NCBI GenBank assembly: GCA_946699065.1
Contig: CAMPDV010000064.1
Span: 372,001-436,000, forward strand
From: Loxodes magnus
Lineage: Eukaryota; Ciliophora; Karyorelictea; Loxodida; Loxodidae
Direction of reading: 5' to 3'
Length of the DNA stretch: 64,000 nucleotides
The notes below the pieces were generated by a model. The model made no database searches. It saw only the letters and a list, made by a program, of their open reading frames with translations, and was not told the DNA's origin. The translations under genes and the position numbers were made by a program. Below, one piece after another: positions 1 to 64,000 of the stretch (its first letter is position 1; every line of letters begins with the position of its first letter).

Positions 1-2
1 AT

Positions 3-317
3 ACTGTTTTTGGAATAAATTCGAACCCATTAGTAATAATAGGAGGTTGGAATAAGGAATACGACTAAAAAAATAATATTTTCATTCTAAATAAAAATTA
101 ATAATGAGATAGACTTCCTCTAGAAAACAATGCAAATATGGAAAATCCTTGCCTACGAATAAATAATTCAGTTTATGTAATGACAGAGTCTGGTAATGTT
201 AAATCCTATAAAAGAATAGTTACTAAAAAAAAGAGTTACAATGAGGAATATTAAGTAAAATTCACAAATAATCATTAAATTAGAATAATTTAGGTGTATC
301 TAGGCCAAATGTAGTGA
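3..317 (+). CDS. Kelch-repeat protein, subfamily A, 3' end only
   Basis: The C-terminal ~104 residues of a kelch protein whose start lies left of the window. The frame opens TVFGINSNPLVIIGGWNKEYD, the same block as in the full genes at 3621-4625 and 12061-13071, and holds one kelch Gly-Gly (IIGGW). The tail ends RIIQVYLGQMQ then TGA, in register with the stops of the paralogues. A TGA inside the frame falls where kelch blades carry Trp (NQQ-W-DRLPL), so it is read as Trp. Several TAA/TAG are read as Gln. Kelch blades form beta-propellers that bind protein partners; no partner can be named. Confident as a partial gene. Confidence 0.85.
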
Positions 318-1690
318 TAAAAGGGAAAAAACATTATTACTAAACTATAAAATTTAAATAATTATTAATATTCTTAGTAATGGGTATTTAATATTTCTTT
401 TAAATGAGAAGATAAAGAAAAATACCTTAATTTAGATAGATGAAGGTATTATTATTTATATTAAAACAGAAAAGATCTAGGATTTTTATTAAGCTATATT
501 CATAGTTAATTATTAAATTATTTACTTGAATATGGTTCATATTAAATAAATATCTATGCAGCACTGAGTATTATATAACTACTAATTTACTTGATAATAA
601 ATTCTGAATCCATTAATTTTTTGACTTTAAAATTTATTTAAAAATAATTTAATTAATAAGAAAATTAAATTTCAAATATCAATATTGACTATTAAAAGTG
701 AAAATTTTATTTTTTAATTATTAAGATTAAAAAAAAATTTAAAACAAAATTTGATAAAAATCAAATCTTTAAAAATTATTGATAGTTATTTTTTATAATT
801 TTTTTATTATAAACTTTAAATAAAATTTCATAAAAATACATAATCATTTTTTAATCTACACATTTTAATTAGAAGAAAGTAATTTTTGTTATTTTTGAAA
901 AAGATTTATATTAAGTAGATTAGAAAACAAATTTTTTATATAAACCTGTTTTTTAAATATATTGTTATCCTATAATTATAATCTAAATTTTTTTTGTTTT
1001 TTACAATTATTTTAAAATTTCACATAATAAAATCAAAATTAAAGTAGTAGATTTGCAATAATTTTAGTTAGATAAACTAAAATAAAATAAAAAAAAATTA
1101 ATTTTTATTCATCGGATATTATGTTTTCGGTTATGAGATTCTTAAAGAATAAGTTGAATATCCGATAATTACAATAATTAATTAAAGAGAAATAAAAAAA
1201 AATTATTTTAGGATTTTTTTTATTTTCCTCTAAAATTAAATTTTTTTAATTTAATTATCCTATTTTTATTCTTTTTTCCTTTAAATATTTATAATTTTAT
1301 ATCTTAGCTAAACTATTTTCACTTCATCATAAAATATGCCGCTTTTGATTTATATTTTCCCCAAAAATTGTATAAAATTATAAATTTATCTTTTAATTTA
1401 TTCAGATAAAATATAAACAAAAATAAAATAAAATTATTTTTATTTTATTATTAATTTACTTTTTAAGATAAAATAAAAATGCTTCCAATAAAACAAGAAT
1501 CAATATTTATGAAGACATTTTTCTTTATATTTTTAACAAGTAAAATAAATTAAAAAATAAATGTACTTTATAAATATTATAAATTACATTTTTTTATATA
1601 CTTAAAAATTTGTTTAGTTCACTATTTTTTATTTATAAGTTTAATTTATCTTATTAGTATTGAAGCATATCTCGAGACTTGATCAGGCAA
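318..1690. other. AT-rich gene-free stretch
   Basis: No supported gene. The DNA is extremely AT-rich with long A and T runs. One local structure is visible: a 10-bp inverted repeat ATCGGATATT (1111-1120) / AATATCCGAT (1157-1166) enclosing a smaller CTTAAAG-type palindrome. Its role is unknown. Confidence 0.5.
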
Positions 1691-2715
1691 CTAGATTTAA
1701 AAATAGAAGGAGAAAAAATTTGGAAGAGTATAAGAAAAAAAGCAAATGAAATCTTAAAATGAACAACATTAAGATAAAGGTCATATACATTCGAAAAAGC
1801 TATTAAAACGAAAGTAAAGAAAGACTACTAATGTAGAAATAAAACGTCTTTATCGCATTACTAATTATTTAAGAAGAGATAAAAGAAATAATGGAAAAAA
1901 TTTTGGAGAAAGAAAAGGGGAATAATAATTTTGGAAAACATATTGCACCTCTCAATGAAATATGCTTAAGAAGAAGTTTAAACCTGATTTGGATCTTTAA
2001 CAATAGTGAAAATGGAGTGGAGAATAGAGCAGTCCCGATTACGTAAAAAAAATCGGCTGCTCTGAAATGTATTGAAATACCTAGAAAGAGGGTGAGCATT
2101 AATAATAGATAAAATTGTTTAGAGGTCTTCTTGGATTTTCACCAATTTCCCTCTTTCCAACCAGAATAGTCTGGTGAATAAAAAGAAAAGTTTATTGCTT
2201 CATTTCTATTTTTTCTTGTCTTAAATCTTGTATTTCTCTCTCTCTCCATCTTTCATCCATCTACCTTGCTACTATTCTTTTGGCGCTTGTCTCTTTAATT
2301 TGATAAATAGATTCTCTCTCAGTAATATGAATTCTTTCCGTCAGTCTCTTAACTCTCTAATTAAATTCATTCTTGAATACATCGAAATTTCTACACTTAT
2401 TTTATTAGCGTCCTTTTTTCTTGCAGTAATATCACTTTCTACTCTTCATTGTATTCTGATAAATTTTCGGTCTTTTTTCAATTTCCATTTGACAACCTTG
2501 CTAAGTGTTTTAAACTTATTCTTAAATTTGATTTTGCCCCAATATCGCAATTTGTTCTGGCTATTATGCACGTTCTGTTTATTTAATTAATTATGATTAT
2601 GAGTCTAATTTCATTTACTATATTTACTAAGAGCAGTCAGTTTGAATATTTCAATAGGTGTCCATTTAATTAATCTATCTTCTACGTTTTCACGATTCTC
2701 TATCAATATTTGATT

Positions 2716-2731
2716 TTACTCCTTAAGCTTT
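2716..2731 (+). repeat. Direct repeat, left copy
   Basis: TTACTCCTTAAGCTTT, identical to 3043-3058. The two copies flank the GC-rich island and look like a target-site duplication. Confidence 0.6.
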
Positions 2732-3058
2732 AATTAATTTCAACTAAAAAAGTTTTTGGACCGGAAACTCCTTTCCGATTTCACGACCCGATGTTCTCTT
2801 TTTATGGAATAACGGGGATATCCTGTTGTGCTCCAAGCATAACTGCTAGGGAGCTCCATCGCTATTAGCAGCCAGGCTTCAATCTCCTACTAAGAGCGGA
2901 TAATCTCAAAGACAGTGCTCCCTTCAGAAAATGACTCTGACCAGGGACTTTCTCAGCGACAGAAAAGGAACTTGTTCCTAGCCATAAAACCAGAAAGTTT
3001 TGTTATGAAGGTCATTCTCAGCTCCCATCATCTTTTCAATTATTACTCCTTAAGCTTT
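2732..3058. mobile_element. GC-rich island bounded by 16-bp direct repeats, SINE-like insertion candidate
   Basis: A block of ~311 bp, close to 48% GC by eye against roughly 25% around it, is followed by TTACTCCTTAAGCTTT at 3043-3058; the same 16 bp stand just before it at 2716-2731. Such a repeat is what target-site duplication by LINE-type machinery leaves. Inside are several strong hairpins (CGGAAA-CTCC-TTTCCG; CTGCTA...TAGCAG; AGGAA-CTTG-TTCCT), as expected of an element derived from a structured RNA. No clean Pol III A/B boxes were found. It could also be an RNA gene with chance repeats. Confidence 0.45.
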
Positions 3059-3620
3059 TTAACCTCATTAAGCAAAATTTTCACTAATTCTGTAAGTTAT
3101 TCAATGCTATTTCGATCCTCACTAAAATTAATTTCTGAAAGATCTTAGTCAACTGGAGTTTCTTATTACTTTGGAGGTGTAAACATTCTCTTCCTGGTTT
3201 TTGATTGTTTCTACTTTTTCTCTTCAGATTCTTATTAATTTTTACCTTTCTAATTTTATTTGGTAAAAAAGCCGGGTTTCATTTTTTTCTAGATAGGGCG
3301 AGCATTATTAAAAAATTTAGCTTATTTTATATAAAATACATCTACTTTACTATATTACAATTATGCAAAATCTTTTACAACAAATATTAGAATTTTTTAT
3401 TAAAACAAAATATTTCATTCTTTCTTATCTTTTCATTTTATGCTAATTCTTTAAAAAATTCCATCAAAACACAATAATATCAAAAGAAAAAAAATCTTAT
3501 TTAAATTAAAATTATTAAACTAAAAAATCTAAATAAAGTAAAATATTTTCTTAGAAATAAAAATTATTTAGCTATAAATATTATATTTTCTGTTATTTTC
3601 TTTTATCTAATAATTTAAAA

Positions 3621-4625
3621 ATGAGGAAAAAATCAGTCGATAGTTATAAAGAAGGATTATCTATTCCTATTTTATTTTTAAGAAAAATAGGAAAATAAAA
3701 AAAAGGCAATCACTTATTAGCTCTTTATTCTAGGATTCCTTTACTGGTTTCTAAATATGAAATGTTTGCTAATTTTGAAAATTACTAACCTTTTGTATAT
3801 CACTTAAGAAATGAAAGTTACTATATTTATGTTTACTGAATTCTTAGAAATTAGACTTAAGAAATAAAGTTAGATACTTTTATTCCAAATTAACATGCTT
3901 CTGTCAAGATAAATAATTTTATTTTTGTTCTTGGAGGATAAGCCAGTGGAAAAACATTATCTTCAGCCTTTAAAATTAATTATAAAAACTGAAAAACTAC
4001 TTAAATACCAAATTTACTTATTCCTACTTATTTTTAAGCTGCATTATATTTTAAGCAAGAAATTTGGGTGATAGGAGGATATTAAAAAAGTGACTAAATT
4101 AAAAGTGTATAAAGCTTTAATTTTAGAGACAATACATGAAAGAAAAAGGCAGATATAAATATCTAAAGAGCAGGACATAATGCTGCTATTTATTAAAATA
4201 AATTAATGATATTCGGAGGATTTAACTAAAACTATCTTAAAAGCATAGAAATTTATGACGAAGAAAGAGATTAGTGAAGTATCAGTGATTTAAGCTTGCC
4301 AGTTCCTAATGTTATGTTTGGAATAAATTCAGATCCATTAGTAATAATAGGAGGTTGGACTTAAGAATATGATTAAAAAAATAACATTTTTATAATTAAT
4401 AAAAATTAAGAGTGAGATAAACTTCCTCTGGAAAACTACGTTAATATAAGAAGTCCTTGCTTATGATTTAAAAACTCAGTTTACGTAATGACATATTCTA
4501 ATAATATTAAGTCTATTAAAAGAACAATTAAAAAAAAAGAGAGTTATAATGAGGAATATGAAGTATAATTTGAAGCAAATTATAAAGTAAGAATAATTTA
4601 GGTGAAGATAGAAAAAGAACAATGA
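3621..4625 (+). CDS. Kelch-repeat protein, subfamily A
   Basis: Codes for 334 aa in one uninterrupted frame when TAA/TAG are Gln and TGA is Trp. The N-terminus carries a block shared by all subfamily A members (PILFLRKIGK, then LLALYSRIPLLVSKYE), followed by kelch blades with FVLGG, WVIGGY, MIFGGF and IIGGW signatures. Blade Trp residues are written TGA: NYKN-W-KTT, DNT-W-KKK, RDQ-W-SIS, NQE-W-DKL, at the spacing typical of kelch repeats. ATG 3621 is chosen because the N-terminal block starts ~14 residues later, as in the paralogues. The product is probably a cytosolic beta-propeller adaptor. Closest relatives here are 12061-13071 and the fragment at 3-317. No intron seen. Confidence 0.9.
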
Positions 4626-5425
4626 TAAAAAGAAGAAAACAATATTTTTTTAAATAATTTAAATTTATATATTTTTTAATTATATTGCTTATTACATCAA
4701 TTGTTTATAAAGAAAAGATAAAAAATAAATATATAAATTAGTAAAAGATATAATGATACTATTAATTTTTATTAATATATTTTAATATTAAGTATTATAC
4801 TTTATTTCTTTATAATAATTTATTCTTATATAGCTTTGAAAAATAAAGTGCTATCAATTCTCATAAAAATAAATTATTAATTTTTTGTTTGTTTTTAATT
4901 TAAATTTGTTAAAAGGATAATTAAAATTTCTTATTTAATAAAAATATAATTTAAAAATATCTAATTTATCTTTAATTTTTAGCTATTAAATAAAGAGATA
5001 TATAATTAAAAAGCAGCTTAAAAATATTATTTTTAAATAATTTTTCTTTATTTTTATTTTTTATTTTCTGAATTTAAAAACTTATTAGCTAAATAATTTT
5101 TTTCTTAATAAATAAAAAATATATTAGTAAATTATAAGCATTTTTTTATAAATATTTGTCTTTAGTATAAGAAGTTCCTTAAAAAAATAAACTTTTAAAC
5201 AAAAATTTATACTAATCAATATTTGAATTATTAAATTATATAAAACTTTAAATTATTTTATTTAAATTTAAGATAAAAATATTATATTATGTGAGATGAT
5301 TGAATTATTTTTATGAGTAAATTCCATCTTCTAGATTTTTTATATCTTTTCTACCTATAGATGGATTTTTAATTTAATGATTTCCAATATTGTAGATAAG
5401 GACTTAAGTTGTTTTAGAAATTGAT
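4626..5425. other. Gene-free AT-rich spacer
   Basis: No reading frame or RNA gene could be supported. Very AT-rich. Confidence 0.5.
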
Positions 5426-6037
5426 TCATACATTTTGGCTCATGATTTTGTATAATTTCTTAATAGTATTAAAAAAGATTCTCTAAATTCTAGTTTATTC
5501 ACTTCTTCTTTAAGTTTCTTGCTCTTGATAATATGCTTTTCTTTTAGTATCTTGATTTAACAATATATCTTCTACTGCTGTTAGAAAGTTTTAAACTGAC
5601 AAAAGAAGAGCTTTAGATTGGCTCAATGGTAACATTTCTATTGAAGGCGAGTTATTCTTGCTGACGACGACTTCAAGTTTCATTGGATGTCCTATATTAT
5701 AGCAATAGAAGCATCTTGCTTTGTAGTTCTTTGAATCATTACCTATTTTTCAACATTTTATATTTTTTTCCGATTCCGGGAAATCTCTGAATTTTGCTAT
5801 TCTATTATCATATGACCTTTGTGAAGAGAAAGAAGATATTCCGAATTATTTCGCTATTAATTTCTTTTATTTTAACTCTAATTTTTCCAATTCTAAGTTA
5901 AACTGAGATTTTGAGGTCTTGATACTCATTTCTACTTTAACTATTGGTTTTCCTTTTATAGTTACGTATGGTATAAGTTAGAGAATTGATTCGTTAATTT
6001 AAGTTTAAAATTCTGTTAAAATTTTCTATTTTCTGCT
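5426..6037 (-). CDS. Hypothetical protein with a zinc-knuckle-like Cys-His motif
   Basis: A minus-strand frame bounded by TGA on both sides. The first obvious ATG is at 5927-5929 (167 aa), but the frame stays open to 6037. The middle contains KARCFYCYNIGHP, a CxxCxxxxH arrangement like the start of a CCHC zinc knuckle, without a clear fourth ligand. The C-terminal half is charged and helical. One internal TGA (IKC-W-KIG) would be Trp. Function unknown; it might be a host nucleic-acid-binding protein or a remnant of an element protein. The start is not settled. Confidence 0.4.
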
Positions 6038-7208
6038 TCAAGGGAGCTAATTAAAATGAGAGAGCTTTATTAATCAAAATCCTACTAGTTCCTAGTAATT
6101 ATCTACTATGATCCTTTTTAAATATCTATAATTAAAGAATTTTTATTATAGCTAAAAAACTACCATTCCAATAATAGAAATTCTGTAATTAATTTATAAT
6201 TTTTAAATATTAAATGATTAAATTTTATTTATTACCTCTTTATTTTCTTTATATTTATGATACTTAAAAAATAAATAGTTTAAGTTATTATAAGAGTGAT
6301 TGTTGAATCTCCTTCAAATAAAAACATTTAATTTACTTTTTTAAAGCATTAATGCTAGTTTTTTTATATTTTGATTATAAATTTTTAAATATTTACTAAT
6401 TAAATTATCTATCCATTATGAAATTATTTTTGGTAATTAAATTTCTTAAGTATTAATATAGTATTAAACTTAAGATTTATTTTTAATTAGTTTATAGTAT
6501 TCAAAATATTAGTATATTAGAAATGTATATAAATAAGAGTTAATTTAATTAAAACTACTATGGGTTAATTAATTTATTATAATTCTTCTTTCTTTAATTA
6601 TAAATTGCTTGAGTATATAACTATGAAAATAGAATCTATTATATTATTACCTTTAATAATAAATAAACAGATAAAATTATTTGGAATTATTGAAAATTAA
6701 TATGAAGAAAATAAGATAAATAAAAGCAATAACTATATCTTTTAAATATTTTAGTATAGATGAAAAGATAATTATAACTAACTACTTAATTTAAGCTATT
6801 TTATATGCATTTAGTTTAGTATAAAACACAAATAATTAGCAAACAAATTTAGTTTTAAATAATTTAATTATAAAGCTATATTAATTTTTAAATTTAATTA
6901 AATAAAAATTAATGAAATATATTAATGAAAAAGTTACTTACTAACTTTTTCATTAATATTTATTTAGCTTTTATAATATATATCTATTAATTGCTTTTTA
7001 TATTTAATATACTTTTTATTAATTTTTTAATATTAAATATATTAATTTTTATGTTTATACTTTATTATTTTTAGTGGCCTAAAAATAATTATTGTTTATA
7101 TGAATTTTAGAAAGAGAAAATTTAAGAAAATGGAAATGGAATAGCCATTTAATAATATCTTTTATTAGTATATAAGTTTTTAAAGTTAATTTTATCATTC
7201 ATTTCCTC
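6038..7208. other. Gene-free AT-rich spacer
   Basis: No gene supported. Contains the strong hairpin at 6919-6959. Confidence 0.5.
6919..6959. repeat. Perfect 18-bp hairpin
   Basis: Left arm ATATTAATGAAAAAGTTA (6919-6936), 5-nt loop CTTAC, exact reverse complement at 6942-6959. It lies in an AT-rich spacer, 250 bp beyond the end of the minus-strand kelch gene. It could be a remnant of a small inverted-repeat element or a fold in the 3' flank. Confidence 0.6.
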
Positions 7209-8198
7209 TCAAATATTCTCGTTTAAAACTATCTCATAAACTATCACACCATATTTACTCTCAAAGGTATTCTCGTAAGTTTAATCGCTTTTTTACTAAT
7301 CAGATATTTTTATTTTCAAAAATCGTTTTTATTAATCGAAATTCATTATGTAAATACTCTTCTTATGGCGAAAAGCTGGACATAAAAGGCTAATCGAATT
7401 AAAAAAAGGAATTTTACTTCATTTCCCTTAGTTGCTAAGGATAAATATGTTATTCACATGATCATATTCCTAATTATGTCCTCCAATTATCATTAATGGA
7501 TCGGAGTAAACACCAAAAACAGTAGTAGGAACTGGTAAGGATAAATTACTGATATCCCATTTATCGTTTTCTTCATCATAAACTTCGAAACTTTTATAAT
7601 AGATTCCATTATTATATCCACCACTTATCATTAGTTTATTCTTATAAACAAATGCTTTAAGACCTGCCCTTGCTTAATTTATTGAAGCTATTTTTCTTCA
7701 TTTGTTTTCTTTTAAGTTATAGCATTAAGCATCTTATAGTCATTTTCCATTAAAATTTCCCCCTATTACATAAATTTCGCCTTTAAATTCAGTGGCTGCT
7801 CCATAAAAATTAGGAACAAGCAGATCAGGTAGCTAAGTGATTTTTTTATGATGGGCATTTATTTAATAAAAGTTAGGGCTAATAGATGAATTAATCTTAC
7901 CTCCCATTATAAAAATAAAGTTATCTAGCTTTAAGTTTGCAGTGGTATCGGGTATTTTAAAGTTAACTTTAAATTCTTAAAATTTGTCTTTAAGAATTCA
8001 ATAGATGATGATATAGTAGCTTTAAGGTTAAAGATGATATGCAAATTTGCTATTATTGCTATAGTTATTATAAATTTCGTATTTGGAAAGGAGAAAAGGA
8101 ATTTTAGAATAGAGCAGAGTTAATCTGTTACCTTTTTCTTGCTTTCCAAGAGATCTCAAAAATAGAATGGGAATAACTTATTCCTACTTTGACTTCAT
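7209..8198 (-). CDS. Kelch-repeat protein, subfamily A (divergent member)
   Basis: Codes for 329 aa. The N-terminus MKSKQEQVIPILFLRSLGKQ and the TLLYSKIPFLLSKYE block match the subfamily; blades follow with FIMGG, YVIGGN, MISGGY and IIGGH. Blade Trp residues are mostly TGA (NGK-W-LQD, ENK-W-RKI, QGK-W-SKI) with one TGG (DK-W-DIS), showing that the two codons are interchangeable here. The stop TGA at 7209-7211 aligns with the stops of the paralogues (tail VYEIVLNENI). It is more diverged from 3621-4625 than 12061-13071 is. A tRNA-Ser gene lies 200 bp upstream in the same orientation. Confidence 0.9.
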
Positions 8199-8393
8199 TT
8201 TATTAAATTTGAGAAACTAAGAAATAAAATATAAGAAAAGAGCAAAAATTAATAAATTACTATATTTAATAACTTTATCCAAAAGTAGCTAAATAACTTC
8301 AAATTTAATTACTTTAACTATATTCAAATTTATTATTTTTATTACTTAAACAAGTCAAAATTAGTTATATTATTAAATTTTAAAATAAGTAAT

Positions 8394-8397
8394 AAAA
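8394..8397 (-). terminator. Pol III T-run terminator of tRNA-Ser
   Basis: TTTT on the minus strand directly after the tRNA 3' end. Confidence 0.6.
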
Positions 8398-8398
8398 G

Positions 8399-8480
8399 CG
8401 ACACCTGTGAGGTTTGAACTCACGCGGGAAATTCCCAATGGCTTAGCAGGCCATCGCCTTAACCACTCGGCCAAAGTGTC
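8399..8480 (-). tRNA. tRNA-Ser (GCU anticodon)
   Basis: 82-nt tRNA with a 7-bp acceptor (GACACTT / AGGTGTC), D-arm TGGCCGAGTGGTTAAGG, anticodon loop CTGCTAA giving GCU, an extra arm typical of class II tRNAs, and T-arm GAGTTCAAACCTC. Discriminator G. No intron. A Pol III-type T run follows on the minus strand. Identical to the copy at 13818-13899. Confidence 0.95.
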
Positions 8481-8509
8481 TTATCCTATCTTTTCTGAAT
8501 ATATTTAAA

Positions 8510-9625
8510 TTAAATATTTTTAGCTTTATAGCATCATTAGATAGTTATGTTCTGTACCTATATTATAGTTTAATTACTTATAACCTTAAACTATTAATAA
8601 TCTAAATTTATACTTATAAGATTCTAAAAATTAGTTACAAATTTCCTTCTTATAATACAATAATTTAAGTGTAAGGTAAAATATTAATATAATGTTTATT
8701 AATCAAAGACATAAAAATGTAAATGTTTACTATTTAGTAAATAAGATTGTATTCCTTTAATTTCACTTTGGATATTCATGCTAATTAAAATTAGGAAATA
8801 TAAACATTTTCCTTTTACAAGTTCTTCACTCATTTATATTAGCACTAATATAATTTATTGGAAAAATAACAAATTATTCAGGGATGCTACACAAAGGCTT
8901 TTACAGCTTTCAAAATAGGAACAAGTGGATCCCTAGAAACTTGAGGATAAATAAAATCCAGCAGGAAGTTAACATATTTGATAGCGATTCAATATCCAAA
9001 AAAAATCCTATAAAAATAAAAAATATCTTGAAGCAAGAAATCATGGAGTAAACCACTGAGAAGCAGATAGGTATAGATTAATTATTTAATGCAGTTTTAA
9101 ATCTCAAGGAAAAGATCAAGAAATGATTAAAAGATAATTATAAAATTCTTATAGTTTTAGATTTTAACTTATAGAAAATTCTTAGGAAATCAAAAATTAA
9201 AAAAAGAATTATTTATCTAACTTTAGTAATATAATTATGCAATTAATATTTAATTTTACCCCAAATAATTATAAATAAATTCCCTTAATAATTTACATCT
9301 TTAAACTAGCTTAAGAATAGCAATCATATTCATTAACCAAGCTTTTTATTTGTTTGCCTTACTGTATATTTTTAATAAAAAATTCTAAAAATAAAAATTT
9401 TATTGATTAACTTAAATAAGTTTATTTAACTTTTTAAAATTTAAACTTTTTTTTTCAATAAATCATCATCAAAAACAAAACAATTAATATATAAAAATTA
9501 AACTTATTTTATTTAAATTTAAACATTTATATGATAAAATAATTATAAAAAATGGAATAATATGTTCACCACTCAAAGATCTAAATTTTGAAACTTTAGA
9601 AAAAAGTGCCAAAAGAAATGAAGAA
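8510..9625. other. Gene-free AT-rich spacer
   Basis: No gene supported; only short frames with TGA at about the random rate. Confidence 0.45.
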
Positions 9626-10643
9626 ATGGCAAAAGAAAAAGATTAATCAAGTTCTGCATAAAAAGGTAAAATTATGACCGGACCTGATGAGATAAGAGAA
9701 TTTAAATGAAATTATCAGAAAATTCTCAAATAAACTAGACTGTTAATAACATTAATCTAAAAATATGAAGAATCAATTTTAAATTAAGTAGAAAAATCAG
9801 AGAATTATTGAATGAAATTGAAATTAATATATGATTTATTAATACTACGGCGTCAAGTAATTTTAAATAATTAAGTAAAAAATTAATAATTTATGAGCAA
9901 TCACAATCAATAGTTAATTAATAATATAAATATTATAAAGAATACTAAAACAAATTAATTGATTAAGAAATGAAATATTAAGAAAAACTACATAAATCTA
10001 CAAAAAAGAAAAAATGGAATGCTTCTAAAAGGGTTTCTATACCACCTTTTCGAAGAAATAGAGGAAATCAGAAGCAAATCTCGGGCAATATTCTTACGCT
10101 TAATCTTAGCCCTTTTCTTAATAACTTAGCAACTTGGAATATAATAGAATCATGAAGAAAGGAAGCTAACTCAGAAAAGCACTCATGCGCTTACTCCAAT
10201 GACAGAGGAGAAGCCTTGAAAACAGGTGAAGTCTGCTTTGCACAAGAAGGTCTCAGATTTCAACCCTTCTGGCCAGATGAACATGGAAAAGCTCATTAAA
10301 GTTGTATTAAACAATCAAGGAAGAGGTCAAAAAGCTAAGGAAGGATAATGAGAAGCTAATGCAACAACTTAACCTGGCAGACGGAATAGAGTCAAGACTC
10401 ATGTCCTAGGAAAGAGAGCTAAGCGCCTTTTGAAACATATCACAAAGTTAGAATAGCTAATCCTAAAATTAACTTCAGAAACAGATTGAACTGGAAACAG
10501 ACCCGGAAAAATAGAAAAGAAATTGTAAACTTTTAAGAAAGATTAAATCAAAACTGGAGCTATACAAATAGAAATCGAAGCCTAAAAGAGTAAATCCAAC
10601 AAGGAAAATAACTAAAAATAAAAAAGAAACTTTTCTGATGTGA
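9626..10643 (+). CDS. Hypothetical coiled-coil protein, probable 16-nt intron at 10304-10319
   Basis: The first frame is open from at least 9540. It leads to MEKLIKV, then switches frame exactly where a 16-nt GT...AG segment (GTATTAAACAATCAAG) can be removed. The following frame is a charged coiled coil (EEVKKLRKDNEKLMQQLN) ending KKETFLM at TGA 10641-10643. If spliced, it would be 333 aa from ATG 9626. The first exon holds several TGA codons at near-random density, so its coding status is weak; the second exon is firmer. The start is a guess. Function unknown. Confidence 0.35.
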
Positions 10644-12060
10644 AATTGTAATAAATATTTAAAGGAAGTTTTATAAATTTATATAGAAGTAAAGAAACTA
10701 TTGTATAAAAGAGCAATAACAAAAAAAAGAAGAAACCAGAATGAAAAAAATATATTGTAACCCAAATGGTTCAATATACAAGATCAAGATGGAACCCAAT
10801 CAAGTAATAGGAAGGAAAACCTGGAGAAATCCGAATTTACAATCTCGCTAAAATTGAACGACCCAAATTTTTATATTTAATAGCAAGAAGCATGAATCGA
10901 GAGTGTTTCACGGAGTTGAAAATCCCTAAAACGGAAAACATCAAACTAATAGTATTATTACTTTGAAAAAAGAATAGAGGAATTGGAAAAAAAATTTAGA
11001 ATAAAATCCAGAAAAATAGATCAAAAAATTCTGATATTGCAAGACAAAAAATATATAATGCGACAATACTGATTTTGAAAAAAAACTTAAGATAAGAGAA
11101 TAGTCAAGTACATGAAAGATGTTAAAAAACTACGAATAACTGAAAATGGAGTATATAAATAGAAAATGTATGCAAGAAGAGTAGAAAATTATTAATGGCA
11201 ACTTATCAATTAAAAAATTAATGCATTCATGCAAGTAAACAAAATGACTGCAGGTATCTGGCTGAAAAACCAGGGAAAAAAAAAATTTTAGAATTTTAGA
11301 TATCATTATTATAATTGAAAGTTATAAAAAAGATTCTGATTGTTTAAATAAATTTTGCTTTCTGTACTATATTTTAATTAATTGAAAAGCAAATCAAATA
11401 TTTTAAAATAAAATCTGAAAATTGTTGAATCTTCTAAATTATATCAAAATCTGAATGATAAAATTAAAATTTTTTACTTAGTGAATCTTTTAAATAATAA
11501 CCTACAAATTTTCTTTCTAATAAAAAAATAATTGCTTTAAATAAAATAATCAGATTTTATCTACTTTAGGTACAGGAAAATATTTAATCTAAAAAAGAAT
11601 AATATTCAAATAGCCTAAAAATTTATTTTCTGTTATAAAAAATTTTAATTTTTTTCTATTTATTGAATAATTAAGATTTTTAATTTTAATGATGGCACCT
11701 ATATGGGAAATAGATGCTTTTGTAATTCATATAAATTTTTATATCAAAATAAAAAAATCAATAAGAATATATATCAAACATAAATAGTAGTCATAATAGT
11801 ACTCAAAGTTGTAAAAAGACTTAATATCTTAAACTAAATTAAATCCTAAGCTTAATTGTTGACTTTAAATATTATTTTTAACAACCAAAGATATTTCAAC
11901 TATTTATATAAAAAATTAATTTATATCCTTATACTTTTTACTAAACTAAGTTATTTATGCTTTATCTTTTCTTTTAAAAATAGAATTAGCTATACTATTA
12001 ATAAATACTTTTAATAATTATGTAAATTAAGTTATTCTTATAATTATTTTTTCCTTTTTA
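10644..12060. other. Spacer with weak coding-like stretch 10650-11330
   Basis: The plus-strand frame 10652-11330 is long but its TGA density is not below chance and other frames read equally well, so no gene is claimed. The rest is AT-rich. Confidence 0.4.
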
Positions 12061-13071
12061 TCACTGCTCTTTTTCTAAGCATACCTAAACTATTAAGACT
12101 TAATAATTTGCTTCAAATTATACTTAATATTCCTCATTATAGCTCTCTTGCTTAGTTACTGTTCTTTTAGAGGAATAACCCCTACTGGACTCTGTCATAA
12201 CATAAATTGATTTATTTATTCATAAGCAAGGATTTTCTACATTAACATCATTTTATAAAGGAAGTTTATCTCATTCCTAATTTTTATTAAGTATGAAAAT
12301 ATTATTTTTTTAATCATATTCTTTATTCCAACCTCCTATTATTATTAACGGACTTGAATTTATTCCAAAAACAGTATTAAATACTGGTAATCTTAAATCA
12401 ACTATGCTTCAAAAGTCCTTTTCTTCATCATAAAATTCTATACTTTTAAGATAGTCTCCATTGTATCCCCCACATACCATAAGTTTATTTTTATAAATAG
12501 TAACACCATGTCCAGCTCTTTAGATATTTATATCTGCTTTTTTATTTCACTAATCATCACTTAAATTAAAGCATTATACACTTTTAATTCAGTCATTTGT
12601 TGAATATCCTCCTATCACCCAAATCTCACGTTTAAAATATATTGTAACTGCCGAATAAACAGGAACAAGTAAATTTTGGAGGTTTGTAGTTTTCCAGTCT
12701 TTCAAATTGAATTTAAATACTGTGGATATTGCTTCTCCATTTTGATTTCCTCCAAGAACGAAAATAAAGTTATTTATCTTAACAGTAGCAGGATGATATG
12801 TAATATAAGTATCTAATTCTATCTCTTAAATCTAATTTCTTAGAATTCAGTAAACATAAACATAGTAACTGCAGTTTCTTAAATGATATACACAAATTCA
12901 ATCATTTTTGAAATTAGCAAAAGTTTCATATTTAGAAACCAATAAAGGAATCCTAGAATAGAGAGCTAATAAGTTATTACCTTTGCTTCTTTTTCCTAAT
13001 TTTCTTAAAAATAAAATAGGAAGAGATAATTCTTATTTAGACTTAAACTTATCAACTGGCTTTTGCTCCAT
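12061..13071 (-). CDS. Kelch-repeat protein, subfamily A
   Basis: Codes for 336 aa, collinear along its whole length with the product of 3621-4625. The N-terminal block LPILFLRKLGKRSKG is followed by blades with FVLGGN, WVIGGY, MVCGGY and IIGGW. At least six Trp positions are TGA, including KD-W-KTT, DDQ-W-NKK, KDF-W-SIV and NQE-W-DKL. The C-terminal tail IVQVCLEKEQ precedes TGA 12061-12063. It is closest to 3621-4625 and to the fragment at the left edge, so these three look like a recent local expansion. Likely a propeller adaptor; partner unknown. Confidence 0.92.
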
Positions 13072-13817
13072 TTTTTTATTTTTATTTAAAAGTAAAGAAC
13101 AGAAAACTAACATCAACATATTTGAAAAAAATTAATTACTAAGAAAATCTTAATTCAGGCTTGATTTTTTAAATATAATTGAGTGCTTAGAAGAGAAATT
13201 TTAGCTTGGAAATAATAAATTAAAAGGTTCCTTTCTTCTATTAGATTCTGTCAGTTAATGATCTAGTTTTTTTTAAATAAAAATTAAATTAAAGAGAGAA
13301 AATGCTAAAATATTTAACGAAATTTCCTAAATTTTTTTAAGCTTTATTTTACATAAAAAATTTAGAATCAATTAATTTGATAGAAATTCAAAGTTAAAAA
13401 GATAAAAATCCACAAGAATAAATAATAATATCTCTATTACAAAATCAAATCTATAATAAAAAGACTCAAGATTGAAGTTTGCAAAGTTTAAATAGAGCCA
13501 TTAAAAAAGAATAGTGACATTGAAATTTAAAACTATTTACCTACTATAATGGTATAAAGGAATAATCCTTCATTAAATTTTTAGGGCTTTAATCAAGCAT
13601 AAATTTAGATTAACTTTTTTACTTATTAAATCTGTATTTATGATTTATACAATTGTTTTACAAATTTCTTTAATTCAAATGCCTTTTAAGCAATTTATAT
13701 AGAAAGCTAAAAATTGTAAAAAAGATTAAATAAAAAATAAGTAAATGTTATGTCTCTAATTATTATTGCTTTAAGTGACCATTTCTATTTAAATATAATT
13801 CAGAAAAGACATGATAA

Positions 13818-13899
13818 GACACTTTGGCCGAGTGGTTAAGGCGATGGCCTGCTAAGCCATTGGGAATTTCCCGCGTGAGTTCAAACCTCACAGGTGTCG
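13818..13899 (+). tRNA. tRNA-Ser (GCU anticodon)
   Basis: Identical in all 82 nt to the minus-strand gene at 8399-8480, with the same acceptor pairing, GCU anticodon, class II extra arm and discriminator G. It sits 747 bp beyond the start of the kelch gene 12061-13071, divergently oriented. Confidence 0.95.
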
Positions 13900-13900
13900 C

Positions 13901-13904
13901 TTTT
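13901..13904 (+). terminator. Pol III T-run terminator of tRNA-Ser
   Basis: TTTT one base after the tRNA end. Confidence 0.6.
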
Positions 13905-13942
13905 ATTACTTATTTTAAAATTTAATAATATAACTAATTTTT

Positions 13943-15976
13943 AATTGTTTGAATAAGAGATCAAATATAAATAGAATATCCTACTAAAAATATCTACATC
14001 AATAAAACCATGCAGGGTTTTACTATTTGACTGAAATTTATATTTAGTTAATTAAATGTTTAAAAATAAAATTTAAAATAAAATAGTTCTGTTTTATATA
14101 AAGATTCTTTATATCATTTTATTTTCAGATAATTAAAGCAAATATATTTGTTCTTTATTTACAAAATCTACATTTCACATTTTAACAGACTCAGATAATG
14201 CTCATTATTAAAGAATCTCTTTAAATATTTTTGATTATACAATTTTTTTGTAATTAAGTTAGTTTTATCGTTTTCTTGATTATTCTAACGAATAAAAAAA
14301 ATTTATAATTAAGTTTCTTCATTTATTTTAAGTTTATCTGATTTTAAATTATCATAATATAAATTATTTTTCTCTTTTAAGAAGCATTCTCTAGAATAAA
14401 AATTTATCATTGCTCTTTAATATTGTAATTTAATTACATTTTATGAAATTTTTCTTATGACTTTTTTTGGAAAAAAATTAAATATGATTTTTAAAATTTA
14501 TATCAAAATATTTTTACTAAAAAATTTATTTTCATCATGATATTATAAAAATTTTTATATTCTCTATATAAAATTACTTTTTATTCAATTCTAGTCTAAT
14601 AAAAAATCAAGAAATAATTTTGAAATAAAAGCTTTTTCGTTTTTTAGCTTGATTATTCTTTTCAAGATAATTCAATTTAATTTTTGCTTTTCCTAATACT
14701 TCTAAACATATTACTATTTATAATAATTTAATCTTTCTTAAAATGTTTACATTTTTATAGAATAATTTTTTTAATTTTATATCAAATAAAGAAAATGTTG
14801 CTATTTTAATTACAATTACTTAACTAAATTTTAAAGAAAGTATTAAATTATTTTTTAATTCAAGTATATGATATTGAAATCATCTTAATTTAAGTAATAT
14901 TTATATTATAACTATATGATTTATCATTCGATAGTTCATATCCAGCTATTAGTCTATTCTGAAGATATACTAGTTGCTTTAAATTAATTACCTTTAAAAG
15001 AGAAGTTATTTGAAAATAATGCTTTAAATATTGTTTTTCTTATTTAATTTTAATATTTTATAACTTTAAGTTTTCATATTTAATATCTCTATTTTAATTC
15101 TTATTTTTAATTAAATATATATACATAATATAAAAAATAATATGCTATACTTTTATATTATACCCATCTAAACTTCTTTAAATTTAATTATTTTATTACA
15201 TTAAAATTTATACTTTTGTAAATCTAATTAATTAAGTTAAAAAAATTAAATATTTATTATAGTGATATATAAATAAAGTCCTTCTTAATAAAATAATCTA
15301 TTTAATAAATATAAAATAAAGGTTAATATATATCTTCATATATAAAAGCATAGTTTATAATAAGTAACTATATTAATGAATAAAATTAAAAAAATAGTTA
15401 AATATTAGTAATTATATACCAGTTTAATTTTAATTTATTATTATTTTTTTTATTTTTTTATCACTTAAGAAATATAATATTTATGCTTAATTCATTAAAG
15501 TATAGAGTTTAAAGATATATTATATCTTTAAAATTATGCATTATTATTATTCTATAACTTTTTTCCTTTTTTTTGAATCATTTCGTTTTTATCGCAATTT
15601 GATTTTTTATATTCTTGAATAAAATTTAGTTGAATAATTTTCTATAATTTGGTAATAAGTTTAAGAATATTTAATCTGTTTAATAGCCTAAGGTAACTAA
15701 TTGTTTTAAAATAGCCTGATTAAGTTTTAAGACTTTAAGTTTATATTTTTAATTCTAAGTTTCAATCAATTTTTGAGAACAGTTAGCTAAGAAAAAAATA
15801 TATGACCTTTTTTTTCCCTGAAACTCTATCTCTTATACAAATGCTTTTCGTTTCTGGATTCTCTTTAATGAGATCCTTTTTATATTTATCAAATAATTTA
15901 TCACTATTATTTTGTAAACGTAAAATTACGTGTATTATGATTCTAAAGGATTTTTATCTTAATTTTATAAAATATT
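13943..15976. other. Gene-free AT-rich stretch
   Basis: Two kilobases with very high AT content. Nothing coding or structured could be supported on either strand. Confidence 0.55.
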
Positions 15977-16909
15977 ATGAGTCAGTCACAAAAAAAGCTG
16001 ATTCAAATTTTATTTTTAAGAAAGTTAATTAGGGGATCTCAATAGTATAAGACTGATAGAATAGTCGCTAAGTTTGGAATAGGAGTAATTAAATATGAGT
16101 TATGTTCCAATCTTAAACTATTTAATTTTCGTAAAATATCTACCGTTGATAATGATTCACTGATTACCTATGAAATCAAATATAATTAGAAGGAAAGAAA
16201 ATAAATAAATATCTAACAATGCTCTTATTTTTCATGACTAGAGTAGTTAAATAATAACACCTTACTTATTTCAGGTGGTCCTAACCATTTGTCGTATAGA
16301 TTTATATTCCATGAAAAAAATTAAAAAAATAAAGAGTTCTAAATGAAGATTTAAAGGTAGTTTCATAGAACACGCTTTAATAAAAAAAGTCTTATATACA
16401 TTATATCAGGAGCTACTAATAAAGATATTTAGACTCAAAATGAACCATAATGTGAAGTGTTTAACTTAAAATCGAATAGCTTTAGCGAAATTTAATAAAT
16501 CAACTGCTTAGTATATTTTTTTGGATGCGACTACGATGATTCTTAACTTTATGTTTTTGGAGGATATTCTTTAAAAGACAATATGACTACAAGTCTTATC
16601 TAGGTTTATGATTGTTAGTTAAATATATGAACAGCTAGCTAGCATGAGTTATATAAAAATGCCATGAATTCAGCCGCATCTATTTCTCTTAATAAATCAT
16701 TTATTATTTATAGAAACTGCTACTCTGACTTAGATACTTTATTATACGATTTTAAAACAATAGTAAAGAAAGGGAATATATTTCCTCAAAATAGCTTCTG
16801 TTATACATAACCTATTTATAGCAAAAATCAAGTGTTTCAGTTCGGTGAAAAATAAGAACTATTTAGTTATGAAATGAATAACGGAAATTGGAAAAAAATA
16901 GTAATGTGA
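15977..16909 (+). CDS. Kelch-like protein, subfamily B
   Basis: Codes for 310 aa. The N-terminus IQILFLRKLIRGSQQYKTD and the block KFGIGVIKYELCSN define a second subfamily, shared with 37176-38144 and the pseudogene at 55076-56001; the ILFLRKL core is also present in subfamily A. Kelch signatures are weaker (LLISGGP, YIISGA, YVFGGY) but the blade spacing is kept, with TGA as Trp in FS-W-LEQ and LNI-W-TAS and TGG in NGN-W-KKI. ATG 15977 places the N-terminal block at residue 9. Stop TGA 16907-16909 aligns with the other members. No intron needed. Confidence 0.85.
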
Positions 16910-17675
16910 AAAATTTAAATTTAGACCAATAAATTTTTATCTATTTAATTTTAGTTTTTAATGCCTATTTTTAGCTTAACTAATGTATGTACAGGATTTA
17001 AACAAAATTATATCATAATATCTAGTTTTCATATTATATGTGATTTAACTTTCAGCCTATTTATTTATATATACTTTGCAAATGTTTATTTAATTTAAAA
17101 AATTTGAGTTTATATATTAATATAAAGGAAAGATGATGGTAAATATAATTTAATTTCTATACTCATAAAGATACTTAATAGATCAATTTTCTTTTTTGAT
17201 TTTATTCATTTAAGTCTAATCTAAATATATTCCAGATTGTATTATTTTATTAATTAAAAGTTACTTATTTTCTAATTGAAAATGTGTTTATTAATCTTTA
17301 TATTATAAATTTTTAGCTGCTTAATGATAATAATTTGACTGTACATTTTGGATCTTATTCTTTTAATGAGAAATAATAATATTAGTATTTGAATAAGTGG
17401 CGCACATTAATAAAATAATCATTTTAATTATTGTATTTTTGTCTTTTCTATTTCCTTTCTTCTATCTGGGATATTAAAATATGAAATATCCTTGCTTTTA
17501 ATTGCATCAAACATCCAATTTATTTTTCATAGAAAACTAAACTTCTTCATTATCTCAAGATTTACCTATTAAAATATCTGAAATTCTTACTAAGCCTTCT
17601 GTTTTTCTACAATAGAATTTTTATCATAATTCTCTTTCGATTTTACTAAAAATAATTATATAAATCATAATATAA
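16910..17675. other. Gene-free AT-rich spacer
   Basis: No gene or RNA supported. Confidence 0.5.
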
Positions 17676-18182
17676 ATGAAGGATGTAGTCAGGAGAACAT
17701 GTAGGTAATATAGTGAAGTGTTTACTGTATTGCGAGTAGTCTCACACTAGATGCTACCTTGGGAAAGGGTGAACAATCTCGGAAGAGATAAGCCTAGCTT
17801 GCTTGAGGATTCTCGCTAGCAGTATGAAAGTTTGGCTGATGGACCAGCTAATAATTTGATATTTAATTCTAATTTAGATCTTATTCAAGAAGACTAGAGC
17901 ATTTGTTTCAAGAGTCAAGAAATTTTTAATAATCAGATTCCCTATTTGGAGAAGTTGACGTGACTCATTTGAATCTAGAATGACAACATGAAAAATGAGA
18001 ACACTTTTTTAGATTAATATTAATATAGAAAGAGCTGCGCAACAACGAGGTACTACGCGCTCTATAATGAAATTTATTAATTATTTATTTATTTATAAAT
18101 GGTTCAATACTCCAAGAATCATTTAGAACTATAGAATGTTTAGGTTATTAATCTACTTTCTGTAAAGTTTTACATACAGTGA
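17676..18182 (+). CDS. Hypothetical protein (or structured RNA) in a GC-rich patch
   Basis: An ATG at 17676 opens a 168-codon frame (MKDVVRRTCRQYSEVFTVLR...) ending at TGA 18180-18182 with two TGA read as Trp (KLT-W-LI-W-IQ). The first ~180 bp are unusually GC-rich and can fold into hairpins (ATCTC-GGAA-GAGAT; CTAGC...GCTAG; TTGGCT...AGCTAA), so a non-coding RNA is an alternative. No family recognised. Confidence 0.35.
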
Positions 18183-18415
18183 TCAGCCAAGATACTTTAT
18201 TGAATAAGTCTTAAATTTTATGAACTATTTTTCATAAAAACCGCAATTTTTCGTCTTGCTAAACTCTTAAAATCTCAATTAAGATTATAAAGTTTGAAAA
18301 TTGAGGAAAATAGATTGATTTAGTTATGCATTATTAAATAAACAATATTTAGATTGGATGATGAACAAAAAAGGGGAATAGCTCAATTTAAATAGCTTAG
18401 TTATTAAATAAAAAT

Positions 18416-18497
18416 GTACCATATGTGAGATTTGAACTCACGATGGAAATTACTATAACTTAACAGGATATCATTCCAACCTTTCATTTATAGTATC
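18416..18497 (-). pseudogene. Decayed tRNA-Ser
   Basis: 82 nt on the minus strand that align end to end with the tRNA-Ser genes at 8399 and 13818. The T-arm GAGTTCAAATCTC and the middle block are kept, but the acceptor no longer pairs properly, the D-arm consensus is lost and the anticodon triplet reads GTT. Clearly homologous and unlikely to be functional. Confidence 0.75.
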
Positions 18498-19474
18498 CTA
18501 AGTTTTTAAATTTGATATTTAAATAAATTAACTTCTCTAAATACATAGCTTGAAGTAATAAATTTGCTATCATTTTCTACTCTTCTCTTTCTTTTAATCT
18601 GGTAATTTATAATTTTTCAATTGTATAAATTAGAACCCTCAAATAGAGTGCATAAGATGCTATAAAACTCTTTTTTCAAATTTAGCTGTTTAAAAATTAA
18701 GGATAAAGGGTAATTCTCGAAATTCCAGGTTTCATATTTATAAGCGAAGATGGCTATCAGTATTATAACGAGTTTATTCCTAAGCTGATTTTAAGCTTAA
18801 AATAGAATAAAGAGCTAAAGGTTAATTAATAGAGTTTGAATTGTAGACTCTAATAAATGAGGATTAATATACATTAATGCCAAATAAAAAAGTATAGCTC
18901 GAATGTCTTCCCTAATAGCATTATTAACAGGCTTAAACCCCAACCACGCGCATTTTTACCAAAATGCCTTCTTTTTTTAGCTTTATTATCATTTATCTAT
19001 AAGAAATGCAAATTTAAGAGTAGTCAATAAGAGATATAGTTAAGCGATTTCCTTTAGATTTTCTATTATTCATTGTTATTTAATATGCAAGTAACCATAT
19101 ATCAGTTAAAATTGGATCTTATGGGTTATTTTAAAATTGAATGATAATATGTTTTTACGTTTTTTGGATATAAGAACTAAAGTTAAAGTACCAAATTGTT
19201 GTTTCAATTTTATGAATCAAAGCCTATAAATTTTATCTAGACAGAGGTTAAAAGTAAATGATTTTCTAAAGGAGATAATTTAAAGTAAAGCTCTATATGA
19301 GCTTATTTAAAAGTAATTAGTAAGGAAATTAGCGCCTTTAAATAAGTAAGCAGATACCCTTCTATCGTATTTATCAGTTTTGATTCGATTACTTGTAAAT
19401 AGTAACTTTTCTGAATATTTCTGCTTGAGTTAACGTATTTTCATTCGCACAAAGTAGCAAAATAATTAAGGTTA
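18498..19474. other. Gene-poor spacer
   Basis: Frames are open for long distances because only TGA terminates, but none shows a recognisable domain. Nothing supported. Confidence 0.4.
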
Positions 19475-20482
19475 ATGGAGAGAAATCTTAAAGATACACC
19501 AAGATCTAAGTAAAATCTTATTATTCCTATCTTATTCTTACGTAAGCTTGTAAGACTTTAGGTAGGAAACAAAATAGGCTAGCTTTATGCTAAACTCCCA
19601 CTATTGCTTCAAAAGTACGAAATTTGTAATTCATACCAGATGAATGAGACCTTTGCTTACTTCTTAAAAAGGAGGACTAAGTTTATTTATCTTTACTGGC
19701 CTCTAAAGGATTAAATTCAAGAGCTTCAAATAAAGATTGAAATACCTTAGAATGTAATGACTTTGAAGATAAGAAGCTTTATTTTAATTATTGGTGGCTA
19801 GGTTAAAGAAGTAGATTAGACTAAAGTCTAAAAGATAAATGTGATCAACAACTAAATTTCTGAATTACCTGATTTATTAGTCCCAACGTATGGATCAGCT
19901 ACTTTTTATTTTAAAAATAGAATCTATGTTATAGGAGGATTTTCGAACGAATAGTGATTGAGAGATGTCCAATGTTATGACTTTAGAGAAAGAAAATGAA
20001 CTTTTAAATCTAAAATTAATATATAAAGAGCTGGTCATTAAGCTGTAGTATACTAGGACAAACTAATGGTATGTGGAGGGTATAATGGTGATTATCTTTC
20101 CAGTTTTGAAACTTATGATGAAAAAAATGACATTTGAAGAGTGGACGATCTGTAACTACCTGTACCAAAAACTGTTTTTGCTATTAGCTCCAATCCTTTG
20201 GCATTAATAGGAGGAATTAACTTACAATATGACTTATAAAATGGTATTCTGATCCTTAACAAGCAAAGATAATGATAAGAAATTCCTTTCTAGCTCAATT
20301 TAGTCACTAATCCTGCATTCTGTTTTAACTCAACTGTTTATGTAATATGCCACTTAAAGGAAGCAAACTCAAAGAAAATTATAATATCCAAGAATGAAAG
20401 GAAAGAATAAACTTACAAGCAAGAAAAAGCTCATCAGTTTAATATAGTTATATACTAGATAAACTTAAATGAACTATTATGA
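19475..20482 (+). CDS. Kelch-repeat protein, subfamily A
   Basis: Codes for 335 aa starting MERNLKDTPRSKQ, with the subfamily block IPILFLRKLVRL and LYAKLPLLLQKYE. Blades carry LIIGGQ, YVIGGF, MVCGGY and LIGGI signatures. Trp by TGA in NEQ-W-LRD, ERK-W-TFK, NDI-W-RVD and RQ-W-QEI. ATG 19475 is supported by the position of the N-terminal block relative to the paralogues. Stop TGA 20480-20482 follows the tail NIVIYQINLNELL, matching the family ending. It is about as diverged as 7209-8198, so an older duplicate. No intron. Confidence 0.9.
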
Positions 20483-21298
20483 ACAAATTTATAACTTATC
20501 AACTTTAATTACAGTTAACATTAACTAAGCATTTTATATACTAAAATACATTCAAATATCTAAGAGCATTCAGTATCTTTATACTCTATTTCAATATCAG
20601 TGTTAAATAATTTTTCAGATACCTCTAATCTTTCTAACTTTGTCATTATATTTTTCAGCTTTCTTCTGCTTTTTTTAAGTGATTCTCACGATATGAGACT
20701 TCAATAAGAAAACTTTATTGAAATCATAATTAAACGTTAGTCAATTTTTTAAATTGACTTAGTTCTTGGAAATTATGATTTTGATTAAATTATTTATCAA
20801 CTATAAGTGAGAGATATTCATAAATCCTAAAATCTAAAATTTAAACCAAAACTTGGCTGCTTAACTTTAATATATACCTAATAAATTTTCAATTTCTTTT
20901 AATGAAAAATTTAGGATCTTTTTTACTAATGGTTTGGATATAAATCAAACAAAAAGTAGTGATTAAGAATCCTAAAATTGAATTGAAACTATTTCTAGAT
21001 TCATTACTTTGTAGTCATTTTTTATGTTTAAATTACAATTTTCTAGGTAAAACTGGTTATTTCTTACAAATATCTGGGTTTTTCATACCGTAAATTGATT
21101 TAGAGTATTTTCAAATATTTACCTTAAATTATGTAATAAATTTTGCTAAGTAAATCATTTTACTAGCCTCTAAAATATCTATTAAAAGCATACTTTTTAG
21201 TCAGATAAATATTCCATATATGGAATCTTTCTAGTATACTTATTTATAGTTTCTTCACTTATGAAGTCAAATCTTAAGTTTAGTAAGTCTCATTCCAA
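20483..21298. other. Spacer
   Basis: Some coding-like minus-strand frames near 20600-20750, but competing frames read equally well; no gene claimed. Confidence 0.35.
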
Positions 21299-22150
21299 AT
21301 GCCCAATTCTACTTCCACCCTACAGTCTTATTTTCAGCTAATTGCATTAAATGCATTTTTTAGCTTACTTTATTTATTGTTTCTATTTAATCTAGAAAAA
21401 ATCTCAATAGAAATAATCCTTTAGGCTATTTATAAGAATGGATTCTTTCAAAAGTTACTTATAAGAAAGAGAGAAAAAGATAGCACAAAAATAATATAGA
21501 AAATAGACTAAAAATAAGCTTTATATATGATATAAGCTCTGGTTACTTATAACATGGAGTAAGAAAATATCTAGTATGGATATTAAAGCTATAATGATGA
21601 GTTTAGAAAAGTCAACTTTAGTTGTACAGTATTAGAAAAGAAGAAAATAATCAAATAAAAATCTAATAGAAGGTAAAGAAACTATACTTGAGGCTATTAA
21701 GTTAAAAGATAAACAGCAACCAAATAGAAAAAATAAATATATATTATAAAAGAACACTGAGAACAATCTATTATAATAGAAAGAGTCTTGGCAGAATAAA
21801 ACTTTTTAAGAGAAAAAAAGCTATTTCCATAATATAAAATGATTAGTAATTTTATTAATGAAGAAAGCTTTTTTCAAAAAACTAATGCTACAGCCTCTTA
21901 GAAAATATAAAAAAGACATAAATTAACAATTTTACCCTCAAGTTTAGAAAGTAAATCTCTAAAACATAATGTGAATTTGAATGCGGTAAAAAAATAACTT
22001 TCTTTCTTTATTCTATATTCAGTAGCTTATACTCTTTATTCTAATTTCAATTAAGGAATTTAATAAATAATTAATAAATTTATAAAGATATAACTTATTT
22101 TGATATATAATGAAGATGTATTGATAATTCAATTAATTTGTTCTATTTGA
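21299..22150 (+). CDS. Hypothetical protein with N-terminal hydrophobic segment
   Basis: Open frame of 284 codons from ATG 21299 to TGA 22148-22150 with two internal TGA (YT-W-GYQ, EH-W-EQS), fewer than chance would give. Residues ~12-38 are hydrophobic (LIALNAFFSLLYLLFLF), which could be a membrane anchor or signal; the rest is Lys/Gln/Glu-rich. No family recognised. It may be a chance frame. Confidence 0.3.
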
Positions 22151-24508
22151 CTAATAAGTTTAAGTTTATTTTTTTAGATTAGTGACAGAATGCTTATATA
22201 TCTCAAGTTATTTTATTAAATTATCTTACTTTATTACCTTGCTTTTTGAAGTTGTTTGAGATAATTTATCTATAAGTGTCTTATTTATTTCTAGTATAAA
22301 TATATTAGATTCTAAAATAAACTATTAATGAGTGAGAACTGGATTGGATCTTTAAATAATGACAAATGGTCTTTATTATATATCCTACCTATTTTCTCTT
22401 CATATTTACCTAGAAAAAGTACAATAGGCTAATTTAGATGCATGCTATCTATCCTTTTTTTGTTTTCTATCTCATCATATTTCTATTAAAACTTGTATAT
22501 CAGTTTTTTTTGTAATTTTCTCCTTTTATAAAGTAAAAGCTTTTGCTATTTATGATCCACTAATCCTTTAACTTTTAAGTATTAACTATACCTCATTGCT
22601 GATTAATTGCCATCTAATTTTATAGCATGATTTAATTATTTAATAAGTCTTGATATCATACTAGTTAATTTTAGGGTTACTAGTTTGATAAAAAACGATT
22701 TCAAAAAAGTAACAAATAGCCTTAGAACAACTTTTTAAGATAGTAGTTAACTTAATTGCCGAATTAAAGAATTAATTGAATATTCTATTATTATCCTTCT
22801 CATAAATGACATTTTCTCCTTCTTTTTCTAATGGTTATTATATTTAATAAGCTTGGAATCTTGATATATAATTACCTATTTTTGACACTTAGTAGCAAAC
22901 TAATCTAAACTTTAAGAGTAAGTTCTTGATGCTATATGTAACTCATAGCTTTCACTATCTTTATAGATTATTTCATATATCTACTCTTAGGCTTATCTTC
23001 ATTACTCTTTTAGGCCTTAAAATTAATAATTTCCTAGCAAATTTCTCTTTTTTATCCTTACTAGAATAGTTCCTAGTATCAAAGGTAATCAAAAGTAAAT
23101 TAGTATGTTCATAATTAAAAGTATCTAGTTTCTATTTGAAAGCCAAAACTCTCTAAAAAGCTAATAATTTTAATCTTATGAAAATTTGCTTTTCATAAGA
23201 GTTAAAACTGAAAAATAGTATTTTCTTTATAATTTCTGATGTGAATTTAGATGGAAAAATTGTGGAAATACAATGATTGATATATAGAATATTGATAAGA
23301 TGAATATTCTATCTAAATAAGCAAAATTAGGAACACTTGAACAGTCATTAATTTTACTCTCTATAAGTAATAGAATGGAATTTTGAAGAGTCAATAGAGA
23401 TATTCAAGTGAGTATGATAGATTAAGTTTAAAAACTGATTTAATTATAGTTATCATTAGCTAAGATTAACTTTATGCTTTAAGGTATTTATAATAAATAA
23501 TCAGCATATTTGGGGTATAAGTTTTAGACTTGTGAATAAGCTAAATCTTAATAATTACTAATACGCAATCCAAAAAATCTGACTATTAACTTAAAATATT
23601 AGAAAATGAGTTCAAATTAATAAGAGGTAAAAAGATATAAACCAAGATATCTCAGATAGATTTAACTTCTTATTTTGCTAGTCTCATTTGTATGTTTACT
23701 AAGATATCTGATTATAATTTGCTCTAAGATATAAGGTTATTAAAGCTTATTATCTTTAATAATTCTACTCATTTATCAATTTAATTACTAGCTATAGTTA
23801 ATTACTTTTATATCATTGACTAAATTAAATATCTTCTCTCTGATTATCTGAAAGATGAGTTTAGCTTTTCCGTAATTTTAAAGATTTATTATAGCTTGTG
23901 AAAGCTTTTCGCTTCCTTAGACGTAAGCTTAGCAATTAAGCATGCAAATATATTTTGTGCTTTATTAATAGAGATCTTCAAGGTTCAGATTCACTTATTT
24001 TATAGTTTATGAAAAGATTTATTTGCAAGTCCTTGTCTTTCTATATTACTTGCTTAAATTTTTTAACTCCAAATTTTAAATGCCCAAACTCTACCTATCA
24101 TTATTTTATATCTTTCCTGTATTTTGTCCTTTCTGATTGATAAAACATTTTAGAGACATTTATCATCCTACTGATGTAATTAAATTATTTTGGCTATATC
24201 TATGTTGGCATATCCATCATTACTTAACTATTAAAAGGCTTAACTTACCAATCCATTTTAGCTTTTATTACATACTTCTTGTTTCTTCCTCTTTCCTTAA
24301 GTTTACTCTTATAGCCAAACTAGCATATTCAAAAACTACCTAGCTAGACATTTACCGCTTTGTTTCAAAACCTTCAGATTACAAAGCTAAAACTAACCCC
24401 AATCCTTCTAATATAAATCTACTGTTTTCAATATTTCTCAGTAGTTATAATAAGGAGGTTTAATACTCAGAAGAAGTAGGAAATTAAACAAGGAAATAAC
24501 TAAAAAAA
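22151..24508. other. Gene-poor stretch with hydrophobic frames
   Basis: Short hydrophobic frames occur (for example a frame from ATG 24080 rich in Leu/Tyr/Trp that runs into the gene at 24509), but no start or domain can be defended. Confidence 0.35.
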
Positions 24509-25666
24509 ATGAATCTGCATAACTATTAGAAGCCTTTCAATCCAGAACTTCGTGAAATGGAATTTAAACTCAATGCTTTGCTAAAGTCTCCTAGCACCTG
24601 CTCTCCTACTAAGATAAGACTTAATTAAGAAAGTACCTCAAGACTTTCTGACACTCTATCCTTCTAAAACGAATAAGGAAAATCTTAGACTAATAAATCG
24701 ACTTAGATTAGTCTAAGAGCTTCTAATAGATAGCCTATGGATAAAATCCATTCTTTCAGTACTTACAATAAGCCTGAGCTCAAGTAAAAGAAAGAGTAAG
24801 TTTAGTCAACTTATGAGTCTTAAAGCACAAGCAGAGATGTTAATTTACTAGTTTCACCTAAAACTTAAGACCAAGAATCGAAATACTTCAGTAAAGAGCT
24901 ACGAGAAATATAAGAAATACGTAAAAACCTCAAAATTAACTAGACTAAATCTTAAAGAGAATACATGCAAGTTAAATCTGAAAGAAATCGTTCGGATCTT
25001 GAGTAGTAGCTAGCTGAAAGTAAGTTGATTGAGCTCAACATTTTGATTAACAACATGAAGCAGTAAGATTTGTAGAATCTACCTCCAATGTAATTAATAA
25101 TATAGATACACAGAAAGCTTGCTAAAATTCGCTCAAGTAGTACTAAGGAAAATCCCTTGATCTTATTTAAGAGACTTATTAAGTACTTAATATTTATTAG
25201 TATTATTTGGTATTAAAAGTCCTAATTAAGTTATAAGCCAATTATGAAAAAGAAAGATAAACTGGCTGAATTACTAAATAGGTCTTCATTCTTGAAGTTT
25301 GTAAAGTAATAAACTTGTCTATCTATAAGTCTTTTAATCCCTATCTTGCTTAGTATAAAGCTAAGATAAAAATCAGTTTCTTTCATTAATAATTTAGCAG
25401 TATAAGAGCTTTAAAAAAAGGATTCAAGCCTAAGACTCTCAAATATAGTTTTACTATTAATAAGCTTGATTTTTATTAATACGCACTACGCTTAAAATAA
25501 TCTAGCTATAAAACTAGGTAAAATATATCCTCTTTATGATATAGAAAATTCAGATCTGAAGTTTAGCTTTATACATTCAAAAAGTCTATCTAAAATCTTC
25601 TTACTTCTGGACTTATCTCAATTAAAAGAGTTAGTAATTATAATTTTTATTTTAGCGTTAAAATGA
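24509..25666 (+). CDS. Hypothetical protein with coiled coil and C-terminal hydrophobic segments
   Basis: 385 codons from ATG 24509 to TGA 25664-25666 without a single internal TGA; the frame is in fact TGA-free from 24137, about 510 codons, which is very unlikely by chance. The N-terminal third is Ser/Thr/Gln-rich, residues ~150-210 form a charged coiled coil (SKELREIQEIRKNLK, then ERNRSDLEQQLAESK), and the C-terminal part has hydrophobic stretches (YLIFISIIWY, ISLLIPILLS, LLLISLIF) that could span a membrane. The true start may lie upstream in the open frame. No family recognised. Confidence 0.55.
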
Positions 25667-26561
25667 CCAAAATAGGCAATATATACAGTTGCGTCATTTC
25701 ATATGTAAGTCTAATCTTCTATTGCATAGTTTAAAATATCTTATTTTAAGAATAAAAGTCAGCTTTTTATTAATCAAATTGTGCTTTTGAATAACGCTTT
25801 CTTTTTATCCTTAGTTAAGAAGACTTACATACAATTTAACTATAGACATATGATTATTACCAGAAAGAGATCAAGTTTTTAATCCTTAATTATGTGAGGC
25901 TTTCTATCCTGGTTATTTAATAGATTCAGATGAACCTTATTTATATGTGAATGGTAGCTTTGTGTAAATAAATAAATTACATAGAATATTTCTTCTTTCT
26001 TTCTATTATCACAGGTAAATCTTCTAATGATCTACTCTTCGTTTCTATCAGCTAAAGCAGTCTCATCTTATTTTCTTTTATGCTGGTTTATTTTTTACTC
26101 ATCTCACTTTGGGAAGAAGGAGAACTGATTTAAGAATCTCCATTGTTCTTGTTAACGACTAATTAAGTGTGAAGATTATTTCTTTCAGTAGTGAGTTCTT
26201 GATGGTTGAGGGATAGATTTAGCTTAACATCTGTAAATTTGAAAATATCTTATTGGGTTAATTCTTAGCCACCTAGTTGCAAAGTACCTGTTGTATCCAT
26301 TGATGAGATTGATTTTTTCTAATTAATTTGATCTTCCTAATTTTATCAAAATAAGCATCCAAAGCAGAATCTCAGTATTTTTGACATTTCTTTAAATAGC
26401 TTCAATCAACTTTTCTTACGAAAATACAAGCAGCTAATTAAAATACCCAGATATGAAAAGTTAATATCTAATAGACTAAATGAGATTTCTAACTATGGCC
26501 TAGCTTTATGTTATTGATAGTTATATATTAACTTAAGATAAACACTTTATATAATATATGA
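25667..26561. other. Gene-free spacer
   Basis: Nothing supported on either strand. Confidence 0.4.
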
Positions 26562-27134
26562 TCAATATAGTACTAGCAATGATATAGATTTTGGATTTTT
26601 AGATATATAAATAGTTCTAATGAGGCTCTTTTATGAATGACTGATATGATATCTCAATTACTTCTATAAATATATATGTCTTAAAGCATTCCTTATTATT
26701 TAATTTAAGATTACCATTTAGATATCATCTAAATCTTTCTTTCCTCTTTATAGATATCTTAATAAATGATGTAAAATAAAGCTATTTTAGTATCTTTACT
26801 TATTAAGATTTAATATCCTTTAAAACTAAAACCGATGCTGTTAACGTTTTCCTTCTTGATTTATATTTGTTCTGCTTTTAATTAGGATGGTATTATCTTT
26901 AGGCTTTATCTTCTTTTTCTTTTCTCTTCTGTAATAGATTTTGTTTTAAAGACTATTAGACGATAGCTTAATTTTTTTGCTCATGGCTTCTATAGCCATC
27001 CTTTTTCTTCTCTTCCGTTTTAAGATTAAGTTTATTTCTCTTTGTGGCATTTTATTCTTAATTAACTTGAAACTGACTTTCACTAGCTTAAGATGATTAT
27101 TACCTTCATGTAAGATCCTATACTCTTTCTTCAT
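26562..27134 (-). CDS. Hypothetical small basic protein
   Basis: 190 codons from ATG 27132-27134 to TGA 26562-26564, free of internal TGA. Very rich in Lys, Arg and Ile; basic clusters KRKRRKRM and RREKKKKIKP suggest a nuclear or nucleic-acid-binding product if real. A second in-frame ATG lies slightly upstream. No domain recognised. Confidence 0.35.
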
Positions 27135-28182
27135 CTATCCGTTTTATCTAAATAGCATTTCTACTATCTATCACCAATACCTTAGGAATTCCTAAAACCA
27201 AGATAGTTTCTCATTCAACTACTTCTCTTTTTCTTTTCCTAAATTCTATTATCTAATATACTTTATTTAGCCAATATAATTATAATCACCCATACTTATA
27301 TAGCAGTTATTTTAATATCCTATCTAATTAGCTAAAAGTAACTAATGTAATTAACTTCTTTTATTAAATACTTTAATCTTCTTAATAATACTTAACTCCC
27401 TAGTTCCCTTAAAAGGCTTACTTATCTTATTAGTAACACTATAGATATTTGAGTCTTTAAGAGATCTATATCTTTAGTTGTTGTAACTTGTATAGATATC
27501 CTTATGTTATATATAAGACTTTTATATGTCCTATTAGCTTAATCATAGTAATAAGTAAAGCTTTATGTGTATTAGAGGCACTTACTTGATTCTATTTTAT
27601 AATCACATCCTTCTTTTCGATCATCACTCCTACCATTTCTTAACTTAGCATTTGTATCAGATTCATACTTTTCGCTTTCCTTTTACCTCTCCTTTAGTTT
27701 ACCTAATGTTACCCTACAAAAATTTATCCCTTTCTCCTTTCCTTAAAGTAGCCTTCTTAACAGAGTCGAAATATATAAAAGACTGCAACATTTAAACAAT
27801 CACTTCTATATTAAAAGCAGCAAAGAACTAGCATTTAGTTACTTATCGAGTCTAATCTAATATAAAGCACACTTAACAAGCTTTGAGCTAAAATGGAATT
27901 AATAACCCTATACTAATAGTCTAGATGTTAAGTAAGTTATACATAAGATATAAAAAGAGAGAGTGTGTATAATAGTATTTACCACTTAGTGGGATATAAA
28001 AAGAGATTTCTTTAATCAGCAAATAATAATATAAAAAGTATGCTCTAAAGGATATTAGAAGACTGTTATACTATTAGGAAATTTGTAACTTTAAACTTAA
28101 CTCTGAAATTTAAAATTAGAACGGAAGGAAATTTTCTTTCATAGCTTTTTCAAAAATTTTGAAAATCAAAAGGCCTTAGAAG
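27135..28182. other. Gene-free spacer
   Basis: Nothing supported. Confidence 0.4.
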
Positions 28183-29217
28183 ATGCTAATTTTACAAGCT
28201 TAAAAGACAAGAAGATAACTTAGCAAAGTCAAAAATAAGCTATTGACTTAATAAATTCTTGAAAGCTAAAAAAATCGTGTAGTCAGTATTAAAAGTGGCT
28301 TGATAGATGATAAGCGACTTTAGTTTTAATAAGCACTAATATCGTATAATTAGTACTTAAATAGCTACTTTAATGAAGGATCTTATTACTGTATTTATAC
28401 TACTAAAGATATTAAAGTTTTAGGCTTAGATTTTAGAAAGATAGATAGATAAATAAATTTGAAGTAGGTTGTTGAAGTCGAATTAGGGCATTGAAAAAAT
28501 ATATTAAATAAACTCATATTTACATTATACAATCAAAGGTTGTCCTAGAAATTAAGTTTCCTGTTGCACTACATAAATTAGCTTTTCATTTGTTATGAGT
28601 ACTAAAGCTCTTACAACTAATTAAATTCCTATATAGGAATTGGACTAAAAGGGGATATTGATTCTTATATGCTGGGTATATCTGAATTATCGGCAGTCGA
28701 AATGCTCGTGTTTAGTGTGTTCTTTCTTTAAAGCTTCCAATAAAAGGGATCTATATCTGAACTTTAGCTCTCCTGTAGTATGTTTTATTCTATTGGGTTT
28801 GAAGTTCTTGAAGGCGCAAGGCTTTATTTTTTAGCACTTTAACTGCTTTTTCCAAGTCATTTTTTATTATTATTCATTATGCCAAATACTTCCTCCAAGG
28901 TTTCTCTGTAATCAAAATTAGAAGTGCTGCTTTAACAAGCAGGTGTTTCGAAAGGAGTATGAGTATGGTACTAATTCCTAATAGGTTGAGGTGAGGTAAC
29001 GAAGAAACTGAAGTCTTAGTTGCTTACGCTTAGAGAGGGTTCTTGACAGGACATAGTTAGAATTTTATAAATATACGTCAATTAAATCTTTAAAAAGGAT
29101 ATGGCTGGTATTTTAAATTAATTACAGACTATTAAAATTAAACTCTAACCACTTTACCATACTTAAATGGTCTTACCCAATCCTTACAGATTTGTACAAG
29201 TATAGTAAGACATGTGA
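28183..29217 (+). CDS. Hypothetical protein, orphan
   Basis: 344 codons from ATG 28183 to TGA 29215-29217. Internal TGA fall in plausible Trp contexts (LGH-W-KNI, GV-W-VWYQF, LIG-W-GEV, GS-W-QDI), one of them next to a normal TGG. Base composition rises to ~40% GC at 28650-29050, as in other coding parts of the window. The middle is hydrophobic with mixed polar residues (MLVFSVFFLQSF, YFLALQLLFPSHFLLLF), possibly two membrane segments. No family recognised. Confidence 0.4.
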
Positions 29218-29670
29218 ATACTAAGTAACTATATGCATGATAAATCTAGTCTACTCAAAACTAGGGTTTAGTTCATTTTCGGATTCTAACAAGCAGAGTA
29301 TGTAATTAGAATCTATTATAGCTAAAGCTTGTCAACCATATTTAAACCTAGGTAGTATTTAATAAAAACGTTTCTTAATAATTCATATTTAAACGTTTAG
29401 CCATACAAACCAATATTAAATCCCATATAATATATGTATAAACCATATCACCAGCATTAGCTATTAACTTATTAATGAGTTCATTAACAACCTTAATACT
29501 CAAAGTTATATACATCACATCAGTTCAGTAGTAGCCTAGTTTAGAGACTTGGTAGTTGAGTATTTAGATAGCTCTAAATAGTGGGAGTAATTAGTAGTTT
29601 AAAGCTAATTACTACCCTTACTTTACTTCTTATATCCTCATTTTGTCTTTTATGGTTACATATTTTTAGC
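29218..29670. other. Spacer
   Basis: Nothing supported. Confidence 0.4.
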
Positions 29671-30522
29671 ATGATAACTATAATACTATACTACCAATTT
29701 TCTCTTACTCAAGGTTATAAAACTAAAATTACTGGAATTGAAGCACGAATAGCAAGATTAGTAAATAGATGGGCTTATAACAAAGCAAAACTAGGTTTAA
29801 TTAATTATTGTCAGCTTTTAGATTAAAATTATGCAGGATATGTTACTAGTTAGATGTATCAGCCTATATACTAAGGGATTTTATTGGCTAGGGAAATACT
29901 GCTAAACATTTTGTGCTGAAAGAGCGATATTAATGATATTGTAAGATGTAGAAGGGAAGGAACTTGAGATTTGTTATAAAGTATGATTAATGAAGTATTG
30001 ATCTTAGCTGCAGAATGGGAAAAAGAAGATCTTTTTAAGCAAAAAGTTTTCTGTGATGCTATTCATTGATATTTTAGACTGTATTATAAGCTTCATTTTA
30101 GTAATTTATCAGCTCTTTTATTAAAATTAGCTTTAAAAGCTTTATTCAGGGAAATAGGACTAACTATATATATGTATGATATTACATATTATTTAGTGAG
30201 ATTTTATAATCAACGGTAGCTTTAAATCGTGATATGCCAATTAGAATAGGAAACTAAATCCCCATCAAATTAAGCATATTCTAATTTTAATTGAACTTAT
30301 CATACTCAGAAGCTTAAATTATCAAAATTTTTATCTTAGATGTAAGGAAAAATTTCAATTAGTACCATAAGTAAATTAACGCTAAGTAATATAAAGAGTT
30401 ATCAAAGTACTAAATGGTTATATGAGTTAACACCTTTTATTTAGACTATTAAATATGCTTTATATTTAATAAGTAGTTAGAGAGGTAAATTATTGGATAT
30501 TTATTAGAAGTATAATTTATGA
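29671..30522 (+). CDS. Hypothetical protein, orphan
   Basis: 283 codons from ATG 29671 to TGA 30520-30522. The frame starts with a hydrophobic segment (the open frame before the ATG is also hydrophobic), then a helical domain with VNRWAYNKAKLGLINY, AAEWEKEDLFKQK and SALLLKLALKALF. Four internal TGA fit Trp (LC-W-KSD, GT-W-DLL, IH-W-YFR, FN-W-TYH). It could be a small membrane-associated helical protein. No family recognised. Confidence 0.4.
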
Positions 30523-31537
30523 CTTTCAATTAAGATGAGCATTCATAATTTTTATCCTCTTATTTACTTAAGATTACTCTATTCCTTCAGACTCAGCTTT
30601 TTTCGCTATTAACTAAAATTGACTTCATTTTACAATCCTTTATAAGCCAATGTTAGGCCGAGTTTAAACTAGTTTGAATTTATAAGTTTAGGCTTAGAAG
30701 TTTCATTCAATATGCAGAGTTTTTATCCTTCTGATTATATAGATAAATTGAACTATTTAGTTTTTATCTTTATCAATATTAATCATTTTTTCCGTTTTTT
30801 TTTGTTTTATACTAAGAATCTCTTATTATGGATATATTTATCTTCTAAATAGTCAGATTTTTTGCCTTCCTAATATTATTTTTAACTAGCACTATGTGCT
30901 TTCATAGTTATAACTTTCAAAATCTATAAGCTATCTTAATTTCATCTGCGTGGTATTTCTTTAAAACATCTCTAATTTAAATAAGCTTTTTAATAGATTT
31001 TTTGAGCATTCACAATCGTTCACTTGGCATGTCTCCCTCTGCTTTTATGCAAGTTTTGTTTCTTAACACTTGTAGAGTAAAATATTCTTTAGAATTCAGC
31101 TCTCCAGATATCTACTAACTTCAATTTTTTTATTTCGTTTAAGTTCTTTCAAAACTGTTTGTCTGTTAATTTTAAGTCTGATAATATAGATATTTCTGCC
31201 AGTTTAATCTTCTCTATTTAGGAATTAAAATTCAATTTTTAGCCTTTTAACTTAACTATCGCTATACAACTCTTCTACTTCAACTGTTGAATGATTTTAT
31301 AAATCAGTTTGTATCTGATAATCCCTTTGACTTAATTTACTACTCTACTAAGCTTCAGGAATCTCTAAATATATGTTATCTGATGTGGTGTCAATTTATT
31401 TATAGCAACCGTCTAAGTATCTTTTCCTATCCCCTATCTATAAAGCTAAAAACTCTCATTCTAATGTTTGCTTGTATATGTAAAGATATCATAAGCAGCA
31501 TGATTTTCTAGTGAATAAATAAGAAAAAATATATAAA
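30523..31537. other. Spacer
   Basis: No gene supported. Confidence 0.4.
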
Positions 31538-31714
31538 ATGCTGAGTTTGCAAATAGCCTATAGAAACTTACTAATGAAAGGAATTCAGCTCAATCTACCT
31601 TTCATTTTCAACATTTCAACCATGACTAGGTGGAAGCTTAAAATGAAGAAGCATAGAAGAGAAAAAAGAAGGGCTAAGATGCTAGCAGATCTCAGAAGCA
31701 TGGGAAAAAAATGA
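31538..31714 (+). CDS. Mitochondrial ribosomal protein mS38-like (AURKAIP1/COX24 family)
   Basis: A 58-codon gene starting MLSLQIAYRNLLMKG and ending MTRWKLKMKKHRREKRRAKM... before TGA 31712-31714. The C-terminal ~30 residues follow the compact mS38 signature (KRR-x-KM-x-KH-x-x-x-K(R)R-x-K), the known small mitoribosomal subunit protein of the AURKAIP1/COX24 family, which is conserved only in this short basic tail. The N-terminus would serve as a mitochondrial presequence. A second in-frame ATG exists at 31574. The assignment rests on the motif alone. Confidence 0.5.
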   Translation: MLSLQIAYRNLLMKGIQLNLPFIFNISTMTRWKLKMKKHRREKRRAKMLADLRSMGKK

Positions 31715-32317
31715 TTTTTACTTTAAAAATTTATTCTAATCAGTTAGACTGGGTATCGCTTATTTCTATCTCAACTATAAACTAATAACTCTAATCTGCT
31801 TTTAAGTTCAGTAAAACCATCCTATACCATTCGCTGCTCACTTACTCCCTTTAATTAAAAATAGAAGTTTAATAGTTTAAATCTTAGTCTCTTTCCTTAT
31901 TTTTAGTTGATAGAGATTAATCAGTTTTCTGTCTTAAACCTAGAGATAAATGTATATGTATTTAAACTTTTGACTCTCTATCGACTAACTGTATCATACA
32001 ATTATATTGCACAACTATTTTCTTAATTCTCAGTTAAGTAAACTTGAGATAGAATCCCCTATAAACACTTCCAGCTTCTTTCTATCAGATGCTGCTCCTT
32101 TTATCATATCATGCTCTAACTAATGAGACTACTCTTTTACTTAATCAATATTAAGCTTAAATTGCTTTGATAAAGGAAGAATTATATAAAAGGATAGCAT
32201 TTATGGGTTATAATGATAGACTGAGAAAGTTTTCAAAAGAGTCAGATTTTAATAGTTTAGCATTGAAGGAATTAAGGATATTAGAGGTGGAAATATAAAA
32301 TAAGTAAAGAAGGTAGA
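31715..32317. other. Spacer
   Basis: A short coding-like frame at 32203-32300 may be an upstream exon of the next gene; not resolved. Confidence 0.35.
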
Positions 32318-33439
32318 ATGAGTAAATGTATTGGTGTCTTAGCCAATGTTAAGGACTTACTTTAGATAAATAGCAATGCTTTATAAGAACTTAAGGTAGC
32401 CACACAAGATTTTAAATCAGAAAGAATAGATAAACTAGATAATTTGGAAATATTTGGAATGCTTTTTCTGTTAGGTGCAATTAAAGATGTGAGCAGATTA
32501 TGGTAAACTAGGAAAATTGCGATTGATAAGGAGCTCAATAAAGCTAGAAGTATTAGACTGCTTATTTTATCACTTTAAGGTAAGTTAGCTGAACAAATAA
32601 TAATAGATTGAAATAGCCAAGAAGTAAAACCTTTATTCAAATAGCCATCTTTCTCAAAGCTATTCAAGAGTATTAATGATTAAAGTTTAGCTTTCAAGGG
32701 AATGTTTATAACTCTCCAATTAAAAGCGACCAGGATTGTAATTGATACTTTTAATCTGACAAATTGAGCCAATAAGAATGAGAGTTCCACAATGTGAATT
32801 AATGATAATATTCTGAAATCGTTAAACCATAACTAGGTAATGGAAAGCGTAATAGCTAAATGTAGGATTTGAAATGAAACGATTCTTTAATAAATAGCTA
32901 GCAAAGCTTTAGATCAAATATTAGTTCTAAAGCTAAAAACTGAGGCAGAACTAAGTAAATTGATTATGCTTTATTATGTGAATCTAAAAGTAAATCTAAT
33001 CAAAGCACAAAGAAAAAAGGTATCTTCTATAGTGGTATAAAAGGAATATACTAAAGAAAGATACAAAGTTCAATAATATAGATATGAAGTTAAAATTAAA
33101 ATGGTTCAAACTACTTAAAATTATAGATAAAGGAATCTATAGTAAATAAGATATACCTAGTGTTAAATCATAGGGTCTCTTTAATTAGTTTGGCTTTAAA
33201 TTTAAAATTAAAAGAGTAAAATTTAACTATTTTGGTTTGGTATCTTGGTAGTTATAATACAGTAAAGTTAATTAAAGATACTAAGATATTTTTATAGATA
33301 AAGGGAATTAAAAAACCATAGATATAATCAAATCTTGAGTAAGCATTTAAGATAATCAATTGCCTTGCGAAAAAGAAAGGAAGCTACTTTTCTCAAAAAA
33401 CTGATAAACAACTCTAATTCTTAAAATGGAGTGGGATGA
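32318..33439 (+). CDS. Hypothetical helical protein
   Basis: Frame of 374 codons from ATG 32318 to TGA 33437-33439. The first ~260 residues read as a well-behaved helical protein (KVATQDFKSERIDKLDNLEI, EVKPLFKQPSFSKLFKSI) with four TGA in plausible Trp contexts (IID-W-NSQ, LTN-W-ANK, STM-W-IND, CRI-W-NET). After ~33100 the composition becomes Gln/Lys-rich and less convincing, so the real end may be earlier or behind an undetected intron. No family recognised. Confidence 0.4.
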
Positions 33440-33781
33440 TAATATGCTGCCTTGGAGCATAAGACCTCAGATATGTTTAGACTGATAATAAAAAGAGAAG
33501 AGACTACAATATTTTATCACTATAACTTATAAATCCCTAACTCTAAAAACTAATCACATAAAATACATCAATAGCATTCTTAATGGACTAGTTTATTTAA
33601 GTAATTTACAGGATCATTTTAAATATCCCTTCATAATCATAAGACACATCAAAATTATAATGATTACAAGAGAAAGTAAGAGTCTCTACTAATCTAAGCA
33701 AAGCCTTTCTTCTTACTACTAAATTATATTATTCAACAGTTAGTAAATGCATTTAAAGTCTTATTACCAAAATGATCCAAA

Positions 33782-35746
33782 ATGCAAAACTAACCTTAAT
33801 CATTTAATTACCTTAGAACTTTTTAAAAACTATTTAAGTGATCATAGATATATTTCTCTTAACTGATCAATCACCTCTAAGAGCTCTATTCAAGGATAGA
33901 AGCAGAGAAGCAAAATTTGATAAAGATCTGAGGGTTAAGTGTAAGATACATTGAAGCCTTATATTATACAAGTTATAAAGATATAAAGTAGCTAGAAAGC
34001 AATAAAGGATATTTAAATTTAATCTAACGCTAAGTTATTTTATAAATGCAAGGGGATAATTCACTTGAGAATTACATACTATAAGAGTCTTTCTATATGA
34101 AATAGTTTAGATCCCTAAAAGTGATATGATATGAAGCTATACGTCTAGCTGACGAGGAAAAACATAAGATTTATGTCTAGCAATTCGTTTCTTTTGACTA
34201 GTAGTGCTTGGATGTAGTGAAGGCAGCTTGTGAATAGTGCTTTTAGTTATTTTAATATAATCCAAATTTCTGCTATATTAGGGAGTAGATAATGGGTAAT
34301 TAAAAGTAGGAGAAAGGAGTAGCGGGTTTGTACACTTTAATTCACTAAGCTTCTAGCAAAGCTATGACACTTGACCAATACTTTTAGTAGAACAAGCAAG
34401 GAATTCCTGAAGAAAAGGTATTATAAATAGCTAAGTAACTTATAGAAATAAGTGCATAACTATAGGAGAGTTCTATTTTCATTGAAGACATCGTTCCTCC
34501 TTTAATTGTTATAGATTAAAACTAAGTTAAACTGCTAGACTTCGGAAGTCATTTTATAATGCACCCTGACTTTAAAAAAGATATTCGAATAAACTGCAAA
34601 TGGTTCCAATCGAACTCTTAGTTTCTATCACCTGAACTGTATGGTTAGATCAAGAACTAGAATAGTTAGATTGAAGTTGATCCTTTAAAAAGTGGAGTGT
34701 ATTGCTTAGGCATGACTATCTTAAAGGTAGTTTATCCTAATTAGGACTTTTAAGAATTAAACACCTTTCGTGGGATTATCCAGCTATAAACTATAGTTAA
34801 TTCAGTAGAAAGCAACTAAAATCTAGAGATAATAACCTATTTGCTAAACTCCATGCTCTAGCTCTATGAAAAAGATAGGGGTGATTATATTGGCCTGTAG
34901 GAGTTCGTGGCATAGATCCCATCAAGTATTCCTATTATCGACATATCCCCAGAATTCGTGCCTTTTAGTGAACATAGTATCCCTGAAACAGTTCTAGAGA
35001 GGAGCGCAGGAGGAGAGTTTAATAATTATATTACTTTTGAAAGTTAGAGCTAATGAAGCTAGTATGAATCAAATAAGCTTGAGCTATAATAGAGATAATC
35101 CATTAATAACAAAAATAAAGTCGAAGATCTGATCCCAGCAGAGTAATGCTAAACTTTGAATTTAGAATGCGGAATTTTTGAAGGTTAGGTTTAGTAAGGA
35201 AATCCTAATGGAAGAGGAACTCTTACTTTTAAAGATGGCTCTTAGCTATAAGGAGTTTATGTTAATGGAGTGCTAAATGGATTAGGGTATTATAAAGGTA
35301 AAAATGGAGATGAATATTCTGGTCAATTTTAAGATGGTAATTATCATGGAGACGGGATTTTTACTAGTGCTAATGGAATGTAGTACAAAGGGTAGTTTGT
35401 TAAAGGAAAAAGATAAGGATATGGTTTTATCTAGTTTTCTAATGGAAGCAAGTATGTAGGAGAATTTGTCGACAACAAACCATAAGGTAAAGGAATGTTT
35501 ACTGAGTCAAATGGAAAAACTCACAAAGGAACTTATTTTAATGGATAGTGCATAGAAAAAGATACCTCTTAACACTTCTTATATTTATTTTTATATAAAT
35601 TAGCTGAATAAACCAATAGCGTAAGGAATCGCTTATAATAAAACTTATTTCAATATAAGAAAACCTGGATTAAACCTACCAAGATGAAGCTCTTAAAATT
35701 GGTCAAATAAAATTGCGAAATTCTAAAGCTAAAGCAATAAAAATGA
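33782..35746 (+). CDS. Pseudokinase with C-terminal MORN repeats
   Basis: 655 codons if started at ATG 33782; a later in-frame ATG at 34046 would cut into the N-lobe. The kinase-like part keeps DFG (LLDFGSH, Asp at about residue 253), a SPELYG segment in place of APE, and KSGVYCLGMTI of helix F. The region that should read HRDxKPxN is IEDIVPPLIV, and no VAIK Lys is seen, so catalytic residues are missing and a scaffold role is inferred. From about residue 460, five MORN repeats and part of a sixth follow (GRGTLTFKDG, GDGIFTSANG, GYGFIQFSNG, GKGMFTESNG), a module that binds lipids or proteins at membranes and cytoskeleton. Kinase-MORN fusions are common in ciliates. Confidence 0.75.
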
Positions 35747-36058
35747 GGATAGAAAGGAGCATATTTTAACTAAAATTCTATATATAAGATATGAATATGC
35801 AGCCTAGCTAGCAAGGTATAGAGGTTTACAACTACTGGATGCTTTAATTCTTCTTTAAGCAAAAAGTAAAAATAAACAGCTTTTTCAAAACTTTTTCATT
35901 TTGCTTTAGCTCTTATATTTATCTAGTTGCTAAGTATATAAATATCTAATCACTGTGTAATCTTAATAAAATATTCTTTTAATGCTAAGTATGTATAATA
36001 ATGCTTGTAAGCTAGATATACTTACATGGTCATTATAAAGAATGAAGATTGAAGATAT
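35747..36058. other. Convergent intergenic spacer
   Basis: Between the stops of two convergent genes; nothing else seen. Confidence 0.5.
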
Positions 36059-37067
36059 TCAATGAAACCTTTTATCATCTCTTAGTTAATAATTATCCAA
36101 TTCTTGCTAGTCTTATTGAATTACTATATTGATGACATAATCTATTGCTTTAAAAGCCATATTGGATTTCTTTTACTATCTTTCTTCTTTTTCTTGTTTC
36201 TAAGGTATTTGAATTTTGTATAAGGACATAAAAAGAGTGACTTAAGACTCCTCAGGATTTGCTATAACGTATCCTTATAGTTTGATATCTCTTATATTTA
36301 CCCATCCATATTCAGATATTAGCATCTCGTAATCCATATTTTGTTTATTGGCTTTATTCAAAGATTTTTTAGCTAGCAAAAAGTTCAATTTCTTCAAAAT
36401 CTTGAATCTTATTTAAATTTACAGTTTAGCTTTCTCTTGATGCTATTTCAATATATCCAACTGTAATTCCCTATATTTCTTAGCCTATTCATTATTCTAA
36501 TTTTTTCTTTAAGGTTACCATTAAAAACCTCCCTTTTCACTTAATTTATCTAGTTCTAGTTCATGTTAAAGCATCTAAAGCATTCACTTCTTTTCTAGCT
36601 CTTTCATACTCTTTTCGTCCACAAGCGATAGATTTATTATCTTTGCTTAACTCCTAACTGCAATCTTTCAATCCCATTTTCAAATCTCATTTATCATATT
36701 CTTTGCTTATTAACTAAGCCAGAAACTCTTTTCTACTCACTATTAATTTCAAGTTAGCAGTTACAATATACCTCTATAACTAATAAGCCTTAGTACTTAT
36801 TACCTTTATAGCTGTAGTTATTGTCTAATGCTCGAAAGAGAAAAGCGAAGCATTTATTGGGTTGGTGAGTTTAAAGTTAAACTAGCATCACTTGAGACTT
36901 ATAAAGTGAGTTAACTCATCCAAAGCTAAAGAAGCTAAAAGGCGTAAACTCAGTAAATATCTTAGCTTTGATTCTTTATTTTCTGTCTTCTTAGAGATTA
37001 AGAAGTAAGTAACTAGCAAAGCTTAAGAAAGGCAAAGCAGTTATACATATGGAGCTAGCCAGAAGGT
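36059..37067 (-). CDS. Hypothetical coiled-coil protein, exon structure unresolved
   Basis: Two minus-strand frames read as coding. One covers ~37067-36588 (VISTKAYQLQRYIVTANLKL, SRKEFLAQLISKEYDKWDLK, GRKEYERARKE). The other covers ~36575-36059 (RELQLDILKQHQEKAKL, SEYGWVNIRDIKLQGYVI) and ends at TGA 36059-36061. The switch coincides with a 13-nt GT...AG segment (36575-36587) whose removal restores register, but 13 nt is shorter than the introns found elsewhere here, so an assembly indel or another splice choice is possible. The layout is loosely BAR-like, too weak to name. The start is not identified. Confidence 0.4.
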
Positions 37068-37175
37068 ATAAGCTAATTGATAATTCCATTAAGTTAGGTT
37101 ATATCAATATCTTGATATCACTTATTGAAGATAAATGGGATTTACTATTTCAAATTTGATTTGATAAACTAATAA

Positions 37176-38144
37176 ATGCAAACTGAAGAAGTTACCTAGC
37201 TAGTTAAGATTCTGTATATAAGAAAACTAATAAGACAAACAGGAGAGTATAGATAAAGCAGATTGGTAGGCAAGTTTGGTATAGGAGTAATAAAATATGA
37301 GATTTGCTCCAATTTGAAAATGAAAGAACTAACCTAGTATATGAGAATAATGATCAATTCATATATCCTATAGACAGTTAATCTAAAGCAGCTTCCTCTT
37401 AAGTAATAATAAATATAAGTTCCTAATCTAATGCCTGTTTGGAACAACTGTACTTCCAGTTACTAACTATCTGATAAACATACTATATTAGTGGGTGGAA
37501 GGAAAGTTGATAACTAAGATTGTTTTGCTAAAAGAATAAGCAATGGTAAAGTTGTTAAAGAGGTAAAATTAAATCATCCCAGAAAATATTCCTCACTTTC
37601 CTCAAGTAGAGATCTTGTCTATATTATAGGAGGATATGATAATTTGAGCTACTGTATTAAATCGTGTGAGACTTATAGTCTGAGAAATAATGAAATAGCT
37701 AAAATAGCTGATCATGAGTATAGTCTAGTATGAAATGGAACATGTTGTGGAAGGTAAAAGATATGAACATTTGGAGGATGAGTTTAGAAGAGTAGCTAAG
37801 ACTCTATATGTTTTTATGATAGTGTATTGAATAAGTGGGAGAAGAGTTCAAACCAAAAGCTACCAAAGAAAACATTTATCGTTTCAGCAGTGAATACCTA
37901 TGAGAAAGACTGTGCGTATATATTTGATAATAACAAACTAAATACGTGTTTGACTGACTGAAAAAGTGTATAGGAAAATGGAGAAGCTTATCCTTATGAA
38001 AGCTGCTAATATTTTTGGTATAATGGAATATACTAGTAAAATAAAATTTGGATGTATAGTGCATAAAGCAGAAAGATATTATACAACTATGACATTAAAT
38101 AGTCAATCTAGAATGAAAGAAAGTGGTAGAAAGTGAAGCTATGA
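37176..38144 (+). CDS. Kelch-like protein, subfamily B
   Basis: 322 codons. The N-terminus VKILYIRKLIRQTGEYRQ followed by KFGIGVIKYEICSN matches 15977-16909 residue for residue in the core. Kelch signatures TILVGGR, YIIGGY and TFGGW are present. TGA is Trp in SLV-W-NGT, KI-W-TFGG-W and LTD-W-KSV; TGG is used in LNK-W-EKS and ERK-W-QKV. Stop TGA 38142-38144 aligns with the tail WKKIVM of the paralogue. It is convergent with the cullin gene that ends 456 bp downstream on the other strand. Probably a propeller adaptor. Confidence 0.85.
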
Positions 38145-38600
38145 GATGATTAGGGTATAACATAATTAAATATCGCTACTTCTAATACTTATTATATTAT
38201 AACTCTTTATATAGCAATAAGATTTCATCAACACTAAATTATATCAAATAGCTTGCTTTGATATTGGAATTATTGAATATGTAAAGAGGATCTACGATAT
38301 AGAAGATTCTTAGACATATCTTAAAGAATTTGAAAATTTGGTCATTTTTCTAAGTCTAAATATATCTTTATTGTATCTAATACAGAAAGATCATTTAACT
38401 AGACTTGGTATATTTATTAATAAAGCTAATTATCATAAATTGCTTGTCTATCATAGAAGTCATTCCATTATGATACTGGCAGGTATTAAATCTTAAAAGC
38501 TTGCTCAATTATAAACTTTCTATATAACCTATCAAAGCAGATCCATCCTGAAGACACAAAATTAGATTAAAATTAAATTAAAAGTAGTTAAAGTATCAAG
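38145..38600. other. Convergent intergenic spacer
   Basis: Between kelch and cullin stops; nothing supported. Confidence 0.5.
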
Positions 38601-40816
38601 TCAAGCAACGTATTTGAATAGACTTTTATCGTTCTCATCTCTTTCTAGAAAGTCTCGCTCAATAAGCTACTCTATTTTTTATTTAATTACTTTAGCTTCT
38701 GGCTTAAACAGATTTAAATTCTCTAATACCTCAGTTATAATATCGTTCAATTTAAGTTACTTTCTAGTCTTCATTATTCTCACTATCTAAGCTTCGATTG
38801 CTATTGATCTGTCTTCCGAAATTCTCTCTGAATTAATATTTTACCTTTTTTCACTATTTCGTCCGTTTAGGGTACAGGGATAACAATCTTTAAGTACTTA
38901 CTTTTGAATTCTGCGTTTACAGTAAAAACATCTTCTAACTGGATCTTGTCTTAAAGTGGGCTAGAAGTGTTTTTCCTTAGCAGTAATTTGTATTTTAGGA
39001 TTGTTAAACTATTGAGGTATTTAGTTAGAATGTCTTCTTCTATCTACATATGCTCTAATAGCTCTTAGTAGGTTCATTCTTACTTATTGTTGTAAAGCAG
39101 AAGGATCAATGCTTGGTAAGTCGAAAGCTATAAGTCGTAACTTCTCTCCTAGAAATGGCTCTTAAGGATTACACTACCTAGAGCATAATTTCAGTTAAGT
39201 ACTCGATGCTTATTGTTTTGGTTACTTTGTACGTAGAAGTTTCGAAAAGCTTCTTGACATGTTTAGAAGGATGTGGGTAAAGGCACAGAAGGGTTCTTGT
39301 ATGTAGGCCAGAATCCTGTAGTCAAAACTATTACAGAAAAATCACAAGGCAAGTTTAATTGTTAGTTCTTCTTATAGGAACTGAAATTGTTCTAGATCTC
39401 TTTCGCTAAGTTCAAATCAACTATCATACCTTCTAGTCTCTATGTAAAAGGAGCGCCACATCGAAGTTTTAGCTTGCTTATAAAGAATTTTTCCAGTTCT
39501 AAGTTTGCTGAAGATTCACTTAGTAACCTTTTAGCTAAATATCGTCTATGAGCTTCTGAGAAAATATCCTTGTCTGATATATGCTAGAATAACTCGTCTA
39601 CCTTTGAAAGTTACTCTTCTGCTTGCTCTTCTGATTAAAAGCCAAATTGATTTCCTTTTTTAAGTATTATGTTACAGTACTGAGCTAGTTATTCTGCGAA
39701 AGAAGTGCCTTACAAGTTTTAATTAAGAAACTGCTCAAAGGCTTCTCTTAAGGCTGTTTAGAAAATGAAGTCATCTTTGCAACATTCTCTTATCAAGTTC
39801 TTGAACTTTTCCTATAGTTTGATTAGGCTTTCTATCCATGAAGGATCAAATTTTTACTTGAATTTTAGCATTAATTATAACCCTTCATCCTATACATACT
39901 ATCTAAAGCTGACTGAAAAAGGCTTTAATCCATTAGGAATCTACTTAAATAGGTTATGCGCTCTCTTTAGATCTTCGTATTTCTCGTTTTAAATAAGGAA
40001 TGCTATTGCTGTTTGCTTTTCGAATAGTTCAGCCGAGGGCTCCTCCAATAGCAATTTAAGCATTATATTGATAAGAGGTTCTTCAGTCTGCGAGTGTAGA
40101 CATATGTTAACTATGTTTATTTCGTTATTCAAGCACCCTTCAGTCATCTTTAGGTAATCTGTGAATGAATTTGTTATTTCTTCTTGTTGTCTTTTTTTGA
40201 AGTATCTAGAAGCTTCATCCAAAAGCTATTTCTCAAATTGCTGCTTGTAGAATACATACTTCTACTCATCAAGAGAAACCATCATCTGCACATTTTACCT
40301 AACGATTTACTAGTCAGCAATATCCTTTCTCCTCATTTTTCCAATCTCATCTAAAATAGCCCTAACAAGCTTTCTCTCGATCCTATTGAAAATGTTATTC
40401 TAGTAAACACTAAAAGCACACTCTTTAAGACTAAGCTAGTTCTAATGCTTTACGAAAAATCGGTCTAAGTACTGAAAGAAGTTCCTCATTCATTTAAAAA
40501 GAATGTTATGGTTCTCCCAGCACTTCTAAACTTACATCATCAAACTAACTCCTTACTTCTACTAAAGCTACTTTACAACAGTCTAATCATAATAATCCTT
40601 AAAGGTTTAGCTGAACCTATCGTATAGTTATTAAGAGAAGTTATATGGCTATTTAGCGCTTGACATATTGTAGACAAGAGTATAAAAATCTGAATACTTT
40701 TTCGTTTTAAACCCTTAGAAGTTTCCAGTCTCTAGAAACTCTAGAATCTTAGAAATTCCTTAATCCCATAGCAGAGCCCATCCTTCTTCTAGTTCAATAT
40801 GCTTTTCTTAGTTCAT
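38601..40816 (-). CDS. Cullin (CUL1/CUL3-like), ubiquitin-ligase scaffold
   Basis: 732 aa after removal of a 17-nt intron at 38828-38844. The N-terminal helical repeats (YSDFYTLVYNM, SQQLYDRFSQTFKDYY) bind the adaptor in known cullins. The cullin-homology domain follows (DIFSEAHRRYLAKRLLSE, LEGMIVDLNLAKE, VIVLTTGFWPTY, ALGSVILKSHF, LSTYQALILLLYNNKQEW, KSKYLKIVIPVPQ), and the C-terminal winged helix carries the neddylation Lys in IVRIMKTRK (Lys ~677) and ends FKYVA. In life it would scaffold a RING-type E3 ligase in cytosol or nucleus. Length fits the family. ATG 40814-40816 heads a normal N-terminus. Several Trp are TGA (LFK-W-MRN, VLN-W-NYA, QE-W-TYQ). Subtype is not certain. Confidence 0.95.
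38828..38844 (-). other. 17-nt spliceosomal intron in the cullin gene
   Basis: GTAAAATATTAATTCAG splits a codon after its first base. Without it the frame is lost in a conserved stretch; with it removed the protein reads DEIVKKERISEDRSIAIEA, exactly the expected cullin sequence. Confidence 0.9.
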
Positions 40817-41002
40817 ATTTAATTATTAACTTAATACCTTATTTCTATATTACAGTCTGCCTTTACCATCTGCTTATTTAAACTGTTATAATACTTTATT
40901 TTAACACATCATCTATCTTACCTTTCTAGAACTGCTCTTCTTTCCTTCTTCTACTGCCTTCTGTGTCTTTCTTCCTCCTTTTTTGTCGATTAAGGGAATA
41001 CA

Positions 41003-41395
41003 ATGCTTGAGTTTATGGCTTTAACTTAAGATTTTTGTAGTCTAGATAGTTAAAAATTTGAAGCGAAGGTTTTAGCTCTCTTTATATTACCTGGCTTAGT
41101 TCTATAGTAGTTATATTACAGATCTAAGTAACTAACTAAGAAGAGCTATTTTTAGTAGAAGGAGATAGTCAGATTTTAAGGGAAGGAGGTTAGCATTTAG
41201 GTGTAAAGGAATTAAAAGAGTCAGTTTGAAAGCTGCCTAGAGGAGAAATTGTATGCAGCTGTATTATCTAGATAGGTATCTAGACTAGATCGAGACGTGA
41301 AGGGATTGCAAGTAGAGAAAAAGGTAAGCTAGGGATACAACATTATCGTATTTAAGAAGCAGGAATAATCTTTAGAGGTTAGAAAATAAGCTTGA
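41003..41395 (+). CDS. Hypothetical protein with one membrane segment
   Basis: Starts 186 bp from the divergent cullin start. ATG 41003 opens MLEFMALTQDFCSLDSQK, then a hydrophobic stretch KVLALFILPGLVLQQLYY (residues ~21-38) that could span a membrane, then a charged helical part (SRQVSRLDRDVKGLQVEKK). The first TGA is at 41393-41395 (130 aa). If that TGA is Trp the frame stays open to TGA 42347-42349 (448 aa), but the added part is less protein-like. A single-span organellar membrane protein is possible. No family recognised. Confidence 0.45.
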
Positions 41396-42349
41396 CATAG
41401 ATATTTAAAGAACCAATATGGATAGAAAATAAGAGGCATATGCCTTCTCATTTATTTCCCTTAATACTAGAATTCTTCAAACTAAACAACAAATTTCTCT
41501 TATAAAACTCATTAGTATAAAGTAAATTAATAAACTAAGGCTTTTAAAACTATATAGTACTAATAAATCTAGAAGCTTAAAATGATAATTAAGACAGTAT
41601 TCATTTAGAGGGTAAGATTAATAAGGCTTCTATTTTAGTTATCAGCTACAGATAAGATTTATAAGTATATGCAGTATTATTAATTCCATCTCTTCGTTTA
41701 AATATAATAAGCTCTTGTAATATACCTGTTAAAGGATTCATGGAGTAAGGATATTAGATAGCTTAATATTACTATAGAGTAGATCTTAAGAAGAGAGTTA
41801 AAGATTTATAAGTTGGAGTAGAGAAGAAGAAGTTAAGTTTAATTAACGTATTAGGAAGATACTAGGCTAACTCTTTGTAAGAGGATATCAAAAGATCACA
41901 GGATACTAGATTCTGAGTAATCAAAAATATAACGGAAAGGATTAACAAGGCTAGGATGCATCAAGCTATTTTAATCATACACAAAAAGGTCAAATAAGTA
42001 GATAACTCTATCTCAAGTACATTACCTTTAAAAGAAAGCTTTCTATCTTTATAAACTTATATACATACTAAAAAACTAATACTTAATATCAACCTTTTAA
42101 ATGTTAAAAAGCCCAATCTTCCCTAGCTTTAACTGTGAAAAGTATAATAAGAGCAAATAGTTTGAAATAGCTACAAGGAATTCTAGTTAACCATCTAACA
42201 TATGCAGTGATAGTAAGAATGAACAATTTGATAATCTTTAATCAAGTTAATAGCAAAAATATGATAGTCTGATGGTAGAAGTATAGATAACACTTATCGT
42301 ATATAACTGCTAAAATAGCACTCAATTAGTATTTTAGCATGACTAATGA

Positions 42350-43093
42350 ATATCTGTTAGTATTAATTGATTAATTGTTTTGGATTATATTGAATTAATT
42401 ATCAAGTGAAATACTAGGTTATGCTAATCAATTTGCTATTTTTAAGTGCAAAAAGGAGAGAAGGAGCTTGTATAAGATTTGAGTGGCTATAAGAGAAATA
42501 TTTATATTAAGCGATTCTATAGACCGTAAAACCTCATATTTTTTAGTAGTATTTTATTATCAATGATGATGAACAAGACTAAGAGCAAAAACTTTGCTAA
42601 ACGTGTTAATGCAAAAAAGACTATAAGTATATAGCATAACCTATCTTGCCTTACCTTTGCACTTAAACGGATAAATTTATAATTTAAAGATGAAAAGATC
42701 TAAAGACAGGAGCATAGCAAACTTTTGTAAGATATAAGCAAAATTTAGCTTTTCTAATGTTGAACTAATCTTTATTTAGAGTATATATAATATTACTTAA
42801 TCCACTTAGCCTTAAGTTTGATTAGTCGGCAAACTATAAATTTTACTTTACTTGCTAGATTGGAATAATCAAATCTTAGGATTTTTGATTGATAGTCCTG
42901 CCAAGTTAATTAAGAGATATTAATTTATAAGAGGTCGTTCTATGTTACTGCATATCTTCTTTTATTTTTCTTTCATAAAGTTAAGAACTGAAACGTCTAT
43001 TATGAAACGTACTTTTATATATAAATAAAAATGCCATAAAGCTTAATTTACGATATCTCAGGTCATAAAATTAATTGAAATAACAGCGTAGTT
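42350..43093. other. Intergenic spacer
   Basis: Nothing supported. Confidence 0.5.
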
Positions 43094-46000
43094 TCATTTA
43101 CGAGTAACACTTTATTGAATTTTTTCATCGATATTATCCTTAATTTCGATTTTGATTCTTTCCAAAGTAGACTTTCTTGGCTAAACTAGTTCTTTAGTAA
43201 ACAACTCATCTTCATTTCATTCTTATCTTTCTTTCAACTGTTTTTAAAGATCTAATCTACTATGCTTCGCTTCTTCCTATGACTGATTTAAATTTTCATA
43301 TATTAAGCTTTCTACCGTAGTAGATTTGATAGACTGCTACTATTTTAGTTTTTCCTTTTAAACTTGTACTACTAGATTCCTTTGAAACTGTCTAACTGGT
43401 TAATATTTATACCTTTTAGAACCTGAATGTTTTTTTTATTTAGGGCTAATCTATCCTGATATATTAAGATTCCTAAATTCTTCCTTTTATTTTTCGTTTA
43501 GAGAAACCTCACTAATCCTTTCAGACTCCTCATTTATACAATCTAATTATTTTTTATTCATTTGCATCAAAAATTTGTTATGCTCATAAACGTTCTTTTG
43601 AGCATGCTAAATTGCTTTCCTAGACTTCCTTTTTTATATGATTTTTCTCATTGCTCTTTTCCTAAATCTTTGAACTAATCTACTTACTGCGATTGCATGT
43701 GCTGATGTATACATCGGTTGGTCTTTCTTAAGGATTGGAAACTTCAAATAAACTTTTTTCTGGATTTTAGCGAAGACATCATGGTTGTCTTTCTCTAGCT
43801 AAGCTTAATAGATACTCACCTAAGTCTCTTTGACTTTAGATTTATATTTATCTATAAATCGCTTCATTCCTAGTGCTTGAGCTACCTCAAAGTAATGCAC
43901 TTTGACAAATTCATGGAGCGGCAAATCGAGTCTTTGCAACATAAGCTCTTTATCATTTTTTAGCATTCCTTTCTTAAATCCAAGAGGCTCACCTAGCTTT
44001 GCTAGCAGCCCATGCAGTTTATTATTGTTGATAAACCCTGTAGCTTGAGGGTCTAGTTCTGACCATTTTAGCCTGAAGTTTTCGAAATCTTGCTCCTTAA
44101 CAGTTAGTTACTCTTTACTATTTGCATCTCTGAATCCTTTCAAAATAATAGCTATAAATAGGTTCAAAAACACGAAGGAAACAATTATTTCGAAGCTGAT
44201 AAAGTAAGCATAACCTATATTTGAACCACATCCATTTGGATCTCCATCGTTATCCTGTATTTATTCATAGTCTGGATCGTAAATGCATCTGAACTGAACG
44301 CTGTTGTGAATCGTGCACGATAACATTAGAGAGTTTCAAGCTTCACCTGTACTTGACCTGATTAACAATAAAAAGGCAGAGAAAAAGGATTAAAAATTAG
44401 CATGCTCATCCAGTTCTCCGTTTATCCTGATCTTAGCAAAGAGTTGCATTCCTAGCACAGCGTAGATAAAAAGGAAAATCATGAGTAAGGCACCAATGTT
44501 TGCGAGATTAGGCAGAGTCAATATGAAGGTATTGAAAATCATTCTCAAAGACTTAGCTCGCTTGACTAGTCTAAATATCCTTCCAATTCTAAAAGTTCTG
44601 GCTAAGGTAGTAACCGCTACAATGCTCACATTAGAAAATTAACTCATAAATATCCCCATATTCGCTCCAAATACAATAAGAAAGTCAAAGACATTTCATT
44701 TGTTATAGAAGTAAAATTTCCCAAACCCAATTATCTTTAGAACAGCTTCAAGGGAAAATATCAAAGTGAAGATAAAATTTACAAACTCCAGCTAGTTTTA
44801 AACCTGTTAGCTTTACCCATATCATCTAAGAGCTAAGGCAAGCGTATTCAATATAATACAGAACATTATTACATAATCAAATTACTAGGTTTAGCACAAA
44901 TCATGGATTAGACCTCGAAGCTTGTTCTTGGATCTAAGGATATATTTCTTAGGTGGAAAGTTAAGCATCATTAGCTTGATATTAGCCCATTCAATTTATT
45001 AGGCTGATATAAAAGCCTTTCCATCTAAAATTCTCTCCTCCTTATTGTAAGTATCTATGACAACACCCACAAACAAGTTTAGGATGAAGAAATTACCCAC
45101 AATGATGAAAAAAACGAAAAACAGACTTCAAAATGGTTCGTGATTTTTTATAGGCTACTTATCTATACCAGCAGCATCTATACTTGAGAACATAATATTC
45201 ACCCATCCTTCGTTAGTTATCATAACAAATAGTGTAATCATAGCGTTAGGAACACTGTCAAAATTCAGTTCATTATTTACTCAATCTCCTCCTACATTCA
45301 TGCAATCTCATTTATCCTCAACATCCTATTATAAATAAACGGGTACGATATCCATCAAGCAATAGTAGAACTAACCTTTGAAATAGTTGACTCCAAATAT
45401 ACCAAACAGAATAAAAAACAGTAGACTGATGATCATGACATTAAAAATGCTAGGCAACGCTGAAATTAAAGCTCCAACAGCAAGCTTTAATCCTTCATTC
45501 CTGCTAATAACTCTAAGAGGCCTTAAAACTCTTAAAGTTCTAAGTGTTTTCAAGCTCCTTAAGTTTTAGCCATTTCCAAATGAGGACAGGATTATATCTA
45601 TTATTGAAACTATAATAATAGAGAAATCTATGAAGTTCCACCAGTCCTTGATATAAGATCGACTTCCATTGAAAAGAAACCCATAAGTAACAACTTTAAT
45701 GAAGCACTCGAGTATAAATATAGCAGTAGTGAACATATCTAGTACTTATAGGATTTTACTTAGTTCTCCATTAGGATCGTTAAGCGGGTTATCTAAAACG
45801 AGCAATATGCTTGATGATATTATACTTAGCATTATGATACCTTCAAAGTACTAACTAACAGCTAATTCATACAAAATCTTTCTCGTTGGATTGCTTGTGT
45901 TAAACATAAACAGAGACCTTCCTTCCAATCTATAAATTCCACTTTTAGTTTTTGTTTCCGTACTTTTGCTTTATTTTGGTGGTAATGGACTCCTAGTAGG

Positions 46001-48844
46001 AGAGAGTTGGTTTTAATTTAAGGATTTCTCAACAATAGCTTATTCTATTTCCTTTCTATATTATTTGTCTTATTATAATTACAGCTCTTTCTAAACCTCT
46101 GCTTTTTTGATCTAGTCTAGCTATATGCTTGGCGTGTCTCTTACTGACAATCTTTTTTATATAAAGTTGAGCATTGAACCTGCAAACTACTTCACCTTAT
46201 CTTTTGCTTTATAAAGAGCTGAATTTCTCCTTAATTCTTATAGTTATTATTCATCCAAAATTTGGTTTTAATCTGTGGAGAAGTTTCCGAGTAAGATAGC
46301 AAGGAACAAGTTAAGCAGGATAAACTTGCCTATGGAAACTAGAGAGATGAAGAAAATAAGCGAGACTACTAAGTTGGTAGCACGTACCGCATTGTACAGT
46401 ATTAGGTTCCAAGACTCTCCAGTGAATATAATGAAAATAGCAATGAAGGCATTTAAAAAGGTATCGAAGTTAATTCTAGGACTTTCTCCATTTTCTAAGT
46501 CAACCTAAGAATTCTGATCGAACTTCAAGTTATAAGCGAAGAATTCCATTCCAACTAAAGTATAAACAAACATTATAATAACAAGAAGCACACTAAAGTT
46601 CCTGATATCTTGTAGCGTCTTACTGATTGTTTAGAGCAGGTTTTTCAAACTTGTTCAGCTCCTTGCAAGTTTAAATATTCTGAGTATTCTAAACGAACGA
46701 AAAGCGCTTATAGCACCACCAGTAGAATGTGATCCTCCTACTCTTGGTATTATAATTTCGATTATCGAGACCATCACAATAAATCCTTCAAACAGATTAA
46801 ATCGATCTCTTGCATAACCCTTAAACCCTAAGCCTAATATCTTAATAATCATCTCTATGGCGAAAATACCAGTACAAATTAAATTCGATATGCTTAGTAC
46901 ATACTCCCACTAGTTATCCATAGGATAATGCTCCATAGCTAGTAGAGTTGTATTAGCTAAAATTAGAAAAGTAATAAGCAGAAGGAATTTATTAGAGCAC
47001 ACTACTTTATAGAAGAACAAAAAGATTATGTTTCCTTCAGCTCTGCATATAACATTATCTTTCATTTATTTCCCAGATATAATTTTATTAAGCTTCATTT
47101 CATTATCTTGCTGAACTTCTATCGAAAATGAGGATTATGAGGAAGAATAATAACTTTCTTAATCAGAATCGCTAACCTGATCTTAATTTTATTCGCTTTG
47201 ATTATCTTTTTGTTGATTATCTTGTTGTTAAAGTTCTTAGTCGGACAATATTTTATTATCCTCAAACGCTATTTTTGGATCTTATAGAAATTTTTCTTGT
47301 TCCTCTATTTCTATTAAATTATCTTCAGCTTAAGACTTTTTCTAATCCTGATTATTTTCAAAAGGACGACCTGTTATTTCGGTATTACAAGCTTCCTTAT
47401 AATTTTCAGAGGATTTCACTTCTTAATGAATGCTTTACTAACTTTAAACTTAAAGTCCTCTATGTTCGAATGGAGTTTTTTCAATCTTTTGCTCATCTAA
47501 AGGCAGCACTTTCTTTTTTTTAATTCGATTCAAAATGCGAGAAATCATTTTACCAAACTTCGATTTTTTTTTCTTCGGCTTGTTAATTATCTGGCTTTAA
47601 CCTTACTATGTTCCCTTTTCATCTACCTTTGGCTTATTTTAAATACTGAATATGTTATTTGATTTATCACTCTTTCTACTATCATTAGGTATTTGACATT
47701 TTTCCCTTGATAGTATCATGCTTTAGCTATTCACATTAGAGGTTGAAAGTTTTATGTCAAAACACTTATTTCACTGCTTACTTAAAGACCTGTTTAACTT
47801 TCTTTAGGTCTAATCATCGTCTTTCTATGTTTACTTAAAAGTCTCTCAGATTACTGCAAGAGTTAGGTTTATCAGGAAGAAACTTCCTCATATTACCAGA
47901 AAGCAAAAAAATAGAGCAACTGGTACAGGAGAGACAGCGTCCATATACCTATAAGTGATATAAATTCAACCCTCTAGTGTTATACATTGAAAGATGCTTA
48001 GAATAGCTGACCCAATATTGTTAAAGTTTGGGATATCAAAATCAAGTTCAGCAATATCAGCTTCTGACTTAAAATGCTGAATATGAGTTAATCCATACTA
48101 TGAAGGATTTCCACATCATAAACCATCTGGACAGTTATATAAACCAGAACCTAAACTACACAGTCTTGTTATGGTATGATCAGCTTCTCATATTTTATTT
48201 CCCAAAGGTTCAGGAGTAAGTCTACATCTTTAGTATGTAAGTCCATCAAAAAATTAAAGTCCTCCTATGCCAAATAGCAGGAAGATAAAAAACAGAAACA
48301 GAACTACATTCGCCAGTGCTGGCAATGAGTTAAACAAACTAGTTACGAGAATTCTCATTCCTCTGACTGAAGAAATACTTCTCAGAGGTCTAATAACTCT
48401 TAACGTTCTCAAAGCAGTTAATTTAGGAACTTAAGGCATAAGTCCAACAAGTCCACTTAGCACAACAATAAAATCAAGTACATTCCAACCATCTCTCAGA
48501 TAAGTAAATTTTTCAAAAGCAAATCCCATTCCAATAATTTTGATCACAGCTTCAATAGTAAAACTAGAAGTAAAGAAGTTTTCAGAATAATTAACCAGAT
48601 TATTCCTCCAGTTATCATTCGCATCCTCACCTTAATGTTCTTGCTCTCTGTAACTGTAATCCTAAAGAGCAAGGATAACTGAATTAGCAAGAATAATAAA
48701 AATGATAAACCTTTCAAATCATACTCATTCATGAAGTCAGACGAAGATGATTCTAAAGCTATGTGAGGGTTTAAGAAAAAACAAGGACTTATCACAAAAC
48801 CGTCTACTCTTACCATGAACAAAGAAATTATATTAATTATCCAT
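43094..48844 (-). CDS. Four-domain voltage-gated Ca2+ channel alpha1 subunit
   Basis: 1916 aa in one frame with no intron, start ATG 48842-48844. Four homologous six-helix domains; S4 sensors are [11 protein letters not shown] (I), [14 protein letters not shown] (II), [13 protein letters not shown] (III) and [17 protein letters not shown] (IV). The pore-loop filters are TLEGW (Trp 293), TGESW (812), TNEGW (1214) and TGEAW (1503), giving EEEE, the Ca2+-selective signature. The filter Trp of domains I and IV is encoded by TGA (47966-47968; 44336-44338), strong proof of UGA = Trp. The tail has an EF-hand-like stretch and an IQ-like segment [16 protein letters not shown], where calmodulin binds in Cav channels. 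In ciliates such channels sit in the ciliary membrane and drive ciliary reversal; that role is inferred. About 15 Trp codons are TGA. Confidence 0.97.
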
Positions 48845-48901
48845 TTTTGGGTTTCAAGTATAGGATTTGAACCCCTAAATGTTATTCATTTAACACAAAA
48901 G
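48845..48901. promoter_or_regulatory. 57-bp divergent intergenic region between Ca2+ channel and COA1-like gene
   Basis: The two ATG codons point away from each other with only 57 bp between. Both promoters and both 5' leaders must fit here or overlap the coding sequences. No TATA-like or initiator motif stands out. Confidence 0.6.
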
Positions 48902-49840
48902 ATGCTAAAAATTTTATCAGGCACTGCTTTGCTCAGCTCTTTATTCGTGGGGGTGTAGCATTTCATTGCAATAAGGTCTTGGAAGAAAAGACATCCTGTA
49001 CTATAGGAAGCTATGAAGTTTATTAATCAAGATGATTAAGTTGGGGAGTTAATGAGGAACCCTATCAAGATTATTGGTGGCGTTTAGGGTGCTTTCAAAC
49101 CTGCAGATCGTAATATTTCCGTGACTTTCAATGTTAACGATTAATCGTTAAGAATTGCCCAAGTCCATGTAAAAGCAAGTTTGTCACCGAAGGGAGTAAT
49201 TAAAAGTCCAAGGTTGCCTAAATCCTACATTTTGGACGCTTTGGGATAATAGAGTCAGTAGTTGAGTTTAGAGGATAAATGAGAGATAACAGAGCTAACA
49301 TTCAAGTTTCTTAACAAGCAGATAGTGCTGATCTCTCCTTCAATTAGCAAAAGCCATATGGATTATATACAAGAGCTGGAGCTATAAAAGTATACACTTA
49401 AGGCTGTATAAAAGGAATGGAAAACCTTCCAAGATGATAAGTTATACGTGATGGGAAACTTAATAACTTCCCCTACAACAGTCGTGATATTTGAGGATTT
49501 TACGAACGCGTATTTCAAGTTATGCTTGAGTTTTATAAGTCTAGGAGTAATTTACATAGTTGCAAAACGATACGTTGAAAAAGAAAGGTATTCTGGTACT
49601 TTCCAAGAAATTATATATAATATCGCTAAGAAGAGAGTTGGGCTAGATGTGACGAAATAGTTAATTACTCCCTTTAAAATGTAAGCACCTGACGTTAAAA
49701 AAAAGATGGTAATGCAACTGAACAAGACAAATGTTATGAATTTCAAAAGCGCACCTCCACATGGCAGGCTTATAGCAGTAGGAAGTTATTGGGTAGCAAA
49801 ATATGCGGCAGTTTCTTATGGAATATAGTCAGGGATTTGA
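48902..49840 (+). CDS. COA1/TIM21-like mitochondrial inner-membrane protein
   Basis: 312 aa. The N-terminus MLKILSGTALLSSLFVGVQHF is a membrane helix, followed by HPVLQEAMKFINQDDQVGEL, NPIKIIGGVQGAF and a beta-rich part with VTFNVNDQ, IAQVHVKAS and KWEITELTFKFLNKQIVLI. This is the layout of the COA1/TIM21 fold: one anchor, a helix with a conserved Pro-Ile-turn, then paired sheets. In other organisms these proteins assist cytochrome oxidase assembly or link TIM23 to respiratory complexes. Beyond the usual family length there is a second hydrophobic stretch (LCLSFISLGVIYIVAKRYV) and a conserved-looking basic tail. One Trp is TGA (EDK-W-EIT). Assignment is by pattern, not by search. Confidence 0.6.
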
Positions 49841-51187
49841 TCATCTAATAAACTCCTACATTAATAACTTTTCCATTGAATCGATTTAACTAATTTTAAG
49901 AATCTTAAAATTAGAGTCACTAAGAGCGAGTACTTTAATACACAATTTTGTATAAAATTTAATTTAAAAGATTAAATCTAAAGGATAGACACTACTAGGA
50001 GTTCAGTACTTGGATATTGGAGGACGAATGGTTAATCTTAGTAAGAAAGAAGGAACTAAAGAAGGTAAACTACAAGATCAGATATTGGCATTCAAATGTT
50101 TATGTGATAATAAAGTGCACAACTTTGTTATATGAAGTATCAAGTGATCAAATGTACCTTAAACAGACTTTCTTAGGAATGGAAGATTAATTTACATAAA
50201 TAGCTATTTATTGATTTTTAAATAAGCTAGATTTATACTAAGCCTTCATGCTATATTAAACAGTTACTGAATGTTGGTCTATGTATATATTCAAAATTCT
50301 TAAATTCAGACAAAAGAGTAGTGGCTAGAAGTAACTACTTGAAGATATGAAGAGTAGATTATTTATGTTAGTTAAGCAAAAGATATGGCTAATATTTCAA
50401 GAGTTAGTTTATAAGAAGAATGACAAAATGATCGTAACTCTATGTATATGGAAATATGTCACTTTAATATAAGTCTAAGTATGTGAAATTAGTTGCTCTG
50501 TATTAATAACCACTGACAACAAAATGATATCTAGAAGTAACTTCTTTGGTATATTTACTTATTTACTAGGCATATTATTAAATGCATTTTGATAGCCAGA
50601 TTTATTAAAGATGAATATTAAGAATACCTTACTATTCTCATATCAATCTAGACTAAATAGATCAAGTGAGCTGTAATGTTATATAAATATACTTCATTTA
50701 CTACCAGCTTTAGTCAGCTTATTGCTAGCAACTCTTAGATCGATTCTTCTAGTTCTAATTTAAACTGCTTACCTAAAACTAGCCAACCAGTTATTCATTA
50801 TTTAAACCTCCCATTTTCTCCATTTTTACTTAACTAGCAAATATTGATATAGAGAAAGGCATATTTACGTATAATGCCTTCTTCTTATCTTAGAGATAAG
50901 GAAAGTTAATTGGCTAATAAGCCATAAAACTTCCTAGTACTCCATTACCTTTAACACTCCATTAACACTCTTCTTTTCTTACTACCCTCCATCAATCAGC
51001 TTTATCCTCATCAACGTGAATCCATTTTCTTCATTCCTCAAGCATAGTTAGTACATTTAGCCATTCTTAACTAGCCCTCTAATTAAGTAAACTTGGTTAG
51101 TCAAGTCCTAAGAGAGTGTGATAATACTAGGTTTGATTATATTTCAATATAGTATAATTTAAGCATTTTTAAACTCAATTTAATAAA
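49841..51187. other. Intergenic stretch with a possible decayed coding region near 49990-50560
   Basis: The plus-strand frame from ~49986 starts protein-like (LGVQYLDIGGRMVNLSKKEG) but then gathers TGA codons at random density. No gene is claimed; it could be a relic. Confidence 0.4.
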
Positions 51188-52630
51188 ATGCTGTTGAGAT
51201 CAGTGGCAAGGTTCTTTGCTAATAAATTGCAGACTAGTAGTAAGTAAGCTGTCAGCAAAATCTAGGACGGAGCACGTATTTCTGTCGGAGGATATGGTGC
51301 TTGTGGTGTTCCAGAAAACTTGCTGAAAGCTTTAGTTGAGTAAGGAACCAAAAACCTTACTGTTTATTCAATTACAGCTGGTCTCGAAGGAAATGGAATT
51401 GGTAACTTGATTAAAAATGGATAAGTGAAGAGACTTGTGACTAGTGATGTTAGTTGCAACGAAGAAGTTGAGAAACTGTGGAAAAAAGGAAAATTAGAAT
51501 TGGAATTGATTCCTCAGGGATTAATGATGAGCAAGTTTAGAGGAGGTGGCGCAGGAATACCAGGATTTTTCACTAAAGCAGGAGTAGGAACTTATTATCA
51601 CTTCGGTGGTTTAACAATTAAATATGATAATGATGGCAAATCTGAAATTCTATCACCACCAAAGGAATCCAGAAAGTTCGGGGATCAACTTTATCTATAA
51701 TTGCAATCAGTCTACATGGATTTCGCTCTTATCAAAGCACAAAAAGCAGACAATCTAGGAAATTGTGTCTATAGACATACTGCAATGAATAACAATCCAG
51801 ACTTAGCTACAGCATCAGAATGGACTATATGCGAAGCCGAAGAAATAGTGAAAGCAGGTGAATTAGAACCTGAAAAGGTTGGAACTTAAGCAATTTATGT
51901 TCACTCAGTTGTAAAGGGAGAAACTAGCTCTAAGCAGATGTAGAAAGACATTATTTCAAAGGCTGACTTCATCAAATAAGACCATTTATAAAGAAGCTCT
52001 AAAATAGTTAAAAGAGCTACTGAGGAACTGAAAGACGGAATGGTGGTTTCCTTAGGAATGGGTATTCCAAGTCTTGTTCCTGAATTCACAAATAAAGCGA
52101 TTGTATTCACAACTACGACTGGAGTTTTAGGAGCTGGACATTTTCCTGAGAAAAACTAAGAAGATCCTGACATTATAGGTGCAACTTTTGAGCCAATCAC
52201 TTTAACAAAAGGATCAGCTATTGTAAGCTAAGCACAGGCATTTGATATTTTAAGAGGAGGACACACAGACGTTGTAATTTTAGGAGCTTTGCAAGTTTCA
52301 GTTGAGGGAGATATAGCAAATTGGTACTCTCCAGGAGAAAAACTTTACGGTTTCCAAAGCAACCTCGATTTAGTTAACGCAGCAGGTAAAAAGATAGTAG
52401 TAATGCACCATGTAAACAGCAAAGGTCAACCTAAAATAGTAGACTTTTTAACTTACTACAAGTCAGCAAGCAAATGTGTAGACATGATAATAACTGATTT
52501 GGGAGTTTTTAAATTCATTAACTAGGAGTTGATCTTAACCGAGATCTTTGAAGGTGTTACAATTGAATAGATTAAAAAATGTACCACAGCTCCTTTCAAG
52601 GTTTCAACAGGCGTTCAAATAATAAGATGA
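51188..52630 (+). CDS. SCOT-like CoA transferase without the catalytic Glu (probable pseudoenzyme)
   Basis: 480 aa homologous along its length to mitochondrial succinyl-CoA:3-ketoacid CoA-transferase: N-terminal subdomain ARISVGGYGACGVPENL, PQGLMMSKFRGGGAGIPGFFT and ECAEEIV-like CEAEEIVKAGE; C-terminal subdomain MVVSLGMGIPSLV, RGGHTDVVILGALQVS, GDIANW. The start MLLRSVARFFANKLQ is a good mitochondrial presequence. Where SCOT has SENGVLG, with the Glu that carries CoA, this protein has TTTGVLG (Thr 310, codon ACG 52115-52117). The later GGAMDLV is SNLDLV, losing the Gly pair. Classical CoA transfer is therefore unlikely; a regulatory or different role is inferred. Intronless; seven or more in-frame TAA/TAG Gln, stop TGA. 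Confidence 0.92.
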
Positions 52631-52957
52631 GAAGATCCTGAAAATTTAATTTTATAAATTAATGTTAAACTAAAATTAACCTTAAGCTCACTATGAGCCT
52701 TATTTACTACTCTATTCCTTACTTTAAAAGATCAAAATTTAAAGTCTAAATTACTTATTTAAGTCTAAATATATTAGCTTGGACTAACTGATTGATCTAG
52801 GCTTTCAAGGAAGCTTGAAGTTTTATGAAGAGAGGTTGTGAGGTAAAGCTGTGAATGGTATTATAAGCTTTAATATAAGCTATAGTGTAGTTTGAGATTT
52901 CCACTCTAGCTTTACAAATCGAGCTGTCAAAATGATTAGTATCGTACAAACTCAAAA
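52631..52957. other. Spacer
   Basis: Nothing supported. Confidence 0.5.
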
Positions 52958-53701
52958 ATGGAAAGGATTATGTTACAAGGCTTTTAATAGAATGAGCTTA
53001 AAAGTTAAATTAAAAGCTAACTTTTTACACTTGATAGGCTTTTAAAGCCAAAAGTTAAATATACTTTGACTAATTAAACAAGCCATTTAAAGTAAAATGA
53101 TCTTCCTAGTCTGAGTTACGAAATTAATTATCCAAAGAACGGAAAAAAATTTTTGATACTTAAGAAAGCCAAACTCAGAAATGAATCGGGACAGATTTAA
53201 AAAGGCCTTCACTTAACTACACAGAATAGAGTTACCATTATAAAGGCATCAAAAGACTGTATATTTAGCATGTCATAAGTTAAAGGAGAGAAAATAGCAG
53301 TAAAGAGTACGATGCTAATGATTTAAGCATAGTCTAGATACACTAAATAGAATAATTGCTATAATATTAAAAGGTATGTTATATAGTATTTATCACTGCT
53401 TAATGATGCTAGTGTTGATACGAGAGTATATAAAGATTAAGTTATGCAATTTTAAGTATTTGAAACTATATAAATATAGACATTTACACAGTACGTTTAT
53501 GTATAAGCAATTCGTCTAAGCTAATTGGAGTATGAACACAAGGATAGAGATAGCTCAACAGCTGATATTATATAGAAAGTATTAAGATCAGCTTGGAATG
53601 AAGTAATCTAAGAGTAATCAAGCTTAAGCCTGTGCTTAAGTCAATCAAGGTTACTTGTAAATATCATAACTCTTTTTTATTTAATTTAGTAAAAAACTTG
53701 A
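52958..53701 (+). CDS. Hypothetical protein, orphan
   Basis: 247 codons without an internal TGA, from ATG 52958 (a second ATG follows four codons later) to TGA 53699-53701. The N-terminal part is Gln/Leu-rich; the middle has a beta-like stretch NGKKFLILKKAKLRNESGQI and GEKIAVKSTMLMI, the latter resembling a kinase VAIK strand although no other kinase motif follows. The end is hydrophobic (LLVNIITLFYLIQ). The stop overlaps the ATG of the next gene by one base, which is odd for monocistronic ciliate genes and may point to an undetected splice. No family recognised. Confidence 0.45.
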
Positions 53702-54388
53702 TGGATAAGAAAAAAGAGTACTAATAAGCTTTAAAATAGCAGATACAAGAAAACGAACAGAGGAAATAGAGATCAAAAGAAATTCAGCGACTGGAGGAGC
53801 TTAAATAAGAGCAAAAGATATAGAGGGAAAGAGATGAGATATTTTAAAGGTACTTAGATGAAACATAACCTGTTTCCAAGTCCCAACCATCTTAGAGCAA
53901 TAAATTATCATAGAATAATATAAACTTTGATGTATTAGAGTAGAAAGATAAAAGTAAAAAGCAAGATAAAAGTGACAAATAGTTTAATTTATAGCAGTTC
54001 TCGATGATAGCTCCACCTGCACAGCAGTTTAAATAAATTCCAATTATGATTGACGAAGACTAACAGGAAGATGAGCTATATGTGGTTACTAAAAACATGT
54101 CTAATGAATTGGCAAGTATTAAATAAATGATTTAGTAGCAAACCTAGAATCTTCAGAGTTGTCTTAACTAGATCTAAGTAATTTTTAATATAGAGTGAGG
54201 CATTTAACTCTGCTCAAAATACTTTTAAGGTTGATATGGATCTAAATAGAAACATGTACTCCTCACAATTTCTAGAGGAGGATGTGAATAATAAGCTGTC
54301 GAAGATTCCTTTCTAAGAAGAAGATTATAAAGATCCGCTGAATGAGCTAGATGAACTTGACAAAATTCTTAGTAATATGAGGTAATGA
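53701..54388 (+). CDS. Coiled-coil protein with a 16-nt intron
   Basis: 223 aa after splicing 54178-54193. The N-terminal 50 residues are a highly charged helix (EYQQALKQQIQENEQRKQRS, RLEELKQEQKIQRERDEIFQ) of a kind common in ciliary and centrosomal proteins such as CSPP1 or CCDC66; that likeness is only in composition. A low-complexity Lys/Gln/Ser middle follows, then a second coiled coil (SNELASIKQMIQQQTQNLQ) and an acidic tail ending DELDKILSNMRQ at TGA 54386-54388. No TGA inside either exon. Function unknown. Confidence 0.65.
54178..54193 (+). other. 16-nt spliceosomal intron
   Basis: GTAATTTTTAATATAG, between Gln (TAA) and Ser (AGT). Removal joins two strongly coding frames (SCLNQIQ / SEAFNSAQNTF). 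Confidence 0.85.
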
Positions 54389-55075
54389 CAGGTTATAATA
54401 GATTTAGTACCTTTACTTTTAATTAATTTGTATCTAAATGAATAGAAGGTAATCCTGCATTTCTAGTTAGTTTTCACATACCCAAAAAACAAACTTGCTA
54501 AGTTCTTTTTTATATCTAAAGCAGAGTAAATTCTTTATAACTTGCATCTAGGAAATTATACTTTTAAATCCTAAAAATCAGCAATCAGCAAGTTAATCTA
54601 CCTAATTACATAACACCTTTTACTAGCACTAAGAACATATGAACACACTTAACCCTCAATAAGCTAACATTTCTCTATCTTAACCAGTTGAAATTTTTAG
54701 CTTTAAATCCCTTAAATTAATTTTCCTTTTAACTAGAGCAACATAATTAAAAACTAGCAAATAACAATATTGTTCTTATTATCTCTCAGAATTCTGGTAC
54801 TAGTATCAGTACACTTTATAGACTTAGCATTACATATTGCTAATATTACCAAGCAGATAATCGAATCCGCTTAAAATACCTTACTCACTACTATTCTGTT
54901 ATTCAACCAGAAACGTGATTGAAAAATAGATTGGACTGTATTACATAAGCTTGACTATCCTTTTCCCTTAGAAGCTTATTATCTTATAATTTCTTTTCTT
55001 TATGCCAGAAATAAAAAAGTTAAACTACTTGTTTTCAGTTTAAAAGGGGCTTTAGATCTGATTACTATAATTAGT
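54389..55075. other. Spacer
   Basis: Nothing supported. Confidence 0.5.
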
Positions 55076-56001
55076 ATGAGCTAAGCTCAGTAAAAGGTAA
55101 TCAGTATTATTTTTTTAAGAAAGCTTATTAGGAACTCTCAGTAGTACTAAGAGGAAAAGGTGCTCGCAAAATTGGGAATAGGATTCATTAAGTATTAGGT
55201 ATCATCAGGTATCAAAGATTATGAGTTAACCCTTGTTTCTACTATATAATAAACAACTAGAGCAGAATACAAGATCTATAGAGCCAAATTTGAAAAATAT
55301 GAACAAAATATAAGAAGAATAACTGAGTCTGTGTAATTGGAGTAGATAAACAATAATAGATGATTAGTTTCTGGAGGTCCTGATCGTTCAGGTTATTAAT
55401 TTAGGTTTGTAAAAGAAAATAAATAAATCAGCTATTTTGTATGTAGACTTCAAGATATTTCCATAGAACATGCTATAATAATAAAAAGGATCTTATTTAT
55501 ATTATTTCAGGACGCTAAAATTAAATCTAACCTAGAGAAGTTCCATAATGTGAAGTATTTAGCATGAAGACTAATAAATTTAGTGACATTCAATCAATAA
55601 ATAAACCGACTTATTTATTTGAAGTTGGCAAATGCGATCTTAACTTTGTGTTTTTGGTGGGCACATTATATAATAAAGTCTTAGTATAATTCAGATATAT
55701 GATTGCTAATAAGACTAATGAACAACTAGTTGTATTGAATATAAAGCACTCTCAACTAATTCAGCTATATATCTTCCTCTTTAAAAGTCATTTCTTATTT
55801 ATAGAAATTGCTTCAATGATATAACTACTTTGATATTCGAATTTCAAATCAATTAGAAGATAAGGAAATAAATTTCCTGAAGAGGGTTTCTGAAATACAT
55901 AGCCAATTGCTATAGAAAATTAAGATTTTTAGTTCAGTGAATCATGCAAATTATTTAGTTTTGGTTTAAATACTAGAAAGTGGAGAGAAATAGTTCCTTG
56001 A
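55076..56001 (+). pseudogene. Kelch-like subfamily B pseudogene
   Basis: Opens MSQAQQKVISIIFLRKLIRN and KLGIGFIKYQ, unmistakably subfamily B, and ends RKWREIVP at TGA 55999-56001 in line with WKKIVM of 15977-16909. In between, homology to the paralogue jumps between frames about four times (near 55470, 55645, 55785 and 55890), at places where no 16-17-nt GT...AG segment offers a rescue. All parts of the paralogue are present in order. A recently inactivated host gene; some of the shifts could be sequence errors. Confidence 0.75.
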
Positions 56002-59000
56002 GGGGATTTTAAAGTTAGGTTAATTTTTCTTATCCAATAGACACTGAAATTCTAATGCTTTAGATTTAAACTGATAGATTGTAATAGTCTCTATACATGC
56101 CAACTTACTTTTATATCATAAGTTATTTCGATTCTTTCTGATATCTTTTTTCTTTTCATTTTTACTTATCACAAGAAGCTTAACTAATAAATCCAACTAC
56201 TAAATGATGATATATCTTGTTTTCAATGCTTTAAATACAGTCTCTTAGTTATTCGTTTCTTGGTGTTAAACTGAGAGTTAATGATAGTCTATAATAAGCG
56301 CTTTTAATCATCTAGCTTAGCTTTACTTATTTATATAAACTAGCTTCCTATCTAAATTCAAGAAAAATACTAGATTGTGTATTTTTAACGGTAGAAAGTG
56401 AAACTTTATTCCATAATTCTAATCTTGGTCGATACTTATCCTGATCATATTAGTTAAATTGAACCTTATGATAACTGATACTATAATCAGTCAAAAGTTG
56501 TTTGCTAAAAGCCTTTTTTTATCAACTTAGGGTATTTAATGCTTACTCAATTGTTATTAGATTAGAGTAATATTAATTAATGAAGTTGGTGACTATAATA
56601 AAAAAGCGATTTTTATAGTAATTTAAGGATAGAATGTATATGATTCTGAGTATTATAATGCTTAATTGATACTTTAGCAACTATTGAAATCAACTAATTT
56701 GATGAGATACTTTTTTGATCATATGGGAGCAAATAAATTCAACTTTACTCCTTAGTAATGTGCTATACTAAGTAACTACTATTTTAATGATAAAATACTA
56801 TATATTACCTTATTGGGCATTTCAGGCTTTTCAAATGAAAGAAATGGTAATAGCAGGGAATTAGATTTATTTATGGTGATATAACTTGTGTATATATACG
56901 AAGCTTTCTATTGTTATGCTTCAGTAAAAATGATTTGTTTGGTATCTTAGCATTAGTGATAAGATCACTTTACATTCTTTAATTAGTGTAAATAAACGTT
57001 AGGCAGTTTTCTACCTTATATTTCTTAAGTAGATATATACCAACAAACTCTCTCTTTCAACATCTTCTATCTGTATGTTGTTTTCTTTCTCCATATAAAC
57101 ATAAAGAACCTAACTCTCAGTTAAGCTTACTAATGTATTTCGTATTTCTCAATTATAATGCTCAATTATTAGCTTTTCCAATTACGAAACTACTAAAGAA
57201 TGTTTTAGTATAGTGACTCAAAATATAAGGTATCTAGAAGCTATATATTTAGCTTATAAATTAAGCAACTTTTAGTACCGCTCTAGTTTTAAGCGTAATC
57301 CCATACTGTCTGCAAGTTCTAAAGCTTAGTTAAGGTAAATTTGGATGATGAGTTATTCATAGGATAATGATTTAAATTATGTTAGATATCACTGAAATCC
57401 CTATGATACTATTTCAAGATAAATAAATCGCTATATGACAAAGAACTGAGTTGTGTGACTTTCTTATTTTTTTCTCATTTAATAGTAGAAAAAAGCTGAA
57501 GAAGGGTTGAAATTATATTGTCTACTGATATAGTATAATTGTAGCTTTAAGTGCTTTGGTTTAGTAATTAATAGAGTCAAGTAGCATTATTTCCTTTTAA
57601 TTATCTTGGATATTTTTATTTCGTTTTACGCATAATAAATCGAAAAGGCTTCACTAGAAATAAAACATAAGTAGATTACCTGTTATCATTGAGGATTCTT
57701 TCCCTTCGTTAATAATTATTTTGCTTCATTTGTAAAATATAAATTGCATCATATCATTCTGAGTTTTCACCTACTTGCACAAAGTGTTCTGATACTATTT
57801 AAATATAGAATTAATGCCTAATTTACATTTTATTTAGAAATGAGTATCTTCTTTTGTTTGTCTTAATTAACATTTTTCTAAATGCATTAAAACAACTAAC
57901 ATAATATAGGAGATTATGTGACTATCAATAACAGTAATTTTATTCTTGCTCATCCTATAATTATGGTGTTATACTATTACTTACATTTTGATTATTCCCT
58001 AGCTTTATATATTAAACATAGCCACATTCTTGCTTATCATAAACCTTATCAAAGTAGATAATATATTTATACTCCTCGAATTTTATGCTCTAATAGTACT
58101 TGAAGCTTTTATGATTAGTATTAGTGAATCTCTTTTATATTTGCTTCTGGAATTATTTTCAATTGCCTTGATTCTCCAAAATTACTATTAAGATACTACT
58201 AAGTTGATAACCTAAAGCTAACCAATTATGTAAACAAATTTTTTTTAGATATCTATTAGATTTAGTAATATAACCCTTAAATACTTTAAGCTAGCCATAT
58301 ATTCATGTATCCCTGCTTTACTTAAACACTCCTTTAATTTTACTTACTATTTAAGACATTTAAATATCAGAAAATAACGAAAGATACGATTGCTTTTTAT
58401 AAATAAGGTTATAGATATTACTAACTTGCTAGCTATTCTCTCAAGTAGGCAGAGATTAAAGCTTAGTAGTATGTAAGCTTTTTTACTTATTTGCGATCGT
58501 AAAAGTATAATTTATAATGATATCTTCTATCTATTTCCTCTGAAGATATCCTTTATCTACCATTTTAGTCTTTTGTATGAAATTAAGTTTTTATAGTATA
58601 TCTCACTCTAAGTATCCTAGAATGTGACTCATTTAATGCTATATCACGCTCTTAATTCTCAATCGTGATTCTTTACCTTTTTATTGACAGAGAAACTGGA
58701 ACGTAAGTAATTTAAGTTACTAAGAGAGCTAATTTTATTTTCTCGTTCTAAGGAAATTTATAGAGTTAAAGCTGGAGTAGGAATACTGAATCAGACTGAT
58801 TAAGGTAGAATATAAGCTTTAATGCTTTTGGTCTAACTGATTGATTTTTATACCTTTGAAAGATAAATAGGCCTTATAGTTGTTGTTTAGATATTAAGAT
58901 ACGATTATCCTAAATCCAAAAAGAAACTGGCTAGAAATACCTTTATATACTTTAAGTTTTTCTCTTTTAGAGTAAGATATTTAAAAATGAGATTACTAAC

Positions 59001-59268
59001 TAGCTTTTCATCTGATTTTATACAATTCTAGTAAGTTTCTTTACTTAAGTGTACTGTAAATAAGTAGAATTTGTATGAAAAAAGTATAAAAAGAGATTGT
59101 TAGTTTGGTAGTGATGACTCTTGCTTGCTTTATATTCTAGCTTTATAGGTGTTTGGGTAATTTTATTTTGTCTTATTTGAATCTTTTTTTACAAGCTATC
59201 CTTTTTTATCCTCCTAAATTAGCTTTTCCTTATAATATAGAAAAATGATTTTGTTGTAGGAATGATAG
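56002..59268. other. Gene-poor AT-rich stretch
   Basis: Over 3 kb on which no frame, RNA or repeat could be defended on either strand. Confidence 0.45.
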
Positions 59269-60757
59269 TCAAAGGATGAAGTTTATTTTAAGAAAAGAAA
59301 TAGAATTTTTCTTTCGCTTCTTTAGCTCAAATGCTGGCAAATCCTCAAGGCGTAAATTTCGATTTACCGATGTAATTTCTTTGAGATAGTCAATTAAGCT
59401 ATTCTTCTATCTTTATTTACCTTATTCTTTTAGGTCTAAGTTTCGCTGAACTTGGAATACTTATCTTATTAGACTTCAAAAGATAAGCCTATATCTGTAA
59501 TTAGTTTTAACTGTCATAAAGTAGCGTTAATTACATAGTTCTATATCTCAAGTAGAATTATCATTTACTATGTAATTACTATTTCAGCTTTATTTTTAGA
59601 TGGTATAAGGTTAAATTTCTTAAATCCAATCATTCGCTTTAAATCTACTTACTTATAGCTAGTTTCTCTTGTTCTACTATTTTAGCTAATTACTTTTACT
59701 ATTTAAGATACCGAGTTTTTTGCCTAAGGGTAAGTTTTTGCTGATTGCTACACTTGGAGAAAATGTAGTCTAGTATTTCACTTTCATCTAGCTAAGTTAA
59801 ATTATGCTTATTTATTTGTAATTAAGTATAAAGCATCTATCTATATCAAAGCGTAAGTTTCGCTAGTATTGATGGTTAAAATCTTAACCTTTTATAGTGG
59901 ACAATTTTCCAGCAAATTAATCTGGTTCAACCGCCAAATTATTTGCCCTTTTCTAAACTTCAGCAATAAAAATCCTTTCACTACTTTCCAGACATTTTCT
60001 AAAACTCTTAAGTTCAAAAATTAGATTATTAAACGCATTATTTTAAAAGCCTAAATCTCTATACTATTCTAAAGCATCATCATACTAATCTTCTATACCT
60101 GCTATACATACTTTCTTTATCTATTGCTTAACTAATAAGTCAATCTAGGTATCAATTACAGTTTATTTAGGTTTTATCCTATATAAGAATCACTGTATAC
60201 TACTACAGCCCATACCTTATTTTGTATTTTTGTTCTTTTAACTTCAAGTTTTTACAAAGTTATGCTAGAAAACTTCCTTCAAATACAATTATAACTAAAC
60301 TAATAAAATTAAATAACTCTTATCTGGTAAGTTTCAGCAAATGGAATTTATTTTATTCTCTTATTCTTTCTAGTATGGACTTCGTTCTTTGCTGCTGATC
60401 AGAAATTAATCCTTTGATTGATAGAAATTCCATTGACTAGTCTTATACGTAAATTTCATGTATTTAGTCTAATTTTTTGTAGCATTTGATACTAAGAATC
60501 ACTTTATGCAAGCTTTTATACTTCGGTTTGAGTTTCAATCTAACATTTTGACGAAATGACTAAACTTAGAAATTATCTATGATAGTAAGCTTGCATATTG
60601 CTTAATCTTTGATTATGCTCTTTCCTTCAAAAAGTAGATATTACATCGAAGGCCTACTGATTGCTTCATAACATCTGACAAATGTTGTTGTTTGCTCTAA
60701 TTAAATTTTAGTAATTTAGTCTGTTTAGTTTTCCTTTCTAGTTTTTATACTTAGCAT
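59269..60757 (-). CDS. Hypothetical protein, tentative two-exon model
   Basis: Tentative model of 490 aa: exon 1 from ATG 60755-60757 is TGA-free (FVRCYEAISRPSMQYLLFEG, QQQRTKSILERIREQNKFHL); a 16-nt segment GTATGGGCTGTAGTAG (60200-60215) would be spliced out; exon 2 continues QTVIDTQIDLLVKQQIKK, LVEQYRDLG-like EQYRDLGFQNNAFNNLIF and ECLESSERIFIAEVQKRA-type helix. An alternative start for exon 2 alone is ATG 60211-60213, giving MGCSSIQ, which resembles a myristoylation site. The end could be TGA 59584-59586 or 59269-59271. Further coding-like frames extend to ~61270. No family recognised. Confidence 0.4.
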
Positions 60758-62073
60758 AAGGATTTATTTTCTTCCTACTTACCATTTTTCTTATTTTGTT
60801 CCTTCAAGTGTTATTTAATCTTAACTCTCCCCAGCTTTATAACTAATAATTCCTTATTTATAGTATCCTTTATTCTGATCTATCCTCCACTTTCATAGCT
60901 GAAATATAGGAATTTTCTGACAAATAATTACTCAAGAGTAATAACGGTCCCTTAAGACTTTATCTAATAGCCTTTAACTCTTTTACATAGTAATGATAGT
61001 CATTTACATCAGTAGCACAAAAGCGATTTTAAGGCTACATTGTATTCTTTTTTAGATGAGAATCGATAATTAGCATAAGCTTTTTTACCATCTTCGGATT
61101 AACTAAACCCTTTAACTATATTCAATAGCATTACTCAGAAATGAAGCTGTAATACTTATAAACCAGTAGAGCTGATTAAGTAGCATCCGCATCTTCCTTA
61201 AGCTTTATCTATATCTCAGCAATTTCCTTCTAGCAACATAACTAGCTAACTACCTTAATTCTCTCCCTTAGAATTTCTAACTAAGGGATAAGTTTCCTTC
61301 TTAATAGTCTATAGTAATTTAAAGATGGACTGGAGAAGGAGCTTAGTATTAAGAAGTCGTTTGATTTTAGAGTTAAGCATGGGTATAGCATTATATACCC
61401 AAAAAGCTATCATTTCTGACTTCATTTTTAGCTTTTCTTATTAATAAATTAACTTTGGCCATTTCTTTTCAGCAAATGGGAGTTTTAAGTTAGTCATTGC
61501 TTATTTTTACAAGATACTGGAACTTTTTTATGAGAGAGTAGGGATGAAAATGAATATGGAAGAAAGCGATAGAATGGGCTTGGTAAGAAAGGAGGTTTTT
61601 GTAAGTTGAATTTTATAGTCAAAATAAGTGAAAGGTGAAAGTAAGTAATGTGAGCGCTAAAACCGAGAGAGAGAATTTGACCGAACTAGAAAAAGGTAAA
61701 ACAAATTCAAATTCTAAACTAAGAAGAACTTTAAATTTAATTCCTTGAAGAGGTTTCTTGAAAAAAGCCGCTAAAGCTTAGCTGATAACTTTGAAAAAAG
61801 TGTTACTAAGCCAATAGATCTAATAATGAGTATTTCCTTTAAGTACTCAAGTCTAATATATATTACTTTAAAATCCTTTATTTGCTAGCAATTCTAAACA
61901 AGTCACTAAAAAAGGAACTTCATTTAGAATTTTCTAACAGCTAAAAGAAGTTAAAATGTAAGTAGCTTTAATACATAAAATGGGTTTAAGATAGTTAAGA
62001 TAGATAGATAGATAGATAGATAGATTTAATGAATCAACATTATTACATTAGTTAGAATTTGCAAAATTTACAA
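60758..62073. other. Unresolved coding-like region and spacer
   Basis: Minus-strand frames between 60758 and ~61270 look protein-like but shift among three frames and could be upstream exons of the preceding gene. From 61300 on nothing is supported except the GATA microsatellite. Confidence 0.35.
61999..62025. repeat. GATA microsatellite
   Basis: Nearly seven perfect GATA units, just downstream of the stop of the repeat-protein gene. Confidence 0.95.
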
Positions 62074-63999
62074 TCATCCCCACCAAACAGGTCTACTAGC
62101 CTAAGCAGATTATCCTCTCTTTGATTACTAAGATGGTGGTTTGCAGTTTCTATCTTACAAGAAATTGTAATCTTATAAATTTTAATATTACAATTTCACT
62201 TCTTTAGAAGGTTATATAAATTAGGGTGTTTTATTTTGTATTATTGGTGAGTCATAATTTGCCAATTTTATCGGCTGAATTTTTGAGTGAGGTATTTAAC
62301 CTGGAACTTGGCTATTTAACCGTGAAATGTTATTGATCAGTTGCATATTTTAGGCTTGGAGTTAAACTGAATGCTAATTTTCACCTTTCACATTTTTATA
62401 GTTAGACATTAAATTGCTTTAGATATCATTAAGCTTCTAGTCTTGCTTGTACATGTTTTGAGTAGAAGGATCTTTAGATTATAGGTAATTATAATAGCCA
62501 ACGTTTAGTTAAGCATTCTTTTCTCTAGAAGGAATAGCTCTTTAAGGAGAAATATAAGGATTACTTATAATATGCTTTTTGCTATTGTCTATGCAAATTC
62601 TCCCTGGAGTCATTATTTCTCTGCCATTTTAGTTTGAAGGGTTCTAGATCTATATTGGAATCTACTAGCTAATTATCCCTTTGGCTGCATTTGCTAAATG
62701 GGTTTTATCCCTTTATGGCCTATGCAAAACTGGCTGTACAATTATGCTGTTTTTTTCTCTTAGCTTTGGTCTGATCTGCTGTTACTGAGATTGAATCTGT
62801 CTTTATAACTATATTTGAGGTTGTTAATTATACTACTGTAAATTCTGCTAAGCAGAGGGCTTGTATCTGGCTAATAAATTATCCTAAATTAACTTATCTT
62901 TTGGAATTATTTCAGGCTCTCTAGAATGAGGTCTATTATTAGCAAGATTCTGATGATTCTGAATTACCTACTTTTGAGGTGATTTTATATTCCCGACATT
63001 TTGTACCTATTATTGCTATCTTTAAGCTTGCTGCTTACTCTATAATTCACGAGAGTTAGGTCTATTTTATAAGTCCACAAAATAATTCTATCTATTTGCT
63101 ATTTCGCGAGAATTCGGACGTGCTTATAGATCATTTAGGTTGCTTTATTTGTTGATTATATCACGCGAATTTGGACGAATTTATTGCTCGTTTAAATTGT
63201 TTTTTCCACCTGGAATTTCTCGAGATACAGGACGGATCTGCTGCTCTATTAAATTACTTTATCTAGTTAAAATTTCCCTTGAGTTAGGTCTGTTCTATAC
63301 CTCAGCCATTTTATTCTATTTCTTAGCGACATCATGAGAGGATGGCAAGATTTACTACTCTATTTAGATTTTTTATCTACCAGCTTATTCACGAGAATTA
63401 GGACGAATTTGTTGATCAACAGCATTGCCTTGCTTATTAAATATTTCGCGAGACGGAGGACGAATTTGTTGATCAACTACATTACTTTGCTTATTGAGAA
63501 TTTCTCGAGATGGAGGACGAATTTGTTGATCATTTGCCTTTATTTGCTTACTAAGTAATTCGCGAGATGGAGGACGAATTTGCTACTCAATCTATCTATT
63601 TTATCTACTACCCGCTTCGCGAGAACTAGGTCGATCATGCTATTCGTTTTAATTGTTATGTCTACTTGCTAATTCACGTGAATTAGGCCGGTTTTGTAAT
63701 TCCATTAATCTGTTCTATCGACTTGGTACTTCTCTGTTGGCATTGGGAATTTACTGCTCAGCTTAATTATTTTTCTTTGGATTTTCTCTTGGATTGGCTT
63801 GGTTGTTTTACTCAATTAGGTTCTTTTTAGAGTTTTCCCTCGAATAAATCTCTCTTTGGTTTGCATTTTCTCTTTATTATGGGCTTCTTTACTAGTTCTA
63901 AATAGGCTTAGATTCCAATTTTTCTAGGGTTTGCTATTTATTATGCTAATGTGAATGGGCTATATAATTTTGACTTTCATATTGGTCTCTTTTTTATGC
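62074..63999 (-). CDS. 19-residue-repeat protein (RPxSRE repeats), 5' end outside window
   Basis: At least 641 codons without an internal TGA; the stop TGA at 62074-62076 follows RPVWWG and the start lies beyond 64000. The N-terminal part seen here has about sixteen tandem repeats of 19 residues with consensus RPxSRE(I/L)xxKQxxxxxQQI, for example RPPSREILNKQSNVVDQQI. Inner copies are almost identical in DNA (57-bp period), outer ones are degenerate. The rest is Gln/Asn-rich low complexity with scattered basic Pro-Ser-Arg motifs. It is probably an extended, disordered scaffold; Arg-x-Ser sites could be phosphorylated. No family recognised. Confidence 0.85.
63020..63860 (-). repeat. 57-bp tandem repeat array coding 19-aa units
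   Basis: About fifteen to sixteen units, best conserved at 63340-63600, where each begins with the plus-strand pattern GAGG-ACGAATTTGTTGATC. Lies wholly inside the coding frame and never breaks it. Confidence 0.85.
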
Positions 64000-64000
64000 T

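Follow-up and report, generated by a model that had tools for sequence, protein, structure and literature searches.

A gene of the ciliate Loxodes magnus, whose genus lives at low oxygen, encodes a homologue of SCOT with threonine at the position of the catalytic glutamate, the one residue by which the textbook class I CoA-transferases are defined. The Gly-Gly loop of the GGAMD motif is replaced as well, and both changes recur in a second copy of the gene elsewhere in the genome. With a probability of roughly 70%, we read the protein as a SCOT paralogue that gave up CoA transfer through a glutamyl anhydride and was neofunctionalised, a form known here from this genome only. That a eukaryotic form lacking the glutamate has been duplicated and tightly conserved shows that the class I fold can be put to new use, and two Glu-bearing paralogues in the same genome provide natural controls.

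The gene lies in a stretch of 64,000 nucleotides (C64:372001-436000), referred to here as the window. The genome searched comprises 705,730,643 bases in 7,843 contigs; the macronuclear assembly of L. magnus is reported as 706 Mbp, with genetic code table 27, where the sole stop codon, UGA, is also read as tryptophan (PMC11441545).

The gene, its paralogues and their duplication

Translated with table 6, in which TAA and TAG specify glutamine, the frame runs uninterrupted over 480 codons, 13 of which are TAA or TAG, and ends in TGA, in agreement with a preliminary description that had called the gene intact. Coordinates are collected in Table 1.

Table 1. Features of the window that bear on the Glu-less SCOT paralogue
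Feature	Position	Strand	Basis
Glu-less SCOT paralogue, 480 aa	51188..52630	+	open frame; PF01144 in two stretches; TGA stop at 52628-52630
N-terminal residues 1-13, basic and amphipathic, perhaps a short mitochondrial presequence	51188..51226	+	predicted targeting
Ile62-Thr63 for pig Asn51-Asn52 (SNNAG); V-T in C29; S-N in Glu-bearing C37	51371..51376	+	alignments
Asp87-Val-Ser89-Cys90 for Tyr-Val-Gly-Glu (SYVGEN); C29 identical	51446..51457	+	alignments
TTTTG (residues 308-312) for QSENG, Thr310 at the catalytic Glu; C29 VTTTG	52109..52123	+	alignments
FQSNLD (residues 389-394) for MGGAMD/PGGAMD; C29 FQNNLD	52352..52369	+	alignments
Block shared, in order, with the region upstream of C29 (L092), about 71% DNA identity	43629..49841		DNA alignment

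Residues 13-474 were matched by phmmer to human SCOT (3dlx, E 2.1e-108), and pig SCOT (1m3e) was matched also. The protein shows the fused architecture of two CoA_trans domains and aligns to SCOT over its full length. The NCBIfam model of the A subunit (TIGR02429) gave 177.2 bits, above its cut-off of 128.5, and that of the B subunit (TIGR02428) fell short of its cut-off of 243.55 with 201.4 bits. Identity to the other aligned SCOTs is 38-45%, and the best segments against bacterial loci (the best 80 of 592) are 34-41% identical. Judged by its sequence, the protein is a strongly diverged SCOT homologue.

The first 20 residues include no acidic one and carry a net charge of +4. The highest helical moment of an 11-residue stretch within them is greater than that of every such stretch from residue 31 onward. 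The N-termini of all four paralogues are similarly basic and amphipathic. The mitochondrial presequence proposed in the preliminary description fits a terminus of this kind, although a fit is no proof, and a mitochondrial location is suggested.

A search of the genome with PF01144 gave eight matches, which are the two halves of four genes, and a protein search returned the same four. The preliminary description had raised the question of a second SCOT gene with an intact SENG motif, and such a gene was found. It is C31, which has QSENG and GGAMD, is 45% identical to the window protein and is the closest to it by identity among the Glu-bearing paralogues. C37, 39% identical, has GGAMD and carries its glutamate in the form HGENG. 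The fourth gene, C29, lies on a different contig and lacks the glutamate; its identity to the window protein is 81%. Glu-less SCOT is itself represented here by a pair of paralogues.

Since the DNA upstream of the two Glu-less genes matches in order, a block duplication gave rise to them. The matching parts lie in the window at 43629-47060 and 47814-49841 and contain a calcium-channel-like gene on the minus strand (Ion_trans, GPHH) and an unnamed gene on the plus strand. This duplication of about 6 kb may be part of a larger old one. The 9.9 kb downstream of C29 showed no colinear match to the window, just a short match elsewhere in it. The channel in the duplicated block is a multi-domain protein resembling voltage-gated calcium channels.

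Other features of the window may be recorded here. The frame at 48815-49837 (+) is continuous only when an in-frame TGA is read as tryptophan, in agreement with table 27, and has no Pfam match. Two tRNA-Ser (GCT) genes, at 8398-8480 (-) and 13818-13900 (+), stand in opposite orientation about 5 kb apart; open reading frames overlapping them have a peptide in common, which is probably merely translated tRNA sequence. A gene of the Cullin family occupies 39191-40489 (-) (Pfam Cullin, E 1.7e-104).

Replacement and constraint in the active site

We take Glu305, Asn51-Asn52, Gln99 and Gly385-Gly386 to be active-site residues of pig SCOT. In the alignment with 1m3e, Glu305 falls on Thr310 (ACG, 52115-52117) and the span Gln303-Asn306 on Thr308-Thr311. 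The pig loop GMGGAMD reads GFQSNLD, with Gln390-Ser391 at Gly385-Gly386, and the NAGKET motif is likewise replaced. The GGxGxCGxPEN segment is retained, as is pig Gln99, in the form of Gln110. The loss of the CoA-carrying glutamate and the altered Gly-Gly-Ala-Met-Asp motif, both reported in the preliminary description, are borne out by these alignments and by the bacterial relatives. In 80 of 80 of the latter (the best 80 of 592) the Glu of SENG, the Gly-Gly of GGAMD, the Asn-Asn of SNNAG and YVGEN are all present; the set was found with alpha-domain motif patterns from all four paralogues, so it is biased toward near relatives and gives no measure of the rarity of Glu-less forms.

The window protein and C29 have in common the new residues Asp87, Ser89, Cys90, Thr309-Thr311, His318, Phe334 and Asn392. 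Codons in the window gene and C29, respectively, are ACG and ACT for Thr310, ACA and ACC for Thr63, and CAA and TAA for Gln390.

The extent of the change was counted over 438 positions, those at which 60 or more bacterial sequences have a residue, others being dropped. Conservation among the best 80 of 592 bacterial relatives reaches 97.5% or more at 117 of these positions, of which 4 differ from the consensus in C31, 17 in C37, 49 in the window protein and 50 in C29. The description of the protein as well conserved therefore holds between the two altered copies, with their 81% identity, but not with respect to SCOT. At 47 of the 117 positions both Glu-less copies are changed, to the same residue in 40 cases, and at 34 of the 47 the consensus is kept by both C31 and C37. 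Some of the changes need not mean lost function, because the Glu-bearing genes have also left the consensus at some of these 47 positions (C37 at 11, C31 at 4); even the Asn pair is incomplete in C37, where it reads S-N.

With respect to C37 itself (L010:2399-3892, minus strand), the glutamate is present in the variant motif GENG; the gene also has the SNAG variant and an insert of four residues. Because it differs at 17 of the 117 conserved positions, its substrate may differ too, acetate:succinate transfer being one guess. Nothing on an acetate:succinate CoA-transferase in ciliate mitochondria was found in the literature searched.

Between the window gene and C29, two paralogues within one genome, the Nei-Gojobori method over 479 codons gave dS 1.277, dN 0.122 and dN/dS 0.096 (0.063-0.133 in 500 bootstraps), with both domains alike; the ratio is approximate since dS is near saturation. 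The preliminary description had proposed dN/dS between related species; the value here compares paralogues of one species. To judge from these values the two genes diverged long ago (dS about 1.3) and are under purifying selection. Ratios for their neighbours were taken from ten ORF pieces chosen among the block matches, which are not full gene models. Eight pieces of the channel gave 0.090 with synonymous sites saturated (dS 2.7), and two pieces of the gene beside it gave 0.145 and 0.271, which puts the constraint on the SCOT pair at about the level of that on the adjacent genes.

At the 47 changed sites pN/pS is 0.129, compared to 0.190 at the other 432, and the identity of 40 in 47 stands against 13% in a neutral simulation (plain Jukes-Cantor) at the same distance. 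By these comparisons constraint on the changed sites is no weaker than on the rest of the gene. Taken together, the counts indicate a pocket that was rebuilt and then held, an episode of extensive change having given way to constraint.

In a tree of 82 rows (the four paralogues, human SCOT and 77 bacterial sequences of at least 430 residues from the best 80 of 592), the two Glu-less sequences join in a single clade (100/100), and their tips measure 0.14 and 0.19. The branch leading to this pair is very long (2.67 + 0.92 about the midpoint root), and the pair does not stand beside C31, though C31 is nearest by identity. Both its placement and its branch length are unsure, because the program warned of long branches meeting there (C37 with the pair) and of an unusual composition of the pair.

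Structure prediction with AF2 gave a pLDDT of 37.9 when only the four paralogues were supplied. With 16 sequences, including 12 of the 16 single-frame bacterial proteins, the model was moderate, with a mean pLDDT of 72.1, a pTM of 0.69 and pLDDT values below 50 at residues 312-318 and 380-392. Foldseek placed Trypanosoma brucei ASCT and human and pig SCOT at the top; over the 50 matches listed, TMq was 0.69-0.78 and rmsd 6.9-8.4 A. The predicted fold is that of SCOT. Given the low-confidence loops at the altered motifs, no claim is made for the geometry of the pocket.

Possible functions of the Glu-less pair

We propose that a burst of changes preceded the duplication of the block. Both Glu-less copies have been kept under strong purifying selection, mostly with the same new residues. 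The window protein would reside in the mitochondrial matrix, keep the SCOT fold, still bind CoA or acyl-CoA in its rebuilt pocket and do something other than CoA transfer. Ordinary CoA transfer is very unlikely, because the glutamate and the Gly-Gly loop are both replaced. Conservation of the replacing residues makes it most likely that the pocket continues to bind a ligand. The proposed CoA binding rests on two kept motifs, the GGxGxCGxPEN segment and the counterpart of Gln99. The catalytic features by which SCOT is defined are absent, and annotation of the protein as an active SCOT should be avoided.

The preliminary description had gone further and suggested a pseudoenzyme with a new or regulatory role. 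A catalytic residue is indeed missing from an intact gene under purifying selection, and the glutamate mechanism cannot run. The protein need not have lost all catalysis. Many conserved residues besides the glutamate are replaced and the replacements are conserved in turn, a pattern that agrees no less well with a new ligand or a new chemistry than with a pseudoenzyme, whether inert or regulatory. Another reaction on acyl-CoA (hydrolysis or cleavage of a C-C bond, the kind of activity assigned to IpdAB) seems a little more likely than a purely regulatory or ligand-sensing role, given the tight conservation of the replaced residues and the precedent of IpdAB; sequence cannot choose between the two. 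More tentatively, the eukaryotic SCOT lineage might have evolved a new, non-transferase acyl-CoA enzyme by rebuilding of the pocket, involving Thr309-311, Asp87, Ser89, Cys90 and His318, independently of the bacterial IpdAB.

The regulatory alternative is the less probable one. SCOT is a dimer, and Glu-bearing genes remain in the genome, so the window protein might serve without chemistry of its own as a pseudo-subunit in a heterodimer with the canonical SCOT, C31, or as a sensor of CoA or acyl-CoA that tunes SCOT or ASCT. The predicted similarity at the level of the fold would agree with such a role. The pocket of a pure scaffold would be expected to drift, yet 40 of the 47 replaced sites have been held, and 45% identity to C31 is low for partners in a heterodimer. 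It is improbable that the protein is still a CoA-transferase, working through another nucleophile (e.g., Thr309-311 or Cys90) or by a non-covalent route. The polar residues newly common to both copies (Asp87, Ser89, Cys90, Thr309-311 and His318) could be read in its favor, but the Gly-Gly of GGAMD is gone too, with Q-S or Q-N in its place, and none of the 80 bacterial relatives (the best 80 of 592) has dispensed with either the glutamate or the glycines. In AarC, the E294A variant is described as inactive (PMC4876117).

There is very little to be said for a recent pseudogene or an error of assembly or reading. The frame of C29 does contain one TGA, at which the window gene has TGG for Trp212, and this is explained by table 27, in which karyorelicts read TGA as tryptophan besides stop (PMC11441545). 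The open frame of the window gene and the dN/dS of 0.096 exclude a recent pseudogene, and a read error at Thr310 is excluded by the same residue, differently encoded, on another contig. The neofunctionalised paralogue is the reading that we prefer.

Comparison with known CoA-transferases

With pig and human SCOT (1m3e, 3dlx) and trypanosome ASCT (6lp1) the window protein shares the fused alpha-beta order, PF01144 in two stretches and, by prediction, the overall fold, together with the GGxGxCGxPEN segment and the glutamine at pig Gln99. It differs from them in the catalytic glutamate, Asn51-Asn52, Gly385-Gly386, SYVGEN and NAGKET, all of which are replaced. The Gly-Gly of GGAMD is presumably the counterpart of the oxyanion-hole glycine of AarC. 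This succinyl-CoA:acetate CoA-transferase belongs, like the window protein, to the class I superfamily; class I transfer is described as passing through an acyl-glutamyl anhydride, with an oxyanion hole formed by the backbone, and AarC has Glu294, Asn347 and Gly388, the backbone amide of the last being used in the mechanism (PMC4876117).

No account of a Glu-less SCOT was found in the limited literature searched, which is no proof of absence. A scan of viral contigs with an alignment of the Glu-less pair yielded 69 pattern matches, none of them a relative. Among known proteins IpdAB also lacks the glutamate, but membership of its family by sequence was rejected, the best PDB matches being SCOTs. 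PDB 6co6, listed as a probable CoA-transferase alpha subunit and presumably IpdA, matched the window protein with E 1.9e-4, compared to 2.1e-108 for SCOT, and matched the canonical C37 better (8e-6).

IpdAB is a relative of the class I CoA-transferases to which hydrolysis of COCHEA-CoA in bacterial steroid breakdown is assigned; it has Gly57-beta in place of the catalytic glutamate, is reported to have transferred no CoA in trials on short acyl substrates and, unlike the window protein, is a two-subunit relative of glutaconate CoA-transferase (PMC5380842). A regulatory role would make the L. magnus protein a ciliate pseudoenzyme of ketone-body or acetate metabolism. Should it instead be an enzyme, CoA transfer would have been left behind a second time, independently of IpdAB, and its way of working may be closer to that of IpdAB than to that of SCOT.
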